DNA of 64,000 nucleotides, from positions 2,170,001 to 2,234,000 of the forward strand of contig NZ_JAUSSF010000001.1 of the NCBI RefSeq assembly GCF_030812195.1, written 5' to 3'. This stretch comes from Chryseobacterium lathyri (lineage in GTDB: Bacteria > Bacteroidota > Bacteroidia > Flavobacteriales > Weeksellaceae). The notes below the pieces were generated by a model, which searched no databases, was not told the DNA's origin, and was given only the letters and a program-made list of their open reading frames with translations. The translations under genes were made by a program, and so were the position numbers. The stretch's first letter is position 1, and every line of letters begins with the position of its first letter. Below, one piece after another: positions 1 through 64,000 of this stretch.

Positions 1-1047
1 AAACTTATACTTGTACTAGCACTTTTCCTGCTGTCTCTTACGATAGCCGCCTACTCTACCTGGGCAGAAAGAAAAGTTGCCTCTATCATGCAGGATAGAA
101 TTGGTCCCAACAGAGCCGGGCCTTTCGGATTGCTGCAGCCACTTGCTGACGGTGGAAAGTTTTTCTTTAAGGAAGATTTTACCCCAGCCAATGCTGAAAA
201 GTTTCTTTTCGTATTGGGACCGGCTTTGGTTATGTTTATTTCATTGATCACAGGAGCGGTTATTCCTTGGGGTAAAAGTTTAAATATTGCAGGTACTTCT
301 TTTGATTTACAGGTTGCCAACATCGACGTCGGGGTACTTTTCATCATCGGAATGGCCTCAATTGGTGTATATGGAATCATGATCGGAGGTTGGGCTTCGA
401 ATAACAAATATTCATTATTGGGTGCTATCCGTGCTTCTTCACAGATGATTTCTTACGAATTGGCAATGGGACTAGCATTACTTTCTATTATCATGATGAC
501 GGGAAGTTTAGATTTAAAAGAAATTACGGAAAGCCAGACTACAGGAAAACTTTGGGGCGTTATTCCCTGGGGTTCAGGTATGAACTGGAATATTTTCTAC
601 CAGCCGATAGCTTTCCTTGTATTCTTTGTAGCTGCTTTGGCAGAAACCAACAGACACCCGTTCGATTTACCGGAATGTGAATCTGAATTGGTAACAGGAT
701 ATTCTACAGAATATTCTTCCATGAAACTGGGATTATATATGTTCGGTGAATATGTGAACATGTTTATCTCCAATGCTTTCATGGTTGTTCTTTTCTTCGG
801 TGGGTACAACTATCCTGGAATTGAATGGGTAACTCAGAACTGGGGCGAAAACATTGCGGGAATCCTGAGTATCGTAGCATTTTTAACGAAAACGGTAATC
901 GGAATTCTGATCTTTATGTGGATCAGATGGACGCTTCCAAGATTCAGATATGACCAATTGATGCACTTAGGATGGAAAACTCTGATCCCAATGGCATTAG
1001 TAAACCTATTGATTACAGGTGCTGTAATTTTAGCATTTGCCAACTAG
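1..1047 (+). CDS. nuoH: NADH-quinone oxidoreductase subunit H (partial, 5' end outside window)
   Basis: This is the membrane subunit of complex I that forms much of the quinone-binding chamber where the peripheral arm meets the membrane arm. The reading frame is open from base 1, and the residues before the first internal ATG at 88 (including the conserved AERKVASIMQDRIGPNRAG stretch) belong to the family, so the true start lies upstream of the window. Further markers are the acidic loop AETNRHPFDLPE and the C-terminal LPRFRYDQLMHLGWK motif, both NuoH hallmarks. It is followed by nuoI after a 112-bp palindromic spacer, so the genes are probably one operon despite the gap. Identification is secure; only the N-terminus is missing. 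Confidence 0.96.
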   Translation, partial: KLILVLALFLLSLTIAAYSTWAERKVASIMQDRIGPNRAGPFGLLQPLADGGKFFFKEDFTPANAEKFLFVLGPALVMFISLITGAVIPWGKSLNIAGTSFDLQVANIDVGVLFIIGMASIGVYGIMIGGWASNNKYSLLGAIRASSQMISYELAMGLALLSIIMMTGSLDLKEITESQTTGKLWGVIPWGSGMNWNIFYQPIAFLVFFVAALAETNRHPFDLPECESELVTGYSTEYSSMKLGLYMFGEYVNMFISNAFMVVLFFGGYNYPGIEWVTQNWGENIAGILSIVAFLTKTVIGILIFMWIRWTLPRFRYDQLMHLGWKTLIPMALVNLLITGAVILAFAN

Positions 1048-1159
1048 AATAATTTGAAAATGAGATGATGTGATGATGTGATAACATGGTGATGCGGGAA
1101 ATAAATACCCACTTCCATCTTCTAACATCTAACGTCTAACATCTAACATCTATAATTAA
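1048..1159. repeat. Degenerate palindromic spacer A between nuoH and nuoI
   Basis: The gap has a left arm built of GATGATGTGAT-like words, a short centre around CGGGAAATAAATACCC, and a right arm built of repeated CTAACATCTAACGTC words. The reverse complement of the right arm reads GATGTTAGATGTTAGA, close to the left arm, so the spacer is an imperfect inverted repeat with low-complexity arms. Seven other loci in this window have the same design with different words. It holds no ORF, and no promoter box was recognised. Confidence 0.6.
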
Positions 1160-1717
1160 ATGAAACTTACAAACAGATCAAAAGTTGTTTCCAAAAAAGA
1201 AATGACCCTTGCTGAAAAAATCTACCTTCCTGCTATTTTTACAGGAATGGGGATTACATTTAAGCATGCTGTAAGAACCGTGATAAAAGGTGCTCCCGCA
1301 GTATATTCATATCCGGAAGTACAGAAACCGAGAACTACCATCTGGAGAGGTCAGCACGTTCTGAAAAGAGACGAAGAAGGCAGAGAAAGATGTACGGCTT
1401 GCGGACTTTGTGCTGTAGCCTGTCCTGCAGAAGCCATTACCATGACGGCTGCGGAAAGAACTAAAGAAGAAAAAGGTCTTTACAGAGAAGAAAAATATGC
1501 TTCTGTATATGAAATCAATATGCTGAGATGTATTTTCTGCGGAATGTGTGAAGAAGCTTGTCCGAAATCTGCTATTTATCTTACAGACAGATTGGTGGAT
1601 GTAGAAACCAACAGAGGTTCTTTCATCTATGGAAAAGATAAATTGGTTGAAAAAATAAATGAAAGGATTGATATTACGACAAGACAGTCCGAGAAACAAA
1701 AAAATGCGGTAAAATAA
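1160..1717 (+). CDS. nuoI: NADH-quinone oxidoreductase subunit I
   Basis: This is the complex I subunit that carries iron-sulfur clusters N6a and N6b and passes electrons towards N2 and quinone. Two ferredoxin-type 4Fe-4S motifs are visible: C78/C81/C84 with C88 (CTACGLCAVACP) and C124/C127/C130 with C134 (CIFCGMCEEACP). At 185 residues it has the usual length. The start at 1160 is the first ATG after the palindromic spacer. Its stop overlaps the nuoJ start by one base (TAATG), which suggests translational coupling. Confidence 0.97.
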   Translation: MKLTNRSKVVSKKEMTLAEKIYLPAIFTGMGITFKHAVRTVIKGAPAVYSYPEVQKPRTTIWRGQHVLKRDEEGRERCTACGLCAVACPAEAITMTAAERTKEEKGLYREEKYASVYEINMLRCIFCGMCEEACPKSAIYLTDRLVDVETNRGSFIYGKDKLVEKINERIDITTRQSEKQKNAVK

Positions 1718-2214
1718 TGGATCAGTTTTTATTTTTCTTGGTGGCGTTTTTAGCAGTAGCCAGTGCAGTATATTTTGTATTTGCAAGAAATCCGCTCTAT
1801 GCTATTTTGTCATTAATTGTTACGATGTTTTCAATTGCCGGAATGTACATTCTTCTGAATGCTCAGTTCCTTGCGATCATTCAGATTATAGTATATGCCG
1901 GGGCCATCATGGTATTGTTCCTCTATATCCTGATGATGCTTAACCTTAATAAACAAGACGAAAGTAAGAAGAACAATACTTTAAAATTTGTTGGAGTTTT
2001 TACAGCCGGACTTTTATTAATTGGAGTTTTAGGCGTATTCAGAGGCGTTCAGGACAATCACATTGTTGTTGAGAATGTAGACAAGGGTGTGGGTCTTACA
2101 AAAAATCTGGGCAGACTTTTGTTTAATCAATATGTTTTACCGTTTGAGCTTGCATCCATCCTAATTCTGGCAGGTATTGTAGGTGCGGTATTAATCGGTA
2201 AAAAAGATTTATAA
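1717..2214 (+). CDS. nuoJ: NADH-quinone oxidoreductase subunit J
   Basis: This is a small hydrophobic membrane-arm subunit of complex I (165 residues, about five transmembrane helices). The helix-3 segment IIQIIVYAGAIMVLFLY is the conserved NuoJ region around the pi-bulge involved in coupling. The start codon shares one base with the nuoI stop, and nuoK begins 4 bp after its stop, so I, J, K and L form a tightly packed run. The ordering H-I-J-K-L-M-N is the standard one. Confidence 0.97.
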   Translation: MDQFLFFLVAFLAVASAVYFVFARNPLYAILSLIVTMFSIAGMYILLNAQFLAIIQIIVYAGAIMVLFLYILMMLNLNKQDESKKNNTLKFVGVFTAGLLLIGVLGVFRGVQDNHIVVENVDKGVGLTKNLGRLLFNQYVLPFELASILILAGIVGAVLIGKKDL

Positions 2215-2218
2215 AATT

Positions 2219-2548
2219 ATGGGAGAAGTAAATACATTTATACAAAGTGTCCCTCTTAACTATTTCATCATTCTTTCCTCAGTATTGTTTTCTTTGGGAG
2301 TATTGGGAGTATTGTTGAGAAAAAACGCTATTGTTATTTTGGGCTGTGTAGAGCTTATGCTGAATTCTGTAAACCTTTTATTGGCTGCTTTTTCAGCCTA
2401 TAAGGGAAACGGAGACGGACAGCTTTTAGTTTTCTTCATTATGGTGGTAGCTGCCGCTGAAGTAGCGGTAGGTCTGGCAATCATTGCTATGCTGTATAGA
2501 AATACCCGTTCTGTAGATGTAAGTATATTTAATAAATTAAGAGGATAA
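2219..2548 (+). CDS. nuoK: NADH-quinone oxidoreductase subunit K
   Basis: This is a three-helix membrane subunit of complex I, homologous to MrpC antiporter subunits. The two membrane glutamates needed for proton pumping are present: E45 in GCVELMLNSVNLLL and E81 in AAAEVAVGLAI, matching E36 and E72 of the E. coli protein by their surroundings. The length (109 residues) is normal. It sits 4 bp after nuoJ and 3 bp before nuoL. Confidence 0.97.
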   Translation: MGEVNTFIQSVPLNYFIILSSVLFSLGVLGVLLRKNAIVILGCVELMLNSVNLLLAAFSAYKGNGDGQLLVFFIMVVAAAEVAVGLAIIAMLYRNTRSVDVSIFNKLRG

Positions 2549-2551
2549 GGA

Positions 2552-4465
2552 ATGGAAAATTTAGTGTATGCAATAGTACTTTTACCACTTTTAGGGTTTC
2601 TTATTAACGGTTTATTCGGGAAAAATCTTCCAAAAATATTTGTAGGCTCTCTGGCTACAGCTATGGTTTTCGGATCATTCTGTATTGCAGTAAGCCTTTT
2701 CATGAAATTTGATTCTGAAAGCCAGCCGATTATCGTAAAAGCTTTTGAGTGGTTTACAGTAAACGGGGTTCAGATCAATTTCGGATTCCAGATCGATCAG
2801 CTTTCTTTAATGATGGTGATGATCATCACAGGAATCGGTTCCCTGATCCATTTATATTCCATCGGATATATGAGCCACGACAAAGGTTTCTATAAGTTCT
2901 TTACTTATCTGAATCTTTTCATCTTCTCCATGTTACTTTTAGTGATGGGAAGCAACTACCTGATCCTGTTCATCGGATGGGAAGGCGTAGGATTGTGCTC
3001 TTATCTGTTGATCGGATTCTGGTATACCAATGAAGAATACGGTAAAGCAGCAAGAAAAGCGTTCATCATGAACAGAATTGGTGACCTTGCCTTACTGATC
3101 GGGATCTTCATGATCGCTGCTCAGACCAATGCGGTGGATTATCTTACCGTAGCACAGAACTCTTCAAAATTTGAATTAGACGGAACAGTAATTATCTTTA
3201 TTACCGCCAGTTTATTTATCGGAGCTACCGGTAAATCGGCTCAGGTTCCTTTATATACATGGTTACCGGATGCGATGGCCGGTCCTACTCCTGTATCAGC
3301 GTTGATCCACGCGGCAACGATGGTAACGGCAGGTATCTACTTAGTGGTAAGATCAAACTTCTTATTTACTCTGGCGCCTACGGTTCAGGGAGGAATTTTA
3401 TTCATCGGGTTCTTAACAGCTGCTTTAGCTGGATTCTATGCACTTCGTCAGAATGACATCAAAAAAGTATTGGCCTACTCTACCGTTTCACAGCTTGGAT
3501 TCATGTTCATTGCTTTAGGATTGGGAGCTTATACTACAGCGATGTTCCACGTAATGACGCACGCATTCTTCAAAGCATTATTATTCTTAGGAGCAGGTTC
3601 TGTAATCCATGCAATGAGCAACGAGCAGGATATGCGCTTCATGGGAGGTCTGAAAAAATACATCCCTATTACACATGCTACTTTCCTGATCGGAACATTA
3701 GCGATCTCAGGTTTCCCTTTATTATCAGGGATGATCTCAAAAGACGAAATTTTAGTAGCAGCATTCGCTAAAAACCCTGTTTACTGGGTGATCTTATTTG
3801 TTTTAGCGGCAATGACTGCAACCTATATGTTCAGACTGTACTACCTGACGTTCCACGGAGAATTCAGAGGTACGGAAGATCAGAAACATCATTTACACGA
3901 AAGCCCATCTAATATGACTCTTCCGTTGATCGTTCTGGCTATCCTTTCGGTGCTTGGAGGTTTCATTAACCTTCCTCACTTCATCGGACACGGCCATTAT
4001 GCCAAATTGATGGAATGGCTGAAGCCTGTTCTTACCGAGCAAAGCTATAAGCAAATGGAAACTACTCTTTCGGGAGTCCCGTTTGGAACTGAAATGATAT
4101 TACTGGGAGCTACAGTATTGATGTTCTTCTCCGTATGGTTTATCGTAAAAAATACCTACGTAAAAAAGAAAAAAATGGCTCTTGCAGAAGAAAGCTATAC
4201 CGGATGGGAGAAACTTTCTGCTAAGAAATTATATGTAGACGAACTTTACAATGCATTGATTGTAAAAACTGTTGAAGGATTAGGACGCGGAGGAAAGATG
4301 TTTGATAAAGGGATCTTAGACCGTTTTGTAGACTTCGTGGGCGATGGCGCTGAAGACAGCGGAAAAGCGATGAAGCGTATCCAAAACGGAAATGTAGAGA
4401 CTTATATTCTTATCATGTCTTTAGCAGTGGGAATTATACTGATTGTTAACTTTATATTACAATAA
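2552..4465 (+). CDS. nuoL: NADH-quinone oxidoreductase subunit L
   Basis: This is the distal antiporter-like proton-pumping subunit of complex I (637 residues), with a long C-terminal region that normally forms the lateral helix along the membrane arm. Family signatures are GWEGVGLCSYLLIGFWY, which carries the conserved helix-5 glutamate, and GKSAQVPLYTWLPDAM followed by GPTPVSALIHAATMV, the central proton-channel helices with conserved lysine and histidine. Its stop codon shares a base with the nuoM start (TAATG). A charged stretch near residues 535-590 precedes the last helix, as expected. Confidence 0.97.
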   Translation: MENLVYAIVLLPLLGFLINGLFGKNLPKIFVGSLATAMVFGSFCIAVSLFMKFDSESQPIIVKAFEWFTVNGVQINFGFQIDQLSLMMVMIITGIGSLIHLYSIGYMSHDKGFYKFFTYLNLFIFSMLLLVMGSNYLILFIGWEGVGLCSYLLIGFWYTNEEYGKAARKAFIMNRIGDLALLIGIFMIAAQTNAVDYLTVAQNSSKFELDGTVIIFITASLFIGATGKSAQVPLYTWLPDAMAGPTPVSALIHAATMVTAGIYLVVRSNFLFTLAPTVQGGILFIGFLTAALAGFYALRQNDIKKVLAYSTVSQLGFMFIALGLGAYTTAMFHVMTHAFFKALLFLGAGSVIHAMSNEQDMRFMGGLKKYIPITHATFLIGTLAISGFPLLSGMISKDEILVAAFAKNPVYWVILFVLAAMTATYMFRLYYLTFHGEFRGTEDQKHHLHESPSNMTLPLIVLAILSVLGGFINLPHFIGHGHYAKLMEWLKPVLTEQSYKQMETTLSGVPFGTEMILLGATVLMFFSVWFIVKNTYVKKKKMALAEESYTGWEKLSAKKLYVDELYNALIVKTVEGLGRGGKMFDKGILDRFVDFVGDGAEDSGKAMKRIQNGNVETYILIMSLAVGIILIVNFILQ

Positions 4466-5958
4466 TGTCTGGTTTATTATTAACATTATTACTATTACCT
4501 CTAGTAGGTTCGGGATTAGTTTTTGCATGGAAAAATAAATCCAGCAAATATTTGGCGTTAGGAATTGCATTGATTCAGATGCTTATTACTTTCTACATCA
4601 CAGCGGATTTTAATTTTAATCCAACGGTGGACAGTGTATTGCAGCACGAAATCAATTATCCGTGGTCACAATTTATTAAAAGCTCACTTCATTTCGGGAT
4701 TGACGGGATGAGCCTGCTGCTTTTACTGTTGACCAATATTTTGACGCCGATTATTATTTTATCTTCTTTCAACGAAAATGTAAGCTACAGAAATACATTC
4801 TACGGCCTGATTCTACTGATGCAATTCGGTCTTGTAGGAGTATTCACATCGCTTGACGGATTATTATTCTACATTTTCTGGGAAGTAACCCTGATTCCGA
4901 TCTGGTTCATTGCCGGACTTTGGGGACAAGAGAATAAAAGGTTCGAATTCACTACGAAATTCTTCGTCTATACATTCGTTGGATCCCTGTTTATGTTAGC
5001 CGGATTGATCTATGTGTACAACCACTCTGCATCATTTGCTTTAACAGATCTTTATAATGCTCAACTTAACGAAGTACAGCAAACAGTGGTATTCTGGTTT
5101 ATTTTCTTTGCATTCGCAGTGAAATTACCAGTATTCCCTTTTCATACATGGCAGCCGGATACATATACCTACTCTCCTACCCAGGGATCCATGCTTTTAT
5201 CAGGGATCATGCTGAAAATGGCGGTGTATGGTGTTATCCGTTATTTACTTCCGATCACTCCGCTTCCTATTGCAGGAATCTCAGGACAGATCGTCATTAT
5301 CCTGGCTATCGTAGGGATTGTTCACGGTGCACTCATCGCGATTATCCAGAGCGATATGAAGAGAATCATTGCATATTCTTCTTTCTCTCACGTAGGATTA
5401 ATGGTGGCAGGGATTTTCTCTTCTGCAGTAATCACTTTAAGAGGAACATTCAATATTGAAGGGGCTGAAGGAGCATTGGTACAGACTTTTGCCCATGGTA
5501 TCAACGTAGTGGGATTATTCTACTGCTGTGATATTTTATACAAGAGATTTAAATCAAGAGATATCAGACAAATGGGAGGTTTAGCGAAAGTAGCGCCGAA
5601 ATTTGCCGTGTTGTTTCTTATTATTATATTAGGTTCAATGGGAGTTCCATTGACTAATGGATTTATCGGAGAATTTATCCTGTTGAAATCAGTTTATGAC
5701 TTCAACGGTTTGGCCGCAATAATCGCAGGTCTTACGGTAATTTTTGCTGCTGTATATCTATTGAGATTCTACGGAAAAGCAATGTTTGGCCAGGGAAATG
5801 ATGCAGTATTGAGTACCGTAAAAGACTTATCTGCAGTAGAGTTTTCCGTATTGGCAAGTATAGCGGTTTTTGTGATTGTATTTGGTATCTTCCCACAACC
5901 GATAATCGATATGGTGAATAGCTCGCTGACGTTTATTTATACAGCAATGGCCAGCTAA
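4465..5958 (+). CDS. nuoM: NADH-quinone oxidoreductase subunit M
   Basis: This is the second antiporter-like proton-pumping subunit of complex I (497 residues, about 14 transmembrane helices). The helix-5 glutamate lies in FYIFWEVTLIPIWFI, and the central channel region is KLPVFPFHTWQPDTY followed by a GSMLLSGIMLKM helix. It starts on the last base of nuoL and is followed by a 131-bp palindromic spacer and then nuoN. The conserved SHVGLMVAGIF segment after the broken helix region is also present. Confidence 0.97.
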   Translation: MSGLLLTLLLLPLVGSGLVFAWKNKSSKYLALGIALIQMLITFYITADFNFNPTVDSVLQHEINYPWSQFIKSSLHFGIDGMSLLLLLLTNILTPIIILSSFNENVSYRNTFYGLILLMQFGLVGVFTSLDGLLFYIFWEVTLIPIWFIAGLWGQENKRFEFTTKFFVYTFVGSLFMLAGLIYVYNHSASFALTDLYNAQLNEVQQTVVFWFIFFAFAVKLPVFPFHTWQPDTYTYSPTQGSMLLSGIMLKMAVYGVIRYLLPITPLPIAGISGQIVIILAIVGIVHGALIAIIQSDMKRIIAYSSFSHVGLMVAGIFSSAVITLRGTFNIEGAEGALVQTFAHGINVVGLFYCCDILYKRFKSRDIRQMGGLAKVAPKFAVLFLIIILGSMGVPLTNGFIGEFILLKSVYDFNGLAAIIAGLTVIFAAVYLLRFYGKAMFGQGNDAVLSTVKDLSAVEFSVLASIAVFVIVFGIFPQPIIDMVNSSLTFIYTAMAS

Positions 5959-6089
5959 AAAATTAAAAGATTTAAAAATTAAAAAATTAAGAGATTAGAA
6001 GAGAAAAAGAATAAAGATTGAAAAACGGTTTCGGCCATGACACAAACTTTAAACTTTGAATTTTAAACTTAAAATCTCAAATCTATATT
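5959..6089. repeat. Degenerate palindromic spacer B between nuoM and nuoN
   Basis: The left arm is made of A-rich words (AAAGATTTAAAAATTAA, GAGATTAGAAGAG), the centre is near ACGGTTTCGGCCATGACAC, and the right arm is made of words such as AAACTTTAAACTTTGAA and AAAATCTCAAATC. The reverse complement of the right arm (GATTTGAGATTTTAAG) resembles the left arm word for word. It has the same architecture as the nuoH/nuoI spacer and no coding potential. I cannot tell whether transcription continues through it. Confidence 0.55.
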
Positions 6090-7475
6090 ATGAGTGTTTT
6101 AATTATTGTTTTCCTAACGGCAGTTATTGCGTTATTTTCAGGAGTTTTTGAACAGGGAAAATTCGCAAGATACATTGGGATTTTAGGATTGATCGTTGCT
6201 TTATATGTAAGCTTCTTACCTGAATGTGCTTTTTTCGAAAAGTACAGACACATGTATGAATATACTGCAAATACAGCGTTATTTACCAAAATATCTATTG
6301 TAACAACCTTATTGTTATTCTTTCTGGGAGGTTTTGCGTTCAGTAACCACAGAAGCCACCAGTCGGAATTATATGCACTGATGCTTTTTGCATTATGCGG
6401 AGGAATTATTCTTTTTGGATTCCAGAATATGGTAACCCTTTTCTTGGGAGTAGAAATTCTTTCCATCCCGCTGTATGTAATGGCTGGTGCCAACAAAACT
6501 GATTTAAGATCAAACGAAGCTTCAATCAAGTATTTCCTGATGGGTGCATTTGCAACAGGTTTCTTACTGTTCGGGATTGCATTTATTTACGGAAGTACCG
6601 GAAGTTTTGATTTATATAAGATCCAGGATTTCGGAGTTAAAAATCCTAAAGACGTTATGTTCATTTTAGGAGTTCTTCTCATTCTTTGCGCACTGGCTTT
6701 CAAAGTAGCATTGGCACCTTTCCACATGTGGAGTCCTGATGTATATTATGGAGCCCCTTCACTGATCACTGCATTTATGGCGAGTGTGGTAAAGATCTCA
6801 GGGTTCTTTGCTTTATTCAGATTAATGACCATCGGATTTGGAGGCGTTACTGAAGAATGGATCAATGTATTTGGCGTATTCCTGATTATTACATTGCTTT
6901 TAGCCAACGTTATGGGGCTTGCTCAGACCAATGCAAAAAGGATGCTGGCCTACTCTTCGGTTTCCCATGCAGGATACATCGGATTGGTTTTCTTCGGAAT
7001 GACTAGCCTTTCTACTTATAATTTGGCATTTTATTTATTTGCTTATGCTTTATCAACGGTAGGAGTTTTCATGTGCTTGATTTATGTTGAAAAGTTAAAA
7101 AGAGAAACTTCTTTCGGAGCTTTCAAAGGATTGGCAAAATCTGAACCTCTGCTGGCAACAGTTGCAGCGATCTCCATGCTTTCAATGGCAGGAGTTCCAC
7201 TAACAGCCGGTTTCATGGGGAAATTTGCTTTATTCTCTCAGGCAATGAATTCAACGCACGGAGTTTTCTTAGTATTAGTCGCTGTGCTGGGTTCTGCAGT
7301 ATCTATTGCATACTATTTAAGATTAATTATCTCAATGTTTTTCTTCAAAGAAACAACATTCAAATCTTCAGAAAAAGTAACGCTTACTTACAATATTGTA
7401 GCGGTATTTGTCATTGCATCAATTATTCTGTTGGGTATCTTCCCAGATCTATTTGCAAGACAGTTCGGATTATAA
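6090..7475 (+). CDS. nuoN: NADH-quinone oxidoreductase subunit N
   Basis: This is the third antiporter-like membrane subunit of complex I (461 residues). Markers are FLGVEILSIPLYVMAG, with the conserved helix-5 glutamate, FKVALAPFHMWSPDVYYGAP in the proton channel, and RMLAYSSVSHAGYIG after it. It is the last nuo gene: a perfect stem-loop with a T run follows its stop within 25 bp. The start at 6090 is the first ATG after the spacer and gives a normal N-terminal helix. Confidence 0.96.
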   Translation: MSVLIIVFLTAVIALFSGVFEQGKFARYIGILGLIVALYVSFLPECAFFEKYRHMYEYTANTALFTKISIVTTLLLFFLGGFAFSNHRSHQSELYALMLFALCGGIILFGFQNMVTLFLGVEILSIPLYVMAGANKTDLRSNEASIKYFLMGAFATGFLLFGIAFIYGSTGSFDLYKIQDFGVKNPKDVMFILGVLLILCALAFKVALAPFHMWSPDVYYGAPSLITAFMASVVKISGFFALFRLMTIGFGGVTEEWINVFGVFLIITLLLANVMGLAQTNAKRMLAYSSVSHAGYIGLVFFGMTSLSTYNLAFYLFAYALSTVGVFMCLIYVEKLKRETSFGAFKGLAKSEPLLATVAAISMLSMAGVPLTAGFMGKFALFSQAMNSTHGVFLVLVAVLGSAVSIAYYLRLIISMFFFKETTFKSSEKVTLTYNIVAVFVIASIILLGIFPDLFARQFGL

Positions 7476-7497
7476 AATCTCAATATAAAATATATAG

Positions 7498-7525
7498 AAG
7501 CACAACTTTTCAGTTGTGCTTTTTT
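7498..7525 (+). terminator. Rho-independent terminator after nuoN
   Basis: A perfect 9-bp stem (AAGCACAAC with GTTGTGCTT) encloses a 6-nt loop and runs directly into six Ts. It ends the complex I operon. Confidence 0.9.
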
Positions 7526-7719
7526 ATGCTATAATGAAAATATCAATAATTAAAAAAAGTGCATATTGATAGTTTAACAATTTTAAGTTGAAAAAATTAA
7601 ATCAATTTAAAATAAAACAAACTTTCATCAAACACATAAGCAATAAGTAAGTACATTATCATCAAATAACACTAAAAAATGAGAATATTACACATAAATG
7701 CATGAAAAATTTAAAATAA

Positions 7720-7727
7720 TACATTTG
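7720..7727 (+). promoter_or_regulatory. Candidate promoter -7 box upstream of the TonB-dependent receptor
   Basis: TACATTTG matches the Bacteroidota -7 consensus TAnnTTTG and lies 27 bp before the receptor start codon. No TTG -33 element at the right spacing was seen. The 230 bp between the nuoN terminator and this box is very AT-rich and shows no ORF. Confidence 0.5.
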
Positions 7728-7754
7728 TTTTAAATAAACAAAATTGATATTATA

Positions 7755-10226
7755 ATGAAGACCCATATCTGCATTGCTGCCACGTTTTTTCTATGTTCAA
7801 CAACCTTATTTCAGGCACAGGAACAAGATTCTATCACCTCAACCACAGAAAAAAAGATAGATGAAGTTGTCATGGTAGGAACCAGAGCAGCTCCAAGATC
7901 CAGCGTCTCCACACCTCTTCCAATTGACAACATAGATGCTTCTGTTATTCAGTCTTCAGGACATAATTCCGTTGGCCAGGCGCTACAATATAGAATTCCT
8001 TCTTTTAATTCTACCAGTGCGGCAGTTCAGGATGCAACCTCACTATTGGATCCCTTTGAAATACGAAATTTAGGATCATCCCGGACCCTGATTCTAATTA
8101 ATGGAAAAAGAAAAAATCAATCTTCCCTGATTTTCACGCAGAATACAATTGGAAAAGGAGAAACAGGTGCCGATCTTTCTTCAATTCCACCTATTGCCAT
8201 CAAGAAAATAGAAATCCTGAGAGACGGGGCTTCCGCACAATATGGCTCTGATGCAATAGCCGGTGTAATCAATGTTATATTAAAGGATAAAATCAACTTT
8301 ACAGAAATCAATACCAACCTTGGATTATATTCCAAAGGTGATGGCTTTTCGCAAAATCTCAGCGTTATTACCGGTTCCACATTCAAAAATGGCGGCTTTA
8401 TAACCTTCTCCACCAATCTGCAAAACAACGATTATGCCTACAGAAGCGGAAAGGTAAATGCCTATTGGGAAGCACAGACCTTCGGAGCCGACCAAAGTGT
8501 GGTTGATGCCTATCTGACTGAATATCCGGATGCCCAAAATAAAAATGCCTCCCCTAAAAAAAGCAGTATCAGTTTTCTCATCAATACATCCATCCCCCTC
8601 TCTGAGAGCACCAATATTTACGCAAATGCTTCCTTTGCTACTAAAAAGGTGAATAGTTTTGCCAATCACAGAGCTCCCTACTGGGTCGATCCTGCCAATG
8701 TCTTAAATGCTCCGGCCGGTTTTACCCCTTCATTTATAGGAGACCTTACTGATTATGGAGGAACATTTGGCTATAAAACCAAAACAGCTAGCGAATGGAT
8801 AGTAGATCTCAGTGCCACTTTTGGCGGAAACAAAATCCTGTACACAGTAGGAAATACGTTTAATGCAGCGCTGGGAACTTCCAGTCCGATCAATTTCAAA
8901 CCGGGAGGTTTCAGGTTTAACAATATTGTGGGTAACTTGGATGTTTCTAGAAGATTCTCAGAGCATTTTGCTTTGGCATTCGGATCTGAAGCCAGGAGAG
9001 AAGAGTATGAGATCTATGCAGGAGATCCCGCTTCCTACTTCCAGACCGGTGCCATCTCTTTCCCGGGATCCCTACCGGAAAACTCAGGAACGTTTTCAAG
9101 ATATAATATAGGAGCCTATGTGGATGCAGCATTCGATATTTCTGATGCCACCTCTTTTAACGCTACAGCCCGTTTCGAAAACTATAGCGATTTTGGAAAT
9201 GCATTGATCTGGAAAATAAGTGCCAGACAGAATATTATAGGAAAAAAACTAGTACTAAGAGGATCTGTTTCTACAGGATTCAAAGCTCCTACCCTTCAGC
9301 AGGTTTATCTTTCTACTGTACAGAACGTTTTTTCAAATGGTAAAGTAGTCGCAGAAGGACTGTTTAATAACGTTGGTAAAGAAGCAAAAGCTATAGGTAT
9401 TCCTAAACTTGATGCTGAAAAATCTTTGAATTTTACTCTGGGCTTAGGTATTCAACCTAACAAAAATTTCTTAATAACGGTAGACGGATATCTTATCAAT
9501 GTGTATGACAGAATACTATTGAGCTCAAGAATGAATGATAAAGCTACAATTTTAGACCCTCTAGCCAAAATTGGAGTCAACAATATCACTTCTGCAAGTT
9601 TCTTCATCAATGGTGTAGATACAAGAACTATAGGGCTTGATATTGTTGCCAATTACAAAAATATCCACTGGTTATCCGGTAAATTCGGTCTTAACCTGGC
9701 TATGAATATGAACCATTCCCGCATTACAAAGAGTTCGGATAAACTGAACGGCCTTAATCTGGTAGCACCATTTAACAGAACTGAAGAAGCTTTAGCTACC
9801 ACTTCAAGACCTGCTTTAAAAACTGTCTTAGGGATAGATTACACTATCAAGAACTGGAATATTTCTCTTAACAATACCTTATTTGGCAAAGCTATATTTG
9901 CCAACAGCGGTATGCCGGGAGCCAATCTGGCGTGGAATGATCCTATAGCCGACCAACAATCTTATTTAAGATTTGATCCCAGAATTACCACAGATATTAT
10001 GTTCAGCTATATGATCAATGATAAAAATACCGTCAATTTCGGGGTACTGAACGTATTTAATATTTTACCCAAATGGAAATTATTAAGAATGCCGGCAGAC
10101 AAAACATATGACGAAATTTACAATACGGTAACCTTCAATGGAAGATATCCCCAATCCAGCTACGATGCCCAACATTTCAGCATATTCGGGACTCAATTTG
10201 TTTTAGGATATTCCCTTAAATTCTAA
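7755..10226 (+). CDS. TonB-dependent outer membrane receptor
   Basis: This is an outer-membrane active transporter of 823 residues. A signal peptide is visible (residues 1-21, ending FQAQ). The plug domain follows, with VVMVGTRAAPRSS, LILINGKRK and the typical EILRDGASAQYGSDAIAGVIN segment near residues 155-172. The rest is a long beta-barrel with many aromatic strands, ending in the outer-membrane-type terminus GYSLKF. There is no N-terminal carboxypeptidase-like domain and no SusD partner next to it, so a SusC-type polysaccharide role is unlikely. Iron-chelate or another small ligand is possible, but the substrate cannot be read from the sequence. It is transcribed alone, between two terminators. 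Confidence 0.93.
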   Translation: MKTHICIAATFFLCSTTLFQAQEQDSITSTTEKKIDEVVMVGTRAAPRSSVSTPLPIDNIDASVIQSSGHNSVGQALQYRIPSFNSTSAAVQDATSLLDPFEIRNLGSSRTLILINGKRKNQSSLIFTQNTIGKGETGADLSSIPPIAIKKIEILRDGASAQYGSDAIAGVINVILKDKINFTEINTNLGLYSKGDGFSQNLSVITGSTFKNGGFITFSTNLQNNDYAYRSGKVNAYWEAQTFGADQSVVDAYLTEYPDAQNKNASPKKSSISFLINTSIPLSESTNIYANASFATKKVNSFANHRAPYWVDPANVLNAPAGFTPSFIGDLTDYGGTFGYKTKTASEWIVDLSATFGGNKILYTVGNTFNAALGTSSPINFKPGGFRFNNIVGNLDVSRRFSEHFALAFGSEARREEYEIYAGDPASYFQTGAISFPGSLPENSGTFSRYNIGAYVDAAFDISDATSFNATARFENYSDFGNALIWKISARQNIIGKKLVLRGSVSTGFKAPTLQQVYLSTVQNVFSNGKVVAEGLFNNVGKEAKAIGIPKLDAEKSLNFTLGLGIQPNKNFLITVDGYLINVYDRILLSSRMNDKATILDPLAKIGVNNITSASFFINGVDTRTIGLDIVANYKNIHWLSGKFGLNLAMNMNHSRITKSSDKLNGLNLVAPFNRTEEALATTSRPALKTVLGIDYTIKNWNISLNNTLFGKAIFANSGMPGANLAWNDPIADQQSYLRFDPRITTDIMFSYMINDKNTVNFGVLNVFNILPKWKLLRMPADKTYDEIYNTVTFNGRYPQSSYDAQHFSIFGTQFVLGYSLKF

Positions 10227-10252
10227 TTACTGCAAACCACTTATCTTTAAAG

Positions 10253-10296
10253 AACAAAAGGCTTCTTCCATCATTGGAAGGAGTCTCTTTGTTGTT
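10253..10296 (+). terminator. Imperfect stem-loop after the TonB-dependent receptor
   Basis: CTTCTTCC pairs with GGAAGGAG (one G-T pair) around ATCATT, extended outward by AACAAA against TTTGTT. It lies 27 bp after the stop codon, so it is a likely terminator, although the T run is short. Confidence 0.6.
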
Positions 10297-10584
10297 AATC
10301 TTTTAAAAATAAATTTATATTAACCTGAATTCAGATTAAGAAACTAAGATTAAGAGGCTGGAAATTATTATTAAATTGGATAATTCTTACAGTTATCATA
10401 GAATTGGATTAACTAACCCTTAAACACTAATTAAATCCGGTTGTAACTGCTTTTCAGATTTCAATAACTTTTCTCTTGCTCAAGCTACTTTACTTTACCA
10501 AAACAGAAATATTTTATCCCGAATTCAGTCCAAGAAAATAACAAAAGCTCTTATAAACATAGCTTTCACCAATTTGCAATACAG
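10297..10584. other. Intergenic stretch with one arm of the palindromic element family
   Basis: No ORF, RNA gene or strong hairpin was recognised here. Around 10333-10363 the words GATTAAGAAACTAAGATTAAGAGG resemble a single arm of the degenerate palindromic spacers found elsewhere in the window; no matching second arm was seen. The rest is plain AT-rich sequence. Confidence 0.4.
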
Positions 10585-10613
10585 TTGGAAGTTATCTTTT
10601 TTTCATAACTTTA
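10585..10613 (+). promoter_or_regulatory. Candidate promoter for the GAF-domain gene
   Basis: TTG at 10585-10587 is followed after 18 bp by TAACTTTA, seven of eight bases of the -7 consensus TAnnTTTG. The predicted start of transcription falls near 10618, a few bases before the TTG start codon at 10630. Confidence 0.45.
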
Positions 10614-10629
10614 CTTTAAATTTCAGCCC

Positions 10630-12948
10630 TTGGCCAACCTTTACAAAAAAGACGCTCCCTTTCAGGTTCTTATATCATTCAAAAAATATTTGGATGTTCT
10701 GGAACATATCCGTTATAATGACCGTCTGGAATACCGTGTCAATTATGCTGAATCTTTAATCGAAAGGACAAGAAAATTTCCGGAGCTAAGAGACGGATTC
10801 CAGGATGAAAGCCTTCTCGAAAAACATGAAGACCTCATCAGACAGCTGCTTGCAGACCTATTTCCTACCGGTCTTACACGCAATGAAATCAAAGCAGCAA
10901 GTGTTCCGCTTTCCAAAACTACGTTCAACTATACCGAAAGATTTAAAGGTATACTTAAAGATGCCGGAAAGGACTTTGAAATAGAGCTGAGGAATATCGG
11001 TGACGATGAATTCTATGTATTCTGCTGCTGTCTCATCCTGCAGAGCTATTTCAAAAGAGACATCAAAAGCACCATGCCTCTTTATTATGATATCCCGAAC
11101 AGGCTGGGAATCATGAAACATTATAAGATCACAGTCAATTCAGATTTTACAGAGGTTTATCCTACTGAAGACGCAAAAATTCCAACGGATGATGTGCTGG
11201 ATATGCTGTTGGAAAACCTGGACGATTTTAAGCTTTGGAAAAAATATTTCCCTCCAAAATCATGGGTTTTAAAAGGCTTTACTATTGTTTCCCTAGTAGA
11301 CTGTACTTCTGAAGTGGCCCTGTCCGACCTTAAATCGAGCATGATAGAAATTGATCCGGAGGATTTGAGCCCGGATGAAAATCTTGTTGAAATTTTCAAA
11401 TCTTATTTCGATGTCCCGGAGCTTAATTTCGGGCTCATGCTTTTCGATAAGAAAGATCAGAAACTCGGCAGGCTTCCGATCTACGAAAATGTTTTCACAC
11501 ATCATGTCCTGGATTTCTGGATCAATGCATTTGACGAGGAAACCCGGAAAAGTACATTTACCAATTTAAATCATAATTCCAAACCGATTGTCATCTCGAA
11601 TGTCGACAAACTGGATGACAACATCAAGGAACTTCCTTCTTTCAGTATTTTAAGGAACAACAATATCAACAGCTTCATGGTGATTCCAATCATGAAAGAT
11701 AACGAGCTTTTGGCCATTATGGAATTTACATCTCCGCAAGCCAACAGTTTCAACGGTTTAAAGCTGAAAAAAATGGAATTTTTCACCGATATGATCCTGT
11801 TTTCCCTGAACAGATTCAGCTTTGAAAAAAACTACCAGATAGAAGCCATCATCCAGCGTGAATACACCTCCATCCACGACAGTGTGGTATGGAAATTCAG
11901 GAACGAAGCCGAAAAATATTTCAATGCTTCGCTGGGGAAAAAAATGTACACGCTGAAACAGATCTCCTTCAAAAACCTGACCCCACTGTTCGGGTTCTCG
12001 GATATCCGTTCCTCTTCAGAGAAGCGCTTTAATCTGATGCTTGAAGACCTCAACCAGCAGCTTGAAAGTCTTCATGATATTTTCACACTCATCAATTCTG
12101 ATTCAGAAAAATACCTTCTGGCTCTTGATGTTTTTGAAAATGAGCTAAACAACGAGATCAAAGCTGATACGGAACAGCGCCTTCAAAGATTTTTGAGAGA
12201 GGAAATCCATCCTTATCTTCAGGGGAAACTTGAGCTGAAAACGGACAGGGAAATAAAAAATAAAATCAAAGACTATTTTGTACAGGTTTTTACTCAGACC
12301 GATCTATTTTATGCCAACAGAAAAAATTTAGATGATTCTATAACGCTGGTCAACAGGAAGCTTGCCGATATGCTGGATGAAAGCCAGGTGAAAGCCCAGC
12401 AGATCTTTCCGCACTATTATGAGAGGTTTAAATCCGATGGTGTAGAACACAATCTGTATATCGGGCATAATATTGCTCCGGATCTCAGCTATACCTCCAA
12501 AGTGGTCCACAAATTAAGGTACTGGCAGCTGAAGACAATCTGCAATATGGAACGCGAATTCCAGACTTTTAAAAAAAGCCTGCCGATACAGCTTGATATT
12601 GCCTCATTGCTTTTTGTCTATAACGAAAAGATAGATATCCGCTTCAGGATGGATGAAAAGCGTTTTGATGTAGACGGCGCCTACAATTCGTATTATGAAA
12701 TTGTAAAAAAACGTCTGGATAAAGCCCATGTCAAAGACTCTTCAGAAAGAATTACCTGTCCGGGAAAAATTACCATCGTTTATTTCGGTATGGAAAACCA
12801 GAAAGAATACCTGGAATACATCAATAAGCTTCAGAAAAAAGAAATTCTGCAGAATGATATAGAGTTTTTAAAAGTAGAGGATTTGCAGGGAATTACGGGA
12901 TTGCTGGCATTGAGGGTTTCTTTGACCCAAGATCAATCAATAAAATAA
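10630..12948 (+). CDS. GAF-domain sensor-like protein, TTG start
   Basis: This is a 772-residue soluble protein. Residues of about 270-410 (from NFGLMLFDKK through SFMVIPIMKDNELLAIMEFTS to FFTDMILFSLNRF) have the alternating strand/helix pattern of a GAF domain. The flanks are long, charged and helical and carry no recognisable output domain, so ligand and target are unknown. The frame is closed by a stop at 10606-10608, and there is no ATG before well-conserved-looking sequence, so the TTG at 10630 is the likely start; a promoter-like pair just upstream agrees. The gene converges on the bestrophin gene and overlaps its 3' end by 16 bp. No terminator is visible between them. Confidence 0.75.
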   Translation: MANLYKKDAPFQVLISFKKYLDVLEHIRYNDRLEYRVNYAESLIERTRKFPELRDGFQDESLLEKHEDLIRQLLADLFPTGLTRNEIKAASVPLSKTTFNYTERFKGILKDAGKDFEIELRNIGDDEFYVFCCCLILQSYFKRDIKSTMPLYYDIPNRLGIMKHYKITVNSDFTEVYPTEDAKIPTDDVLDMLLENLDDFKLWKKYFPPKSWVLKGFTIVSLVDCTSEVALSDLKSSMIEIDPEDLSPDENLVEIFKSYFDVPELNFGLMLFDKKDQKLGRLPIYENVFTHHVLDFWINAFDEETRKSTFTNLNHNSKPIVISNVDKLDDNIKELPSFSILRNNNINSFMVIPIMKDNELLAIMEFTSPQANSFNGLKLKKMEFFTDMILFSLNRFSFEKNYQIEAIIQREYTSIHDSVVWKFRNEAEKYFNASLGKKMYTLKQISFKNLTPLFGFSDIRSSSEKRFNLMLEDLNQQLESLHDIFTLINSDSEKYLLALDVFENELNNEIKADTEQRLQRFLREEIHPYLQGKLELKTDREIKNKIKDYFVQVFTQTDLFYANRKNLDDSITLVNRKLADMLDESQVKAQQIFPHYYERFKSDGVEHNLYIGHNIAPDLSYTSKVVHKLRYWQLKTICNMEREFQTFKKSLPIQLDIASLLFVYNEKIDIRFRMDEKRFDVDGAYNSYYEIVKKRLDKAHVKDSSERITCPGKITIVYFGMENQKEYLEYINKLQKKEILQNDIEFLKVEDLQGITGLLALRVSLTQDQSIK

Positions 12949-13856
12949 GAATCCGGCTTTTTCAGTTCACCCTGTGGTATTCCTGCCTGCTCGAAAATAG
13001 AATACTCAATTGTTCTGCACATGCTGTTCAGGGCAAGATCGTTTTCCTCCTCTCCAAACGGCTCACCGATTTCCTGGATAATAGCATCCAGCGCAATGAA
13101 TGTATAGCTGATCAGCAAAACAATTAAAGGCATCATCCAGCCCAGACTGTCCACCAACCCGAAAGGCAACCAGAAACAATACAGATAAACCGTACGGTGA
13201 AGCAGCACACTGTAAGCAAAAGGTAAAGGCGTATTGTAAATTCTCTCACATCCTCCTGAAATATTGGAAAACTGGTTCAGCTGGTGATCCATAGAGGTCA
13301 TAACGATCGTATCAATATTTCCTTTCTGCCGCTGTTCATTCAGCCAGTCTGCAATAAAACCCAGGATAATGCCGGGGATAAATTTTTTATCTTTTAGCAG
13401 CCTTGTATGTTCCGGAGAAAGAAGTCTCGTTAAATGTTCTGTGCCCGATTTGTCTCTCAGCTGATCATTCAGGGACCAGCAGAATGCCGAAACCATTTTG
13501 ATGATCTTTTCTTTTTCCTCCTTAGCCTCGGGTGAAGGATCATTTACCAATGAAAGAATCTGTCTTGTAAAAGATCTTGTTTCAATCACCAATAGACCCC
13601 ACAGCTTGCGGCCTTCCCAGAAGCGGTCATAGCTTGCGGAATTGCAGAATCCCATGAAAATAGCCAATGCAAGACCGATCAGCGTAAAAATAGTAGGATT
13701 AAGATGTACTTTATAATCGAAAATTTTTCCTTTAAAAGAATAAATTAGCAGTGAAAATATTAAAATAACACCCAGCTGGACAACAATTTTCTTCAATACG
13801 GATCCTCTCCATATAAACAGCATTTTCAGCCAATTGGTACGTTGCCTTACAATCAT
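12933..13856 (-). CDS. Bestrophin-family membrane channel protein
   Basis: This 307-residue protein resembles the bacterial bestrophin (UPF0187/YneE) family of pentameric ion channels. It has N-terminal helices (VVQLGVILIFSLLIYSF and FTLIGLALAIFMGFCN), then the conserved SASYDRFWEGRKLWG motif, a cytoplasmic helical region, and late helices including the family segment PFAYSVLLHRTVYLYCFWLP. The known bacterial members conduct cations or anions depending on pore residues, so selectivity is not assigned. Its start lies 13 bp after the stop of the HD/PycTM gene, which indicates a two-gene operon. Confidence 0.88.
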   Translation of the reverse strand: MIVRQRTNWLKMLFIWRGSVLKKIVVQLGVILIFSLLIYSFKGKIFDYKVHLNPTIFTLIGLALAIFMGFCNSASYDRFWEGRKLWGLLVIETRSFTRQILSLVNDPSPEAKEEKEKIIKMVSAFCWSLNDQLRDKSGTEHLTRLLSPEHTRLLKDKKFIPGIILGFIADWLNEQRQKGNIDTIVMTSMDHQLNQFSNISGGCERIYNTPLPFAYSVLLHRTVYLYCFWLPFGLVDSLGWMMPLIVLLISYTFIALDAIIQEIGEPFGEEENDLALNSMCRTIEYSIFEQAGIPQGELKKPDSYFID

Positions 13857-13869
13857 TTTTATCTATTTA

Positions 13870-15042
13870 TTAAAGTGAAAGAAAAGCATACGCAAAAGAA
13901 AGTACGGAAATAATAATTCCTGCCATAAATATTTTATAGGTTACAGATAAAAGCTTGTATTTTCTGTCAAGAACTTTCCCCAGGAAATACAGGTCCTTCA
14001 CCATAGAATCATAGATATAATCTCTGTCCTTAATGAGATCCTTCATGGCATCATGATAGTCATTAAACAGCATTTGATGAAAGTTTCCAAAAAAGAGCAG
14101 GTTTACTTTTCTGTCCGCAATATCCTGAGCTGTAAAATTCGTTTTGGTCACATTCGGTTTTGTAGACAGGATCGCAAATATAATGGTCAGAACACTTGAA
14201 GTAAGCAGGATAAAACTCGGAATGATAAGGTGTGCATTCTTTGGAGTATCCAGTTTGGGAACCAATACGGAAAGACAGACTGAAATAATGATGGCATTAA
14301 CCGAAAGAAGAATATTCGCTTTACTGTCAGCAATATCACTCAGTCTTGTATGATTGTTCAGCGTTACTCTGAATAGCGTGTCTACACTGCGGTCAGATTT
14401 GGGCTCTTTGGGCTCTTTCTTATTATTATCTGTGTTTTCTTTTTTATCCTCTTCCTTTTCAAGCTTCTTTTCTATTTTCCTGATGTTTTTCTTTTTCAGA
14501 GGTTCCCAGTTTTCCTTTGCATATTCTGTGTAATAATGGTGCTTATCTTTAAGCATTTCAAGATTCCCGGCGTTCCATTCGTCATTGGAAAAACATCTTA
14601 CGTTAGTAAGTTCCCATTCTTTTCTGAGCGCATCGGAAATATCACTATAATCATAGCTGGCAAAATGACTGCAGTCTGCATCTTTTACAATCTTCTCCAG
14701 AAGGTTCTGCGGTTCATGCGTAATTTTAGTGGCCAGAATCAATTGAGAAACATCCTCAATAAAGCTTTCAGAATAATTTTCCTGCTTCAGGAAATCAGTG
14801 AGGATGGCTACTCCTTTTTCTTCATGATTCTGGGCACATTCTATATAGCCCGTATCATGAAACCACAGTGCCAAAAGTACCTTTTCCTGATCCTCTTTGG
14901 AAACAGGTGTATTTCGCATGATCTCTTCGGCCTTGTTTACCGTATAGGTCGTGTGAATAAAATTATGATAAAAGTATACAGAAGATAACTTATCTTTGAA
15001 TAAGATTTCTACATAATCTTTAGCTTTGTGTAAAATATTCAT
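13870..15042 (-). CDS. HD-domain phosphohydrolase fused to a PycTM-like (Pycsar effector, DUF5706) membrane domain
   Basis: This is a two-part protein of 390 residues. Residues 1-170 are an HD-superfamily domain: H26 and H30 in YHNFIHTTY, the HD doublet H62-D63 in WFHDTGY, and D121/D123 in KDADCSHF are candidate metal ligands. Residues 185-218 are a highly charged Lys/Glu linker. Residues 219-390 match the PycTM/DUF5706 pattern, with the RLSDIADSKANILLSVN signature and three membrane helices (about 243-261, 271-292 and 368-388). Related membrane domains act as effectors of pyrimidine cyclic nucleotide (Pycsar) immunity. No nucleotide cyclase gene is adjacent. The start codon is 26 bp from the divergent phosphoesterase gene, and the bestrophin gene follows downstream. 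The domain calls are from pattern memory. Confidence 0.8.
   Translation of the reverse strand: MNILHKAKDYVEILFKDKLSSVYFYHNFIHTTYTVNKAEEIMRNTPVSKEDQEKVLLALWFHDTGYIECAQNHEEKGVAILTDFLKQENYSESFIEDVSQLILATKITHEPQNLLEKIVKDADCSHFASYDYSDISDALRKEWELTNVRCFSNDEWNAGNLEMLKDKHHYYTEYAKENWEPLKKKNIRKIEKKLEKEEDKKENTDNNKKEPKEPKSDRSVDTLFRVTLNNHTRLSDIADSKANILLSVNAIIISVCLSVLVPKLDTPKNAHLIIPSFILLTSSVLTIIFAILSTKPNVTKTNFTAQDIADRKVNLLFFGNFHQMLFNDYHDAMKDLIKDRDYIYDSMVKDLYFLGKVLDRKYKLLSVTYKIFMAGIIISVLSFAYAFLSL
14996..15028 (+). promoter_or_regulatory. Promoter of the 1237-residue phosphoesterase gene, inside the divergent HD gene
   Basis: TTG at 14996-14998 is followed by a 22-bp spacer and TAGCTTTG at 15021-15028, a full match to the TAnnTTTG -7 box. 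A second match, TATCTTTG, lies at 14991-14998. Both are within the first codons of the oppositely oriented HD/PycTM gene, so the two genes must share or compete for this control region. Confidence 0.55.
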
Positions 15043-15068
15043 CCCTGAATTTTTGTTAATGTAAATTT

Positions 15069-18000
15069 ATGAATTTATCCTTTAAAACTCATTTAAAAAA
15101 AACTTCTATTGCCTTTAGAGCTGTATTGTCTGCAGGAGTTCTCTATTCGTGCGCTACATATAACGTAAAAAAGGGTAAAAACTTATTTGAAGTCAACAAT
15201 TCTGATGTAAAATCTGAGAATGATTTTAAAATTTTCCTGATCGGAGATGCAGGAAATGCAGATGAGCCCCAGGCGCAGCACACCTTAAATTTACTTAAAA
15301 GCAAACTGGACTCGGCAGACAGCAATTCTATGCTGATCTTCCTGGGGGATAATATCTATCCCAACGGATTGCCGAAAGAATCTGACAAAGATTATGCACT
15401 GGCAAAACAAAAACTGGAAAATCAGCTTGCCATTACCAAAAATTTCAAAGGAAAAACGCTTGTTATTCCCGGAAACCATGACTGGAAAAGTGGTATGGAT
15501 GGATTAAAAGCACAGGAAGATCTTGTGAAAGCCTATTTCAACGACAAAAAAGCTTTTCTCCCTAAAAATTCATGCGGTATTGATGATATTAATCTATCAA
15601 AAGATATAAAGCTCATTGTCATAGACACCAAGTGGGCACTGGTAAACTGGGATCAATATCCCGGGATCAATAAAAACTGTACGATCAAAACCCGCGAAGA
15701 TTTTTTTATAGAATTTAAAGATCTCGTTACCAAAAATCAGGATAAAAAGATCATTGTAGCCTTGCACCATCCTGTGATCAGCAGCGGAACACATGCAGGA
15801 TTCAATTCTGCAAAATCACATCTTTATCCACTGAAAAGTAAGGTTCCCGTACCGGTTGTTTCAAGTTTGATCAATATTCTGAGGAGTTCTTCCGGAGCAA
15901 GTCTGGAGGACATCAACAATCAACATTATGCAGATCTGGCCAACAGGCTAAAAAGCATTGTTCAGGATAAGGAAAATATTATTTTTGTATCGGGGCATGA
16001 TCATAATCTGCAATACCATGAAGAAAGGAATATCAGACAGATCATCAGCGGTGCAGGATCCAAAACAGATCCCTCTACTATTGCTGAAAAAACCGATTTC
16101 TCTTACGGAGGAAGTGGGTTTGCCGTTCTGAATATCAGAAAAGACCAGAGCACAGATGTCGAATATTTTTCAACAAAAGATAACAGCATTAAAAAGCTTG
16201 CCCATATTTCTGTAATCTCGAAACCGGATGTTTTTGTGAATAATTATCCAAAAGATTTTCCGTCTACAGCTACTTCAAGTATCTATCCCGTAAAGCTTAC
16301 CAGAAAAGGACCGGTTTACCGTTGGCTCTGGGGCGAGCATTACAGGAAATATTACGGAATTCCAATTGAAGCGCCTACAGCAGATCTCGCTTCACTGAAT
16401 GGCGGTTTTATTCCTTTCAGAGAAGGCGGAGGAAACCAGTCGAACAGTTTGAGGCTGAAAGCAGCAGACGGACAGGAATTTGTCATGCGAGGTGTGAAAA
16501 AGAGCGCAGTACGTTTTCTGAATAATATGGCCTTCAAAAAAAGCACTTTCGGGAATGAGCTGAATAACACATTTCCTGAAAAGTTCCTGCTAGATTTTTA
16601 CACCACCAGCCATCCGTTTACCCCTTTTTCGGTAGGAAATATGGCTGATAAACTGGGTATTTTTCATAGCAATCCGAAATTATACTACATTCCCAAGCAA
16701 TATACTTTAGGTGAGTATAATAAAAATTATGGCGATGAAATGTACATGATCGAGGAGCGATTTTCTGCTGATCCTAAAACGCTGGCTTCGCTGGAGAACG
16801 CTAAAGACATTGTTTCTACGGATGATGTTCTGAAAAATTTCACTAAAAATTATAAATATTCCGTAGACCGCGAATCATATATACGAGCAAGGATTTTTGA
16901 TATGCTGATCGGAGATTGGGACAGGCATTCAGATCAATGGAAATGGGCAGAATACCAGGATGGCGATAAAGTTGTTTACAAACCTATCCCGAAGGACAGA
17001 GACCAAGCCTTCAGCCGGTATGACGGCGCTGCTTTCAAGCTTATTATGAATGTTCCGGCTATCCGTCATATGAAGACTTTTAAAGAAGAGATCAAAAATG
17101 TAAAATGGATGAATATGGAGCCGTATCCGCTGGATCTTATTTTCTTGAAAGGGGCAACCCAGGAAGAATGGACCGCACAGGCAAAGTATATCCAGGAACA
17201 TCTTACGGATGCTGATATTGACGATGCATTCGTTAATCTTCCTAAAGAAGTAAAAGATGAGACCATTGCCGATATCCAACGTAAATTAAAAATCAGAAAA
17301 ACAAAACTTCAGGATTATGCTGCCCAATATTATGATGTGCTTCAGGAAAAAGTTTCTCTTGCCGGAACAGTGAATCCTGATAAATTCGTTATTACAAAAA
17401 CAGCCAATTCCATCAACGTAAAGCAGTATAAATTAGACAAAAACAAAGAAAATCCTGAATTGGTTTTTGAAAAAACATACGAAGATTCTAAAACAAAAGA
17501 ACTCTGGATCTATGGTCTTGAAGATGATGATATTTATGAAGTATCAGGGGATGGAAGGCCTAAGACGAACATCAGGCTGATTGGTGGTTACAACCATGAT
17601 ATCTATAATATTGCTGACGGAAAAGGTGTAAGGATTTATGATTTTAAAAGTCAGAAAAACACATACAACGGCTCCGCAACCAAAAATATATCTGATGATT
17701 ACGATATCAACACCTACAATTATAAGCATCCGAAATATAATTTCTTTGCCGGATACCCGAATGCAGATTACAACCCGGATGACGGCGTGATCTTAGGTGT
17801 TCTGGCTAATTATACGGTTAATAATTTCATCCGTGCTCCTTACACTCAAAAGCATAGCCTTAAAGTTAATTTTTATACAGCAACCGGAGGTTTTAACGCA
17901 GTTTATAAAGGAATTTTCAAAAAAGCAATATCCGGATGGGATTTCAATCTTGATGCAGCCTATACCACTCCCCGCTTTTCCGAAAATTTCTTCGGGCTTT

Positions 18001-18782
18001 CCAACGAAAGTAAATATGATAAGGAAAATACGGAAAGGGAATACAACAGAGCAAGAATTTCCAAGCTCAATTTTGCCCCATCTATCTCTAAGAAAAGCTG
18101 GATGAATCTTCAGCATCAGTTCCAGCTGACCTTTGAGGATAATAAGGTGCAGAAAAACGGTGACCGTTTTGTAGACCAGTCGTCCGATGTGAGACCTGAA
18201 GTTTTCAAAAGCCAGCAGTTTGCAGGGGCCAATTATACATTCAGCTTCAAAAATTTAGATAATAATGCCTTTCCTACTTTAGGACTTGAATTATTAATGA
18301 ATGCAGACTGGAGAACCAATTTATCCAATACTGACAAAAATTTCTTCACTCTGAACGGAACGTTGGCAATAGACCACAGGCTTGACAAAAAAGGACATTT
18401 TGTTTTTGCAAATTCCAGCAATGCCATGTGGATCAGCAATAATAACTTTGAATTCTATCAGGCCGCGAGTATTGGTGGCAATAATGGAATGAGGGCTTTC
18501 CGGAATAACAGATTTTCAGGGAAATCTTATTTTACCAATAATTCTGAGATCCGCTGGGACTTCGGAAGGGTAAGAAACAATATCGTTCCGGCCAATATGG
18601 GAGTTCTGATTGGGTATGACCTGGGACGTGTGTGGAATGATAATGAGGATTCCAAGAAGTGGCATCAGTCTGTAGGAGCAGGATTCTGGATTAGCGTTGT
18701 AGAAATGTTTTCCGCAAGGCTGAATTATTTCCATGGTTCTGACGGAGGAAGGATATCTGCCGGTGTAGGAATGACTTTTTAA
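15069..18782 (+). CDS. Outer-membrane lipoprotein: metallophosphoesterase + possible kinase-fold domain + Omp85-like barrel
   Basis: This protein has 1237 residues. It begins with a lipobox-like signal (AGVLYSC, cysteine 28). Residues 50-370 are a calcineurin-type metallophosphoesterase with all usual metal-site motifs: GDAGN (59-63), GDN (93-95), GNHDW (135-139), HHP near 232 and GHDHN near 308. A middle region (about 400-720) carries EFVMRGVKK (lysines 477/478), GDWDRHSDQW (615-624) and PKDRDQAF (641-648), an arrangement like the catalytic and metal-binding motifs of atypical (HipA/FAM20-type) kinases; this is inference. From about residue 890 the sequence becomes amphipathic strands typical of BamA/TamA-like surface-antigen barrels, ending GGRISAGVGMTF. 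A perfect terminator follows. Substrate and partners are unknown. Confidence 0.82.
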   Translation: MNLSFKTHLKKTSIAFRAVLSAGVLYSCATYNVKKGKNLFEVNNSDVKSENDFKIFLIGDAGNADEPQAQHTLNLLKSKLDSADSNSMLIFLGDNIYPNGLPKESDKDYALAKQKLENQLAITKNFKGKTLVIPGNHDWKSGMDGLKAQEDLVKAYFNDKKAFLPKNSCGIDDINLSKDIKLIVIDTKWALVNWDQYPGINKNCTIKTREDFFIEFKDLVTKNQDKKIIVALHHPVISSGTHAGFNSAKSHLYPLKSKVPVPVVSSLINILRSSSGASLEDINNQHYADLANRLKSIVQDKENIIFVSGHDHNLQYHEERNIRQIISGAGSKTDPSTIAEKTDFSYGGSGFAVLNIRKDQSTDVEYFSTKDNSIKKLAHISVISKPDVFVNNYPKDFPSTATSSIYPVKLTRKGPVYRWLWGEHYRKYYGIPIEAPTADLASLNGGFIPFREGGGNQSNSLRLKAADGQEFVMRGVKKSAVRFLNNMAFKKSTFGNELNNTFPEKFLLDFYTTSHPFTPFSVGNMADKLGIFHSNPKLYYIPKQYTLGEYNKNYGDEMYMIEERFSADPKTLASLENAKDIVSTDDVLKNFTKNYKYSVDRESYIRARIFDMLIGDWDRHSDQWKWAEYQDGDKVVYKPIPKDRDQAFSRYDGAAFKLIMNVPAIRHMKTFKEEIKNVKWMNMEPYPLDLIFLKGATQEEWTAQAKYIQEHLTDADIDDAFVNLPKEVKDETIADIQRKLKIRKTKLQDYAAQYYDVLQEKVSLAGTVNPDKFVITKTANSINVKQYKLDKNKENPELVFEKTYEDSKTKELWIYGLEDDDIYEVSGDGRPKTNIRLIGGYNHDIYNIADGKGVRIYDFKSQKNTYNGSATKNISDDYDINTYNYKHPKYNFFAGYPNADYNPDDGVILGVLANYTVNNFIRAPYTQKHSLKVNFYTATGGFNAVYKGIFKKAISGWDFNLDAAYTTPRFSENFFGLSNESKYDKENTEREYNRARISKLNFAPSISKKSWMNLQHQFQLTFEDNKVQKNGDRFVDQSSDVRPEVFKSQQFAGANYTFSFKNLDNNAFPTLGLELLMNADWRTNLSNTDKNFFTLNGTLAIDHRLDKKGHFVFANSSNAMWISNNNFEFYQAASIGGNNGMRAFRNNRFSGKSYFTNNSEIRWDFGRVRNNIVPANMGVLIGYDLGRVWNDNEDSKKWHQSVGAGFWISVVEMFSARLNYFHGSDGGRISAGVGMTF

Positions 18783-18854
18783 AATTTTCCACTTTCTCAT
18801 TGATCCTTTAAATACTACATTTAACCAGATAGAAAAAGATTTTATTAAAACGTA

Positions 18855-18887
18855 AAAGAGGGACAGTTCTTTGTCCCTCTTTATTTT
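18855..18887. terminator. Bidirectional terminator
   Basis: An 11-bp perfect stem (AAAGAGGGACA with TGTCCCTCTTT) encloses a 6-nt loop, with Ts on the plus side and As on the other. It lies between convergent genes ending at 18782 and 18943 and can serve both. Confidence 0.88.
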
Positions 18888-18942
18888 ATAGTTAATGTAT
18901 TTAAGTTTAAAACTAAAATTTTTAAACCTGTTGCAGTTATAG

Positions 18943-19827
18943 TTATTTAGCTTTGGAATTAAATTCAAACCTGAAAACATTTCCGCCCATATCTTTATCT
19001 TTTTCGTCGGCAATCAGAAGGGTTTTATCATCCAAGAAAACAACAGCCTCTTTCTGAGAATTGTGATTTAACGGGATCTTTTCAATTGTTGAAGTATTGA
19101 AATTATCCGCTGTAAACCCGGCAAGTGCATGAATATTTTTGTGAGTAAGCAGAACAACCTTATCTTGGGTACTGTTCACAGCCGCCGAGGTAATGGCAGC
19201 GTCACTATACTTCCCTGCAAGTTTAAGTTTTCCTATTAACTTGGCTTCAAAATTACCTTCTTTATTGGGAACCTGGAATACAAGGAAAGTTCCGTCAAAA
19301 CCTTTGCTTCTGTTTTTAGTGAAAAGGTAGAAATTTCCATTCATCTCTACGAAAGCTTCACAGTCATACAGCCAGTTTGATTTCTTGGGTGGAAATTCGG
19401 TTTGCCCTTCGTAATGAAATTTTGTTGTCTGAACAGCTTTTGTTGTTTTTTGGGAGGCATCCTTCAAGTCCAGTTTTAAAATTGCCAGATTCTGCCTGTT
19501 ATTGTCATTATTTCCAAAATCCCCAAGGTAAATATTTCCCTGAGTATCTTTGGTAATATCTTCCCAGTCATTGTTTTCAGCATTTTCTACCAGAACATCA
19601 GCTATCAGTTTACCCTGCTTATCCAGACCGTAAACTACATTTTTATTGCCTTGGTCTTCTATAGCCCAAATGGTATTTTTATCCTGAGACAGAACGATTC
19701 CTGAAACTTCTTTTAATTTTTTAGGCAAGGAAAATTCCACTGCCAATTCATCGGTTTTAGGAGTATCCTGAGCTTTCGGATTACAGCTCCATAATAAAAA
19801 AGCGGATAAGGTAAGAATACGCAGCAT
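18943..19827 (-). CDS. Secreted lipoprotein, probable beta-propeller (SdiA-regulated/YjiK-like)
   Basis: This is a 294-residue protein with a lipoprotein signal (AFLLWSC, cysteine near 15). The mature part has repeated short-strand segments of the kind found in beta-propellers (EVSGIVLSQDKNTIWAIEDQ, DWEDITKDTQGNIYLGDFGNN, WLYDCEAFVEMNGNFYLFTK), the pattern I associate with the YjiK/SdiA-regulated group. No catalytic residues can be named. It lies 2 bp downstream of the FUSC gene on the same strand, so the two may be cotranscribed. The function is unknown; cell-envelope location is inferred from the signal. Confidence 0.65.
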   Translation of the reverse strand: MLRILTLSAFLLWSCNPKAQDTPKTDELAVEFSLPKKLKEVSGIVLSQDKNTIWAIEDQGNKNVVYGLDKQGKLIADVLVENAENNDWEDITKDTQGNIYLGDFGNNDNNRQNLAILKLDLKDASQKTTKAVQTTKFHYEGQTEFPPKKSNWLYDCEAFVEMNGNFYLFTKNRSKGFDGTFLVFQVPNKEGNFEAKLIGKLKLAGKYSDAAITSAAVNSTQDKVVLLTHKNIHALAGFTADNFNTSTIEKIPLNHNSQKEAVVFLDDKTLLIADEKDKDMGGNVFRFEFNSKAK

Positions 19828-19829
19828 AG

Positions 19830-20912
19830 TTATTTTTTTAATTTTTTAAACTGAAAATACGAGTACCGTATATTTTTCTCTAAGTTATTAATAATCTGCT
19901 GATGATAAAGAAAAAAACCGGCTGCCAAACCGATCAGACTTCCGATGATGGTATCCAGCAGTCTTGCATGCATCAGATTTTCTACATTATGATGCACCAG
20001 ACTTCCGGTTTCCGTCAAAAGGATCGTCAATGGTGTTATAAATATCACCGCAAAACCATAATTCCTTACAATAAGCAGCTCTATAATAAACTGGAGTACT
20101 GTAATAATGATGATCATCTCTATTTTGGCAGGATCAAACAGCAGGATAAGCCATGCAAAACCTATTCCAATAAAGGTTCCCAGAATCCGGTGCATATTCC
20201 GTTGACGGACATGTTCAAAATTCCGTCCCTGTATAATAGCTACAGCAGCAATGGAAATCCAATAGGTATTTTCAAATTTAAGGAGATGTCCGATCATCAG
20301 GGTCAACATCATAAAGAAACCGATAATACTGCTTTCTACAAATTTGGTATACCTTCTTTTATTAAACCTTCTCCTCCTTGGAATGGCTAAAACATCTCCT
20401 TTCTCTATAAAAACAGAGTACAGAAAAGCAAATGTGCATGATAAAATTGCACCCATAGCCACCAGCCCTACTCTTGTTGGAATCATTTCCAGATCAAACT
20501 GATACGTACTTGCCATGGCAGCCATCATGATAAAGAAAAAATTTCCCGGCGGAGGCACTTTAAAATAAGAAGTTATAAAGTGTGCCAGAAAAGATACAAT
20601 CCCCAAAGACAAACCCGCTGTATAAGCATTAAAGCTGAAAAACAAGCTTATGGTAAAGGAAAAAACCATCCCGAATGCACAAACCGCCAGATGCACCATC
20701 CGTTGTGTGATTGGCGCTGAAGTGAAATATAAAATCGTGAGGGCTCCCAAGCTCGACAAACTGCCGTAATTGGGTTTTCCTGAAAAATAACCGATAAAAA
20801 GGCAGCTTCCTATACAAAGCGCCGCAAGGAATGGGAAATGCCATTTCCTTTCTGTTTTTTTGAACTCCATCAGATACTGGAATCTATGGTGTACGGAACG
20901 CGGTACCTTCAT
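19830..20912 (-). CDS. FUSC-family inner membrane protein (aromatic acid exporter-like)
   Basis: This is a 360-residue integral membrane protein with two blocks of hydrophobic helices (about 25-160 and 215-330) around a short charged loop, the layout of FUSC/YccS-type proteins implicated in export of aromatic or other toxic acids. The ATG at 20912 is preferred because it follows the mazG stop by one base (TAAGATG); another ATG 14 codons later is possible. The coupling with mazG upstream and the lipoprotein gene 2 bp downstream points to one transcript. The second half contains HVRQRNMHRILGTFIGIGFAW, typical of the family. Confidence 0.78.
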   Translation of the reverse strand: MKVPRSVHHRFQYLMEFKKTERKWHFPFLAALCIGSCLFIGYFSGKPNYGSLSSLGALTILYFTSAPITQRMVHLAVCAFGMVFSFTISLFFSFNAYTAGLSLGIVSFLAHFITSYFKVPPPGNFFFIMMAAMASTYQFDLEMIPTRVGLVAMGAILSCTFAFLYSVFIEKGDVLAIPRRRRFNKRRYTKFVESSIIGFFMMLTLMIGHLLKFENTYWISIAAVAIIQGRNFEHVRQRNMHRILGTFIGIGFAWLILLFDPAKIEMIIIITVLQFIIELLIVRNYGFAVIFITPLTILLTETGSLVHHNVENLMHARLLDTIIGSLIGLAAGFFLYHQQIINNLEKNIRYSYFQFKKLKK

Positions 20913-20913
20913 C

Positions 20914-21681
20914 TTATGACATCTGTTTCGCTTTCTCCCACAACACATCCATTTCCTCCAAAGAGAGGTCCGCAAGTTTTAGATCAGACTCTTCTGCCAG
21001 CACTTCCATTTTCTGGAACCTTGAGATAAATTTTATATTGGTCTTTTCCAGAGCAGAATCCGGGTTCAGTCCTGAAATTCTTGCATAGTTGATCAGTGAG
21101 AAAAATACATCTCCTAATTCCAATTCTTTTTTATCTAAATCAGTCTCAGCATGAAATTCCTGAATCTCTTCATCTACTTTTTTCCAGGCATCTTCCGCAT
21201 CGTGAAATTCAAACCCGATTCCTTTTACCTTATCCTGAATCCTGTAGGCTTTTACCAAGCTTGGAAGGCTCTTTGGAACACCGCCCAAAATAGATTTATT
21301 CCCTTCTTTCAGCTTTAGCTTTTCCCAGTTCTGCTTTACTTCTTCTTCATCTTTCACCTCTGTATCGCCATAAATATGGGGATGACGGAAGATCAGTTTT
21401 TCATTCAAAGAATTGATGACATCTGCAATATCGAAACTTTCTTTCTCCGATCCTATTTTAGAATAAAAAACAAGATGCAGCAAAACATCCCCCAACTCTT
21501 TTTTGATTTCCTGTAAATCTTCCTGCAGGATTGCATCTGAAAGCTCGTATGTTTCTTCAAGGGTCAAATGGCGGAGGGTCTGAAGGGTCTGCTTCTGATC
21601 CCACGGACATTTTTCACGCAAATCGTCCATGATGTCTAACAATCTTCCGAAGGCTTCTAGTTTTTCTTGTCTGGTATTCAT
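20914..21681 (-). CDS. mazG: Nucleoside triphosphate pyrophosphohydrolase MazG
   Basis: This all-alpha NTP pyrophosphatase cleaves (d)NTPs to monophosphates and pyrophosphate and is thought to remove aberrant nucleotides. Two MazG repeats are visible in 255 residues. The N-terminal one has DLREKCPWDQKQT, the metal-binding EETYELSDAI and KKELGDVLLHLVF. The C-terminal one has KVDEEIQEF and KKELELGDVFFSLINYAR. The start at 21681 (MNTRQEKLEAF) is chosen over an ATG eight codons upstream because it matches the usual N-terminus. The FUSC gene starts one base after its stop. Confidence 0.95.
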   Translation of the reverse strand: MNTRQEKLEAFGRLLDIMDDLREKCPWDQKQTLQTLRHLTLEETYELSDAILQEDLQEIKKELGDVLLHLVFYSKIGSEKESFDIADVINSLNEKLIFRHPHIYGDTEVKDEEEVKQNWEKLKLKEGNKSILGGVPKSLPSLVKAYRIQDKVKGIGFEFHDAEDAWKKVDEEIQEFHAETDLDKKELELGDVFFSLINYARISGLNPDSALEKTNIKFISRFQKMEVLAEESDLKLADLSLEEMDVLWEKAKQMS

Positions 21682-21750
21682 AAATCGAAATTCAAAGTGA
21701 TGCAAATTTAGGGGAAATCTTTAATTAAGCAGTTTTAATTTGACAATAAC

Positions 21751-21784
21751 AAAAAAGCCCTGCCAAAAAAATTGGCAGGGCTTT
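21751..21784 (-). terminator. Terminator of the DUF5606 gene
   Basis: A perfect 12-bp stem (AAAGCCCTGCCA with TGGCAGGGCTTT) runs, on the minus strand, into a T-rich tail. It sits 23 bp past the stop of the gene ending at 21807. Confidence 0.92.
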
Positions 21785-21806
21785 ATATTTTACAATTCAG
21801 GATAGA

Positions 21807-22364
21807 TTATCCTTTCTTAGTATGTGTGCTTTTTGGAGCTGCTTTGGCTGCAGAAGTAGCTTTTACTTTTGGAGTTGCAGGCTTTTCTGCTTTTGGAGCT
21901 GCTTTTTTAGGAGCCTCTTTTTCAATGCTTACTTCTTCCTGGGCACCATCCAATGTTTCAGGTTCTGCTTTTACGAAGCTCTCCGGAGTAATATATCCAG
22001 CTTTCTGAAGAAGGTTATACCACTGAGCCAGTTTCTTGATATCTGAAGCATATACTCTTTCTGTATCATAGTTAGGAAGAGAAGCCGTCATGAAATCTTT
22101 TAGAACCTCGTCAGAAGATTTGTGAGAAATCGTTTCTTTATAATCGTAGTTTTTAGCAATATTTTCAAAAACCTCAAACAAAGGAACTTCTTTATCAAAT
22201 GTAAACATTGCGATATTATCCAATAAGCTTACCTGACTTGAATTCCCAATGCTTACTTTTTTCTTAGTCGTAACATCTTCAATGATAAAACCGTTTCTTA
22301 ATTGAGAAACTAATTTGAAAAGTCCTGGCTTTCCAGAAATTGAAATTATTTTTTCTAACAGCAT
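21807..22364 (-). CDS. DUF5606 domain protein with Ala/Lys/Pro-rich tail
   Basis: This is a 185-residue protein. Its first 135 residues (starting MLLEKIISISGKPGLFKL) match the DUF5606 family seen across Bacteroidota, whose function is unknown. The tail of about 50 residues is low-complexity, rich in Ala, Lys and Pro (APKAEKPATPKVKATSAAK), and probably disordered and basic, which could suit nucleic-acid or membrane contact. The start at 22364 is preferred to one 11 codons upstream because it gives the conserved N-terminus. It lies 79 bp downstream of def on the same strand and has a strong terminator. Confidence 0.8.
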   Translation of the reverse strand: MLLEKIISISGKPGLFKLVSQLRNGFIIEDVTTKKKVSIGNSSQVSLLDNIAMFTFDKEVPLFEVFENIAKNYDYKETISHKSSDEVLKDFMTASLPNYDTERVYASDIKKLAQWYNLLQKAGYITPESFVKAEPETLDGAQEEVSIEKEAPKKAAPKAEKPATPKVKATSAAKAAPKSTHTKKG

Positions 22365-22443
22365 AATTTTATTTTTTGTAAATTCTGCAATCAGCACGGG
22401 GCTTTTTGCTGTTTATTATTTTGTTTTTTAATCCTTGTTTAAA

Positions 22444-23016
22444 TTACTTTGGAAATCTCATTTTATAGCTGATGCTTACATCACCCTGTGAGATTTTTGC
22501 CAGTTTACCTTTTACGAGTTTCTTTTTCAGTACGCTCAGATGATCGGTAAACAGCACGCCTTCAATATGATCATATTCATGCTGAATTACGCGGGCTCTA
22601 ATATCGGAAAAAGTTTCTGTATGTTTCACAAAATTTTCGTCATAATATTCAATAACGATCGTTCCTTTTCTCTTCACATCTTCTCTTACATCAGGAATGG
22701 AAAGGCATCCTTCATTGAATTTCCATTCTTCTCCGGATTCCTCAAGAATCCTTGCATTAATGAAAACTTTTTTAAACTCAGCCAGTTCGTCTTTGATATC
22801 CTCATAATCCTCGTCATCTGCAAGTGGCGTCACATCAATCACGAACAGGCGTAAATCCAACCCGATTTGCGGTGCTGCAAGTCCTATGCCATTCGCACTG
22901 TACATCGTTTCGAACATATTATCTATAAGTTCCTGTAAACCGGGATAATCTTTGTCTATATCTTTTCCCACTTTTCTTAAAACAGGATCCCCAAAAGCTC
23001 TTATTGGTAAAATCAT
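22444..23016 (-). CDS. def: Peptide deformylase
   Basis: This enzyme removes the N-formyl group from nascent proteins and uses a metal held by one Cys and two His. All three family motifs are present: GIGLAAPQIG (motif 1), EGCLSIPDVRE with the metal-binding Cys (motif 2) and QHEYDHIEGVLF with the HExxH-type pair (motif 3). The length is 190 residues. The gene overlaps the upstream ruvX by 4 bp (ATGA), indicating translational coupling. Confidence 0.97.
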   Translation of the reverse strand: MILPIRAFGDPVLRKVGKDIDKDYPGLQELIDNMFETMYSANGIGLAAPQIGLDLRLFVIDVTPLADDEDYEDIKDELAEFKKVFINARILEESGEEWKFNEGCLSIPDVREDVKRKGTIVIEYYDENFVKHTETFSDIRARVIQHEYDHIEGVLFTDHLSVLKKKLVKGKLAKISQGDVSISYKMRFPK

Positions 23017-23429
23017 CTTATTCTTTGTTCTAAAAAATTCTGCAATATAATCGTTGCGCTTACTTTATCTATTAATCCTTTTTCCTGTCTCTTTTTTTTG
23101 CTCTTTCCACTTTGGGAGATAAAAAAAGAAGCCATTTTAGAGGTGAATCTTTCATCTAAGCGGTGAACTGTGATATCAGAAAATTCTTTCTGAAATTCTT
23201 CAACGAATTTTAAAATATCCGTCTCCACTTCGGAAACATTTCCTTTCAAATCTGTAGGAAGGCCAACTACCACATCATCCACTTTATTTTCGGTGAAATA
23301 TTTTTTCAGGAATTCCATCAAAAACCGGGTCTCAACGGTATCTAAGCTGCTTGCAATAATCTGCATATCATCTGTTGCAGCGATACCGCAGCGTGCCTTT
23401 CCATAGTCTATTGCAAGGATCTGTCCCAT
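23013..23429 (-). CDS. ruvX: Holliday-junction resolvase-like protein RuvX/YqgF
   Basis: This is a 138-residue RNase H-fold protein of the YqgF family, linked to pre-16S rRNA 5' processing and proposed as a Holliday junction resolvase. The first strand carries the catalytic aspartate in LAIDYGKARCGIA. VVGLPTDLKGNVSE and HRLDERFTSKMA follow, with further acidic residues as expected. Its stop overlaps the def start by 4 bp. Pairing with def is common in Flavobacteriia to my knowledge. Confidence 0.93.
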   Translation of the reverse strand: MGQILAIDYGKARCGIAATDDMQIIASSLDTVETRFLMEFLKKYFTENKVDDVVVGLPTDLKGNVSEVETDILKFVEEFQKEFSDITVHRLDERFTSKMASFFISQSGKSKKKRQEKGLIDKVSATIILQNFLEQRIR

Positions 23430-23544
23430 AAGTGTGCAAATTTAGTAAAATTTAATGATTTTATTCATAACGCAGTTTTTTTATAAAAATCATGTTTTAT
23501 TCCGTTATTTTTTTTATAATTTTAATCTTCCAAAAAACGAAAAT

Positions 23545-24021
23545 ATGAAGAAACTCATCCTCGTAAGACATGCAAAGAGCGACTGGCCGGAAGAAACGGA
23601 GGACTTCGACAGACCTTTGGCAGACAAAGGACTGAAAGATGCTATGAACATGTCCAGATTCATGAAAAGTAATAATATTTCTATTGATCAGTTTGTTTCC
23701 AGCCCGGCTGTGCGTGCCCTGAATACGTGTAAAATATTTAACCAAGCCTATCAGCTGAATGTTTCCACAGAAGATAAGCTTTATAATCCCTCGGAAAGAA
23801 ATTTTGAATCTGTGATCTACGACCTGGATGACAATGTGAGCTCTGTAGCCCTTTTCTCCCATAACAACGGAATTTCCAATTTTGCAAATTCCATCTCAGA
23901 AGATATTTTCCATTTTCCAACCTGTGGGGTTGCCGGTTTTGAAATAGACTGTAATTCATGGTCTGAATTTGATGGCGCCAAGAAGAAACTTCTTTTCTTT
24001 TATGAGCCGGGAAAAATATAA
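23545..24021 (+). CDS. SixA-like histidine phosphatase
   Basis: This is a 158-residue member of the histidine phosphatase superfamily. The catalytic phosphohistidine lies in LVRHAKSDW near residue 8, with SPAVRALNTCKIF and the second histidine region ALFSHNNGISNF later. It resembles SixA, which dephosphorylates phosphohistidine in HPt domains, but the substrate here is unproven. The ATG at 23545 is chosen over one 30 codons upstream because the superfamily starts with this strand. It is a single gene, followed by a dispersed repeat. Confidence 0.85.
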   Translation: MKKLILVRHAKSDWPEETEDFDRPLADKGLKDAMNMSRFMKSNNISIDQFVSSPAVRALNTCKIFNQAYQLNVSTEDKLYNPSERNFESVIYDLDDNVSSVALFSHNNGISNFANSISEDIFHFPTCGVAGFEIDCNSWSEFDGAKKKLLFFYEPGKI

Positions 24022-24088
24022 TCATAATCTTCTTTGTCTGTTCTATTCCTTTTTATGTGTTAAAAAGGAGAAGACTATATTGGATATA

Positions 24089-24149
24089 TGTTTTGGCTAA
24101 AGCCAAATTTATTCATAAAAAAGCGGGCTAAAGCCCGCTCCTATTGAAT
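24089..24149. repeat. Dispersed repeat copy 1 (GGCTaAAGCC ... CCTATTGAAT)
   Basis: The unit contains TTTTGGCTAAAGCC, then AGCGGGCTAAAGCCCGCT (an 8-bp stem), then CCTATTGAAT. On the minus strand the second hairpin is followed by six Ts, so it can act as terminator for the HxlR-independent genes reading leftward from 24202. A second, more diverged copy lies at 46299-46412. Confidence 0.6.
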
Positions 24150-24201
24150 TATCTAATTTTTAAATTTATAATTTTGCTTTCACTAATTTCGCCTCATCAG
24201 T

Positions 24202-25746
24202 CTACTTTCTCTTAAGATCCAGGTCATCAAAATCAAAGCTGAAATCTGTAATATCTGATATTGCTTTTAGTTTTGCAGACTCTGCTTTTCCATTTTCATT
24301 ATAATTGAAAATAATGTAGGCATCGGCATCATAACTTCTGTCATCCCATTTTATAATGAAAGAATTACCGGAATAGGGAAGCAGTTCGCCTTTCAGCCGT
24401 GGAGAGTTCTGACAGGAGATTCTGTATATATTTCCCTGTTGAGAAATTTCTATATCGCCAAACCATTGGTCATTATATTTTCCAACAAACTGTTCAGCTT
24501 TCGGCTGAAGATTTCTTTCTTTTTTAAAGGCTTCTGATTTGGCAAAAGCTTCTTTTTTCTGCTTATCGTATTCAGCATTTACTTTGGCCATTCTTTCTCC
24601 ATAGGTTTTCAGCCAGTTTCTGTCTGCTACTCCCAGGTAAGAATCTTTTACTGTGTTGGTAATTGTATTAAAAGCGGCTCCGGATTGTTGGTTAGTTAAT
24701 ACTACAATTCCCAGTTTCAGATCCGGAATCAGTGTAAACTGAGTAACGGTACCTATTAATCCTCCCGTATGCTGAATCTGCTTGTGTCCTTTAACATCAC
24801 TCAGAAACCATCCTAGTCCATATCCGTAAAAGCTTGTATCATAAGGATTTTTTAAAGCCACTCTATCCGGGATCTGTAGGCTCCATAGCTGCTGTACATT
24901 TTTATCTGAAACCAGTTTTTTACCGTCTTTGGTTGTGAAATTATTTAAAAGAAAATCAGCCCAAATAGTCATATCCTTAATATTACTCATAATTCCTCCT
25001 GCTGCATTACCTGTTTCATTCCAGTCGTGTGGAACAGCAATAGCTTTCCCGTCTACAGGAGCATGGGCATCGATTTTGTTTGATACTGCTTTAGCTCTGC
25101 TGTAGCTTCCGAAGCTGGAGGTCATTCCGACAGGTTTCATAATTCTCTGCTCAATAAATTCGGCCCAGCTCAGTCCGGAAATCCTATGGATCACTTCTCC
25201 TGCTACGATGAACATAATGTTGTTATAGTCCAGCGTCGTTCTGAAGGGGTTTTCCGGTTTCAGATATCTTACATTGTGAACAATATCATTAACCGTCAGG
25301 CTTCCACCTTCGGGGAAGAACATCAGATCACCCTGTCCCAAACCTAATCCGGCTCTGTGTGTCACAAGATCTTTAATGGTTACATTTTGGGAAACATAGG
25401 GATCATACATCTGAAATTCGGGAATGTATTTTGAAACTTTATCGTCCCAGTCCAGTTTTACTTCATCGGCTAAAATAGCCAGTGCAGTGCAGGTAAATCC
25501 CTTTGAATTAGATGCTATTCCTACCAATGTATTATCATCCATCGGCTGTTTGGTGGTTAAAGAACGCTGTCCGAACCCTTTGGAATAAATTACTTTTCCG
25601 TCTTTTATGATCCCCACTGACATTCCCGGAACATCGAAGGTTTTTAAAGTATTCTGGATCAGTTCATCCAATTTCTTTTCTTTAACCTGGGCATTGAAAA
25701 GCCCTACTGCTAAAAGAAAAAGTAAAAGAGAAAGTTTCTGCTTCAT
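24202..25746 (-). CDS. Serine hydrolase of the class C beta-lactamase family
   Basis: This is a secreted 514-residue protein with a signal peptide ending FNAQ. The penicillin-binding fold (PF00144) spans about residues 25-390, with the SxxK nucleophile motif SNSK in GIASNSKGFTC, a YxN motif in LDYNNIMF and HTGG as the third element. A C-terminal domain of about 100 residues (EQFVGKYNDQWFGDIEIS onward) matches the DUF3471-type lipocalin-like appendage common in this group. Members include esterases and D-aminopeptidases, so resistance to beta-lactams should not be assumed. The start at 25746 gives the clean signal peptide; a start six codons earlier is possible. Confidence 0.88.
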   Translation of the reverse strand: MKQKLSLLLFLLAVGLFNAQVKEKKLDELIQNTLKTFDVPGMSVGIIKDGKVIYSKGFGQRSLTTKQPMDDNTLVGIASNSKGFTCTALAILADEVKLDWDDKVSKYIPEFQMYDPYVSQNVTIKDLVTHRAGLGLGQGDLMFFPEGGSLTVNDIVHNVRYLKPENPFRTTLDYNNIMFIVAGEVIHRISGLSWAEFIEQRIMKPVGMTSSFGSYSRAKAVSNKIDAHAPVDGKAIAVPHDWNETGNAAGGIMSNIKDMTIWADFLLNNFTTKDGKKLVSDKNVQQLWSLQIPDRVALKNPYDTSFYGYGLGWFLSDVKGHKQIQHTGGLIGTVTQFTLIPDLKLGIVVLTNQQSGAAFNTITNTVKDSYLGVADRNWLKTYGERMAKVNAEYDKQKKEAFAKSEAFKKERNLQPKAEQFVGKYNDQWFGDIEISQQGNIYRISCQNSPRLKGELLPYSGNSFIIKWDDRSYDADAYIIFNYNENGKAESAKLKAISDITDFSFDFDDLDLKRK

Positions 25747-25854
25747 TTTTTTTAATTTTCTCAAATTTAGTAAATATTCGATGATGCCGGCTTCTCCTGT
25801 AAAATTTTGTGTATTTAAAAATAATCTGATCCTTAAAAGAAAATAAATCTTTCC

Positions 25855-25862
25855 TAACTTTG
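25855..25862 (+). promoter_or_regulatory. Candidate -7 box upstream of the phosphoesterase gene
   Basis: TAACTTTG matches TAnnTTTG and ends 20 bp before the start codon at 25883. No TTG at the usual distance was seen. Confidence 0.5.
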
Positions 25863-25882
25863 CAAAAAAATTTCAGATCTTA

Positions 25883-26380
25883 ATGACAAAAATCCTTCTT
25901 CTCTCCGATTCCCATTCCTATATAGACGACCGTATTTTAGAATATGCGTCTCAAGCCGATGAAGTCTGGCATTGCGGGGATTTCGGAAGTATGGAGGTAA
26001 TTGAAGAGCTGGAAAAAATAAAACCTTTAAAGGGAGTTTACGGAAATATCGACAACGCGAAGATCCGCGCTGAGTTTCCTGAAGTAAACCGTTTTTTCTG
26101 CGAAGATCTTGAAGTTCTGATGATCCATATCGGCGGATACCCCGGAAAATATACACCGCTTACGAACAGAGAAATTTCTGCTAAGGCTCCTAAGTTGTTT
26201 ATTTCAGGACATTCTCATATTTTAAAGGCTATGTTTGACCAAAAGAACAACCTGCTGCATCTGAATCCCGGGGCCTGCGGAAAACAGGGATGGCATAAGA
26301 CGAGGACCATGATGCGTTTCGTAGTGGAAGGAGAAGAGATCAAAGATTTGGAAATCATTGAACTGGGTCCTAAAATTTAA
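25883..26380 (+). CDS. YfcE/MJ0936-type metallophosphoesterase
   Basis: This is a small calcineurin-like phosphodiesterase (165 residues). Metal-site motifs are in the expected order: LLSDSHSYIDD (D9/H11), HCGDFG, VYGNIDN, MIHIGGYPG and SGHSH, followed by LNPGACGKQGW. Enzymes of this group hydrolyse phosphodiesters or phosphomonoesters; the natural substrate is unknown. It is the first gene of a run with the Smr protein (32 bp downstream), DUF3822 and rsmD. The promoter-like TAACTTTG upstream suggests that transcription starts here. Confidence 0.9.
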   Translation: MTKILLLSDSHSYIDDRILEYASQADEVWHCGDFGSMEVIEELEKIKPLKGVYGNIDNAKIRAEFPEVNRFFCEDLEVLMIHIGGYPGKYTPLTNREISAKAPKLFISGHSHILKAMFDQKNNLLHLNPGACGKQGWHKTRTMMRFVVEGEEIKDLEIIELGPKI

Positions 26381-26412
26381 TTTTGAAAACAATAAAAGAA
26401 GGAGCACAATAC

Positions 26413-26907
26413 ATGAAGATCGGAGACAAAGTTTCTGTAGTAGATGAGGATTTGAGCGGGATCATAACTTCCGTGAACGGGAATATTGTTGTTTTCAAAG
26501 ATGAATATGGCTTTACCTACCAATATCCGAAAGAGAAACTGGTTCCGAAAAACGCAGAGCTTTATGAAAATATCCGGGTAGTAAGAAAAGCAGAACCGAA
26601 GAAAGTAACTTCCAAAAAACACCAGAAAAATCATATGGTCCTGGATCTGCACTTTCATCATCTGGTTAAAAACCCCAGTGATTATGACAGTTTTGAGAGG
26701 TTATTTATTCAAAAAGCGAAATTAATAGAAGTTCTTGAGTTCTGCAGAAAGCATCACCTGAAGAGGCTGGAGATCGTTCACGGGATCGGTGACGGAACGC
26801 TGCAGAAAATGGTCATGGATGTTTTGGAAAGCCAAACAGATATCGATTTTTATAATAAGGAAATACTTCATCATCAATCGGGTGCCGTTATGATAGAATT
26901 TCACTAA
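26413..26907 (+). CDS. Smr-domain protein
   Basis: This is a 164-residue protein ending in a small MutS-related (Smr) domain, a nuclease or RNA-processing module. The LDLHFHHLV motif (near residue 77) and the HGIGDGTLQ motif (near 127) are both visible. The N-terminal 60 residues look like an SH3-like strand domain (MKIGDKVSVVDEDLSGII). The start at 26413 is chosen because AGAAGGAG, one of the few clear Shine-Dalgarno sites in this window, lies 8-15 bp before it; an upstream TTG at 26383 is less likely. It is too short to be MutS2. Confidence 0.85.
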   Translation: MKIGDKVSVVDEDLSGIITSVNGNIVVFKDEYGFTYQYPKEKLVPKNAELYENIRVVRKAEPKKVTSKKHQKNHMVLDLHFHHLVKNPSDYDSFERLFIQKAKLIEVLEFCRKHHLKRLEIVHGIGDGTLQKMVMDVLESQTDIDFYNKEILHHQSGAVMIEFH

Positions 26908-26912
26908 ATTTG
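26905..26912 (+). promoter_or_regulatory. Candidate -7 box overlapping the smr stop, upstream of the DUF3822 gene
   Basis: TAAATTTG matches TAnnTTTG and ends 13 bp before the next ATG, so the leader would be only about eight bases. It could also be chance in AT-rich DNA. Confidence 0.4.
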
Positions 26913-26925
26913 CAGCAATTGAAAT

Positions 26926-27642
26926 ATGAACGTACTTAATTTACTTTTTACCAAAGACGGATTAATCTACCAGATTGCAAAAAATAAAAGCATTCAGGAA
27001 GAAAAGTCTTATTTCGTTACTGAAGAAACTCCGGTAACTCTTATTGAAGATAAGCTGGATGAAGTTCTTCTTAAGCAAAGGTTTGACGAAATCCATGTGA
27101 TCTCGGCACTGAACCATTTTACCCTGATGCCTGAAGGATTTTCTGAGCATGAAACAGGATTTGAACTGATTGCGTTCAATGCCCCGGCAAATAAGGAAAA
27201 GGAAGAGCTCATGCTTTCTGTCAACAAAAAATTCGGGGTACAGTTTTATTATACGTTCCCTAAAAGCTTTTACAAAAAAATAAAAGAGCTGGCAGTTCCG
27301 GTTCATTTTAATTTTTCGGGAGAAAAGTTTTTGAATTCACTCAACAATAAGAACAGTAAGGAGATTCATATCAATTTATACCATAACCAGTGCGAATTTT
27401 TTGCTATTGATAACAAGAAGGTCATTTTATACAATAACCTGGATGTAAATTCTGAAGTAGATTTCCTGTATTTCGTGATGTTTACGCTGAGTAAAATAGG
27501 CTTTGGAATTAATGAAACCAACTTTTACGCATATGGCGAAACCACGGAAAATGAAACCTTCATTTCCGAACTTCAGAAATTCGTTAAAAATATGAGAATT
27601 GTTTTTGACAACGTTCCCAATAAGAATTTTATACTTAATTAA
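26926..27642 (+). CDS. DUF3822 family protein
   Basis: This is a 238-residue cytoplasmic protein without signal peptide or membrane segment. The pattern (NLLFTKDGLIYQIAKNKS, then QCEFFAIDNKKVILYNNL and later NFYAYGE) fits the DUF3822 family of Bacteroidota, which I remember as having an FtsA/actin-like fold; this is from memory. It lies between the Smr gene and rsmD, an arrangement I recall from other Flavobacteriia, but no role is known. Confidence 0.75.
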   Translation: MNVLNLLFTKDGLIYQIAKNKSIQEEKSYFVTEETPVTLIEDKLDEVLLKQRFDEIHVISALNHFTLMPEGFSEHETGFELIAFNAPANKEKEELMLSVNKKFGVQFYYTFPKSFYKKIKELAVPVHFNFSGEKFLNSLNNKNSKEIHINLYHNQCEFFAIDNKKVILYNNLDVNSEVDFLYFVMFTLSKIGFGINETNFYAYGETTENETFISELQKFVKNMRIVFDNVPNKNFILN

Positions 27643-27726
27643 AGGGATTAGGAATAAGGGAACAGGGCCTAGCCTTACTATGTCTTCCCCAATCCCTAAA
27701 TCCTATTACCTAAACCCTAAACAAAT
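27643..27726. repeat. Degenerate palindromic spacer C upstream of rsmD
   Basis: The left arm AGGGATTAGGAATAAGGGA and the right arm built of TCCCTAAATCCTATTACC and TAAACCCTAAAC words are imperfectly complementary around a centre near GGCCTAGCCTTACTATG. The design matches the other palindromic spacers while the words differ. Confidence 0.55.
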
Positions 27727-28299
27727 ATGTTCAGAATAATCTCAGGCAAGTGGAAAGCCAAAAAAATAGCCGCTCCCAAAAATTTTGATGTAAGACCGAC
27801 CACGGATTTTGCGAAGGAAGCGCTTTTCAGTATCCTGGAAAACAAATATGATATGCAGTCGATTTCCGTGCTGGATCTTTTTGCCGGCATCGGTTCCATC
27901 ACCTTTGAATTTGCATCCAGAGGATGCCAGGATGTGACTTCGGTTGAGCTGAATCCGAAGCATACCAGCTTCATCAATGCTACGGCTTCAGAGCTTGATA
28001 TGTCGCTGCAGGTCAACGTTCAGAGGGGTGATGTTTTTGACTGGCTCAAAAAATTCAGAAATAAGAAAAGCTTTGAAATTGTATTTTCCGATGCTCCTTT
28101 TGAAATGGAAGAGAAGAAATATTATGAGCTGCTTTCTCTGGTTTTAAACAATAAATTCGTTAAGCCCAACGGAGTTTTAATCGTAGAACATCAGAGCAGA
28201 ATGAAGCTGGAACATCCCAACTTAATAGACACCCGGAAATACGGAAATGTAAGTTTCAGTTTTTTCGAAGCGAATAAAGAAGATAGTCAGGAAATTTAA
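27727..28299 (+). CDS. rsmD: 16S rRNA (guanine966-N2)-methyltransferase RsmD
   Basis: This is a 190-residue Rossmann-fold methyltransferase. The N-terminus (MFRIISGKWKAKKIAAP) and the PTTDFAKEALFSIL segment are typical of RsmD, and the S-adenosylmethionine site is DLFAGIGSITFEFASRG. The motif IV position reads FSDAPFEME, so the usual DPPY is replaced by DAPF, a substitution worth noting although the rest is canonical. Its 3' end overlaps the convergent HxlR gene by 4 bp, and no terminator is visible between the two. Confidence 0.9.
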   Translation: MFRIISGKWKAKKIAAPKNFDVRPTTDFAKEALFSILENKYDMQSISVLDLFAGIGSITFEFASRGCQDVTSVELNPKHTSFINATASELDMSLQVNVQRGDVFDWLKKFRNKKSFEIVFSDAPFEMEEKKYYELLSLVLNNKFVKPNGVLIVEHQSRMKLEHPNLIDTRKYGNVSFSFFEANKEDSQEI

Positions 28300-28646
28300 T
28301 TCCTGATTATTTTTTTTACGGAAAGATCCGGTGCAGCCATTCCCCAATTGGTAATAGCTTCTATAACGGGCTGGAGTGTCTTTCCGAAATCCGTCAGTGT
28401 ATATTCTACCATTAATGGTGGTTTTTCAGTATACACCTTTCTGTTGATGATGTGGTCTTCCTCGAGCTGTTTCAGCTGCAGACTTAACGTTCTTTCTGTG
28501 ATGGTAGGAATTAATTTCCTAAGCTCATTATATCTTTTGGCTCCGTCTGTAAGATGAAATAAAATGACAGCCTTCCATTTTCCACCTATAAATTTCATCG
28601 TTACACTGGTGCAGCACGGATATTCTTTGTTATCTATTGTATACAT
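28296..28646 (-). CDS. HxlR-family transcriptional regulator
   Basis: This is a 116-residue winged helix-turn-helix protein. The family signature is clear: a redox-type cysteine pair near the N-terminus (EYPCCTS), FIGGKWKAVILFHL, RYNELRKLIPTITERTLSLQLKQL and the wing PPLMVEYTLTDFG. Many HxlR regulators sense electrophiles or oxidants through an N-terminal cysteine. It is divergent from a nitroreductase gene, and an inverted repeat sits exactly on both promoters, so autoregulation and control of the nitroreductase are likely. Confidence 0.93.
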   Translation of the reverse strand: MYTIDNKEYPCCTSVTMKFIGGKWKAVILFHLTDGAKRYNELRKLIPTITERTLSLQLKQLEEDHIINRKVYTEKPPLMVEYTLTDFGKTLQPVIEAITNWGMAAPDLSVKKIIRN

Positions 28647-28671
28647 TTTATACTATCCTTTTTTACCGTTA

Positions 28672-28705
28672 TTGCAAAGGTAATAAACTTAAATTACTTT
28701 TGTAA
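28672..28705. promoter_or_regulatory. Dyad operator overlapping two divergent promoters (HxlR/nitroreductase)
   Basis: TTGCAAAGGTAAT (28672-28684) and ATTACTTTTGTAA (28693-28705) are inverted repeats, 11 of 13 bases complementary, separated by 8 bp. The left half contains the minus-strand -7 box (TACCTTTG, 28675-28682) of the regulator gene. The right half contains the plus-strand -7 box (TACTTTTG, 28695-28702) of the nitroreductase gene, whose -33 TTG is at 28672-28674 with a 20-bp spacer. A bound dimer or tetramer would block both. Confidence 0.7.
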
Positions 28706-28731
28706 CTATAAAATTGATAGTACAATAATTT

Positions 28732-29331
28732 ATGAACTTTTTAGAACAAATGAAAAAAAGGTATACTGTAAAAAAGTATAACCCACAGGAAAAAATCAGT
28801 GCAGAACAGATTGCAGAATTGAAAGAAATCCTTACTCTGAGTCCTTCTTCGATCAACAGCCAGCCATGGAATTTTATTTTTATCAATAAACCTGAACTCA
28901 GGGAACAGCTGGCAGAAGCATCTTATTTTAACAAGGGCAAAATATTGGACAGCAGCCATATCATTGTATTCCAGGTGATAAAAAACCCGGAAGATTTTGA
29001 AAAACAGATCGAAGAAAATCTCCCTGAAGGTTCGGTAGATTATTACAGAACTATGGTAAAACCGCATGGTGAAGCTTCCATCCGGGCATGGATGGGCCAT
29101 CAGGTTTATCTTTCGCTGGGCGTTCTTCTTTCTGCTTGTGCTTCTATGGGAATAGATTCCACCCCAATGGAAGGTATTGAAACTGAGAAGTATGACAGAA
29201 TCCTGAAAAATGATTCTTATGAAACACTTTTTGCCGTAGCCATCGGAAAAAGAGATGAGAATGACAGCAATCATCCTGAAACGACTCCAAAAAGAAGGCT
29301 TACGCATGAAATGGTTATCTTAGAGCCCTAA
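28732..29331 (+). CDS. NfsB-type nitroreductase family oxidoreductase
   Basis: This is a 199-residue FMN-dependent oxidoreductase of the nitroreductase fold. It has the N-terminal RYTVKKYNPQEKIS (FMN phosphate contacts), the LTLSPSSINSQPWNFIFI motif, and a C-terminal ETLFAVAIGKRDEND segment. Related enzymes reduce nitroaromatics, quinones or dihydropteridine with NAD(P)H. The divergent HxlR regulator and shared operator suggest induction by reactive electrophiles. A bidirectional terminator follows. Confidence 0.9.
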   Translation: MNFLEQMKKRYTVKKYNPQEKISAEQIAELKEILTLSPSSINSQPWNFIFINKPELREQLAEASYFNKGKILDSSHIIVFQVIKNPEDFEKQIEENLPEGSVDYYRTMVKPHGEASIRAWMGHQVYLSLGVLLSACASMGIDSTPMEGIETEKYDRILKNDSYETLFAVAIGKRDENDSNHPETTPKRRLTHEMVILEP

Positions 29332-29354
29332 TATTTCAGGCTTTCTTAAAAATA

Positions 29355-29383
29355 AAAGCTGTTTCAGGAGAAACAGCTTTGTA
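29355..29383. terminator. Shared terminator between nitroreductase and murI
   Basis: A perfect 11-bp stem (AAAGCTGTTTC with GAAACAGCTTT) with a 4-nt loop lies between the convergent genes. It touches the murI stop codon. Confidence 0.8.
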
Positions 29384-30214
29384 TTATAATACTTTAAGTT
29401 CCAGATCTATGGTCTTTCCAAAGAATTTCTTAGAGATCTTTTCAAAGTTTTTCGTCAGATCCGAAAGGTAGAAATGATAGCTCGGCTTTGGATTATTGTC
29501 ATTCAGAAGATGGTATTTATCCAGAATGATCTTCAGGTGACTGGCAACAATATTCGGAGAATCAATCACACGGACCCTGTTTCCGTAATACTGCTTGATC
29601 TCATCGATCAGCAAAGGATAGTGTGTACACCCCAGAATAAGGGTTTCAATATTTTTAAGCTTATTATTGCTTAAATAATTATAAATGATGGCATGCGTGA
29701 TCGGATGATTCTTAAACCCTTCTTCAATAGCTGGAACCAATAACGGAGTAGCCAGCTCATCAACCTTGATCCATTTATTCTGCTTCCTTATGCTTTTCTT
29801 ATAAAGCCCGGAATTGACAGTTGCTTTTGTGGCAATTACTCCAACATTATTATGGATCTCATACGCCACTTTTTCGGCAACCGGATTAATAACATCTATG
29901 ACAGGAACTTTTCCGTTCACAGACTGCATGACCTCGTTCAAAGCATTTGCTGTAGCCGTATTACAGGCAATAACAATGGCTTTACAGTTCTGCTGAAGCA
30001 GAAAATTGGTGATCTTTGTAGAATATTCTATAATCGCATCCTTCGACTTTTCACCGTACGGAAGGTGTTTGGTATCTCCAAAGTAGATCAGATCTTCGTG
30101 GGGAAGAAGCCTTTTGATCTCTTTAGCTACGGTGAGCCCTCCCACCCCGCTATCGAAAATACCGATAGGCTGGCTTGGTGAAAGATGTGAATAATCTTGC
30201 TTTTTAGTTTTCAA
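29384..30214 (-). CDS. murI: Glutamate racemase, probable TTG start
   Basis: This enzyme converts L-glutamate to D-glutamate for peptidoglycan. The substrate motif GIFDSGVGGLTVAKEI and both catalytic cysteines are visible (VIACNTATANA and ILGCTHYPLL). No ATG precedes the conserved part. The frame extends to a TTG at 30235, but that codon sits inside a promoter -7 box (TATTTTTG), so the TTG at 30214 (reading MKTKKQDYSHLSP) is the better start; the protein is then 276 residues. It is transcribed alone. Confidence 0.93.
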   Translation of the reverse strand: MKTKKQDYSHLSPSQPIGIFDSGVGGLTVAKEIKRLLPHEDLIYFGDTKHLPYGEKSKDAIIEYSTKITNFLLQQNCKAIVIACNTATANALNEVMQSVNGKVPVIDVINPVAEKVAYEIHNNVGVIATKATVNSGLYKKSIRKQNKWIKVDELATPLLVPAIEEGFKNHPITHAIIYNYLSNNKLKNIETLILGCTHYPLLIDEIKQYYGNRVRVIDSPNIVASHLKIILDKYHLLNDNNPKPSYHFYLSDLTKNFEKISKKFFGKTIDLELKVL

Positions 30215-30232
30215 GTGAGCTGAAATTTTATA

Positions 30233-30240
30233 CAAAAATA
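30233..30240 (-). promoter_or_regulatory. Promoter -7 box of murI
   Basis: On the minus strand the bases read TATTTTTG, matching TAnnTTTG, 18 bp before the proposed TTG start at 30214. Confidence 0.45.
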
Positions 30241-30364
30241 CGAAGATTTTTAGATTCCGTATTCCAGATCTTATACTTTATTATTGAAATACTAATTGTG
30301 TTAAATTCTTAGACCTGTAGCTGATTCAATTATAATTTAGCTTCAGATAGAAATTTCATAATTA

Positions 30365-30455
30365 TGCTTCTACTACGCTCAGCATGACATCTCTAATACT
30401 AACTTAATTTAAAGTCAGCTTAACATGTTGAACATAGTCAAAATATTTTATGACT
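30365..30455. repeat. Palindromic intergenic repeat with CTACGCTCAGCATGACA arm
   Basis: ACTACGCTCAGCATGA (from 30372) is mirrored by TAACATGTTGAACATAGT (30421-30438), allowing a stem of roughly 17 bp with several mismatches or G-T pairs around a 35-nt AT-rich loop. I recall CTACGCTCAGCATGACA-like words as common in Flavobacteriia spacers, but cannot check copy number here. It lies just past the hemW 3' end and could help stop transcription. Confidence 0.5.
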
Positions 30456-30462
30456 GTTTTAC

Positions 30463-31587
30463 CTATACAATGAATAAATCCGAAGCAATTCCATCTGCCA
30501 TAAACCAGTGCTTTTCCGGTATTTTCAGATGATTATTCTCTTTGATTAAAATACCTTCTTCTATTCTAGATTTTATCTCATGTTGGAAATATTCAAGAAT
30601 CTGATCATTGAATTTATTGTTCAGGCTTTCAAGATTTACTCCCCAAATTGTCCTCAAGCCAATCATAATCATTTCATTGAACTGATCATATTGTGAAAGA
30701 ATCTCTTCTTCTTTAGCCAGAATTCCGGCATGGAGTTTTTTAATATACTGCTGATTATTGGCAACATTCCAACTTCTGACATCAAATCCGTTGTACGAAT
30801 GTGCGGAAGGACCTATTCCAAGATACTCATTGTACTTCCAATAAGCAGAATTGTGACTTGAATAAAAGCCAGGTTTTGCAAAATTAGAAACTTCATAATG
30901 TTCAAAGCCATTGTCTTTTAAGAAATCTGACAGATAATAGAACTCTTTATTCTGTTCTTCTTCTCTAGGACCGGCCACTTTTCCTTTCGAAATCCAGTTT
31001 TCTAAAGCAGTTTTTGGTTCTACAGTGAGGGCATAGGAAGAAATATGAGGCACTTCAAGAGCAATTGTTTTATTTAAATTATCTTTCCATATCTCCAAAT
31101 TAGAGGTTGGCGAACCATAAATCAGATCAATGCTTAGGTTTTCAAAGCCGAAATCCTGTGCTCTTTTGATGGAACTTTCTGCTTCGGAAGCATTGTGTGC
31201 CCGGTTCATCAGTTTCAGATCTTCCTCGAAAAAGCTCTGGGTACCAATGGAAAGCCTGTTTACAGAGGATTGGGCCAGCTGTTGTAAAAAGCTTTTGTCC
31301 AGATCATCGGGATTGGCTTCCAGAGTTACTTCAATATCACGGTCAAAACTGAAGTATTTCAAAACTTCATCAATGAGCGATTTGATTTCATCTGCTGAAA
31401 GAATAGACGGTGTTCCGCCTCCAAAATACAGGGATTTTAAACTTTTACTCTGCAGTTCATCTTTTCTAAGTCTGATCTCGGTTTTCATCGCACGGATCAT
31501 TTCATCTTTAAAATTTAAAGAGGTAGAAAAGTGAAAATTACAGTAGCTGCATTTCTGTTTGCAGAAGGGTATGTGAATATATATCAT
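30463..31587 (-). CDS. hemW: Radical SAM protein HemW (coproporphyrinogen dehydrogenase-like)
   Basis: This is a 374-residue radical S-adenosylmethionine protein. The N-terminal IYIHIPFCKQKCSYCNF carries the CxxxCxxC cluster motif, followed by LYFGGGTPS, and the C-terminal HemN-type domain begins near residue 300. HemW is a heme chaperone rather than the true HemN enzyme. The ATG at 31587 is chosen because the protein then begins with the first strand before the cluster; a TTG ten codons upstream lies inside a terminator-like hairpin. It is downstream of the porP-like gene. Confidence 0.93.
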   Translation of the reverse strand: MIYIHIPFCKQKCSYCNFHFSTSLNFKDEMIRAMKTEIRLRKDELQSKSLKSLYFGGGTPSILSADEIKSLIDEVLKYFSFDRDIEVTLEANPDDLDKSFLQQLAQSSVNRLSIGTQSFFEEDLKLMNRAHNASEAESSIKRAQDFGFENLSIDLIYGSPTSNLEIWKDNLNKTIALEVPHISSYALTVEPKTALENWISKGKVAGPREEEQNKEFYYLSDFLKDNGFEHYEVSNFAKPGFYSSHNSAYWKYNEYLGIGPSAHSYNGFDVRSWNVANNQQYIKKLHAGILAKEEEILSQYDQFNEMIMIGLRTIWGVNLESLNNKFNDQILEYFQHEIKSRIEEGILIKENNHLKIPEKHWFMADGIASDLFIV

Positions 31588-31590
31588 AAA

Positions 31591-31613
31591 AAAAGCCCTG
31601 AAAATTTCAGAGC
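31591..31613 (-). terminator. Terminator-like hairpin between porP-like gene and hemW
   Basis: AGCTCTGAAA and TTTCAGGGCT (minus strand) form a stem with one mismatch, followed by seven Ts and then directly by the hemW ATG. It would end the porP-like transcript, or control entry into hemW. Confidence 0.65.
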
Positions 31614-31638
31614 TCAAATTTATTTAAATTAAATCATA

Positions 31639-32589
31639 TTAGTATCTATATCCTCTATGATTAATAAAGTTATCAAAGTTATAACCTAAGCTGATCATGA
31701 AGCTGTTTCCACCATACGTCTGGATATCAGACATTCCGATGTTGTACGTTGCTCCGATCATGAATTTATTAAATCTTACTTTAACAACCGGTGCCACCTG
31801 AAGCTGCTGGCTGTCAAATCTGTTCTGTACCGTTCTGTAGCTTACTCCGGCAGAGAAAGAGTTAATATCATTAAAGAAAGTCGCCATTAAGTTATAGTCG
31901 ATCATTCTTGTTGAATTGGTATTCAGGTTGATCAACGCCGACGGCGTTACGAAGATATTGTCAGCAAAATGCCAGTCATATCCTAAGTTTAAGAAGAATT
32001 TAATTGGTGAAGGCTCAATTCCGTTTACGATCGCCTTATCATTGCTTAGTGCGATATCGTTTACAGATACCCCTGCGAAAATGTTTCTGTAGGTAGCCGC
32101 TGCACCGAAGTTGGCGTAAGCCATAAAAATATTTCCTTCCTGTCCGATCAACAATGGATCGTAACCATCTTCAACGTTCACTGAAGTATAGTCGAAGTTC
32201 ATATTATAAAATGAAACACTGGTACCGAAAGAGAACTGATCTTTTCTGTCTCCCTCACTACTTAGTGGAATAAAGTATGAAGCTCCCGCTGTAATACCGC
32301 CTGCAGAAATAGGGCCATTGCTGTCTCTGAAAATAGAGAGCCCTGCTCCCACTCTGTCGAAAATGTTCCCGTTGATTCCTATAGACTGCGTATTTGGAGA
32401 ATCGCTGAACTTGTCAAATTGTTTGTGGTAATTAGCATTAAGCTGCACGTAATCGGTCTTTCCGTACTGAGCTGGGTTGAACAGGAATTCACCATCCAAA
32501 AGATATTGCTGATAGTATGGTAGTGATTCTTGTGCTTTGTATGCATTTGACAAAAGAGCTAAACATACGATAGCATATAGTTTTCTCAT
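31639..32589 (-). CDS. PorP/SprF-family type IX secretion system membrane protein
   Basis: This is a 316-residue outer-membrane protein with signal peptide (MRKLYAIVCLALLSNAYKAQ). It shows the PorP/SprF opening pattern SLPYYQQYLLDGEFLFNPAQYG and repeated barrel strands (GLSIFRDSNGPISAGGITAG, IMIGATYNIGM, MISLGYNFDNF). PorP/SprF proteins belong to the type IX secretion and gliding apparatus; orphan paralogs like this one, not next to gldKLMN, are often linked to particular secreted adhesins. No large adhesin gene is adjacent, so the partner is unknown. The start at 32589 is chosen to fit the signal peptide. Confidence 0.88.
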   Translation of the reverse strand: MRKLYAIVCLALLSNAYKAQESLPYYQQYLLDGEFLFNPAQYGKTDYVQLNANYHKQFDKFSDSPNTQSIGINGNIFDRVGAGLSIFRDSNGPISAGGITAGASYFIPLSSEGDRKDQFSFGTSVSFYNMNFDYTSVNVEDGYDPLLIGQEGNIFMAYANFGAAATYRNIFAGVSVNDIALSNDKAIVNGIEPSPIKFFLNLGYDWHFADNIFVTPSALINLNTNSTRMIDYNLMATFFNDINSFSAGVSYRTVQNRFDSQQLQVAPVVKVRFNKFMIGATYNIGMSDIQTYGGNSFMISLGYNFDNFINHRGYRY

Positions 32590-32640
32590 AACAAATCTTG
32601 ATTTCAATTCAACAAATATAAAAAAATTCTCAATATATTT

Positions 32641-33714
32641 TTAGTTTTCTAAATAATTTCTCCATTTTTTTACGGCATCCGCCATATCTTTCGGCATTGG
32701 GCTCTCAAAATATAATTCCTTTTTAGTAGTTGGATGTATAAACCCTAAAGTATGGGCATGGAGTGCATGTCTTGGAAGAATTTCAAAAACATTTTTTATA
32801 AACTGCTTGTACTTAGGTAGATTCACTCCTCTGAGAGGGGTATGCCCTTCATATCTTTCATCATTAAACAAAGTATGACCGATATGCTTGAAATGGGCCC
32901 GGATCTGATGCGTTCTTCCCGTTTCAAGTTTACATTCCACCCAAGTCATATATTTAAAGCGCTCTAACACCTTATAATGCGTCACTGCGTGCTTTCCATG
33001 GCTCCCGTCCTCATAAACGGACATCTGCATCCGGTTTTTAGGATGCCTGCCGATATGCCCCCTTATTGTCCCTTCATCTTCCTGAGGATTTCCCCATACA
33101 AAAGCCCAGTATAATCTTTTTGTGGTTCTATTGAAAAACTGTTTGGCTAAAAAGCTCAATGCATATTCGTTTTTGGCAATCACAAGAAGGCCGGAGGTAT
33201 CTTTATCAATCCTGTGAACAAGCCCTACTCTGTCAAGGTCAGATTTCTCACCGCTCTTTTCAAAATGGAAGGCCAGTGCATTGACCAATGTTTTGTCCCA
33301 GTTTCCATGGCCAGGATGCACAACCATTCCCGGTTCCTTATCTACCACTACCAGATCATCATCTTCGTAGATGATATTTACAGGAATATCCTGAGGAATG
33401 ATCACATTTTCCCTTGGCGGGTGAGCAAGAAGCACCGAAATCTGGTCGCCGGGCTTCACACGGTAATTTTGTTTTACAGGAACTCCGTTTACTACCACAT
33501 TTCCGGCCCTGCAGGTCTGTGAAATTTTATTCCGTGAAGAGTTTTGTCTGTATATTAATAAGAACTTATCAATTCTTAACGGCTCCTGGTTTTTATCGAC
33601 TTTGATATTAAGATGCTCATACAGTCCTTTATTTTCCTCATCAATATCGATGTTCTCCAAACTGTCTGAATCTAATAATTCTTCATCTAAAAAGTCTTCG
33701 TTATCTTCTGCCAT
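32641..33714 (-). CDS. rluD: RluD-type 23S rRNA pseudouridine synthase
   Basis: This is a 357-residue enzyme that isomerises uridine to pseudouridine in large-subunit rRNA. An acidic N-terminal extension of about 40 residues (EDNEDFLDEELLDSDSLEN) precedes an S4 RNA-binding domain (LRIDKFLLIYRQNSSRNKIS). The catalytic domain has the active-site aspartate in LVHRIDKDTSGLLVIAK and later ETGRTHQIRAHF. The start at 33714 matches the beginning of the acidic extension. It follows the PASTA gene with an imperfect hairpin in between. Confidence 0.93.
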   Translation of the reverse strand: MAEDNEDFLDEELLDSDSLENIDIDEENKGLYEHLNIKVDKNQEPLRIDKFLLIYRQNSSRNKISQTCRAGNVVVNGVPVKQNYRVKPGDQISVLLAHPPRENVIIPQDIPVNIIYEDDDLVVVDKEPGMVVHPGHGNWDKTLVNALAFHFEKSGEKSDLDRVGLVHRIDKDTSGLLVIAKNEYALSFLAKQFFNRTTKRLYWAFVWGNPQEDEGTIRGHIGRHPKNRMQMSVYEDGSHGKHAVTHYKVLERFKYMTWVECKLETGRTHQIRAHFKHIGHTLFNDERYEGHTPLRGVNLPKYKQFIKNVFEILPRHALHAHTLGFIHPTTKKELYFESPMPKDMADAVKKWRNYLEN

Positions 33715-33736
33715 TATTTTTATTTTTTTACGCAAA

Positions 33737-33764
33737 AGGCCTCAACATTTTGCAGTTGAAGCCT
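33737..33764 (-). terminator. Imperfect hairpin between the PASTA gene and rluD
   Basis: AGGCTTCAAC and GTTGAGGCCT (minus strand) pair with one mismatch around TGCAAAAT. The following T run is weak (four Ts), so partial readthrough into rluD is likely. Confidence 0.5.
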
Positions 33765-33787
33765 ATATTTTATATCATAAACCTTGA

Positions 33788-34876
33788 TTATTCTACCACC
33801 ACTTTTTTAGCCTTTGGTTTTTGGGCCGGCTGCTGTGTGGTATTTGCACCCGTTGTCGACTTATTCCCTGAAGTATTTGCAGTGGATTTAGGTTTTTCTG
33901 TTACCGTTCCTGATGTCTTGGTTCCGGTAGTTGTACCGGTTTTGGCAGGTTCTGTCTTTACCGGTTCAGGTTTAGGAGTTTCTTTTTTGGGTACAGGCAC
34001 TGCTGCAGGTGGATCATAGCGTGGTTCCGGATAACTTGGAACTTCATCATAATGTACCGGAGGCAGCGATGTATCTACCTTCATACGGTAAATAGAGTTC
34101 AGCTGCTCTACTTTAGCTCTAAGCTCGGCTGGCGTTCGCTTACTTGCCCAAAGGTCAATCTGCATTCCTTGATCTCTTACATCTCCGGAAGCAGGGTCCT
34201 GATAATAGATAATGTCAGACTCATCCTTACTTCCATCTTCGTGCTCCACAAGACCTACTTCAAATAAACTTTTTGCAATAACAGCTTTGGCTTCTTTTAC
34301 GGAAAGACCTACCACACTAGGAATTGAGATATTTCTCATAGGGCCGGAGCCTACTACAACATCAATCACGGAGAATCTCGGAAGACGTGATCCCGGATTG
34401 ACTGCATTACCTTTATATAATACTCTTAAAAGAGCATCTTTCTGAATACTTGGTTCATAGATGGTATCGCCGATCTTAAGACCCACCTGATCCAGTCTCT
34501 GGAAAGCCAGTCCTGAATATTTATTGATCACATCCGGAATGGTAATAGGAGCCCATGTTCTGGGATTAACTACAATTCTTACCAGCGATCCCGGTTTTAC
34601 ACGAGAACTTGATAGAGGATGCATTTTTAAAACCTGGAAAGGCTTATATTTGGGATTGTACTCGGCACTGTCTACTTCATATTCCAGTCCGGTATCCTCT
34701 AATATTTTTACGGCATCATAAACCGATTTATTTATAACATTGGGTACAGGAATTTCCTGACCGTGATTGGTATGGTATTCCAGCCAGCGGAAAGTAAGCC
34801 ACACCAACCCCACAAAAACACCGATGGCGACTACTAAATTCAGTAAAACTTTCCAATTGAAAAGTGATTTAAGCAT
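33788..34876 (-). CDS. PASTA-domain membrane protein without kinase domain
   Basis: This is a 362-residue protein with one N-terminal membrane helix (VLLNLVVAIGVFVGLVWLTF). Three PASTA repeats follow at about 40-108 (IPVPNVINKSVYDAVKILED), 110-180 (ITIPDVINKYSGLAFQRL) and 183-250 (ISIPSVVGLSVKEAKAVI). A tail of about 110 residues is rich in Pro, Lys and Thr (PKPEPVKTEPAKT) and likely spans or contacts the wall. PASTA domains bind muropeptides or wall precursors and usually sit on Ser/Thr kinases or penicillin-binding proteins; none is fused here. The gene is divergent from ddl and upstream of rluD, so a wall-related role is plausible. Confidence 0.9.
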   Translation of the reverse strand: MLKSLFNWKVLLNLVVAIGVFVGLVWLTFRWLEYHTNHGQEIPVPNVINKSVYDAVKILEDTGLEYEVDSAEYNPKYKPFQVLKMHPLSSSRVKPGSLVRIVVNPRTWAPITIPDVINKYSGLAFQRLDQVGLKIGDTIYEPSIQKDALLRVLYKGNAVNPGSRLPRFSVIDVVVGSGPMRNISIPSVVGLSVKEAKAVIAKSLFEVGLVEHEDGSKDESDIIYYQDPASGDVRDQGMQIDLWASKRTPAELRAKVEQLNSIYRMKVDTSLPPVHYDEVPSYPEPRYDPPAAVPVPKKETPKPEPVKTEPAKTGTTTGTKTSGTVTEKPKSTANTSGNKSTTGANTTQQPAQKPKAKKVVVE

Positions 34877-34980
34877 ACTTAAAAATACTTTAATTATAAC
34901 GGCAAATATAGCTAATAATTTTAAATCTGCTTTTATTTAACACAATTCATTTCAATTTTAAAATTTCTGAATTTCCCTTA

Positions 34981-35007
34981 TTGCATTACATAAAATGATT
35001 AAATTTG
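34981..35007 (+). promoter_or_regulatory. Promoter of ddl
   Basis: TTG at 34981-34983 and TAAATTTG at 35000-35007 are separated by 16 bp, close to the usual spacing. The -7 box lies downstream of the first possible ATG (34995), which argues that translation starts at 35025 or 35031 instead. Confidence 0.55.
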
Positions 35008-35030
35008 CCTTAATTGATACTATAATGGTT

Positions 35031-36014
35031 ATGAGCAAAAAAAGTGTTGCCGTTGTCATGGGAGGCTATTCAGATGAATATGTGGTTTCCTTAAAAAGCG
35101 GTCAGTTGATCTATGATTCTCTGGACAGAAATCTATATGATGTATATAAAGTGGTTATCCTTAAAGATGAATGGTATTTTTTAGGGGAAAATGATCAAAA
35201 ATATGAAATCAATCGCGGAGATTTTTCAGTCACATTAGATAACAATGAAAAGCTGAAATTCGATGTCTGTTTCAACATTATCCACGGAACTCCGGGCGAA
35301 AACGGAATTCTTCAGGCTTATTGGGATGCCATCGGACAGAAATACACCGGTTGTGATTTCTATCAAAGCGCTTTGACCTTCAATAAAAAAGATACATTAG
35401 CTGTATTGTCAAAATATGGCATTCCTTCTGCCAAAAGCATTTACTTAAGAAAAGGAGAAGACATCAATACAGACGAAATCGTTGAAAGTCTTGGTCTTCC
35501 GGTTTTCGTTAAGCCCAACCAGTCCGGATCATCTCTGGGAATTTCAAAAGTAAAGGAAAAGTCAGAATTAATTGCTGCGACAGAAATTGCGTTCAAAGAG
35601 GATGATGAAATTCTTATTGAAAGCTTCCTCGACGGAATGGAAGTTTCTGTAGGCGTCATAGATTTCAAAGGTGAAACCATTGTTTTAGGGATCACCGAAA
35701 TTGTACCTACCAATGAATTTTTTGATTATGAAGCTAAATATGAAGGAGCTTCAGAAGAAATTACCCCGGCAAGAATTGACGATGCAACCAAAATCAGAGT
35801 GGAGGAAATTTCAAAAAGAGCTTACAATTCCCTTGGCATGAGCGGTTTTTCAAGAAGTGAATTCATCCTTATGGACGGTATTCCTTATATGCTTGAAATG
35901 AATACCAATCCGGGATTCTCCCCTGCCAGCATTCTTCCGCAACAGGCAAAAATCTATGGAATATCCATCGCAGATCTTTGTGGAAACGAAGTAGAAAAAG
36001 CATTGAATAAATAA
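35031..36014 (+). CDS. ddl: D-alanine--D-alanine ligase
   Basis: This ATP-grasp enzyme makes D-Ala-D-Ala for peptidoglycan. The N-terminal KSVAVVMGGYSDEY motif, GTPGENGILQAYWD, the ATP-binding KPNQSGSSLGISK and the C-terminal metal and substrate motif EMNTNPGFSPASILPQQA are all present. The length from 35031 is 327 residues. ATGs at 34995 and 35025 are also in frame, but a promoter-like box overlaps the first of these. It is divergent from the PASTA gene and followed by coaD after a palindromic spacer. Confidence 0.95.
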   Translation: MSKKSVAVVMGGYSDEYVVSLKSGQLIYDSLDRNLYDVYKVVILKDEWYFLGENDQKYEINRGDFSVTLDNNEKLKFDVCFNIIHGTPGENGILQAYWDAIGQKYTGCDFYQSALTFNKKDTLAVLSKYGIPSAKSIYLRKGEDINTDEIVESLGLPVFVKPNQSGSSLGISKVKEKSELIAATEIAFKEDDEILIESFLDGMEVSVGVIDFKGETIVLGITEIVPTNEFFDYEAKYEGASEEITPARIDDATKIRVEEISKRAYNSLGMSGFSRSEFILMDGIPYMLEMNTNPGFSPASILPQQAKIYGISIADLCGNEVEKALNK

Positions 36015-36151
36015 TAGAAGTTATAAACTAGAGGTTACATGTTAGTGAATGGAAGTTTGAAGACAGGAAATATGGGTAACAGTACACTAAAACCCGAAAC
36101 TCACAACCTCCCAGTAACTCGCAACACGTAACTCATCATAACACGTAAAAC
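36015..36151. repeat. Degenerate palindromic spacer D between ddl and coaD
   Basis: The left arm carries AGAGGTTACATGTTAGTGA-type words. The right arm ends in CAACACGTAACTCATCATAACACG; its reverse complement contains GAGTTACGTGTTGCGAG, resembling the left arm. The centre is near GGGTAACAGTACACTAAAACCC, itself a small palindrome. There is no ORF. Confidence 0.55.
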
Positions 36152-36616
36152 ATGAAAATTGCTGTTTTCCCCGGATCCTTTGATCCTATTACCCTGGGAC
36201 ATTATGATATTATTGAAAGAGCGGCTCCGCTTTTTGACAAACTGATTATTGCAATCGGACAGAATTCCCAGAAAAAATACATGTTTCCCCTGGAAAAAAG
36301 AATGGAATTTATTCAAAATTCCGTCGCCGAATTTCCCAATGTGGAAGTTGACTTTTTTGAAGGCTTAACGGTAGACTACTGCTTTGAAAAGGATGCACAA
36401 TACATTCTCAGAGGCTTAAGAAATCCCGCCGATTTTGAATTTGAGAAAGCCATTGCTCATACGAACAGAACCTTAGCCCATAAAAAGCTGGAAACCGTAT
36501 TTTTACTAACCTCATCAGGAAAGTCTTTCATCAGCAGCAGCATCGTAAGGGAGATCATCAACCATAACGGAGAATATGAGTTATTGGTTCCGGAAGCCGT
36601 TAGGGTACAACGATAA
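36152..36616 (+). CDS. coaD: Pantetheine-phosphate adenylyltransferase
   Basis: This enzyme transfers AMP from ATP to 4'-phosphopantetheine, the penultimate step of coenzyme A synthesis. The nucleotidyltransferase motif FPGSFDPITLGHYDII (TxGH) is at the N-terminus, RGLRNPADFEFE in the middle and SSGKSFISSSIVREI near the end, as in all CoaD. At 154 residues it has the family length. A palindromic element follows the stop immediately. Confidence 0.96.
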   Translation: MKIAVFPGSFDPITLGHYDIIERAAPLFDKLIIAIGQNSQKKYMFPLEKRMEFIQNSVAEFPNVEVDFFEGLTVDYCFEKDAQYILRGLRNPADFEFEKAIAHTNRTLAHKKLETVFLLTSSGKSFISSSIVREIINHNGEYELLVPEAVRVQR

Positions 36617-36880
36617 GTAAGGAATAATAGGTGATGAGTAATTGGGGAAATATAGATTACAGTCAAATTTTTCCATTCTTGTGATTAGATCTCTTTCATT
36701 ATTACCTTATTCAGATGATGTTTTGGTCATAAGAAAGCAAATTATAAGGTCTTCTACTTCAGCAGCAAATTACAGAGCTGTTTCAAGAGCAAGATCTGAA
36801 AAGGAAAAGTTTAGATTATCGCAGCCTTAAATGGCATAATTTTTATTATTCATTGCCCATTACCTATTACTCTATAAATT
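36617..36880. repeat. Palindromic element E, arms flanking a four-helix-bundle gene remnant
   Basis: The left arm (36621-36643, GGAATAATAGGTGATGAGTA...) and right arm (36851-36873) are complementary at 18 of 23 positions, with three further G-T pairs. The roughly 205-nt loop between them encodes the decayed remnant of an intervening-sequence (four-helix-bundle) protein. Long stems closed around such an ORF are the known layout of 23S rRNA intervening sequences, but this copy lies between coaD and a channel gene. Confidence 0.6.
36642..36830 (+). pseudogene. Remnant of a four-helix-bundle (23S rRNA intervening sequence) protein gene
   Basis: The 62-codon frame has only a TTG start, inside the left arm of the palindromic element. 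It preserves part of the family: VIRSLSLLPYSDDVLVIRKQ and then IIRSSTSAANYRAVSRARS. The family motif is normally one residue longer here (STS-x-x-ANYRA), and the protein ends after KEKFRLSQP, whereas intact members are 115-130 residues with two more helices. I read it as a truncated, non-functional copy; a very short live gene cannot be excluded. Confidence 0.6.
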
Positions 36881-37513
36881 ATGCACGAACAGTTCAATTT
36901 TGCCATAGAGGTGCTCGGAACTATTTCCTTTGCGATGTCGGGAAGTTTTGCAGCGATGCAGAAACGCCTTGATCCGTTCGGGGTACTGATTATTGCATTC
37001 GTCACTTCTGTGGGCGGAGGAACTGTAAGAGACCTCCTGCTGGATATTCCTGTTTTCTGGATGCATGATCTTTTAACGTGCGCGCTGATTTTGGGAACAA
37101 GTATTTTTGCCATGATCTTCAAATCTATTGAAAAGAATTTCAAAGTAACCTTATTTATTTTTGACAGCTTCGGGCTGGGATTATTTACCATTATCGGAGT
37201 TCAGAAAGGATTAAATGCAAACATACATCCCTTAATATGTATTGCGCTTGGGACCATAACCGGCTGCTTCGGAGGGATCATACGGGATATTCTCCTCAAC
37301 AGGATTCCACTGATCTTCAGGAAAGAGATCTATGCTACAGCATGTATCGTCGGAGGGTCTGCATTTCTGCTGCTGACCAAGTTTGTCCCGCTTTCCTATA
37401 CATTTATACAGATATTCACCATTATCCTCATTGTTGCGATCAGAACACTTGCCGTCAAATACCAATGGCAGATTCCTAAGTTTTATGGCTATGATCAGAA
37501 TTCTGAGATGTGA
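36881..37513 (+). CDS. TRIC/UPF0126-family cation channel protein
   Basis: This is a 210-residue inner-membrane protein with about seven helices arranged as two homologous halves, each marked by a glycine-rich motif: VGGGTVRDLLL in the first and FGGIIRDILL in the second. This is the UPF0126 (YadS) family, structurally related to animal trimeric intracellular cation channels that conduct potassium; the cargo in bacteria is less certain. The start is the ATG right after the right arm of the palindromic element. A convergent terminator follows. Confidence 0.88.
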   Translation: MHEQFNFAIEVLGTISFAMSGSFAAMQKRLDPFGVLIIAFVTSVGGGTVRDLLLDIPVFWMHDLLTCALILGTSIFAMIFKSIEKNFKVTLFIFDSFGLGLFTIIGVQKGLNANIHPLICIALGTITGCFGGIIRDILLNRIPLIFRKEIYATACIVGGSAFLLLTKFVPLSYTFIQIFTIILIVAIRTLAVKYQWQIPKFYGYDQNSEM

Positions 37514-37537
37514 TGTTCTTTTTAACAGAATACCATA

Positions 37538-37567
37538 AAAAAAGCACCTGAGTTCCGGTGCTTTTTT
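37538..37567. terminator. Shared terminator between the TRIC gene and the membrane protein gene
   Basis: A 9-bp stem (AAAAGCACC with GGTGCTTTT) around an 8-nt loop has A and T runs on either side, and lies between the convergent stops at 37513 and 37585. Confidence 0.85.
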
Positions 37568-37584
37568 AGTTTTGTATATTGTCC

Positions 37585-38154
37585 TTAGAAGAATTTTCCT
37601 CTCTGTCTCATATTTGGGTTGTGCATGTGTTTCTGCATAGAAGGCATTTTAAGCTGGTCTTTCATCATCTTAATCTGATCCGTCATCATTCCTGCAGTGT
37701 CTAACCTTTTAGCCTCATCCAGAAGCTTCTGCCCTTCCTGTTTTCTTCCTTTAGAAATAGCTGCAGCTGCAAGGTTCAATGTTGCCATCGCTCTGTCGTG
37801 TTTCATATTCAGACCATATTCCAAAGCTTTTTTCATTAAAGGCTCAACCTTTGCAGGATGCTCCTGAGCCTGGGTAAGTCCCTGTAAATAGTGAAAATAT
37901 CCATATTGGGATTTATGAAGCTGCGCCTGATAATTCGTGATGCCATTTAACCATTGCGCGGCTTTTTCCATATTCTGTTTTCTCAGCTGCCAGAAAGCAA
38001 GGAGAATATATTCATTCTTGATGAAAAGTATAATAGGCAGTGCTGCAAGAAGGAATACTACAATCCCCCAGCCCAGACTTCTTGTGAAAATCATCATATA
38101 AAGTCCTAAAAGGATAAGAACTGCTGCAATTACAATTTTTATGTACTTATTCAT
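37585..38154 (-). CDS. Small membrane protein with helical-repeat (TPR-like) region
   Basis: This 189-residue protein is not firmly recognised. Two N-terminal membrane helices (IVIAAVLILLGLYMMIF and WGIVVFLLAALPIILFI) are followed by a cytoplasmic all-helical part with TPR-like pairs (AAQWLNGITNYQAQLHKSQ, VEPLMKKALEYGLNMKHD, AMATLNLAAAAISKGRK). The C-terminus is rich in Met, Gln and His (LKMPSMQKHMHNPNMRQ). It lies downstream of the DHFR gene on the same strand, with a palindromic half-element between. Function is unknown. Confidence 0.75.
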   Translation of the reverse strand: MNKYIKIVIAAVLILLGLYMMIFTRSLGWGIVVFLLAALPIILFIKNEYILLAFWQLRKQNMEKAAQWLNGITNYQAQLHKSQYGYFHYLQGLTQAQEHPAKVEPLMKKALEYGLNMKHDRAMATLNLAAAAISKGRKQEGQKLLDEAKRLDTAGMMTDQIKMMKDQLKMPSMQKHMHNPNMRQRGKFF

Positions 38155-38229
38155 TGTTCAATTTTAGAAGTGCAAAGATAGAAAATTTACAGGTTAGAAG
38201 CTAGAGGTAAAAAGTTAGAATTTTCATAA
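38155..38229. repeat. Half of a degenerate palindromic element (F)
   Basis: The words AGGTTAGAAGCTAGAGG and AAAAAGTTAGAA resemble one arm of the palindromic spacers. No complementary arm is visible, so this may be a truncated copy. Confidence 0.4.
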
Positions 38230-38724
38230 CTATTCACTCTTGATCCGTTCAAAGGTTTGAAAGCAAAAATCATATTGATTCTTTTCATCCTTTTCATGAC
38301 AGATTTCCTCAGTTTTTTTCCAGATTTTCGGATTGATCTTTGGAAAGAATGTATCAGCCTCAAGATCAGCCTTCACCAAAGTGACCTCCAGTTTATCAAC
38401 CACTTCCATCGTTTGCTCATAAATATTTCCACCACCAATAATGAAAATGTCTTCATCAATCTTTTTGGCGAATTTTACCGCTTCTTTAATGCTTCCTACA
38501 ATCAGGATTCCTTCTTCAAACCAGTTTTTCTTTCTCGAAATTACAATATTGGTACGGTTAGGCAGGGGTTTTCCTATACTTTCAAAGGTTTTTCTTCCCA
38601 TGATAACCGGATGTCCGGAAGTTATATCTTTAAAGTGTTTCAGGTCTTTAGGAAGATGCCACAGCAGTTTATTTTCAAAACCGATCTCGTTTTTCTCTCC
38701 CATGGCCACCACTATTGTTGTCAT
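38230..38724 (-). CDS. folA: Dihydrofolate reductase
   Basis: This NADPH-dependent enzyme makes tetrahydrofolate and is the target of trimethoprim. The 164-residue protein starts TTIVVAMGEKNEIGFENKLLWHLPKDLKHF and continues with MGRKTFESIGKPLPNR and the IIGGGNIYEQTM loop, all standard DHFR motifs including the active-site acidic position after the LPKD segment. Its promoter region is shared with the divergent lemA gene. Confidence 0.96.
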   Translation of the reverse strand: MTTIVVAMGEKNEIGFENKLLWHLPKDLKHFKDITSGHPVIMGRKTFESIGKPLPNRTNIVISRKKNWFEEGILIVGSIKEAVKFAKKIDEDIFIIGGGNIYEQTMEVVDKLEVTLVKADLEADTFFPKINPKIWKKTEEICHEKDEKNQYDFCFQTFERIKSE

Positions 38725-38739
38725 TCTAATAATTTTTTA

Positions 38740-38767
38740 CAAAATTAGCACATAATTTGTATATTTG
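38740..38767. promoter_or_regulatory. Back-to-back -7 boxes for folA and lemA
   Basis: TAATTTTG on the minus strand (38740-38747) points at folA, and TATATTTG on the plus strand (38760-38767) points at lemA. Both match TAnnTTTG; no ideally spaced TTG was found for either. Confidence 0.45.
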
Positions 38768-38797
38768 ATTAGCACAAAAAATTAAAAAAAATAAACT

Positions 38798-39403
38798 ATG
38801 AAAAATAAAGGCTGCCTTAGCGCAGGAACTATCGGTATTGCACTGCTTATCATTGTAGGTGTAATATTCTTCTGGGGGAAAAACGGATATAATAATTTTG
38901 TTTCAAAAGAACAGAACGTGAATTCCAAATGGTCTAATATAGAAACTGTCTATCAGAAAAGGGCCAATCTTATTCCAAATCTGGAAAGAACTGTTAAATC
39001 GTATTCGAAATTTGAGCAGGAAACATTGACCAAAGTGGTTGAAGCACGCTCCAAAGCAACTTCCATCAACATCGATCCTACGAATATGACAGAAGCTGAT
39101 ATGGCAAAATTCCAGGCAGCGCAGGGAGAATTATCCGGAGCATTAAGCAGATTAATGGCTGTAGTTGAATCTTATCCGAATTTAAAAGCGGACCAGCAGT
39201 ACATCAATTTCCAGAGAGAATTTACGGCGATAGAAAACAGCATCAGAACCGAAACGGTTTATTATAATGATGCAGCCAAAGATTACAACACAACAATCAA
39301 AACGTTCCCGAATAATATTCTGGCGAATTTTACAAACTTTAAAGAAAAACCTTTCTTCAAGGCTGAAGCCGGTGCAGAAAAAGCACCAGAAGTATTTAAA
39401 TAA
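38798..39403 (+). CDS. LemA family protein
   Basis: This is a 201-residue protein with one N-terminal membrane helix (GIALLIIVGVIFFWG) followed by the LemA fold: an all-helical outer part with the family start YNNFVSKEQNVNSKWSNIETVYQKR and LIPNLERTVKSY. LemA proteins are widespread but of unknown biochemical role. Its last base is the first base of the next gene (TAATG), and the two following genes both carry TPM domains, a grouping repeatedly seen in bacteria. Confidence 0.92.
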   Translation: MKNKGCLSAGTIGIALLIIVGVIFFWGKNGYNNFVSKEQNVNSKWSNIETVYQKRANLIPNLERTVKSYSKFEQETLTKVVEARSKATSINIDPTNMTEADMAKFQAAQGELSGALSRLMAVVESYPNLKADQQYINFQREFTAIENSIRTETVYYNDAAKDYNTTIKTFPNNILANFTNFKEKPFFKAEAGAEKAPEVFK

Positions 39404-39831
39404 TGAGCCGTTTTCTGACAAATCAGCAAATTACTTCCCTTGTGGAAGCGATACAGTCAGCAGAAGATCATTCTACAGGCGAGATCAGGGTACACATTGA
39501 CTCGAACACGGAAACTGAAAATGCACAGACCGCATTTGAGGTTTTCAAAGAACTCTGTATGAATAAAACTGCTGATAGAAACGCTGTGCTTTTTCATGTC
39601 AATTTCGAACAGAAATATCTGACCATCATTGGTGACATCGGAATCCATGCTAAAGTGCATCAGTCATATTGGGATCACCTGCACGACTATATCACTGCTG
39701 AATTTGCCAAAAGAAATTATTATAAAGCTTTAAAAAGCGCCATCCTGGAAACCGGTCTTGAATTAAAAAAATATTTTCCTGTGGAAGGAAAAAACCCCAA
39801 TCAGCTGTCTAATGAAATTACGTTCTCTTAA
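39403..39831 (+). CDS. TPM-domain protein (cytosolic, short)
   Basis: This is a 142-residue protein without signal peptide. It carries a TPM domain (TLP18.3/Psb32/MOLO-1): SAEDHSTGEIRVHID, then a strand pair (AVLFHVNFEQKYLTIIGDIG) and the helix HDYITAEFAKRNYYKAL. TPM domains bind metals or have weak phosphatase activity in plants; the role in bacteria is not settled. It overlaps lemA by one base and the next gene by 20 bases, so the three are translated as a unit. Confidence 0.85.
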   Translation: MSRFLTNQQITSLVEAIQSAEDHSTGEIRVHIDSNTETENAQTAFEVFKELCMNKTADRNAVLFHVNFEQKYLTIIGDIGIHAKVHQSYWDHLHDYITAEFAKRNYYKALKSAILETGLELKKYFPVEGKNPNQLSNEITFS

Positions 39832-40624
39832 ACTGGTATTTTCATTCATACTCTTCTGCTTTTACACTGTTGTATCAGCACAATACACGATTCCACCAAA
39901 ACCGGCGGTTCTGTACCCTGTGTTTGACGAGGCAGGCCTGCTCACACAGCAGCAAAAAGACGAACTGAACAATAAGCTGATCAAATTTGCAGATTCTACT
40001 TCCACGGAAATCGAAGTGGTCATTATCCCTTCTACTAAAGGAGAAGACGTGAACTTTCTGGCAACCATGTTCGGAGAAAAATGGGGAATCGGAAAAAAAG
40101 GCGTAGATAACGGCGTTGTTTTCCTGATCGCTACAGAAGACAGAACCATGTCCATCCAACAGGGCAGAGCTGTAGAACAGTACCTTACCGCTTCTGTTGC
40201 AGGACAGATCCTTGATTATATTGTCACTCCCAATTTCAGACAGGGACAATGGTATGACGGCATCAACCGTGGAACCTCAGCAATCATGGAGGCTGTTCAG
40301 GGAAAGTTCAAGCCTATGGAAACCTCAGCGCCTTCAGGTAATGGGAGTGCTTTTAAAATCCTTATTATTGCATTTGTCATCTTTATCATTCTCGCTTTTA
40401 TCTTCGGAGGTAGGGGCGGCGGACGTGGTGGCGGCAATAATGATGACGATGATGTAATCATTACCAGAAGAGGACGCAGAAACTATCCCGGTGGATTCTT
40501 CCCATTCCCTGGCAGCTTCGGAGGAGGCGGTTTTGGCGGTGGAAGTTCCGGAGGAGGAGGAGGATTCGGCGGCTTTGGTGGCGGAGGAAGCTTCGGCGGA
40601 GGCGGTGCTTCAGGCGGATGGTAA
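39812..40624 (+). CDS. TPM-domain membrane protein with glycine-rich tail
   Basis: This is a 270-residue protein with a signal peptide ending VVSAQ. The periplasmic TPM domain (about 28-165) has FDEAGLLTQQQKDELNNKL, STEIEVVIIPSTKGEDV and WGIGKKGVDNGVVFLIA. A membrane helix follows (FKILIIAFVIFIILAFIF, about 182-200), then a cytoplasmic tail of about 65 residues in which roughly half are glycine (FGGGGFGGGSSGGGG). Such tails are typical of YgcG-like TPM proteins and end in SGGW here. It starts 20 bp inside the previous gene. Confidence 0.9.
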   Translation: MKLRSLKLVFSFILFCFYTVVSAQYTIPPKPAVLYPVFDEAGLLTQQQKDELNNKLIKFADSTSTEIEVVIIPSTKGEDVNFLATMFGEKWGIGKKGVDNGVVFLIATEDRTMSIQQGRAVEQYLTASVAGQILDYIVTPNFRQGQWYDGINRGTSAIMEAVQGKFKPMETSAPSGNGSAFKILIIAFVIFIILAFIFGGRGGGRGGGNNDDDDVIITRRGRRNYPGGFFPFPGSFGGGGFGGGSSGGGGGFGGFGGGGSFGGGGASGGW

Positions 40625-40650
40625 TTTTAAAAGATAGCAAAATTCAATAT

Positions 40651-40677
40651 AATCGGGCCGAGCGCCCGATTTTTTAT
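40651..40677 (+). terminator. Terminator of the lemA-TPM operon
   Basis: An 8-bp stem (AATCGGGC with GCCCGATT) around a 5-nt loop is followed by six Ts, 26 bp after the stop. Confidence 0.9.
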
Positions 40678-40815
40678 TTAATAATTCAAAAACAAGTCAT
40701 TTCTTTGTTTTATTTTAATGCTAAATTCAAATTTTCGTATTAAAAAATTAACAAAACCATCCAAAACTCGTTTTTTATTCAATATTTTTTCATTATATTT
40801 ACTGAAAACAGGTTT

Positions 40816-41337
40816 ATGAAAAAGACGCTGGTAGTTTTTGCACATCCCTATTTAGAGCACTCCAATTCCAATGTGGAGCTTATCAATTTCTATGTCCGCC
40901 ACCAGCACTTTACCCTCAGAGACCTTTACGAAGAATATCCGGATTTTCATATTGCAGCATTCAGGGAGAGGAAAAGATTAAAAAACTATGACCGTTTTAT
41001 TTTCCAGTTCCCGCTGATATGGTTCGGAATGCCTCCTTTATTAAGATTATGGATTGATGAAGTTTTTGACAGGGATTGGCTCAAGGAAGGAGAAACCAAT
41101 CCGTTGGAAGGCAAAGAGATCTACATTCTGATAACGACCGGAGGAAAGGAAAGATCATTCAGTAAAAATGGAACGTATCAGTATACCGTGGAAGAACTGG
41201 TCAGCGGGTTGATTGTATCCTTAAAGGTTTTCAAAGCCGACATCAAACACATTAAGATTGTTTATGAGGCCAATAAACTGAGCAAAAAAGACATTATTTT
41301 ACATAAAAAAGAATTTGCAGAACTACTCAATCAATAA
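40816..41337 (+). CDS. KefF/MdaB-like NAD(P)H oxidoreductase (flavodoxin fold)
   Basis: This 173-residue protein matches the flavodoxin-2 group: VVFAHPYLEHSNSN for FMN binding, FQFPLIWFGMPPLLRLWIDEVF and the LITTGGKERSF loop. In E. coli, KefF is the ancillary subunit that activates the KefC potassium efflux system. Here a KefC-like antiporter gene starts only 3 bp downstream, which supports the same partnership. The residues give no direct evidence for the electron acceptor. Confidence 0.88.
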   Translation: MKKTLVVFAHPYLEHSNSNVELINFYVRHQHFTLRDLYEEYPDFHIAAFRERKRLKNYDRFIFQFPLIWFGMPPLLRLWIDEVFDRDWLKEGETNPLEGKEIYILITTGGKERSFSKNGTYQYTVEELVSGLIVSLKVFKADIKHIKIVYEANKLSKKDIILHKKEFAELLNQ

Positions 41338-41340
41338 TAT

Positions 41341-43221
41341 ATGGAGTCCAGCTTAGCAATGAATACATTAATTTTCTTAGGTGTAGCCATTATTATGGTT
41401 CCGCTGGCGAGGAAATTCGGACTGAGTTCTGTGATTGGGTATATTTTAGGAGGTATTATCATTGGCCCATATGTTCTAAGGCTTACCGGAAAAGATGTTA
41501 ACGACATTATGCATGCCAGTGAGTTTGGAGTGATTATGCTTCTTTTCTTAGTCGGGCTGGAACTGGAACCCCGCAAATTCTGGGAAATGCGGAAGAAGAT
41601 CATGGGACTTGGCCTTACTCAAATGCTGCTTTCCATCTCCCTTCTTTTTCTGGTTTTCATCAGTGCCGGATGGAGGATAGATAAAGCTATTGCCATTGCG
41701 ATGTGTTTTGCCCTTTCTTCTACCGCAATTGTGCTGCAAACACTTCAGGAAAAAAATAATTTTAAAACTATGGCTGGAGAAGCTTCTTTCTCTACCCTTC
41801 TGTTTCAGGATATTGCCGTGATCCCTATTCTGGCTATTCTCCCGATTATCGCCAATTATAAAGCCAGCCACCATGATAATGAAATACAGATTCTGATCCA
41901 GAAACTCCCGGAATGGCTGCAGGCCGGAACCGTGATTTTAGGAGTTGCTATCTTAATTCTTTTGGGAAGATATGTATTTGTTCCTTTCTTACGGTATGTT
42001 TCAAAATCGGGAATGACGGAACTGCTTACTGCCTCGTCATTGTTTCTAGTTATTGGAGTTTCAGAGCTTATGGTCGCAATAGGGCTTTCGCCGGCTCTGG
42101 GAGCTTTCCTGGCCGGAGTAATGCTTGCCAACAGTGAATTCCGGCATGAGCTGGAAGCACAGATTAATCCGTTTAAAGGATTGCTTTTAGCTGTATTTTT
42201 TGTAAGCGTAGGTTCTACGATCAATTTTAATATTATTCAACAGGATCCACTGTTTATTTTTTCTACTGTTTTTGCTGTATTGGCTGTAAAACTTGTGGTG
42301 TTGTACGCCATCGGAAAGTTTTTTAAAATTGATACTCCGCAGAGTTTATTTTATGCATTTGCTCTTTCCCAGGTAGGAGAATTTGCTTTTGTCCTGATCA
42401 ATTATGCTTCAGATCTTTATCTGTTAAGTCCAGAACTCAATGCACAAATGATGGCTGTTACTGCAATCACGATGTGTATCACTCCTATCCTACTGATCAT
42501 TAACGACCGGTTCATTACTCCCAAATTCATTAAAGAGATTCCTGATGAAGAAAATGATTTTAACATTCTGGACAACAATATAACCCAGAAGAAGATTATC
42601 ATCGTTGGTTTCGGGCATTTCGGAAGTACGGTAGGACGTCTGTTAAAAGCCAATAAAATTTCGGCAACGGTTCTGGACAGGGATTCCGACCGTGTAAAGC
42701 TGTTGAGAAGCTATGGTTTTAAGGTTTATTACGGGGATGCAACAAGAATTCCTATATTAAGAGCTGCAGGAATTGAAGATGCAGAAATCCTGGTTCTCTG
42801 TCTTGATGATCCTGATGATAATAAATTCATTGCAGATCTGGTTCGGGAACATTATCCGAAAGTACGGATTTTTGTAAGGGCAAAAAACAGGATTGACGCC
42901 TATAATTATCTCAACAATGGTATTGAAAATATTTACCGGGAAACATTAGGAACCGCTGTAGATATGGCTGTGGATGTCCTTCATGAAACCGGCATGAGAA
43001 AATATGCGGCAAGGCGTCTCGGCCAACGGTTTATGGCTATAGACAAAGCTTCTATCAGAAGGCTGGCCAAGGCAAAGGATGATGACGAGATCTTATTGTT
43101 CACCACAAAAGAAATCCTTCAGCGTGAGGAGGAATTACTGGCTTATGACAATCTTAACTTTGATAACAGGAATTGGGAAGGTTCCTCGTCAGTAGATGAA
43201 GACGAGGAAACTCCTAATTGA
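41341..43221 (+). CDS. KefC-like cation:proton antiporter (CPA2) with TrkA-N domain
   Basis: This is a 626-residue inner-membrane antiporter. The first 390 residues form about 12 helices of the Na+/H+ exchanger fold, including GVIMLLFLVGLELEPRKFW and ALGAFLAGVMLANSEFRHEL. Residues of about 415-530 are a Rossmann TrkA-N (RCK) domain with IIVGFGHFGSTVGRLL and the acidic strand end TVLDRDSD, which in Kef binds nucleotide or glutathione adducts. The KefF-like gene lies 3 bp upstream. Potassium efflux during electrophile stress is the family role, inferred here. Confidence 0.93.
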   Translation: MESSLAMNTLIFLGVAIIMVPLARKFGLSSVIGYILGGIIIGPYVLRLTGKDVNDIMHASEFGVIMLLFLVGLELEPRKFWEMRKKIMGLGLTQMLLSISLLFLVFISAGWRIDKAIAIAMCFALSSTAIVLQTLQEKNNFKTMAGEASFSTLLFQDIAVIPILAILPIIANYKASHHDNEIQILIQKLPEWLQAGTVILGVAILILLGRYVFVPFLRYVSKSGMTELLTASSLFLVIGVSELMVAIGLSPALGAFLAGVMLANSEFRHELEAQINPFKGLLLAVFFVSVGSTINFNIIQQDPLFIFSTVFAVLAVKLVVLYAIGKFFKIDTPQSLFYAFALSQVGEFAFVLINYASDLYLLSPELNAQMMAVTAITMCITPILLIINDRFITPKFIKEIPDEENDFNILDNNITQKKIIIVGFGHFGSTVGRLLKANKISATVLDRDSDRVKLLRSYGFKVYYGDATRIPILRAAGIEDAEILVLCLDDPDDNKFIADLVREHYPKVRIFVRAKNRIDAYNYLNNGIENIYRETLGTAVDMAVDVLHETGMRKYAARRLGQRFMAIDKASIRRLAKAKDDDEILLFTTKEILQREEELLAYDNLNFDNRNWEGSSSVDEDEETPN

Positions 43222-43222
43222 T

Positions 43223-44056
43223 TTATTGAATATTGACGCTTCCGCCACTACTTTCCTCCTTGGTAACATTTTTAAGTTCACCTCTTTTAGAAACATTTAC
43301 ACTTCCACCTGAAGAAGCTTCCGCATGCAGTGATGAAACAGCGCTGATCTCAACGCTTGCACCGCTGGAGGCTTCAGCTTTCACATGATCGGCAACAACT
43401 TCTTTTCCTGAAATACTGCTGCCTGATGAAGAAGTAATATCTGCATTTTTGCTTTTTCCTGAAATATCAATGCTTGCTGTTGATGAAGCATCAACATCAA
43501 GGTCTACCGCCCATACTTTTCCGCTGAAACTGCTGCTGCTGTCTGCCGAAATATCCAAATCATTAGCTTCCAGATCTCCGGAAACGCTTGCTGCACTGGA
43601 TATTTCAACATCCATTTTTTCCTGTGTGAATTTATCTTTTATGGTAACACTTGCTGCAGAATTGGCAACGAGCTTAGAAAAATCTTTGGTATAGATCTTA
43701 GCCTTTACATTATGGCTGTTCATAACTCTGATGCCACGCTTATAATGGATATGAAGTTTTCCGCCACTGTTCTCTACAAGAATTTCATTGAGGATATTTT
43801 CCGGCGCAGAAATAACCACTTTCTCTGCGTCAGATTTGATTACCTCAGCATCAATAGCCTGGGAAACTTCTATTTCGTCAAAATCTCCGTTAAATACTTT
43901 CTCTTTGACCGGACCACTATCTTTGTCGATCACTTTGTCTACCCAGCCGTTATCATTATTACGGTCACTATTTTCATTATTTCTTCTATCATGTTTTTCA
44001 TTGCATGAGGTTATCAGCGCGAAGGCTGACAATATAAAAAGACTTGTCGATTTCAT
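43223..44056 (-). CDS. Secreted DUF2807 (head GIN domain) protein
   Basis: This is a 277-residue lipoprotein-like protein (signal LFILSAFALITSC, cysteine near 18). After an Asn/Asp/Arg-rich linker, the rest is a right-handed repeat domain of short strands with many Ser/Ala turns (VVISAPENILNEILVEN, AKIYTKDFSKLVANSAAS, VEISSAASVSGDLEA), typical of DUF2807, whose function is unknown. It converges on the KefC-like gene with a single base between the two stops, and no terminator is visible there. Confidence 0.85.
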   Translation of the reverse strand: MKSTSLFILSAFALITSCNEKHDRRNNENSDRNNDNGWVDKVIDKDSGPVKEKVFNGDFDEIEVSQAIDAEVIKSDAEKVVISAPENILNEILVENSGGKLHIHYKRGIRVMNSHNVKAKIYTKDFSKLVANSAASVTIKDKFTQEKMDVEISSAASVSGDLEANDLDISADSSSSFSGKVWAVDLDVDASSTASIDISGKSKNADITSSSGSSISGKEVVADHVKAEASSGASVEISAVSSLHAEASSGGSVNVSKRGELKNVTKEESSGGSVNIQ

Positions 44057-44115
44057 GTTTACTGCTTTTATAAATTAAGTTTTTAATATCTTTATACTTT
44101 AATAACAACTAATTT

Positions 44116-46257
44116 ATGAAAAATATTTCATCGGTATTGTTAATTTCTGCGCTGGCACTTAACCAATCTTGTACTACAATGAAGAAAACCGATACTCAAC
44201 AGGAGATTCCTGTTACCGATCCATCTTTATCTTCAAATCCTTTTATGAAGAAAAGCAAGCTTCAGTATGAAGCTCCGGAATTCGATAAAATTAAAAATGA
44301 ACATTTCAAACCTGCTTTCGATTTTGGACTTCAACAGCATGATGCTGAGATTCTAAAAATTGCCAATAATCCGGAAGCCCCTACTTTTGAAAACACTATT
44401 GTAGCCCTGGAAAAAAGTGGCGAAGTATTAAAAAGAGCCACTATAGTATTTTCCAACCTTACAAGCGCCAATACAAACCCTACCCTTCAGGCTTTGGATG
44501 AGGAATATGCTCCAATTTTTGCAGCCCATTCCGATAAAATGTACCTGAATGAAAATTTATATAAAAGAATCAAGTCGATTAAAGAAGACGGTTTAGATGC
44601 AGAGGGAAAAAGACTTGTACAGTTTTACAAACAGAATTTTGAAATTGCAGGAGCAAATCTTTCTTCTGCTGATAAAGAAAAACTAAAACAGATTAATCAG
44701 GAACTGGCTTCTCTTTCTACCCAATATGCCAATAAACTATTGGAAGCAAGAAAGCAGGGAGGTGTATTTTTCTCTGATGCCAAAGAACTTGAAGGGCTTT
44801 CTGCCGACGAGATTGAAGCGGCAGCAACTGATGCTAAAACTGCCGGACAACCGGGAAAATATCTTCTTGCCCTTCAGAATACAACTCAGCAGCCTCTTCT
44901 TCAGAATCTGAGAAACAGAGCCACAAGAGAAAAACTGTTCAAAGCATCATGGCTAAGAGCTGAAAAAGGCAATGGAAACGACACCCGTGAGACTATTGAA
45001 AAACTGGCTAAACTGAGGCTTAAAAAAGCTCAGATCTTAGGTAAGAAAAGCTTCGCTGAATGGAAACTTCAGGACCAGATGGCTAAAACACCCGAGGCAG
45101 CTACCAAGCTTATGAACCAGATTGCCACTCCTGCAGTAGAAACGGCAAAACGTGAAGCAAAAGATATTCAGGATCTGATTGATCAGCAGAAAGACGGTTT
45201 CAAAGTGGAGCCATGGGACTGGAATTTCTATGCTGAGCAGGTAAGAAAAGCCAAATATGACCTTGATGAAAACCAGATCAAGCCTTATTTTGAAGTGACT
45301 ACGGTTCTGGAAAAAGGAGTTTTCTATGCTGCTGAAAAGTTTTACGGACTTACGTTCAAAAAAAGAACTGATCTTCCGGTTTATCATCCGGATGTGGTAA
45401 CGTATGAGGTTTTTGACCACGACGGAAAATCTATCGCAATCTATTATCTTGATTTCTATACCAGGGATTCTAAAAACGGGGGTGCATGGATGAGTAATTT
45501 TGTTGAACAGTCTTATCTTCTAGGAACAAAACCTGTCATCGTAAACTGTTATAATTATCAGAAGCCGGCTCCTGGAAAGGCATCACTGATTAGTTATGAT
45601 GATGTTTCTACAATGTTCCACGAGTTTGGGCATTCGATTCACGGTATGTTTGCAAGCCAGAAATACCCGTCGCTTTCAGGAACAAGTGTTCCGAGAGATT
45701 TTGTGGAATTCCCTTCACAGATCAATGAGCATTGGGCTTTAGATCCTGTTGTTCTAAAAAATTATGCGATCCACTATGAAACAAAGCAGCCGATTCCTCA
45801 GGATTTAGTTGAAAAAATAAAAAAAGCAGCTACTTTCAACCAGGGATATATGACGACAGAACTTGTTTCTGCAGCAGCTCTGGATATGGACTGGCATACT
45901 GTAACCAATGAAAGTCAGCTAATCCCGGTTCTTGATTTTGAAAAACAATCATTAGCCAGCCACGGATTCACTTTAGCTACCGTACCACCTAGATATCATA
46001 CTCCTTATTTTGCCCATATCTGGGGCGGAGGATATTCGGCAGGATATTATGCTTACCTGTGGTCTGAAACCCTCGATAATGATGCATGGGAATGGATTAA
46101 AAACAACGGAGGCCTGACAAGAGAAAACGGTGACCGTTTCAGAAAATATATTCTTTCTGTAGGTAATTCTGTAGATCTTAATCAGGCATTCAGAGATTTC
46201 ACAGGTCATGATCCGGATATCAAGCCTTTATTAAGAAACAGAGGTTTTATTAAATAA
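44116..46257 (+). CDS. dcp: M3-family metallopeptidase (dipeptidyl carboxypeptidase-like lipoprotein)
   Basis: This is a 713-residue peptidase. The lipobox-like signal (SALALNQSC, cysteine 19) suggests envelope anchoring. The catalytic zinc motif is in MFHEFGHSIHGM (HExxH), with the downstream EHWALDP/ELVSAAALDMDWH region and YFAHIWGGGYSAGYYAYLWS near the C-terminus, all as in the thimet oligopeptidase/Dcp family. Members trim dipeptides from the C-terminus of peptides or degrade oligopeptides; Dcp is the closest fit by layout. A terminator follows. Confidence 0.92.
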   Translation: MKNISSVLLISALALNQSCTTMKKTDTQQEIPVTDPSLSSNPFMKKSKLQYEAPEFDKIKNEHFKPAFDFGLQQHDAEILKIANNPEAPTFENTIVALEKSGEVLKRATIVFSNLTSANTNPTLQALDEEYAPIFAAHSDKMYLNENLYKRIKSIKEDGLDAEGKRLVQFYKQNFEIAGANLSSADKEKLKQINQELASLSTQYANKLLEARKQGGVFFSDAKELEGLSADEIEAAATDAKTAGQPGKYLLALQNTTQQPLLQNLRNRATREKLFKASWLRAEKGNGNDTRETIEKLAKLRLKKAQILGKKSFAEWKLQDQMAKTPEAATKLMNQIATPAVETAKREAKDIQDLIDQQKDGFKVEPWDWNFYAEQVRKAKYDLDENQIKPYFEVTTVLEKGVFYAAEKFYGLTFKKRTDLPVYHPDVVTYEVFDHDGKSIAIYYLDFYTRDSKNGGAWMSNFVEQSYLLGTKPVIVNCYNYQKPAPGKASLISYDDVSTMFHEFGHSIHGMFASQKYPSLSGTSVPRDFVEFPSQINEHWALDPVVLKNYAIHYETKQPIPQDLVEKIKKAATFNQGYMTTELVSAAALDMDWHTVTNESQLIPVLDFEKQSLASHGFTLATVPPRYHTPYFAHIWGGGYSAGYYAYLWSETLDNDAWEWIKNNGGLTRENGDRFRKYILSVGNSVDLNQAFRDFTGHDPDIKPLLRNRGFIK

Positions 46258-46266
46258 ATTATATAG

Positions 46267-46295
46267 AGAAGCATCCGATTGGGTGCTTCTTTTTT
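46267..46295 (+). terminator. Terminator of the M3 peptidase gene
   Basis: A 10-bp stem (AGAAGCATCC with GGGTGCTTCT, one G-T pair) with a GATT loop is followed by five Ts, 10 bp after the stop. Confidence 0.88.
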
Positions 46296-46298
46296 ATA

Positions 46299-46412
46299 GG
46301 TTTTGGCTGAAGCCGTGGAATAATTGTAGACTTTATTAAATGAGTTAAAACCCATTTCTATTGAATAAAAATATGTTTTGATACGTTCGTTATAATCACG
46401 GGCTGAAGCCGT
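46299..46412. repeat. Dispersed repeat copy 2 (GGCTgAAGCC ... TCTATTGAAT)
   Basis: This contains TTTTGGCTGAAGCC (46301-46314), then AAACCCATTTCTATTGAAT and a further CGGGCTGAAGCCG (46399-46411). It shares the words GGCT-x-AAGCC and CTATTGAAT, in the same order, with the repeat at 24089-24149, but is more diverged. No ORF is present. Confidence 0.5.
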
Positions 46413-46430
46413 TTTTATCGTTAAAATCTT

Positions 46431-46438
46431 TATTTTTG
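46431..46438 (+). promoter_or_regulatory. Candidate -7 box of the YchJ gene
   Basis: TATTTTTG matches TAnnTTTG and ends 20 bp before the start codon. Confidence 0.45.
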
Positions 46439-46458
46439 TGATTCAAAAAAATTAAAAT

Positions 46459-46836
46459 ATGGATTGTCCCTGCTGTTCAGGAAAATCATACGAAGAATGT
46501 TGCCAGCCTTACCACAGTGGAGAAAAACATGCTCCTACTGCAGAAGCATTGATGCGTTCCAGATTTTCTGCATTTGCCATTCCAAATGGAAAATACCTGA
46601 TGGAAACTACATATCCGGCAAAAAGAAAATTGCACAACATAGAAGATCTGCAGGAATGGGGAGAAATTAACGAATGGACAAAACTGGAAATTATAGGTAA
46701 ACCTTCTGTCAGCAAAGTTGAATTTAAAGCCTTTTATACTGATGAAGACGGTCACAAGCAAATCCATCATGAATTATCAAAATTCAAAATGATTCAAAAC
46801 CGTTGGTTTTATGTGAGTGGAGAATTTTTAGAATAA
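46459..46836 (+). CDS. YchJ-family SEC-C motif protein
   Basis: This is a 125-residue protein starting with a cysteine-rich zinc-binding SEC-C motif (CPCCSGKSYEECCQPYHSG), followed by a compact NTF2-like domain (AEALMRSRFSAFAIPNGKYLMETTYP, then FKAFYTDEDGHKQIHHELSKF). This is the YchJ family, of unknown function. It sits between a promoter-like box and a convergent terminator, so it is probably monocistronic. Confidence 0.9.
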   Translation: MDCPCCSGKSYEECCQPYHSGEKHAPTAEALMRSRFSAFAIPNGKYLMETTYPAKRKLHNIEDLQEWGEINEWTKLEIIGKPSVSKVEFKAFYTDEDGHKQIHHELSKFKMIQNRWFYVSGEFLE

Positions 46837-46842
46837 GAAATA

Positions 46843-46871
46843 AAATGTCCGAAAAAAATCCGGACATTTAT
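46843..46871. terminator. Shared terminator between YchJ and FKBP genes
   Basis: A perfect 9-bp stem (AAATGTCCG with CGGACATTT) lies between the convergent stops at 46836 and 46878. Confidence 0.75.
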
Positions 46872-46877
46872 TATAGT

Positions 46878-47378
46878 TTAGTGAGCTTCTGTTCCGTCAG
46901 CGCCATGAGCGTGGCCATGTGCCAGTTCTTCTTCTGTCGCAGGACGCGTATTTATAATTTCTACCTGGAAATCTAGCACTTTCCCAGCCATTGGATGGTT
47001 AAGGTCTGCCACTACTGCTTCAGGTGTTACCTCTAATACAAATGCCTGAAAATTATTTCCCTGACCATCAGATAAAGGCAAAATAGCTCCCAAAGGCGGA
47101 GTTCCAGATTCCTGGAACATGTCGATTGGCAACTGCACGATCGAATTCGGATCTTTTTCTCCGTAAGCTTCTTCTGCCTGAATAATGAAAGCAGCTTTAT
47201 CACCGGCTTTCAAACCCAGGATATTTTGCTCAAACTTTGGAATCATCATTCCTACACCATATAAAAATGTAAGTGGGTTTTCTGCTGTTGTTTCTTCTAC
47301 AAGAATCTTACTTCCATCTTCTTCTATCGTGTGAAGTACGTAGCTTACTGCTACAACATGGTTGTTTTCAATTGTCAT
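46878..47378 (-). CDS. SlyD-type FKBP peptidyl-prolyl isomerase
   Basis: This is a 166-residue protein. It starts with the FKBP half AVSYVLHTIEEDGSKIL and PLTFLYGVGMMIPKFEQNILGLKAGD. The insert-in-flap region (EEAYGEKDPNSIVQLPIDMF through AVVADLNHPMAGKVLDF) is the SlyD chaperone domain, and the tail is His-rich (AHGHAHGADGTEAH), as in SlyD, where it binds nickel. Cytoplasmic; it helps proline isomerisation and possibly metal handling. Confidence 0.92.
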   Translation of the reverse strand: MTIENNHVVAVSYVLHTIEEDGSKILVEETTAENPLTFLYGVGMMIPKFEQNILGLKAGDKAAFIIQAEEAYGEKDPNSIVQLPIDMFQESGTPPLGAILPLSDGQGNNFQAFVLEVTPEAVVADLNHPMAGKVLDFQVEIINTRPATEEELAHGHAHGADGTEAH

Positions 47379-47492
47379 ATTATATCTTTTTTTTCGTGAT
47401 GTTTTTCACGATTAACGGCACAAATATACTATTTCTGAAATGATTGATTGTGAAAAAGATGTTAAAACAAAAATCTCAAACAGCATTTTTTC

Positions 47493-47744
47493 TCACTTCC
47501 CTTTCTTTGTTTCATCCCGTTTTTTCTGTCTCAATACAAAGAGGTACAAGCTTTCTACTTTCGTTCTGGCCCAATCTGTTTTTCTTAAAAATTTCAGGGA
47601 AGAATTGATGCTCGGATTATCTGTAAAGCATTTGATATTGATCTGCTCGCCAAGTTTCTCGAAGCCTCCGTAAAATTCTACCAGTTCTTCAAGAATGGCA
47701 TCAAGTCTTTTTCCATGTAGCGGATCTTTGGAAGGTTCCTGCAT
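47493..47744 (-). CDS. VF530-family small DNA-binding protein
   Basis: This is an 83-residue basic protein. The sequence DPLHGKRLDAILEELVEFYGGFEKLGEQI followed by CFTDNPSINSSLKFLRKTDWARTKVESLY is the VF530/DUF2132 family, a helical fold thought to bind DNA. The ATG at 47744 is preferred over one 17 codons upstream, whose extension (FPYQLIIFYFYKK) is not family-like. No operon partner is visible. Confidence 0.82.
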   Translation of the reverse strand: MQEPSKDPLHGKRLDAILEELVEFYGGFEKLGEQINIKCFTDNPSINSSLKFLRKTDWARTKVESLYLFVLRQKKRDETKKGK

Positions 47745-47920
47745 TGTTATTTTTTTGTAAAAGTAGAATATTATAAGCTGATATGGAAATCCCACCTTAC
47801 ATCCCGGAAGCTGTTGATTGGAAAACAGTGAAATTCAATTGAAATTATTCAAATATTCCTGTCTTATTCTCTTAATAACAAAAAAAGATTTTCAATGAAT
47901 AATCCTTGTCAGTTGTAAAT

Positions 47921-47956
47921 AAAGCCTCCGCCAAACAATCAGCGGAGGTCTTTTTT
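47921..47956. terminator. Stem-loop at the 3' end of the LLM oxidoreductase gene
   Basis: CCTCCGC pairs with GCGGAGG around a 10-nt loop, with T runs on both strands. It is the probable terminator of the leftward gene ending at 47962. Confidence 0.75.
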
Positions 47957-47961
47957 ATAAT

Positions 47962-48987
47962 TTATAGATTCTGAATAACCGGTTTTACTTTTTCCCCAAA
48001 CAACTCAATGGATTTCATCATGATATCGTGAGCAGGATCACCAATATCCATATGTCCAATGAATCTTGTGATTCCAAAAATTTCTTTCATGTAAGCAATT
48101 TTATCGGCAACTTCAGCCGGACTTCCGATGAATAAAGCACCATCTTTTGCTCTTCCTCCGTCATACTGCATTTTTGTGTAAGGAGCCCAGCCTCTGGTTG
48201 CCCCTACTCTGTCCATCTGAGATTTATAGTTGTTGAAATACCCGTCTACAACAGCCTGATCATGACTTACAAAGGTATGCGAATGAATTGCAATCTGCAT
48301 TTTGGATATATCATGTCCTGCTTTTTGATATTCCTGCTTGTAAAATTCCACCAGATTCTTAAACTGTATTGGCATTCCTCCGATGATAGCTACCACCAAA
48401 GGCATACCCAGTTTTGCTGCACTTAAAACAGATTGTGGAGTTCCGCCTACTGCTCTCCAGATCGACAGCTTTCCGCCATTTTTTGCTCTCGGATAAACAG
48501 TTTGGTTCTGCATCGGCGCACGGAGTTTTCCTGACCAGGTTACATTTTCCTCTGAATTGATCTTTAACAGCAATTCCAGCTTTTCATCAAAAAGCTCTTC
48601 GTAATCATTCAGTGAATAGCCATACAGCGGAAAAGATTCAATAAAGCTTCCCCGTCCTACGAATATTTCAGCTCTTCCGTCTGATATTAAATCTAATGTT
48701 GAAAAATCTTCATAAACTTTTACCGGTTCTGAAGAACTTAAAACCGTAACACCACTTGCCAGCTTTATATTTTGGGTGATACTTGCCGCTGCAGCCAGCA
48801 CCATTTCCGGAGACGAAACCGCATAATCCGGACGGTGATGCTCTCCCATCGCAAAAACATCAATGCCCACCTCATCCATCAATTTTATCTGATCCAGTAT
48901 TTCACGGATCTTCACTCCTGCATTTCTATATTTTCCGGTAGCCGGATCAAAAGCCAGATCACCAAACATTCCTATTCCTAATTCCAT
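47962..48987 (-). CDS. LLM-class (luciferase-like) flavin-dependent oxidoreductase
   Basis: This 341-residue protein has the TIM-barrel bacterial-luciferase fold pattern: AFDPATGKYRNAGVKI, IDVFAMGEHHRPDY, SSEPVKVYEDFSTLDLISDGRAEIFVGRG, and a late HMDIGDPAHDIMMKSIELFG. These enzymes use reduced FMN or F420 to oxidise small molecules; the substrate is unknown. The ATG at 48987 is chosen because it begins the family core (MELGIGMFGD); a start 17 codons upstream would overlap the promoter-like box at 49008-49015. Confidence 0.9.
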   Translation of the reverse strand: MELGIGMFGDLAFDPATGKYRNAGVKIREILDQIKLMDEVGIDVFAMGEHHRPDYAVSSPEMVLAAAASITQNIKLASGVTVLSSSEPVKVYEDFSTLDLISDGRAEIFVGRGSFIESFPLYGYSLNDYEELFDEKLELLLKINSEENVTWSGKLRAPMQNQTVYPRAKNGGKLSIWRAVGGTPQSVLSAAKLGMPLVVAIIGGMPIQFKNLVEFYKQEYQKAGHDISKMQIAIHSHTFVSHDQAVVDGYFNNYKSQMDRVGATRGWAPYTKMQYDGGRAKDGALFIGSPAEVADKIAYMKEIFGITRFIGHMDIGDPAHDIMMKSIELFGEKVKPVIQNL

Positions 48988-49007
48988 ATTTTTAGATTTT
49001 AGATAAA

Positions 49008-49015
49008 CAAAATTA
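49008..49015 (-). promoter_or_regulatory. Candidate -7 box of the LLM oxidoreductase gene
   Basis: On the minus strand the bases read TAATTTTG, matching TAnnTTTG, 20 bp before the chosen start codon at 48987. Confidence 0.45.
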
Positions 49016-49093
49016 CGGATGAATAAGATCAAAAACATTGATGTTTGTTAAGAACAGATTTTACCTATATTTGGTTATTTCTATAATTATAAA

Positions 49094-49884
49094 ATGAAAC
49101 ATACCTTAACAGCTTTCTTACTTTTCTTAACCGGATTTTGTTTTTCACAAGGCAAAAGCGAAATCTACGTCATCGGCAATATCCATGACAGTGTATCCAA
49201 TTATCATCCTAAAATACTTTTCGATATCCTTGATAAAGTAAAACCGGATATCATCCTTCATGAAGTAGATGGCCAAGGAATGAAAGACTACGAAAACGGT
49301 ATTAGGATTACTGAAAACGAGATCAAGGCAAGCAATTCTTACCTGAAAAAATATCCTAATACATTAATTTTGAAGGCAGAAATCAGTACAGGAAGGACAG
49401 AGGAATGGTTCCTACTGATAATTTATCGGTGAAGTTAATCGACAGTCTTTATAAAGCAAAAAAATTAGCACCTTCTGAAGTGAAGATCTATGAAAATTTT
49501 ACCAATCTCACAAAAGAACTGATGAAGATTGCAGAATTATCACCTGAAAATTTTAATAATGCCACAACAGACCAAATCTCAGAAAAAAGACAAAATGCCC
49601 AGTATTCTGAGCTTTTAAAGATCACTGAAGTAAGACCTGAATTTACGAGAAGGTTTGTCGTAAAGCCTAACGGAGAAAAGATCAGCTACAAAGACGGTTT
49701 TAAATTAATGTCTGGATTCTGGGATCTCAGAAACCAGACCATGGCTAAAAACATTTACAAGACTGCAGAAACCTATCCCGGTAAAAAGATCGTTGTGCTT
49801 ACAGGTTTCCTGCATAGATATTATATATTAAAAGAACTGAAGAGAATCAACAACAAGCATATCATTAAAGAATTTTATGAATAA
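49094..49884 (+). pseudogene. Secreted TraB/ChaN-like protein gene broken by a single-base frameshift
   Basis: Two overlapping frames make one gene. The first (49094-49432) has a signal peptide (LTAFLLFLTGFCFSQG) and EIYVIGNIHDSVSNYHPKIL, DIILHEVDGQG. The second carries the rest (from VPTDNLSVKLIDSLYK to KRINNKHIIKEFYE). Adding one T to the four-T run at 49368-49371 joins them without a stop as NTLIFEGRNQYRKDRG, giving about 263 residues. The opening pattern (vGxiHD, then LHEVD) resembles TraB/ChaN-type domains, only tentatively. It could be a sequencing error, a recent mutation or a phase-variable tract. A terminator follows. Confidence 0.7.
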
Positions 49885-49924
49885 TCAGTTCAATCTCCAG
49901 ATAAAAAAAATCAATCTTAAAACA

Positions 49925-49951
49925 AAAAATCCAGCCTTCGGCTGGATTTTT
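49925..49951. terminator. Shared terminator
   Basis: A perfect 12-bp stem (AAAAATCCAGCC with GGCTGGATTTTT) around a 3-nt loop lies between the convergent genes ending at 49884 and 49957. Confidence 0.9.
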
Positions 49952-49956
49952 CACTA

Positions 49957-52098
49957 TTATTTCTTAAGATACTGATCAAAGTAGTCTGTCACTTTCTGCA
50001 TCAGGTGAACCCTGTCTTTCCCGATCACATTATGCGGATGTCCCGGATAAGCAAAGTAATCAAGCTGAACGCCACTATCTACCGCAGACTTTATAAATTT
50101 AATGGAATGCTGCCATACCACCACATCGTCCTGAGCCCCGTGGATCATCAGTAATTTCCCTTTTAAGTTCTGCACTTTATCCAAAAGATTGGCAGTGGCA
50201 TATCCCTGAGGATTTTCCTGCGGTGTGTCCATATATCTTTCCCCATACATTATCTCATACATTCTCCAATCGATTACCGGTCCTCCGGCAACGCCCACTT
50301 TGAAGACATCAGGTTGGCGAAGCATGAAGCTTGTCGTCATAAATCCACCAAAGCTCCATCCGTGGATCCCCATTCTTTGGGAGTCTACATAAGGAAGAGA
50401 TTTTAAATAGTCCACTCCTTTCATCTGGTCATTCATTTCCGTTGTTCCCAGGTTTCTGAAAACAGCCTGCTCAAATTTCATTCCACGGTTGGCAGAACCT
50501 CTCCCATCCATAGTGAAAATGATGTATCCGTTTTGAGCCATGTATTCATACCAGAGATTTCCTGATGCCGGAAACGTATTGGTCACCAGCTGAAGATGCG
50601 GCCCGTTGTACAGATAAACAATCACCGGATATTTTTTATTGGCGTCAAAATCTGTAGGAAGAATAATCTTTCCGTAAAGAGGTGTTCCGTCGTCAGCTTT
50701 TAATTCTACATTTTTAATTTCAGGTCTCTGATAATTTTTCAGTGTATTTTCTGCCGTAAGAATGTTGATGGATTTAGCAGTATTGGTATTGATGATATTC
50801 ACAGACCTTGGTGTACCGGCATTACTGTAGGTATCATAAAGATAAGTTCCGTCACTGCTCAGGATTCCTGTATGTACACCGGATGCATCATCCATTCGCT
50901 GTATTTTAAAGTTTGTCCAGTTGATCTTATATAAATGCTTTTCAAGCGGTGTTTCTTTAGTAGATGTGAAGTAGATCTCCTTTTTCTTTTCATTAAAGCC
51001 CAGAATGTCAGTTACCAGCCAGTCTCCTTTGGTGATCTGGGCAACAAGTCCTTTTTCAAGACTGTAGTGGAACAGGTGATTATATCCTGTTCTCTGGCTT
51101 TGCCAGATGAAATCTGTATTGGAGTTCGGGAAGAAAGTAAGTGGATGCTGAGGCTCTACATATTTATCGCTGGTTTCTTCAAATAAGGTTTTTACCAGGT
51201 TTCCTGTAGCAGCATCGTACTGGTTCATCTTTAAATGATTCTGTTCACGGTTAAGAACGCCTACAAAGATATATTTTGAATCCGGGCTCCAGGTAACGGC
51301 TGTCAGATACTGATCTTTTTCGCCTTCAATTTTCAGGAAAGTGGTTGACTGATTTTTAATATTATAGACCCCTAAAGTAACTTCGTGGGACTTTTGTCCT
51401 GCCATCGGATACTTGATGTTGTGATTTACAGCCGGCGTTACTGACCAGTCAATAACAGGATAATCGGCTACCATCGTCTGATCCATTCTGTAAAATGCTA
51501 CAGCATCAGAATTAGGGGCAGGAAAAATTCCCGTATCAATTCCGAATTCGTTTCTGTGAACTGCTGCACCTCCGTTGATGATATTTTCATCAGAATCATT
51601 GGTTACAGCAATTGTTTTTCCGTTTTTGCTGACATATAGATTATTCTTTACCGTAAAGGCAAAAGTCTGGTTATCTCCGAACATTTTCATATTGGACGCA
51701 TTTTCATCAACTATAGCAGTCGTTTTTACTCTCCAGTCGTTTCCTGATTTTTCGATCCAGAACATTTTATCGTTCGCACTGAAATAACCACTTGAACTTC
51801 CGATAAATTTGATTTGAGGGACTGCTTTTAGTTTAGTATCTGAAAATGATCTGTTCAGTTGGGTCAGAGACACTAAAGTATCCTGCTTATTGGTCTTAAT
51901 ATCAGTAATCAGATAACCGCCTTTTACAGCCTGAATATATGATTTACCGTCTGAGGTCCATGAGAATTGGGATATATTTTTCACGGCAAGATTTGTTCTC
52001 AATCCATTTACTGCCTCCGCCATTGTAAATTTTTGGGTCTGTGCGATTACAGAACTACCCAAAACTAGCATCAATAAAGAAAATCTATGTAATTTCAT
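49957..52098 (-). CDS. Dipeptidyl-peptidase IV-like S9 prolyl peptidase
   Basis: This is a 713-residue secreted or periplasmic serine peptidase with signal peptide (SLLMLVLGSSVIAQ). An N-terminal eight-bladed propeller domain (about 40-460) is followed by the alpha/beta hydrolase domain with nucleophile GWSFGGF, the aspartate in MIHGAQDDVVVW and the histidine in YPGHPHNV. The glutamates that anchor the peptide N-terminus (YRMDQTMVADYPVIDWS region) fit the DPP-IV branch. It probably releases X-Pro dipeptides from peptides used as nutrients. Confidence 0.93.
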   Translation of the reverse strand: MKLHRFSLLMLVLGSSVIAQTQKFTMAEAVNGLRTNLAVKNISQFSWTSDGKSYIQAVKGGYLITDIKTNKQDTLVSLTQLNRSFSDTKLKAVPQIKFIGSSSGYFSANDKMFWIEKSGNDWRVKTTAIVDENASNMKMFGDNQTFAFTVKNNLYVSKNGKTIAVTNDSDENIINGGAAVHRNEFGIDTGIFPAPNSDAVAFYRMDQTMVADYPVIDWSVTPAVNHNIKYPMAGQKSHEVTLGVYNIKNQSTTFLKIEGEKDQYLTAVTWSPDSKYIFVGVLNREQNHLKMNQYDAATGNLVKTLFEETSDKYVEPQHPLTFFPNSNTDFIWQSQRTGYNHLFHYSLEKGLVAQITKGDWLVTDILGFNEKKKEIYFTSTKETPLEKHLYKINWTNFKIQRMDDASGVHTGILSSDGTYLYDTYSNAGTPRSVNIINTNTAKSINILTAENTLKNYQRPEIKNVELKADDGTPLYGKIILPTDFDANKKYPVIVYLYNGPHLQLVTNTFPASGNLWYEYMAQNGYIIFTMDGRGSANRGMKFEQAVFRNLGTTEMNDQMKGVDYLKSLPYVDSQRMGIHGWSFGGFMTTSFMLRQPDVFKVGVAGGPVIDWRMYEIMYGERYMDTPQENPQGYATANLLDKVQNLKGKLLMIHGAQDDVVVWQHSIKFIKSAVDSGVQLDYFAYPGHPHNVIGKDRVHLMQKVTDYFDQYLKK

Positions 52099-52194
52099 TG
52101 TATAAAATTGAATCCATCAAAAATAAGAAATAAAAATCATCCGTTAATAAATGTTAAATAAAACATTCATAAAACAGGATTTATTAACTTAATA

Positions 52195-52259
52195 GGGCAA
52201 ATAGTGAAGGTCAATAGTAAATTTTATAGTCCGTCATAATTCACTATTCACTTGCAAAG
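52195..52259. repeat. Degenerate palindromic element H upstream of yceI
   Basis: GCAAATAGTGAAGGTCAATAGTAAATT on the left is mirrored by ATAATTCACTATTCACTTGC on the right, with AGTCCGTC in the centre. The right arm's reverse complement (GCAAGTGAATAGTGAATTA) shares the words of the left. Same architecture as the other palindromic spacers. Confidence 0.5.
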
Positions 52260-52316
52260 CAATTGATGACTCACATAAAATTGGAGTTATTTCATTTCTT
52301 AACCTAAGTCAATGAT

Positions 52317-52343
52317 TTGTATATGATCTCCGCCCTACATTTG
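52317..52343 (+). promoter_or_regulatory. Promoter of the YceI gene
   Basis: TTG at 52317-52319, a 16-bp spacer and a perfect TACATTTG at 52336-52343 form a good Bacteroidota promoter; the leader to the ATG is about 28 bases. Confidence 0.65.
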
Positions 52344-52375
52344 CAGTATCAATAACAAACAAAAAATACAATACA

Positions 52376-52888
52376 ATGGCAACAAAATGGAACCTAGACC
52401 CAACACATAGTGAAATTACTTTCAAAGTAAAACACATGATGATTTCTAATGTGAAAGGAAGCTTCAGAACTTTCAACGCAGAAATTGAAGCTGAAGACGA
52501 TAGCTTTGCAAATGCTAAAACTACAGCTACTATCCAGACTGATTCTGTATTTACCAATAACACAGACAGAGACAATCATTTAAAATCCGGAGAGTTTTTC
52601 AACGCAGAAGAATATCCTTCCATTACATTTGAATCTCAGGCTTTAAATGATAAAGTAACCGGAAATCTTACAGTAAACGGTATTACAAAACCTATTACTT
52701 TAGATGTGGACTTCGGAGGGATCAATGTGGATCCTTGGGGAAATACGAAAGCAGGTTTTTCCTTTGAAGGAAAGATCAACAGAAAAGATTTCAGACTGAA
52801 CTGGAATGCAGCTCTTGAAGCTGGAGGCGTAATGGTAAGTGACGAAGTAAAAATTGCCGGGGAATTACAGTTTGTAAAACAGGCATAA
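52376..52888 (+). CDS. YceI-family lipocalin-like protein
   Basis: This is a 170-residue protein of the YceI fold, an antiparallel barrel that holds isoprenoid or fatty-acid-like ligands. It starts TKWNLDPTHSEITFKVKHM, then SFRTFNAEIEAEDDSFANA, HLKSGEFFNAEEYPSITFE and GKINRKDFRLNW, all typical. Unlike E. coli YceI it has no signal peptide, so it is cytoplasmic. The promoter is one of the best in the window, and a stem-loop follows. Confidence 0.93.
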   Translation: MATKWNLDPTHSEITFKVKHMMISNVKGSFRTFNAEIEAEDDSFANAKTTATIQTDSVFTNNTDRDNHLKSGEFFNAEEYPSITFESQALNDKVTGNLTVNGITKPITLDVDFGGINVDPWGNTKAGFSFEGKINRKDFRLNWNAALEAGGVMVSDEVKIAGELQFVKQA

Positions 52889-52941
52889 TACAAAATCGAG
52901 TTTGGAACATTCTCTCCAAATATGTACCCATTAAAGTATAC

Positions 52942-52981
52942 AAAAGGTTCAAGGATTTTCTAAAAGCCTTGGACCTTTTTT
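52942..52981 (+). terminator. Terminator of the YceI gene
   Basis: AAAAGGTTCAAGG pairs with CCTTGGACCTTTT (one mismatch) around ATTTTCTAAAAG and runs into Ts. The next start codon is only 18 bp on. Confidence 0.85.
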
Positions 52982-52998
52982 CTAATTACCTCCTTATT

Positions 52999-53826
52999 AT
53001 GAACCTTAACGATCTGCAGAATATCAGCAACAATTTTGGAAATACCCAAAGAATGCCCGTTTTATTTCTCGGGCATGGCTCACCGATGAATGCTATTGAA
53101 GAAAACCAGTTTGTACAAGGATTTAGAAAAGCAGCGCATGAGATTCCTAAACCTAATGCCATCCTCTGTATTTCTGCACACTGGTATACGAAGGGAACTT
53201 TTGTCACTGCAATGGATATGCCGAGAACAATCCACGATTTCGGAGGTTTTCCGAAAGCTTTGTTTGATGTACAGTATCCTGCCCCGGGAAATCCGGAACT
53301 GGCGAGAGAAGCAGCTGAACTTCTGGCTCCTGTTTTGGTGGATGAAGATCATAACTGGGGACTTGACCATGGTGCATGGTCGGTCATTAAACATATGTAT
53401 CCGGAAGCTGATATTCCCGTGATCCAGCTGAGCATAGACTATACAAAACCTGCGCAGTATCATTTTGATCTTGCTAAAAGGCTGAATGAACTCCGTGAAA
53501 AAGGAATCCTCATTATCGGAAGCGGAAATATTGTGCATAATCTCCGCCTGATCGACTGGAAAAATATTGATACTGTTGGCGCAGGATGGGATTGGGCTGT
53601 GGAAGCCAGAGAAAAGACAAATAGCTGGCTTCTTGATGGAAATTTTCAGAATATCATAGATTATCAGAAGCAGGGAACATTTCTGCAATATGCAGTTCCT
53701 ACGCCGGATCATTATCTTCCGTTGATCTACACACTAGGTTTAAAAGATCAATCTGAAAGTCTGTCCTTATTTAATGACGAACTGATCGGCGGATCTCTGA
53801 GTATGACCAGTGTAAGGATAGGATAA
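52999..53826 (+). CDS. YgiD-type 4,5-DOPA extradiol dioxygenase-like enzyme
   Basis: This is a 275-residue class III extradiol dioxygenase. VLFLGHGSPMNAIEENQF holds the first metal histidine, CISAHWYTKGTFVT the second, LDHGAWSVIKHMYP follows, and the SGNIVHNLRLIDW segment is also typical of the LigB/YgiD group. These enzymes cleave catechol-type rings such as DOPA; the natural substrate here is unknown. The start at 52999 gives the usual N-terminus; an ATG 10 codons earlier overlaps the upstream terminator. Confidence 0.9.
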   Translation: MNLNDLQNISNNFGNTQRMPVLFLGHGSPMNAIEENQFVQGFRKAAHEIPKPNAILCISAHWYTKGTFVTAMDMPRTIHDFGGFPKALFDVQYPAPGNPELAREAAELLAPVLVDEDHNWGLDHGAWSVIKHMYPEADIPVIQLSIDYTKPAQYHFDLAKRLNELREKGILIIGSGNIVHNLRLIDWKNIDTVGAGWDWAVEAREKTNSWLLDGNFQNIIDYQKQGTFLQYAVPTPDHYLPLIYTLGLKDQSESLSLFNDELIGGSLSMTSVRIG

Positions 53827-53889
53827 TCTGTATTTATCTATTATTTCATTACTAAGAACTTCTTCTACCCACTTATTGGGTTTAAAAGA

Positions 53890-53991
53890 AGGGAATATCA
53901 CCTATCCGTACAGCTCATCAACGAAGGTATCTTTCAAAGAATTGAAATATAATTCCACTTGATGATCAGCTGGAAGACAATGATATTCCCT
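53890..53991. other. Intergenic inverted repeat with a short open frame
   Basis: AGGGAATATCA (53890-53900) and TGATATTCCCT (53981-53991) are perfect inverted repeats, with a second imperfect pair inside (CAGCTCATCAA against TTGATGATCAGCTG). On the minus strand, the frame of the upstream subtilase continues past its TAA without another stop for 36 codons, reading REYHCLPADHQVELYFNS and DTFVDELYG, which looks protein-like. It may be a gene remnant or a structured 3' region. Confidence 0.35.
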
Positions 53992-54012
53992 GGTATTTTT
54001 ACTTAATATAAT

Positions 54013-55506
54013 TTATTGTACAGCTGCCAGAACATTGATGTTTCCATAGCCGTAGCTTGAATTCACTGTAGGATAATAGGTAGCAGACTGTCTCATTTTA
54101 TTGAGTACCTGGTCTCTTGTCCACGAAGGATTTTTAGCCCAAACAAGAGCAGCAATTCCAGCTGTAGCTGCCGTAGCCACGGATGAACCGCCTACATAAT
54201 CCGCCTGATTGTTATAATAACTTAAAACAGGAACTGTATTTCCATTGGCTCTTTCCATCTGGAAGGTAAAATCGATCTGGCTTCCGGAATGGCAGACATC
54301 ACATTTCTGGTTGGACGTTCCTTCTTTTACTCCGGTTACAGCCTGTGTTTCAGACATACTTGCCGGGAAAATAACGCCAACAAAATTGGTAAAACTGGTA
54401 GAAGTGCCTCCTGCACAAAAGATCAGCTTTCCTTTAGAATATGCGTATTTCACCCCATCCTCAATTTTCCCTACTGAGAAAATATGTCCCATCGACATGG
54501 AAATAATCTTTACACTGGTATTATTGGCCAGATCAGTAAATGCTGTTTTTACACCGTTCTGCTCACTGGAAGTTTCCAAAACAACATTGGAAGCCGCACG
54601 GTAGGTAATCAGATTGGCATTGTAGGCAACTCCTACAGGAAGTCCTGCATTATTTTTCGGGGCTGCCATTACAGAAGCCATTTTTGTTCCGTGTCCACAT
54701 TGATCAGCTGGGCCATCTGTAGTGGATCCGTTGACATATGATCCAAATTTGCTGATTGTTCTTCCTGATGACGCTCCGGTATTGAAACTGCTTCCCAGCA
54801 ATGTCTGCTCAGGTGAAACTCCGGTATCAATAAGCCCTATGGTGACTCCTGCTCCGGTGCTGTAGCTCCATGCATTTGGAATATTATGCTTCGTAAATGC
54901 CCATGGCACCTTGGCATTGGGAGCGGTAGTGGTATAATCTGCAGTATTTAAAACGGTGGATTCAAATCCGCATCCTGATGAAGAACCGCTGGACTTTGCA
55001 TTGGGACTAAGGCTTTTTTCTATCTCAAAATAATGATAGTCTCCCGGCTCTACATAGCGGATGGTTTTCATTTTTCTCAATACCTTAATGGTTTCTTCCT
55101 TTTCAATAATGACATCTAATTGATTAAGATACTGGTCTGAAGAAATCAGAAACCTTGTCTGTTCAATCCCTTCATATTGCTGGATCAGGCCTAAAATTTC
55201 GGCTTCCATTGTTTTGTTTTCAGGAGAGAGACTTCTGTCAAAATCATCCTTTGAAACCCCAAATCCGATGGATACCATTCTGTTTCCTCTGAAAATTGCA
55301 CTCCAAAGCAGATGGTCTGAAGCATTTTTCCAGTTGAAAGATCCGGTGTTTTTGATCGTGCTGTTAATTTCTGCATTGATCTGCTTTCCCGTCAAAGGAT
55401 CTTTCTGAACAGCTTCAATTACAGGATTTTCGTTCTGTAGTTCATCTCTGGTACATGAATTCAAAACAAAAAATAATGCTAAGAGGTAAAATACTCTTTT
55501 TTTCAT
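54013..55506 (-). CDS. Subtilisin-like (S8) serine protease lipoprotein
   Basis: This is a 497-residue protease with a lipoprotein signal (FYLLALFFVLNSC, cysteine near 17) and a pro-region of about 150 residues with FLISSDQYLNQLDVIIEK. The catalytic triad is in VTIGLIDTGVSP (Asp), CGHGTKMASVMA (His) and GGSSVATAATAGIAALVW (Ser). It is secreted and probably surface-anchored, and cuts proteins as food or for maturation. The start at 55506 is chosen to give the signal peptide. Confidence 0.92.
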   Translation of the reverse strand: MKKRVFYLLALFFVLNSCTRDELQNENPVIEAVQKDPLTGKQINAEINSTIKNTGSFNWKNASDHLLWSAIFRGNRMVSIGFGVSKDDFDRSLSPENKTMEAEILGLIQQYEGIEQTRFLISSDQYLNQLDVIIEKEETIKVLRKMKTIRYVEPGDYHYFEIEKSLSPNAKSSGSSSGCGFESTVLNTADYTTTAPNAKVPWAFTKHNIPNAWSYSTGAGVTIGLIDTGVSPEQTLLGSSFNTGASSGRTISKFGSYVNGSTTDGPADQCGHGTKMASVMAAPKNNAGLPVGVAYNANLITYRAASNVVLETSSEQNGVKTAFTDLANNTSVKIISMSMGHIFSVGKIEDGVKYAYSKGKLIFCAGGTSTSFTNFVGVIFPASMSETQAVTGVKEGTSNQKCDVCHSGSQIDFTFQMERANGNTVPVLSYYNNQADYVGGSSVATAATAGIAALVWAKNPSWTRDQVLNKMRQSATYYPTVNSSYGYGNINVLAAVQ

Positions 55507-55623
55507 AGTTTTAATTGTATGGTTTGGAACCACAATATAACACTTTGATGTGATTTAAAAGCTTAGAAAAAATGAATTTAGTATTATGTGAATATGAATC
55601 TTATGCCTTACATTTCGAAAACC

Positions 55624-56070
55624 TTATACTCTTTTTTCGAAACATACACTATTGTCAATACCAATATATTGCCCATAATTGGGAATTCTTATGTAGCCAC
55701 ATTTTTCATACAATGCAATAGCCTCAGGCTGTTTGATTCCTGTTTCCAAAACACATTTTTTATATCCTTCTTCTTTGGCCCAGGTTTCCAATTCATTCAA
55801 TATTTTGGAAGCAAAACCTTTTCCTCTCTTTTCTATATCCGTATACATCCTTTTTATTTCCACGGTATCTTCAGAAAAAGGCTTGAAAGCACCACAGGCC
55901 ACCGCCGTATCATCAGAGTAAGCTACCACACAATTTTTAAGCATGTCAATTGAATTGAACTGATGATAAAATTCATGATCTTCTCCATCCCGTACAGCAA
56001 GATCAGCATCGAGGAGCTTAACTAAACTCTGGAAATCTCTATTGGATGAATCGGTTCTTTTGGTATTCAT
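55624..56070 (-). CDS. GNAT-family N-acetyltransferase
   Basis: This 148-residue protein shows the GNAT core: VVAYSDDTAVACGAFKPF, EIKRMYTDIEKRGKGFASKIL with the acetyl-CoA loop RGKGFAS, and YKKCVLETGIKQPEAIALYEKCGYI. The acceptor is unknown. It is monocistronic by position: divergent from nothing close and followed by the subtilase region. Confidence 0.88.
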   Translation of the reverse strand: MNTKRTDSSNRDFQSLVKLLDADLAVRDGEDHEFYHQFNSIDMLKNCVVAYSDDTAVACGAFKPFSEDTVEIKRMYTDIEKRGKGFASKILNELETWAKEEGYKKCVLETGIKQPEAIALYEKCGYIRIPNYGQYIGIDNSVCFEKRV

Positions 56071-56183
56071 CTTTTTGTTTTTGAATTAAATAAATATTTT
56101 GAAATTATTGTTTCTGTTGTTTTTTAAACTTTTACAGACAAGCAAATTTAATAAATGATTATATTATTAAAATATCTCCTCTG
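56071..56183. other. AT-rich spacer between the GNAT gene and a decayed gene
   Basis: I see no coding, RNA or palindromic structure here. Confidence 0.5.
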
Positions 56184-56480
56184 TTATTTATTGTGCTGGA
56201 TAGAATCAAATTCAGCAGTACGATAAAGTTCTTCAGGAACCTGTGCCAATGTAGATTCATAAAGTTTCATACCAAGTCCATAAAACTGTTGAGAGCTCAT
56301 TATAAACGGGCGTCATTTGTCCGGGTCAACCCAGTTGGAAAAACCGTCCATCAATATGGATTCTTCCATGTGCACCCTTACTATTTTCAGTTCAGCATAG
56401 ATAATATTCCCGCGTAGACTTCATTATCCTCGCCAATACCAAAAATCTATTTCCTGCAGTATTTTACTTCAAAATTGGTA
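56184..56480 (-). pseudogene. Decayed gene, possibly the C-terminal part of a flavin reductase-like protein
   Basis: Read on the minus strand, the region gives NIIYAELKIVRVHMEESIL, then DGFSNWVDPDK, an in-frame TGA, RPFIMSSQQFYGLG and LAQVPEELYRTAEFDSIQ before a TAA. One further base is needed near 56410 to connect it to upstream IFGIGEDNEVYAG, which is itself preceded by an in-frame TAG. The order HxxEESILxDG, VDPxK, RP resembles the C-terminal half of DIM6/NTAB flavin reductases; that family call is weak. The broken state is clear. The plus-strand ORF here (56193-56417) is a shadow. Confidence 0.45.
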
Positions 56481-56554
56481 TATGGAAAAATTATATGCAC
56501 TTTATGGAACAAAAAAAGCTCCCATTTCTGGAAGCTTTATATTTCTTAATTGAA

Positions 56555-58042
56555 TTAATCTACTTTAAATTCTCTGTTATTGATCAGCTCTGCAATTGCC
56601 AGCATATCTTTTCCTATCAGTCTGTCATCTTCCAGTTTTTTAACTTTATAACGGATAATCGCATAGTTTTCCTCAATGATCTTCGAACATTTGGCAGGTC
56701 TTCTGAATTCTAATCCCTGCGCTGCAAACATTAATTCCACAGATAAAATATTAACCAGATTTCCTAAAACCTGATTGAATTTTCTACCGGAAATACTTCC
56801 CATAGAAACGTGGTCTTCCTGCCCTAAGCTTGTCGGAATAGAGTCTGCCGATGCCGGGAAACACAATGTTTTATTTTCCGTGACCAAAGCCGCTGAAGTA
56901 TACTGAGGAATCATAAATCCTGAATTCAGTCCTGAGCTTTCCGTTAGTAATCTCGGTAATCCGTATTTTCCTTCTAATAATAAATAGCTTCTTCTGTCTG
57001 AAATATTTCCTAATTCAGCTGCTGCAAGTGTTGCATAATCAAGAGGAAGAGCCATCAATTGCCCGTGGAAGTTTCCTCCGGAAATAGATTCTTCAGCACT
57101 TAGCACAATTGGGTTATCCGTTACCGAATTCAACTCTGTTTCAGCCATTAGTTTAAGATGTTCAAAAGCATTTCTGCTGGCACCGTGTACCTGAGGAACA
57201 CATCTCATGGAATAAGGGTCCTGAACTCTTTCACAGTCCTCATGGGCTTTCATATTTTCTGAACCTTTTAAAAATTTAACCATTCTGGCTGCTACTTTTT
57301 TGCTGCCTTCAAAAGGTCTGATGTCGTGAAGTTCCTTTTTGAACGGGCTTTCAGAGCCTCTATAGGCCTCAATACTCATTGCAGCAGTCATATCCGCTAA
57401 GTTTAATAAGTATTCGAATTTTTCTAATCCTTTAATAGCGTGAGCCAGAATAAACTGGGTTCCGTTAATCAGTCCCAACCCTTCTTTCGGACCTAAAGCC
57501 AACGGCTCAAGGCCGTGCCTGTCCAAAACTTCCATAGTTTCGAAAATCTGATCACCTTCCCAAACCTGTCCCAATCCGAGTAACGGAAGTACAAGATGCG
57601 CAAGAGGAGCTAAATCTCCTGAAGCCCCTACAGATCCCTGTTCCGGCACCACAGGAATGATATCTTTTTCAAGCATCAGGATCAATCTTTCAATCACTTC
57701 CAGAGAGACTCCTGAAAATCCTTTGGACAATGCATGCACTTTCGCAATGATCATGATTTTGGAAAATTCCTTGTCGATAGGCTTTCCTACACCTACTGCA
57801 TGAGAAATGATAAGGTTATACTGCAGCTGAGCTGTTTCGTCAGCCGATATCTTAGTATCGCAAAGCGGTCCGAAACCCGTGTTGATCCCATACACGCATC
57901 TATCGGACTCTACTATTTTCTGAACATTTTTCTGAGATTTCAGGATCTGTTCTTTAGCTGCTTTGTTAAGTTTAGCTTTACCTGGCTTTTTACAGATTTC
58001 CAGAACATCATGGAAAGTAAAAACATCTACACCGTATATCAT
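56555..58042 (-). CDS. hutH: Histidine ammonia-lyase
   Basis: This enzyme deaminates L-histidine to urocanate through the self-made MIO cofactor. The MIO triad Ala-Ser-Gly lies in GSVGASGDLAPLAHL, and other motifs are YGINTGFGPL near the N-terminus, NGTQFILAH and FHGQLMALPLDYA. At 495 residues it has the usual length. No hutU, hutI or hutG lies beside it, so the rest of the pathway must be elsewhere, or the gene may serve another aromatic amino acid; the active-site context is HAL-like. Confidence 0.9.
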   Translation of the reverse strand: MIYGVDVFTFHDVLEICKKPGKAKLNKAAKEQILKSQKNVQKIVESDRCVYGINTGFGPLCDTKISADETAQLQYNLIISHAVGVGKPIDKEFSKIMIIAKVHALSKGFSGVSLEVIERLILMLEKDIIPVVPEQGSVGASGDLAPLAHLVLPLLGLGQVWEGDQIFETMEVLDRHGLEPLALGPKEGLGLINGTQFILAHAIKGLEKFEYLLNLADMTAAMSIEAYRGSESPFKKELHDIRPFEGSKKVAARMVKFLKGSENMKAHEDCERVQDPYSMRCVPQVHGASRNAFEHLKLMAETELNSVTDNPIVLSAEESISGGNFHGQLMALPLDYATLAAAELGNISDRRSYLLLEGKYGLPRLLTESSGLNSGFMIPQYTSAALVTENKTLCFPASADSIPTSLGQEDHVSMGSISGRKFNQVLGNLVNILSVELMFAAQGLEFRRPAKCSKIIEENYAIIRYKVKKLEDDRLIGKDMLAIAELINNREFKVD

Positions 58043-58180
58043 TTCTAAAAAATTTCCTTAAAATTACGCATTTAGCGATTATTGTAAAAGCTAAATTTGA
58101 CAGTATTGTATTTTTGTAATAATAAGTGATTTTATTTAGTATTTTTACCAACAAAATAATAGAACAATTAACAATAACTT

Positions 58181-58942
58181 ATGAAACTTAAAATTTTACT
58201 GCTTACCCTGTGTCTTGCAGGCACTGCAACTTTTGCCCAGAAGGTAAAATATTCCAAAGAAGAGATAAAAAAAATGGAAACATATCTTTTCAACGAGGGT
58301 TTTAATTCACCTTCTCCCAAAAAGACATCAACTATTATTTTAAAAGACGGAACAACCCATAAAGGTTTCTGCGGTAAGATTGAAACTAAAAAAGGACAAA
58401 TCTATGAAGTTGCTTTGAAAGACAGCATCACTAAAAAAAATGAAGTATTTAATGCCGAACAGATTAATGAAATGTATGTATATCCCAGCAATGCAGAAAA
58501 AATTGCAAAAGTCGGGAAATATATGAGCAACATCAGAAACTTCGGCACCAAAAAGCTTACCAAGAATACAGCTGGTGGAAGAATACATTTTGTAAATCAA
58601 ACCGTTTCCCTGAAAAATAAAAAAGATGACAAAGAATTCCTGATGCAGCTGATCAATCCTGACTTCAGTGATATTATTTCTGTATATCACGATCCCAGAG
58701 CTAAAGAAACTGCCGGTTTTTCTATGATGGGTTCTCCTCAGCTTGGCGGCGGCGTTATTAAATCTTATTATGTAAAGAAAGGCGATAAGGTAATGTGGCT
58801 TCACAAAGATGACTTTGAAGGTAATTATGAATTCCTGTTTGGCGACAATTCAGAATTCATGAAAAAATATCCTAAAAATTCAGTTGAATGGGATTATTTC
58901 AGCTTCCTGGTAAATGAATACACTTCGATGAATAACGGATAG
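58181..58942 (+). CDS. Secreted protein of unknown function
   Basis: This is a 253-residue protein with a clear signal peptide (LLLTLCLAGTATFAQ). The mature part begins with a Lys-rich region and strands (TIILKDGTTHKGFCGKIETKKG), then ends with MWLHKDDFEGNYEFLFGDN and DYFSFLVNEYTSM. I do not recognise the family; no catalytic motif is evident. A terminator follows, so it is probably monocistronic. Confidence 0.75.
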   Translation: MKLKILLLTLCLAGTATFAQKVKYSKEEIKKMETYLFNEGFNSPSPKKTSTIILKDGTTHKGFCGKIETKKGQIYEVALKDSITKKNEVFNAEQINEMYVYPSNAEKIAKVGKYMSNIRNFGTKKLTKNTAGGRIHFVNQTVSLKNKKDDKEFLMQLINPDFSDIISVYHDPRAKETAGFSMMGSPQLGGGVIKSYYVKKGDKVMWLHKDDFEGNYEFLFGDNSEFMKKYPKNSVEWDYFSFLVNEYTSMNNG

Positions 58943-58963
58943 AATATTTTAAATCATATCACT

Positions 58964-58993
58964 AAAACTGCAGAAAAATTTTGCAGTTTTTTT
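58964..58993 (+). terminator. Terminator of the gene ending at 58942
   Basis: A 9-bp stem (AAAACTGCA with TGCAGTTTT) around a 9-nt loop leads into seven Ts. Confidence 0.85.
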
Positions 58994-59020
58994 GTTCTTT
59001 TAAATCCCGGATGGATTCCG

Positions 59021-59028
59021 TAATTTTG
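59021..59028 (+). promoter_or_regulatory. Candidate -7 box just before uvrC
   Basis: TAATTTTG matches TAnnTTTG and ends only 4 bases before the uvrC ATG, so transcription would begin at or next to the start codon. A TTG at 58992-58994 is 26 bp upstream, longer than usual. Confidence 0.4.
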
Positions 59029-59032
59029 TTAT

Positions 59033-60832
59033 ATGAATCCTTCTTTAGAATTACAGCTCAAAACTTTACCATCAGAACCAGGCGTTTATCGTTATTATGA
59101 TAAAAACGACCAATTGCTGTATGTAGGAAAGGCCAAAAATTTAAAGAAAAGGGTTCTCTCCTACTTCAACAAAAATCTTCCGGGATACCGTATCAAAATA
59201 ATGGTAGGAAAGATTGTACGTCTTGAAACAACCATCGTTAACAGCGAATACGATGCGCTTTTGCTTGAAAACAATCTGATCAAGGAACACCGTCCTTTTT
59301 ATAATGTACTCTTAAAGGATGATAAAACGTATCCATGGATCTGTATCAAAAATGAAAGTTTTCCAAGGATATTCCTCACCAGAAATGTAATCAAAGACGG
59401 ATCAGAATATTATGGACCTTATGCTAAAGTTCGCCCTGCAAAGATTTTGCTGGATACCATCAAACATATTTATAAGCTAAGGACCTGTAATCTTAATCTT
59501 TCGCCTGCTAAAATTGCGGAGGGAAAATACAAAGTATGCCTGGAATACCATATTAAAAACTGCGAGGGGCCTTGCGAGGATCTGGAAAGTAAGGAGGATT
59601 ATGATGAAAAAATCGATGCCATCCGCGGAATTATCAAAGGTGATTTCCGGAAAGCAAAAGAGTATCTGGTGAATCAGATGATGAAAATGGCTTCCAATCT
59701 TAAGTTTGAAGAAGCTCAGATCATTAAGGAAAGACTGGATATCCTGGAAGATTATCAGGCTAAAAATACAGTCGTAAATCCAAATATCGATGATGTAGAT
59801 GTTTTTGGAATGACCAGTGATGAAGCGGCAGCTTATGTGAATTTTTTCAAGATAAGAAACGGAAATATCATTCAGAGTTTCACCACGGAGATCAAAAAGA
59901 TCCTTGAAGAAACGGATGAAGATATCATGGAAGAAGCTTTGATTGAGATCCGGCAGAAATTTAGTTCTGATTCTAAAGAAGTATTATTACCATTTCATCT
60001 TTCTGTAGAAATCCCGAATGTAAAACTGATCGTTCCGAAAGTCGGTGATAAAAAAAGGATTGTGGAACTTTCCGAGAAAAATGCGAAGGAATATCGTTTA
60101 GAAAAATTAAAGCAGGTACAGATTGTAGATCCGGAAAGACATACAAACAGAATCATGTCCGAAATGCAGAAACTGCTTCGAATGCCCGTGGAGCCAAGAC
60201 ATATTGAAGGTTTTGATAACTCGAATATCCAGGGAACGAACCCTGTTTCTGCATGTGTCGTTTTTAAAGACGGAAAACCAAGCAAAGCCGACTACAGAAT
60301 TTTCCACCCGAAAACAGTGGAAGGCGCCAATGATTTCGCTACAATGGAAGAGGTAATTTATCGCCGGTATAAAAGAATGCTGGATGAAGGTGAAAACCTG
60401 CCCCAACTGATTCTTATAGATGGAGGAAAAGGTCAGCTTTCGTCTGCTGTGAAGAGTTTAAAATTATTGGGTCTTTATGGCAAAATCACGATTGTAGGGA
60501 TTGCAAAAAGGCTCGAAGAGATTTTCTTTCCTGAAGATTCTATTCCTTTATATCTTGATAAAAAATCGGAAACATTAAAGATTTTGCAACGGGTAAGGGA
60601 CGAAGCTCACCGTTTTGGGGTAAAGCATCACAGAACCAGAAGAAAAAATTCTACCATTAAGTCTGAACTGGAAGAAATTCCGGGTGTCGGAGGGAAAACG
60701 ATTGAATTGCTTTTATCTAAATTAAAATCTGTTAAAAGGATCAAAGAATCGAGTTTGGAAACACTGGAAGAGATTTTAGGGAAAAGTAAGGCGAAAATTG
60801 TTCATGATTTCTTTAATAACACTAACAATTAG
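59033..60832 (+). CDS. uvrC: Excinuclease ABC subunit C
   Basis: This nuclease makes both incisions during nucleotide excision repair. The 599-residue protein has the GIY-YIG domain (GVYRYYDKNDQLLYVGKAKNLKKR), a UVR motif (ASNLKFEEAQIIKERLDIL), the RNase H-like C-terminal nuclease (HIEGFDNSNIQGTNPVSACVVF and LILIDGGKGQLS), and helix-hairpin-helix repeats (LEEIPGVGGKTIELLLSK). The N-terminus MNPSLELQLKTLP is family-like, so the ATG at 59033 is firm even though the promoter box lies directly before it. Confidence 0.97.
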   Translation: MNPSLELQLKTLPSEPGVYRYYDKNDQLLYVGKAKNLKKRVLSYFNKNLPGYRIKIMVGKIVRLETTIVNSEYDALLLENNLIKEHRPFYNVLLKDDKTYPWICIKNESFPRIFLTRNVIKDGSEYYGPYAKVRPAKILLDTIKHIYKLRTCNLNLSPAKIAEGKYKVCLEYHIKNCEGPCEDLESKEDYDEKIDAIRGIIKGDFRKAKEYLVNQMMKMASNLKFEEAQIIKERLDILEDYQAKNTVVNPNIDDVDVFGMTSDEAAAYVNFFKIRNGNIIQSFTTEIKKILEETDEDIMEEALIEIRQKFSSDSKEVLLPFHLSVEIPNVKLIVPKVGDKKRIVELSEKNAKEYRLEKLKQVQIVDPERHTNRIMSEMQKLLRMPVEPRHIEGFDNSNIQGTNPVSACVVFKDGKPSKADYRIFHPKTVEGANDFATMEEVIYRRYKRMLDEGENLPQLILIDGGKGQLSSAVKSLKLLGLYGKITIVGIAKRLEEIFFPEDSIPLYLDKKSETLKILQRVRDEAHRFGVKHHRTRRKNSTIKSELEEIPGVGGKTIELLLSKLKSVKRIKESSLETLEEILGKSKAKIVHDFFNNTNN

Positions 60833-60954
60833 AACTATTTATTTGTAGTTTTAATTATTAATATTCAAATTAACTGCCTTATACTTATTTAATCTATTAT
60901 AAATTTTTATTTTTAATGTTTTTTTCATATTTTAGTGTTATAAACCCTAACCAT

Positions 60955-61740
60955 ATGAAAAATAACTACATTTTCGCAAAATTCTTTGCCCTATTCTTCG
61001 TGTCTGCATTTGCTAATCTTTTTTACTCACAGACCTATTGCAATCCGTCATATCCTAGTGGATGCTCCAGCTGGAGAATTACCCAAGTTGCCATTCCGCA
61101 GGCTAGTTTCAACAATACTTTTGCAGCAGGAACCTGCACCAGCGGAAGAGACAGAACTTCAGTAAGCATGAATCTGACGACTGGTGTCAATTATGACATT
61201 AACATAACAACAACGGGATGGATATCCTGCGGAATGGCTATTGACTTCAATAAAGACGGTGATTTTGATGATGCAGGAGAAGCTTTATTTTTACCAGGCT
61301 ATATCGCCAACTCAACACAAGTTTACACCGGAACATTTACAATTCCTAATTCCGTGACAGCCGGAGCGTACAGAATGAGAATTTGGAACCGTCTGGCAAA
61401 TTCAGGTGACGGAACTCCAGCACAATCGCCATGTGGAACTTATGCATACGGAACCTGGACAGATTATACCGCTAATATTGTAAGTGCTTTGTCCACTTCT
61501 GAAGTTACAAAAGCTTCTGCTAAAGTATATCCTAATCCTGTTTCTGATGTTTTAAATATAGAAGGTAAAAACACAATTGAATCTATAGAAATTTATGATG
61601 CGAACGGAAAATTAGTAAAAACTGTTTCATCACAAAAAAGCAATACATCAATTCCATTATCCGAACTGGTTCCCGGAACGTATACAGCAAAGATTAACGG
61701 TAAAAAAGAAAATCAAACTTTAAAGTTTATCAAGAAATAA
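60955..61740 (+). CDS. GEVED-domain secreted protein with type IX sorting domain
   Basis: This is a 261-residue protein with signal peptide (FAKFFALFFVSAFANLFYSQ). The middle is a GEVED-type beta-sandwich (VAIPQASFNNTF, MAIDFNKDGDFDDAGEALF and SVTAGAYRMRIWNR). The last 75 residues (ASAKVYPNPVSDVLNIEGK to ENQTLKFIKK) are a type A T9SS C-terminal domain. It is therefore exported to the surface or medium by the type IX system. The ATG at 60955 is chosen to give the signal peptide. A terminator follows. Confidence 0.9.
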   Translation: MKNNYIFAKFFALFFVSAFANLFYSQTYCNPSYPSGCSSWRITQVAIPQASFNNTFAAGTCTSGRDRTSVSMNLTTGVNYDINITTTGWISCGMAIDFNKDGDFDDAGEALFLPGYIANSTQVYTGTFTIPNSVTAGAYRMRIWNRLANSGDGTPAQSPCGTYAYGTWTDYTANIVSALSTSEVTKASAKVYPNPVSDVLNIEGKNTIESIEIYDANGKLVKTVSSQKSNTSIPLSELVPGTYTAKINGKKENQTLKFIKK

Positions 61741-61758
61741 AATTTCTTCATATATAGC

Positions 61759-61787
61759 AAAAAGTCCTCGTATTGAGGACTTTTTGT
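61759..61787. terminator. Shared terminator
   Basis: A perfect 11-bp stem (AAAAAGTCCTC with GAGGACTTTTT) with a 5-nt loop lies between the convergent genes ending at 61740 and 61807. Confidence 0.9.
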
Positions 61788-61806
61788 TATTCAATTTAAT
61801 CAATAT

Positions 61807-62562
61807 TTATTTTTGCAGAAATATTTCCTTAGAATATTCTCCATTAGATTGTGGCATATCAATCACAATATTTCCATTCTCGTAATATCCGATAGTATAA
61901 GTTCCATCTGAAAGTTTTACCCTAAAAACATCTTTTTTGGAAGAAGTTTTAAAAACTGCAAATGGTACAGAACTTCCATTGTCTGTCAGGATAAATTGAT
62001 TTGTATCCACCTGTATTTTCTGAAGGTTAAGCCTACCGTTGGTATATTTACCGGATGTATTTTCTGTAACAGGCGCAGATGAAGGTTCATCATTATTTTT
62101 AACAGGCCCTGTATTTGAACTCTCAGTTTTCATAGCCTGAAGATTTGCCACCGGATTTGAAGCTGGAAGTGAAACCAGAGACTGCTTAAGAGCATCCTGA
62201 TAGCCTTCTTTATATTCTTTAATGTTCGAACTTCCTTTTGATGAAAACACCACATTCCCATTACAGTCTTTAAACTCAAGCTCTAGTTTATTTCTTAGAA
62301 AACTGCTTTTATTAAGCACATTGCCCACAGCAAAGCTGCAAGAGTTCTTCTCAATTCCCGAAGGCCACTGATCTTTACCTTCCCGGACAACTACGTATCC
62401 TTTTGATTTTAAAGCCTTGGCTAAGGAATCATCAAGACCATATGATTCTTTTTCGAAATCTTTAAAGTTCTGAGGAATAGAAATATATTTATAATCAGAA
62501 ACCTTTTGCCCGAAAACAGCAGTTACTGCCAACATAAATGTAAGTACCGAAATCTTTTTCAT
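61807..62562 (-). CDS. Secreted protein of unknown function
   Basis: This is a 251-residue protein with signal peptide (VLTFMLAVTAVFGQK). The mature part has a compact N-terminal region (YKYISIPQNFKDFEKESYGL to FKDCNGNVVFSS), a low-complexity Ser/Asn/Pro linker (ESSNTGPVKNNDEPSSAP) and a strand-rich C-terminus (SDGTYTIGYYENGNIVIDM). No family is recognised. It lies 21 bp downstream of the PorV/PorQ-like gene on the same strand and may be cotranscribed with it. Confidence 0.75.
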   Translation of the reverse strand: MKKISVLTFMLAVTAVFGQKVSDYKYISIPQNFKDFEKESYGLDDSLAKALKSKGYVVVREGKDQWPSGIEKNSCSFAVGNVLNKSSFLRNKLELEFKDCNGNVVFSSKGSSNIKEYKEGYQDALKQSLVSLPASNPVANLQAMKTESSNTGPVKNNDEPSSAPVTENTSGKYTNGRLNLQKIQVDTNQFILTDNGSSVPFAVFKTSSKKDVFRVKLSDGTYTIGYYENGNIVIDMPQSNGEYSKEIFLQK

Positions 62563-62583
62563 TGCTTTTAAATTAATTCAAAG

Positions 62584-63666
62584 TTAGTCATTTCTGAATG
62601 CTCCCATATCTAATTTAAGGGAGAAAAAATTAGAATAGAAGTTAGATCCTCCGATCCCTGAATTGGTGATCGCATAATCCAGTGTAAGCCCTCTGTATCT
62701 TATACCAAGACCGGCACTCGGCTGGAAGGAAACTTTTCTTTTCAAATCTTCAATATCTGTAATAGACTGGAATCTGTTAATCCCAAGTCTTACAAAGATC
62801 ATTTTCTGATACCCAAGTTCAGCACCCGCATAAGGTGTTATACTTGCAAAATCTGTAGATATCAAAGCTGCAGTTTTAGCAAAGTCAACATTAATCCCAG
62901 CTTCAGGCAATACATAAACGCTGCTGTTGATATTGAATATTTTACTCGCTCCTACATTCAGCTTAGGCATGGTAAGTTCCATTTTATCTTTTGGTGCCGG
63001 GTTGAACTCTTCACCATTTACTACAGTTGAGAGCTCACCCTGATTGATGCTCCAGAAGTTCACCGTAGTGGTTGCATCACGTAGCATCCCTCCAAATTTC
63101 CATCCATTATCAGCCTTATAAATGGCTCCTATATCAAAACCAAAACCGTAGCCGCTTGCAAATTTCCCTACATTTCTATAAACAATTTTAGCATTTACCC
63201 CTACATCCAGTTTAGGATTGCCTGCTGGATTGAAGGCATAGGAAAGAATAGCAGCATAATCAGACTGGGAAAATTTTGTGATTTTATCATAGTCAATATT
63301 ACCTTCAGCATCGATCATTTGTGTCGTGTTCAGGATATTATCTACTCCTAATCTTACTATAGAAACTCCAAATACTCCTTCTTCCAGGACTTTTGCGTAC
63401 GCCAGATAATCATACTTTGCAATAGATTCAAAATATTCTGCGTGCATTGCTGCGCCTTGCCAGTCCCGTTCAATAGCCATTAAACCTGCCGGGTTCCACA
63501 TGGGAGAATATACATCGTCCTGGTTGGAAATTACAGCTCCACCCATCGCCAGTCCTCTTGCTCCGGCCCCGATATTTAAAAATTCATTGGAATATTTTCT
63601 TATAATCTGAGATTGAGACAGCCCAAACAGCAGTGAAAATACAAGTAAAAAATATTTCTTCATCAT
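62584..63666 (-). CDS. PorV/PorQ-family outer membrane barrel protein
   Basis: This is a 360-residue protein with signal peptide (YFLLVFSLLFGLSQSQ). The mature start SNEFLNIGAGARGLAMGGA and VYSPMWNPAGLM is the typical PorV/PorQ (FadL-like) opening, followed by barrel strands to LGIRYRGLTLDYAI and FFSLKLDMGAF. PorV and PorQ belong to the type IX secretion system attachment complex; paralogs exist and the exact role of this copy is not fixed. A gene for a secreted protein of unknown function follows 21 bp downstream. Confidence 0.88.
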   Translation of the reverse strand: MMKKYFLLVFSLLFGLSQSQIIRKYSNEFLNIGAGARGLAMGGAVISNQDDVYSPMWNPAGLMAIERDWQGAAMHAEYFESIAKYDYLAYAKVLEEGVFGVSIVRLGVDNILNTTQMIDAEGNIDYDKITKFSQSDYAAILSYAFNPAGNPKLDVGVNAKIVYRNVGKFASGYGFGFDIGAIYKADNGWKFGGMLRDATTTVNFWSINQGELSTVVNGEEFNPAPKDKMELTMPKLNVGASKIFNINSSVYVLPEAGINVDFAKTAALISTDFASITPYAGAELGYQKMIFVRLGINRFQSITDIEDLKRKVSFQPSAGLGIRYRGLTLDYAITNSGIGGSNFYSNFFSLKLDMGAFRND

Positions 63667-63679
63667 ATAAATTTGATGC

Positions 63680-64000
63680 TTAGTTAAAGTTTTTTTGTTT
63701 TCTGGCTTTTATTAATCCATTTACAATAATAGCCAATATCATAACGCCTGAAGCTACATAAAATATATGGCTCATTTCTTCTGATTCTCCAAAGATAAAA
63801 AAAGCTAGTATAATTCCGTAGACAGGTTCTAAATTAACTGTTAAAATTAGAGTAAAAGGCGAAATATACTTCATAAGCTTCACCGATTCCAGCATCGGAA
63901 AAGCTGTAAAAACACTTGCCAGTAAGCATATTAACGCCAGATCTCTGTAGTTTATTTCATTCATTTGAAAAATCTGTCCTGTAAACATATAAAATATTGC
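63680..64000 (-). CDS. EamA/DMT-family transporter (partial, 5' end outside window)
   Basis: This is the C-terminal part of a drug/metabolite transporter. The open frame runs off the right edge without a start, reading AIFYMFTGQIF at the border. Visible are four helices of the second EamA repeat, with the typical FTLILTVNLEPVYGIILAFFIFGE and a last helix MILAIIVNGLIKARK. The substrate cannot be inferred. Its stop lies 13 bp before the PorV/PorQ-like start, so those genes may be cotranscribed. Confidence 0.85.
   Translation of the reverse strand, partial: AIFYMFTGQIFQMNEINYRDLALICLLASVFTAFPMLESVKLMKYISPFTLILTVNLEPVYGIILAFFIFGESEEMSHIFYVASGVMILAIIVNGLIKARKQKNFN

Follow-up and report, generated by a model that had tools for sequence, protein, structure and literature searches.

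A predicted lipoprotein of 1237 residues from Chryseobacterium lathyri combines a phosphatase domain of the purple acid phosphatase (PAP) type, a middle domain that we assign with high confidence, from its modelled structure, to the kinase fold of CotH, PI4KII, CtkA, HipA and FAM20, and an outer-membrane barrel of the Omp85 type. The protein is probably a phosphotransfer enzyme of the envelope, anchored in the outer membrane with its enzyme domains on the periplasmic side. Very little is known about kinases of the bacterial periplasm and outer membrane, and a conserved kinase-phosphatase pair raises the question of what is phosphorylated at the outer membrane of Bacteroidota, and with which donor. 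The middle domain, where Pfam and NCBIfam scans found no model covering residues 400-780, gains a candidate function.

The ORF (positions 15069-18782, plus strand) is intact from ATG to stop. It lies in a stretch of 64,000 nucleotides, referred to here as the window. Features of the gene and its neighbours are listed in Table 1.

Table 1. Predicted features of the kinase gene and its neighbours, with positions in the window
Feature	Positions	Strand	Basis
HD-domain and PycTM inner-membrane protein, divergent neighbour	13870..15042	-	Pfam; kept across phylum
Signal peptide and lipobox LYSC, predicted lipidated Cys28	15069..15152	+	Sequence; C28 conservation
PAP-type metallophosphatase domain, residues ~53-385	15225..16223	+	PF00149; model; residue conservation
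Kinase-fold domain, residues ~395-770	16251..17378	+	AlphaFold2 (AF2), VIA, Foldseek
K478, predicted nucleotide-binding (beta3-type) lysine	16500..16502	+	Residue conservation
Catalytic loop GDWDRHSDQW, residues 615-624	16911..16940	+	Conservation; register with CtkA loop
Metal-binding motif PKDRDQAF, residues 641-648, DFG equivalent	16989..17012	+	Conservation; AF2; hhalign (weak)
Beta-stack linker, residues ~771-885, at kinase-barrel junction	17379..17723	+	AF2 strands
16-stranded Omp85-type outer-membrane barrel, residues ~890-1237	17736..18779	+	NCBIfam; TamA/BamA fold; strands; motif
SdiA-regulated (PF06977) beta-propeller lipoprotein, convergent downstream neighbour	18943..19827	-	Pfam E 2e-7

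Phosphatase, barrel and membrane anchor

A Pfam scan of the protein matched Metallophos alone (residues 53-250, E 9e-11); its accession, PF00149, denotes the calcineurin-like phosphoesterase family. The phosphatase motifs listed in the first-pass annotation are all present (GDAGN at 59, GDNIYP at 93, GNHDW at 135, HHP at 233 and GHDHN at 309). An AlphaFold2 model of residues 38-1237 (pLDDT 85.6, pTM 0.75) places them in a domain that aligns with human PAP (TRAP, 2bq8) at Z 30.8 over 270 residues and with Plasmodium GAP50 at Z 29.5, neither of which is fused to a kinase or a barrel. The predicted metal ligands, D60, D94, Y97, N136, H137, H233/H234, H310 and H312, supply the D, D-x-x-Y, NH, H and H-x-H set that, on this fold, marks a PAP; the likeness in ligands, including the Tyr, is to PAP and is not claimed for GAP50. 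D60, D94, Y97, N136, H137, H234, H310 and H312 are kept in most full-length homologues.

At the C-terminus, NCBIfam reports the Omp85 family with an E value of 8e-17, a score below the model's cut-off. The modelled domain has 16 long strands and resembles TamA (8us1, Z 25.2) and BamA (9cs2, Z 25.1). Its loop 6 reads GGNNGMRAF, with MRAF at the position of the Omp85 RG(Y/F) motif; most relatives have GGxxNLRGY/F. These features of the model bear out an earlier suggestion of a BamA/TamA-like barrel. Between kinase domain and barrel, the beta-stack linker contains GGxGxD-like repeats, and its conservation follows that of the kinase domain, several kinase-only proteins included.

The barrel with its conserved loop-6 region invites another reading, in which the protein is a BamA/TamA-like outer-membrane assembly factor whose kinase and phosphatase domains stand where POTRA domains would be and serve as a platform for binding. 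For uncharacterized subfamilies of Omp85, roles in assembly were proposed by Heinz and Lithgow (2014; PMC4104836). We regard this as improbable here: two full, conserved catalytic sites would be left unexplained, as would the kinase-only proteins that have no barrel. The same survey described an Omp85 "Metallo" subfamily, composed of PF00149 and an Omp85 barrel, as a metalloprotease conserved at the genus level only, with no reference to a kinase domain (PMC4104836). With its N-terminal PF00149 match, its C-terminal barrel and no POTRA domain, the 1237-residue protein would be filed in that subfamily. It differs in that the family described here spans many families of the phylum and carries a kinase domain, which with the beta stack fills the gap between phosphatase and barrel. 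The present analysis also corrects the metalloprotease label of 2014. The domain combination, which at first could not be named, is partly known: the pairing of PF00149 with an Omp85 barrel had already been described, though not with a kinase domain between them (PMC4104836). A literature search that excluded most subscription journals returned no paper naming the kinase domain and no kinase fused to an Omp85 barrel, and the words kinase and phosphatase were absent from two recent papers on Bacteroidota outer-membrane assembly. Riemerella anatipestifer OMP76 and a Riemerella metallophosphoesterase surfaced in the literature; we claim no link between them and the present protein.

The lipobox reported in the first-pass annotation is present as LYSC, and its predicted lipidated cysteine, C28, is conserved in all same-genus homologues. 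Other Flavobacteriales have SCAT or GCAT at this site, and many distant homologues carry an ordinary signal peptide in place of the lipobox. Omp85 proteins have their N-terminal domains in the periplasm, and the residues that follow C28, ATYNVKK, do not resemble the acidic signal by which Bacteroidota lipoproteins are exported to the surface. For these two reasons we infer that the enzyme domains lie at the periplasmic face of the outer membrane; the earlier description of the protein as surface-anchored is therefore not upheld.

A predicted kinase fold in the middle domain

The middle domain was modelled separately (AlphaFold2, residues 393-890, 75 homologues; pLDDT 92.3, pTM 0.92). Its top match among solved structures in Foldseek was CtkA of Helicobacter pylori (E 2.7e-5), followed by mycobacterial MSMEG_1954, Rio2, COQ8A, CotH and PI4KII alpha. 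Realignment with VIA gave CotH (5jda) at Z 14.9 over 253 residues, PI4KII at 14.5, CtkA at 13.3, PI3K-like kinases at about 11.8, HipA and its relatives at 11.4-11.0, the Golgi casein kinase FAM20C at 10.9 and FAM20A at 10.8, so that CotH and PI4KII are tied as the folds nearest to the model. All three methods recover a two-lobed kinase fold. The elements follow the order of a kinase: a glycine-rich GGGxQ between two strands precedes a strand leading to K478, and another strand runs up to the hinge residue, E562, after which come the DWDRH loop, a beta hairpin and PxDRD. The kinase fold proposed in the first-pass annotation for this region is thus present in the model. The likeness to HipA and FAM20 that it drew extends to the shared fold, but CotH and PI4KII are nearer than either.

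The catalytic loop, the metal-binding motif and a pair of lysines at 477/478 were found as first reported. D618 and Q623 are five residues apart, the spacing of the catalytic Asp and Asn in canonical kinases and also of the Asp and Asn in the CtkA loop, GNFDRHNGNW, which falls in register when aligned to a family profile. That profile has its best PDB hit in CtkA, a weak match (E 0.067) that is suggestive only. PKDRDQAF aligned, also weakly, with CotH PYDYDN in hhalign.

By sequence, the middle domain falls outside every Pfam kinase family tested. Up to E values of 1, Pfam found no match to any family, CotH, HipA_C and FAM20 included, in the middle domain of the 1237-residue protein, and among the 25 of 32 families listed for 76 family members the matches were scattered and attributable to chance. 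NCBIfam and PDB sequence searches gave no named relative of the domain. Membership by sequence was accordingly rejected for the CotH family (PF08757; hhalign probability 2.5%), for the HipA family (PF07804; hhalign probability 0.1%) and for FAM20, where the similarity is of fold alone. Small CotH and HipA profile sets placed the catalytic loop correctly, yet the alignments were not significant. Since profile-profile comparisons fall short of significance, the kinase assignment rests on fold and residue conservation.

The known kinases of this fold differ from the present protein in several respects. The CotH spore-coat kinases of Bacillus (5jda) have the fold and a GxWD loop followed by a PxDxD motif, but identity is only 13%, and the 1237-residue protein is exported and fused to phosphatase and barrel. 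CtkA (3akk) and HipA likewise have the fold, and the DRH loop is in register with that of CtkA; they have neither barrel nor phosphatase, identities are 11-14%, and HipA acts in the cytoplasm as a kinase of toxin-antitoxin systems. PI4KII and FAM20 resemble the domain in fold, in the DR(H/G) loop and in a DNG-like metal motif, and FAM20 also acts outside the cytosol. However, both are eukaryotic, neither has a phosphatase or barrel, and Q623 replaces their loop Asn/Glu.

Conservation was assessed in two sets. The first comprised 43 diverse, non-redundant full-length homologues, collected without regard to motifs; all 43 have K478, D643 and D645, and 41 have D618, while position 623 is Q in 40 and N in the other three. 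In a second set of 68 non-redundant middle domains, gathered by overall similarity, conservation was 94% for K478 (64/68) and E562, 91% for D618, 96% for R619, 84% for H620, 90% for Q623, 88% for D643 and 87% for D645. The lower values in the second set are due to a minority of domains whose motifs are plainly degenerate, most of them from proteins that lack the phosphatase. The domain therefore has the Lys, catalytic Asp and metal-binding Asp of a kinase (K478, D618, D643), and both sets retain the DWDRH and PRDRD motifs. Of the lysine pair, K478 is conserved but K477 is not in the 68 domains. Together with the fold matches, these residues support the idea, formed on the first reading, of kinase-like and phosphatase-like modules on one protein.

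A shared fold does not by itself prove function, and SelO and SidJ are kinase-fold families with switched chemistry. The domain might accordingly be a pseudokinase that senses a nucleotide or other ligand, or might catalyze another transfer such as AMPylation, as in SelO, with the phosphatase as the working enzyme. In keeping with this, Gln replaces the loop Asn of kinases, and neither free ATP nor a source of it is known in the periplasm, so that a kinase there would need another donor or imported nucleotide. Some paralogues have also lost the kinase motifs, making a binding-only role possible in parts of the family. For the family as a whole we think this reading unlikely. Between 41 and 43 of the 43 full-length homologues retain K478, D618 and D643/D645, and it is the phosphatase residues that are lost more often, the reverse of what such a reading predicts. 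In a set of 94, phosphatase sites are degenerate in 16 proteins and kinase sites in 2; some of these sequences were fetched with kinase-motif patterns, a bias toward intact kinases that leaves the contrast only suggestive.

Distribution and separability of the domains

The full-length gene occurs once in each of the 23 same-genus genomes searched (72-95% identity). Relatives, counting a match to any domain, were identified in 142 of 296 genomes drawn from across the phylum, and the full-length protein is found in many families of Bacteroidota. Because the whole protein is kept in the genus and recurs at full length in so many families, the motifs lie far outside what chance would give. Named homologues come from Pontibacter, Hymenobacter, Pedobacter, Flammeovirga, Labilibaculum and Tenacibaculum; others are in metagenome-assembled genomes labelled Balneola, Rhodothermales, Ignavibacteria and Chlorobiota.

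The domains also occur apart. Kinase-barrel proteins of about 860 residues have no phosphatase, exported kinase-only proteins exist and are paired in Hymenobacter and Pontibacter, and there are phosphatase-only proteins as well. Two genomes encode kinase, phosphatase and barrel as three consecutive genes on the same strand; the same three parts thus occur both clustered and fused, which argues that they work together. In an unrooted kinase-domain tree, built by a quick method, the phosphatase-bearing form appears to have been gained or lost repeatedly, with at least 7 changes of form forced by well-supported branches.

Proposed function and gene neighbourhood

Sequence and predicted structure show an exported, lipid-anchored N-terminus bearing the PAP-type domain, followed by the atypical kinase fold, the short beta stack and the 16-strand barrel, and the reading that we favor for this architecture is an envelope phosphotransfer enzyme. 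With both enzymes predicted on the periplasmic side, kinase and phosphatase would face one common substrate pool. The kinase domain is the constant core and would phosphorylate an envelope substrate, for which an outer-membrane or secreted protein, a lipid and a glycan are candidates. The phosphatase, which may be fused or separate and has been lost or become degenerate in some lineages, would remove or recycle the phosphate.

Two neighbours may belong to the same system, and their presence beside the kinase gene is reported here for the first time. The divergent HD-PycTM gene (Pfam PycTM E 2e-33, HD E 6e-9) encodes a protein with three predicted TM segments and conserved HD residues. Only 26 bp separate its start codon from that of the kinase gene; a gap of comparable length is typical of the genus and of its relatives among the Flavobacteriales. 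Among the matches listed for the 296 genomes, 93 genomes have both the kinase gene and a PycTM relative, 16 the kinase gene only, 7 PycTM only and 180 neither. The two lie within 5 kb of each other in 73 of the 93 and within 15 kb in 81, all of these counts being approximate. This co-occurrence is strong (Fisher p 1e-50, a value inflated by shared ancestry).

PycTM domains could instead mark a Pycsar-like anti-phage defence locus. PADLOC PycTM models do match the HD-PycTM neighbour (E 6e-17), and a few distant loci have a class III cyclase gene downstream. Against this, neither the kinase gene nor the propeller gene has a PADLOC match, and no cyclase stands beside the HD-PycTM gene in the window, where its flanks are a bestrophin-like gene and the kinase gene. 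The kinase gene is single-copy in every same-genus genome searched, unlike mobile defence genes, and the gene order is conserved over the phylum. We therefore set the kinase gene aside as a defence component and consider a defensive role for the locus very improbable. HD-PycTM proteins, which defence models score as Pycsar effectors, are here tied to an envelope locus, instead of or besides defence.

Within the envelope reading, the HD-PycTM protein would be an inner-membrane, nucleotide-handling partner and the propeller lipoprotein a periplasmic one. We suggest, tentatively and as a speculative extension, that these two and the phosphatase-kinase-barrel protein might form one trans-envelope system of Bacteroidota, linking a nucleotide or stress signal in the cytoplasm with reversible phosphorylation at the outer membrane, where the kinase would draw on a phosphate donor not so far known from the periplasm. 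In distant lineages, a relative of the propeller gene lies directly upstream of the kinase gene and often overlaps its start by a few bases, which suggests that the two are translationally coupled there.

The HD-PycTM neighbour and the shared intergenic gap

The core locus comprises the kinase gene, which encodes a phosphatase domain, a kinase-fold domain and an Omp85-type barrel, together with its conserved neighbour, the divergently transcribed gene for the HD-PycTM protein. The gap between the two genes is conserved genus-wide in both length and sequence, and their promoters must overlap or sit within the genes. Defence-finding models score the HD-PycTM protein as a Pycsar effector; annotations of this kind may cause defence systems to be overcounted.

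Coordinates at the core locus (window positions)
Feature	Position	Strand	Remark
HD-PycTM gene	13870-15042	-	
Intergenic gap, HD-PycTM/kinase gene	15043-15068		divergent start codons only 26 bp apart
Kinase gene	15069-18782	+	1237 aa

Relatives with a degenerate domain

Five full-length proteins (L114, L126, L136, L139 and L160) retain intact kinase motifs, while their phosphatase active site is mostly gone. The kinase motifs are degenerate in the copies at L091 (976-3615), L095, L100, L103, L105-L108 and L076, and at L091 the degenerate copy lies in tandem with an intact one. These degenerate-motif copies look like pseudokinase paralogues.

Kinase-only forms and distant loci

Exported kinase-only proteins occur paired in Hymenobacter, Pontibacter and Rufibacter (L169-L172, L174, L186, L189). 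In distant loci L127 (8539-10497), L128, L152 and L059, a gene for a class III cyclase plus TPR is found directly downstream of the kinase gene. The genome of L085 (G056:C15:16534-17403) includes a CotH gene near a kinase-barrel gene.

Follow-up and report, generated by a model that had tools for sequence, protein, structure and literature searches.

A small S23–heptamer element, known until now mainly from rRNA genes, appears to sit between ordinary genes in many bacteria

The spacer between coaD and a TRIC gene of Chryseobacterium lathyri, which measures 264 nt from the stop codon of the one to the start codon of the other, holds a short hairpin around what looks like the scrap of a gene, and the question raised by this locus is what kind of object occupies the spacer, and where else it occurs. 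The original prediction took it for a relative of the intervening sequences (IVSs) of 23S rRNA genes, inserted here with a fragment of a gene of the S23/IVP family in its loop. The features of the locus, within the window (the whole stretch of 64,000 nt that was analysed), are as follows.

36152..36616, + strand: coaD, the left neighbour, its stop codon abutting the element (TIGR01510, 174 bits)
36617..36880, + strand: the whole coaD-TRIC spacer, read as a decayed S23-type (IVS-like) element, with homologues of about 430 nt in which the S23 gene is intact
36622..36642, + strand: 5' arm of the inverted repeat, degenerate GTAATGA-type heptamers, the word being read from the sequence and from homologous spacers
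36642..36830, + strand: remnant of a four-helix-bundle (S23/IVP) gene, a mechanical ORF with a TTG start (TIGR02436; intact homologues)
About 36663-36815, + strand: the family-like stretch of the remnant, residues 8-58
36852..36872, + strand: 3' arm of the inverted repeat, pairing with the 5' arm
36881..37513, + strand: TRIC/glycine-transporter gene, the right neighbour, its start codon abutting the element (PF03458, 156.6 bits)

Taken alone, the arms of the window copy (21 nt each, 81% complementary) are modest, dinucleotide shuffling of the 60-nt ends of the spacer having equalled them in 101 of 5000 cases (p about 0.02), and in a wider inverted-repeat search their score of 30 lay within the range of the shuffles, whose maximum was 38. 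Folded as RNA, the spacer falls far below its shuffles (z -5.08), which is not the case with DNA parameters (z -0.37). The sole NCBIfam match of the ORF is TIGR02436, “four helix bundle protein” (E 2.3e-4), at 21.3 bits, just below the curated cut-off of 24 bits, and a Pfam search of the same ORF gave no match. Complementary termini and, as a remnant, an S23 frame in the loop are present here as in a 23S rRNA IVS; the position is not that of such an IVS, the spacer lying between coaD and TRIC rather than within a 23S rRNA gene, and an Rfam scan of the window found no match.

The homologous spacers of related species are considerably more informative. A total of 80 TRIC loci were gathered, of which 65 had coaD alongside, the 15 without coaD being left out. 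Among the 66 coaD-TRIC spacers classified, window included, 28 contain an S23 element, complete or as a remnant, with arms of the GTAATGA type, 19 have a hairpin of GATAAAT-type words without S23, and three have arm-like words only, with 16 showing neither form by the rule applied, including two (L038 and L041) which are GATAAAT hairpins by eye. In eight relatives, an S23 frame of at least 105 residues is intact at this position, and the complementary termini, weak for the window alone, are clear in 40 of the 51 spacers of at least 70 nt, which have end-to-end inverted repeats at p<0.01. The hairpin predicted between coaD and TRIC is thus borne out by these spacers, as is the S23-family fragment in its loop by the intact frames at the same place, and the insertion of an IVS relative between the two genes finds support in the intact copies that occupy this spacer in relatives. 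The comparison of filled and empty spacers among species, which the prediction had called for, found a filled spacer in some species and other contents in the rest. The closest flanking sequence to that of the window is L039, also from C. lathyri (91% over 1925 columns), and the most similar TRIC protein is that of C. antibioticum (98%). Set against the homologous spacers, the window copy, at 264 nt vs. about 430 nt in relatives, is a pseudogene that has undergone internal deletions. In three other remnants (L043, L060 and L096) the gene has been lost and the GTAATGA arms are kept, wholly or partly.

The two forms of the spacer alternate among sister species (L071/L104, L057/L055 and L069/L078), in which the flanks, compared in 60-nt steps, are mostly 85-100% identical as far as the stop codon on one side and the start codon on the other, with unrelated sequence between the two, so that the switch between the S23 form and the GATAAAT hairpin falls exactly between the two codons. 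The hairpin form holds a conserved TTTGCTTAAGCAAA-like core. The possibility that the S23-less spacers are simply emptied versions of the filled copies was rejected, given that both word and core differ (GATAAAT vs. GTAATGA); the true deletion remnants (L043, L060, L096 and the window) retain the GTAATGA word. On the species tree the filled state of the coaD-TRIC spacer does not cluster (16 changes vs. 16.7 when shuffled), a result that speaks neither for nor against vertical descent. In Elizabethkingia (L087 and L090), the coaD-TRIC spacer of 27 nt resembles one arm (ATGAGTAATAGGTAAT) without its partner.

Other heptamers are visible in the window. The ddl-coaD spacer, one gene upstream of the element, has the heptamers GTAACTC/GCAACAC/GTAACTC at 36114-36134 and GTT-type words earlier on, forming by eye another S23-less palindrome, and solo heptamer arrays (TCTAACA and AACTTTA-like), with neither an inverted partner nor an S23 gene, are found at 1111-1159 and 6043-6074.

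The S23 family is widespread. Matches to PF05635 were found in all 25 of the Chryseobacterium genomes searched, with 3-18 in each, and S23/IVP matches in 84 of 118 Bacteroidota genomes. The genus sample covers 116 of the 231 matches, mostly high-scoring and therefore biased to intact genes, the phylum sample 30 loci, the best one from each of 30 of the 84 genomes with a match, and the plasmid sample 19 of 43 rows, mostly cyanobacterial, with genes from Cyanobacteria, Chloroflexota, Gemmatimonadota, Alphaproteobacteria, and Cytophagia. Counts refer to ORFs that cover the profile, those covering less than 75-80% being left out together with loci too near a contig end.

The arms around these genes consist of tandem, degenerate heptamers, the word of which differs between sites, including AGTTTAA, TTAGTTG, AGATATT, GGCTTTT, TGTACAA, and ATGTAACA, the last with a period nearer 8. 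Sequence identity at a lag of 7 nt, upstream and downstream, respectively, was 0.46 and 0.45 in 119 genes of the genus, 0.39 and 0.40 in 30 from other Bacteroidota, and 0.48 and 0.53 in 19 plasmid genes, compared with about 0.30 at most other lags and with 0.34 and 0.32, without a periodicity peak, around 58 control genes of the window. In the upstream flanks of the genus, identity was 0.46, 0.42, and 0.41 at lags 7, 14, and 21, and about 0.31 at most others. A strict heptamer array was recognized beside 71 of 169 genes (44/120 in the genus, 11/30 in the phylum, and 16/19 on plasmids), and a lenient one beside 119 (80/120, 21/30, and 18/19).

The arms are also mirrored. End-to-end alignment strongly favours the own arms of the 117 full-length S23 genes of the genus over swapped ones, the inverted-repeat medians for own and swapped arms being 28 and 16 in the genus, 24 and 16 in the phylum, and 32 and 16 on plasmids, and the S23 flanks likewise exceed those of the 58 window control genes (28 vs. 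17, p 1.5e-20). Within single sites, own arms outscored swapped arms at p<0.05 in five of 12 tests (fadB-fadA, fadA-ACAD, carA-carB, groEL, and coaD-TRIC), the other seven being non-significant. The arms have a polarity, in addition, with G exceeding C in the upstream flank of 143 of the 169 S23 genes and C exceeding G in the downstream flank of 133, a bias of a kind that is absent from 368 control genes. No strong phase pattern was found within the heptamer (only p 0.0145, at neighbouring phases). At the level of the group, then, the object found is an S23–heptamer element, that is, an S23 gene between inverted arms of tandem heptamers.

These elements lie within operons of ordinary genes, the names of which come from the reading of translated neighbours. 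They were found between fadB and fadA at 22 loci across the Bacteroidota, between fadA and an acyl-CoA dehydrogenase gene (ACAD) at 10, between carA and carB at eight, and beside groEL at 11, with further sites between the two halves of metH, between trpE and trpG, between cas6 and cas4, and between DUF1156 and Swt1 genes. The fadB-fadA junction seems to be an insertion hot spot; where it has no S23 gene (L333-L362), it often has either a spacer of 640-675 nt containing palindromes of the GCTCCGTAGGAGC type or some other small ORF (L351 and L356). At trpE/trpG, the element is present in two of the 30 genomes read, and the spacers of the remaining genomes measure 16-267 nt, some with solo heptamer arrays. 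The arms in L393 and L395 reach into trpE at its end and into trpG at its start. The trpG frame takes in the 3' heptamer arm in L393, L395, and L415, and the protein thereby gains extra N-terminal residues rich in N, Q, P, and T. At the 3' ends of fadB and trpE, the heptamer word often overlaps the stop codon of the host gene (TTAG...), as if taken from, or fitted to, the target. In plasmid pNe_5 of Nostoc edaphicum (L264), an element with nearly perfect TAGGGAG arrays lies between nrdB and nrdA, on the opposite strand.

Comparison with known systems places the element class with the IVSs of 23S rRNA genes, here in spacers inside ordinary operons. An S23/IVP ORF is found in the loop of many, not all, of these IVSs. 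A locus on an Azospirillum plasmid (L273) is a genuine case, an LSU rRNA gene (RF02541, 1676 bits) with an S23 frame, the downstream (3') arm of which is heptameric by eye. In Coxiella, according to the accessible text of PMC4990558, the IVS has a 28-bp stem and tandem GACAGAT heptamers before its S23p frame, the number of repeats varies among strains, and the IVS is excised by RNase III. As far as this source goes, the two groups have in common a terminal stem whose loop contains an S23-family ORF, the decay of this ORF, and, in Coxiella and in L273, tandem heptamers beside it. The elements described here differ in that they lie between protein genes, occur many times per genome, and have words that change from site to site and S23-less copies of the same word.

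The heptanucleotide tandem repeats of cyanobacteria are known as STRR. Published heptamers include GGGAATC in Xanthomonas, GGGGATT in Nostoc, and convergent inverted pairs in Xanthomonas, 70 in Xcc and 75 in Xac (PMC4692102), TAACTGA in Beggiatoaceae, Cyanobacteria, and Bacteroidetes (PMC4679880), and those described from Geobacter (PMC2700814), all as given in the available portions of these papers. They resemble the arms in being 7-nt tandem repeats in spacers, inverted in the Xanthomonas pairs, and differ in that the portions available of PMC4692102 and PMC4679880 make no link to S23, one of them stating that no mechanism is evident. S23 genes are merely tabulated in what is accessible of PMC5524665. 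Within the literature covered, which has most subscription journals and preprints outside its scope, nothing linking S23 genes with heptamer arms was found, and heptamers and IVSs appear together only in the accessible text of PMC4990558, for Coxiella only.

A homologous protein, Avd, the accessory protein of diversity-generating retroelements to which PF05635 has been linked (PMC10053308, as far as accessible), also works with a nucleic-acid process; the elements read here differ from these retroelements in having no reverse transcriptase, TR, or VR, and no reverse transcriptase with a TR/VR pair was found inside the coaD-TRIC spacers read. REPIN/RAYT systems and MITEs share the pattern of short palindromes scattered through spacers alongside a less frequent relative that carries a gene; the present element differs in having no transposase and in arms that are word arrays rather than a fixed sequence. 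No Y1 (RAYT) transposase was found inside the element, and the transposase expected in autonomous copies of a MITE/TIR transposon is absent from the intact coaD-TRIC spacers, which contain the S23 frame only, with no room for another.

The genome of the window itself has palindromes that lack S23 but carry the same word as S23-bearing copies. The 15 matches to ATGTAACA, grouped by hand into 11 places, comprise the S23 gene at carAB, one place beside a decayed S23 gene (L006), and nine palindromes with arms some 30-80 nt apart and no S23 gene between them; the count of the pattern barely exceeds its reversed control (6/9 vs. 3/10), and only the palindromic layout speaks for these places. The window's own word likewise occurs in S23-less palindromes (L440 and L441), and two empty palindromes at metH (L368 and L390) match the arms of S23-bearing copies at 45-53, compared with a shuffled maximum of 35. 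The idea in the original prediction that empty palindromes are the same element without its ORF is directly supported by these word-sharing copies and meets a complication in the S23-less coaD-TRIC spacers, which have GATAAAT in place of GTAATGA and so are not just the filled insertion without its ORF. The check that it had proposed, whether intact S23 genes elsewhere also lie between palindromic arms, gave a positive result in the genus, the phylum, and other phyla. The heptamer make-up of the arms, the change of word from site to site, and the strand polarity go beyond what had been predicted.

The tree of 128 S23 proteins bears on whether the elements move. Most junctions hold a single clade, 11 of 14 site groups requiring one change, which suggests that inheritance is mostly vertical and movement rare. 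The fadBA junction requires three changes, and carAB and fadA-ACAD two each; the S23 genes at fadBA fall into three lineages and those at carAB into two. Three pairs of related S23 genes have a word in common across different sites (L148/L154, L226/L005, and L158/L164, with arm scores of 50.8, 43.5, and 38.0, respectively). Across the full set of 6740 different-site pairs, greater similarity of the proteins is not accompanied by greater similarity of the words (Spearman -0.11), shared words being confined to the closest proteins. No clean before/after pair with a target duplication was found. What can be read directly from the loci is the anatomy, the 7-nt period, the inversion, and the excess of G over C in the flank 5' of the S23 gene, together with several independent arrivals at one junction, three cases of word-sharing across sites, and word-sharing empty palindromes. 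The words common to S23-less and S23-bearing copies, and the related S23 pairs, support an element that would be mobile, IVS-like, and MITE-producing.

The single clade at most junctions, the recurrence of fadB-S23-fadA across the Bacteroidota, and the agreement of protein and word within a site would also suit a settled host gene, inherited in its operon position without mobility, with the heptamer arms as its operator or processing site. This reading is unlikely, given the several lineages at the same junction, the words common to different sites, the many decayed copies, the S23 gene on the strand opposite to nrdB-nrdA, and the S23-less palindromes with the same word. Slightly less likely still is an arrangement in which the palindromes are a separate, REP-like repeat of the host or a mobile one, serving as a landing site into which S23 genes fall as passengers; S23-less heptamer palindromes do exist and other elements also occupy the fadB-fadA junction, but S23 genes carry heptamer arms across phyla and inside 23S rRNA, the polarity of the arms follows the S23 gene, and related S23 genes take the same word to different sites.

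A mutational artefact, with slippage producing the heptamers and template switching their inverted copies, would account for the solo arrays seen here and for the over-representation of long heptamer SSRs in bacteria (PMC4692102 and PMC4679880, in the parts accessible). It is very improbable, however, given that strict arrays are about fifteen times rarer per kb in general intergenic DNA than in S23 flanks, with 13 in 116 kb from eight S23-bearing genomes compared with 62 in 35.9 kb of S23 flanks in the genus. Slippage leaves the fixed polarity and the one-family gene in the loop unexplained, and arrays and polarity of this kind are absent around control genes. In four S23-free genomes, a small sample, there was one strict array in 45 kb of intergenic DNA, and three of the eight S23-bearing genomes have no intergenic array, one of them with nine S23 genes. 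Chance pairing around an unrelated gene scrap, for which the modest arms of the window and its sub-threshold family match might speak, is hardly credible and was rejected, since homologous spacers hold intact genes and arms at the same place.

The feature in the window is thus probably a degraded copy of a small mobile element, an S23/IVP gene between inverted arms made of heptamer arrays. A published S23 relative is a homopentamer (accessible text of PMC4990558), and the solved structure of a relative (2rld) has five chains. The S23 protein may bind the heptamer word on RNA or on single-stranded DNA. It would promote movement or copying, both of its own element and, acting in trans, of empty palindromes. 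The stem at the gene borders may make the insert tolerable to the host, perhaps through cutting by RNase III as in rRNA, and internal deletions would later erode the copies, the one in the window being an example. Inside the element there is no nuclease, transposase, or reverse transcriptase, so that the mobilising enzyme would presumably have to come from elsewhere. G-U mispairs are not in excess over A-C mispairs on the sense strand of the arms (63 vs. 87, p 0.06), and the sense strand folds no better than the antisense (z -2.14 vs. -1.80, p 0.13, in the 48 elements covered of 77 prepared), so that a role at the level of DNA, or of either strand, is as likely as an RNA stem.

A more far-reaching proposal, which is tentative and may well prove wrong, is that of a new class of element, whose identity would reside, rather than in any constant terminal sequence, in a 7-nt word, repeated and mirrored around the gene for a pentameric four-helix-bundle protein that reads one heptamer per subunit. 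The IVSs of rRNA, the heptamer repeats of cyanobacteria, and many orphan palindromes would then be its states, with a word that might be exchanged or seeded afresh at new sites. To our knowledge, no function has been assigned to the S23/IVP family, decades of reports on heptamer repeats have come with no mechanism, and there is no agreed origin for the intervening sequences of rRNA. Should S23 genes in general prove to lie within mirrored arrays of heptamers, the function of S23, the mechanism behind the heptamers, and the origin of the intervening sequences would become a single question.
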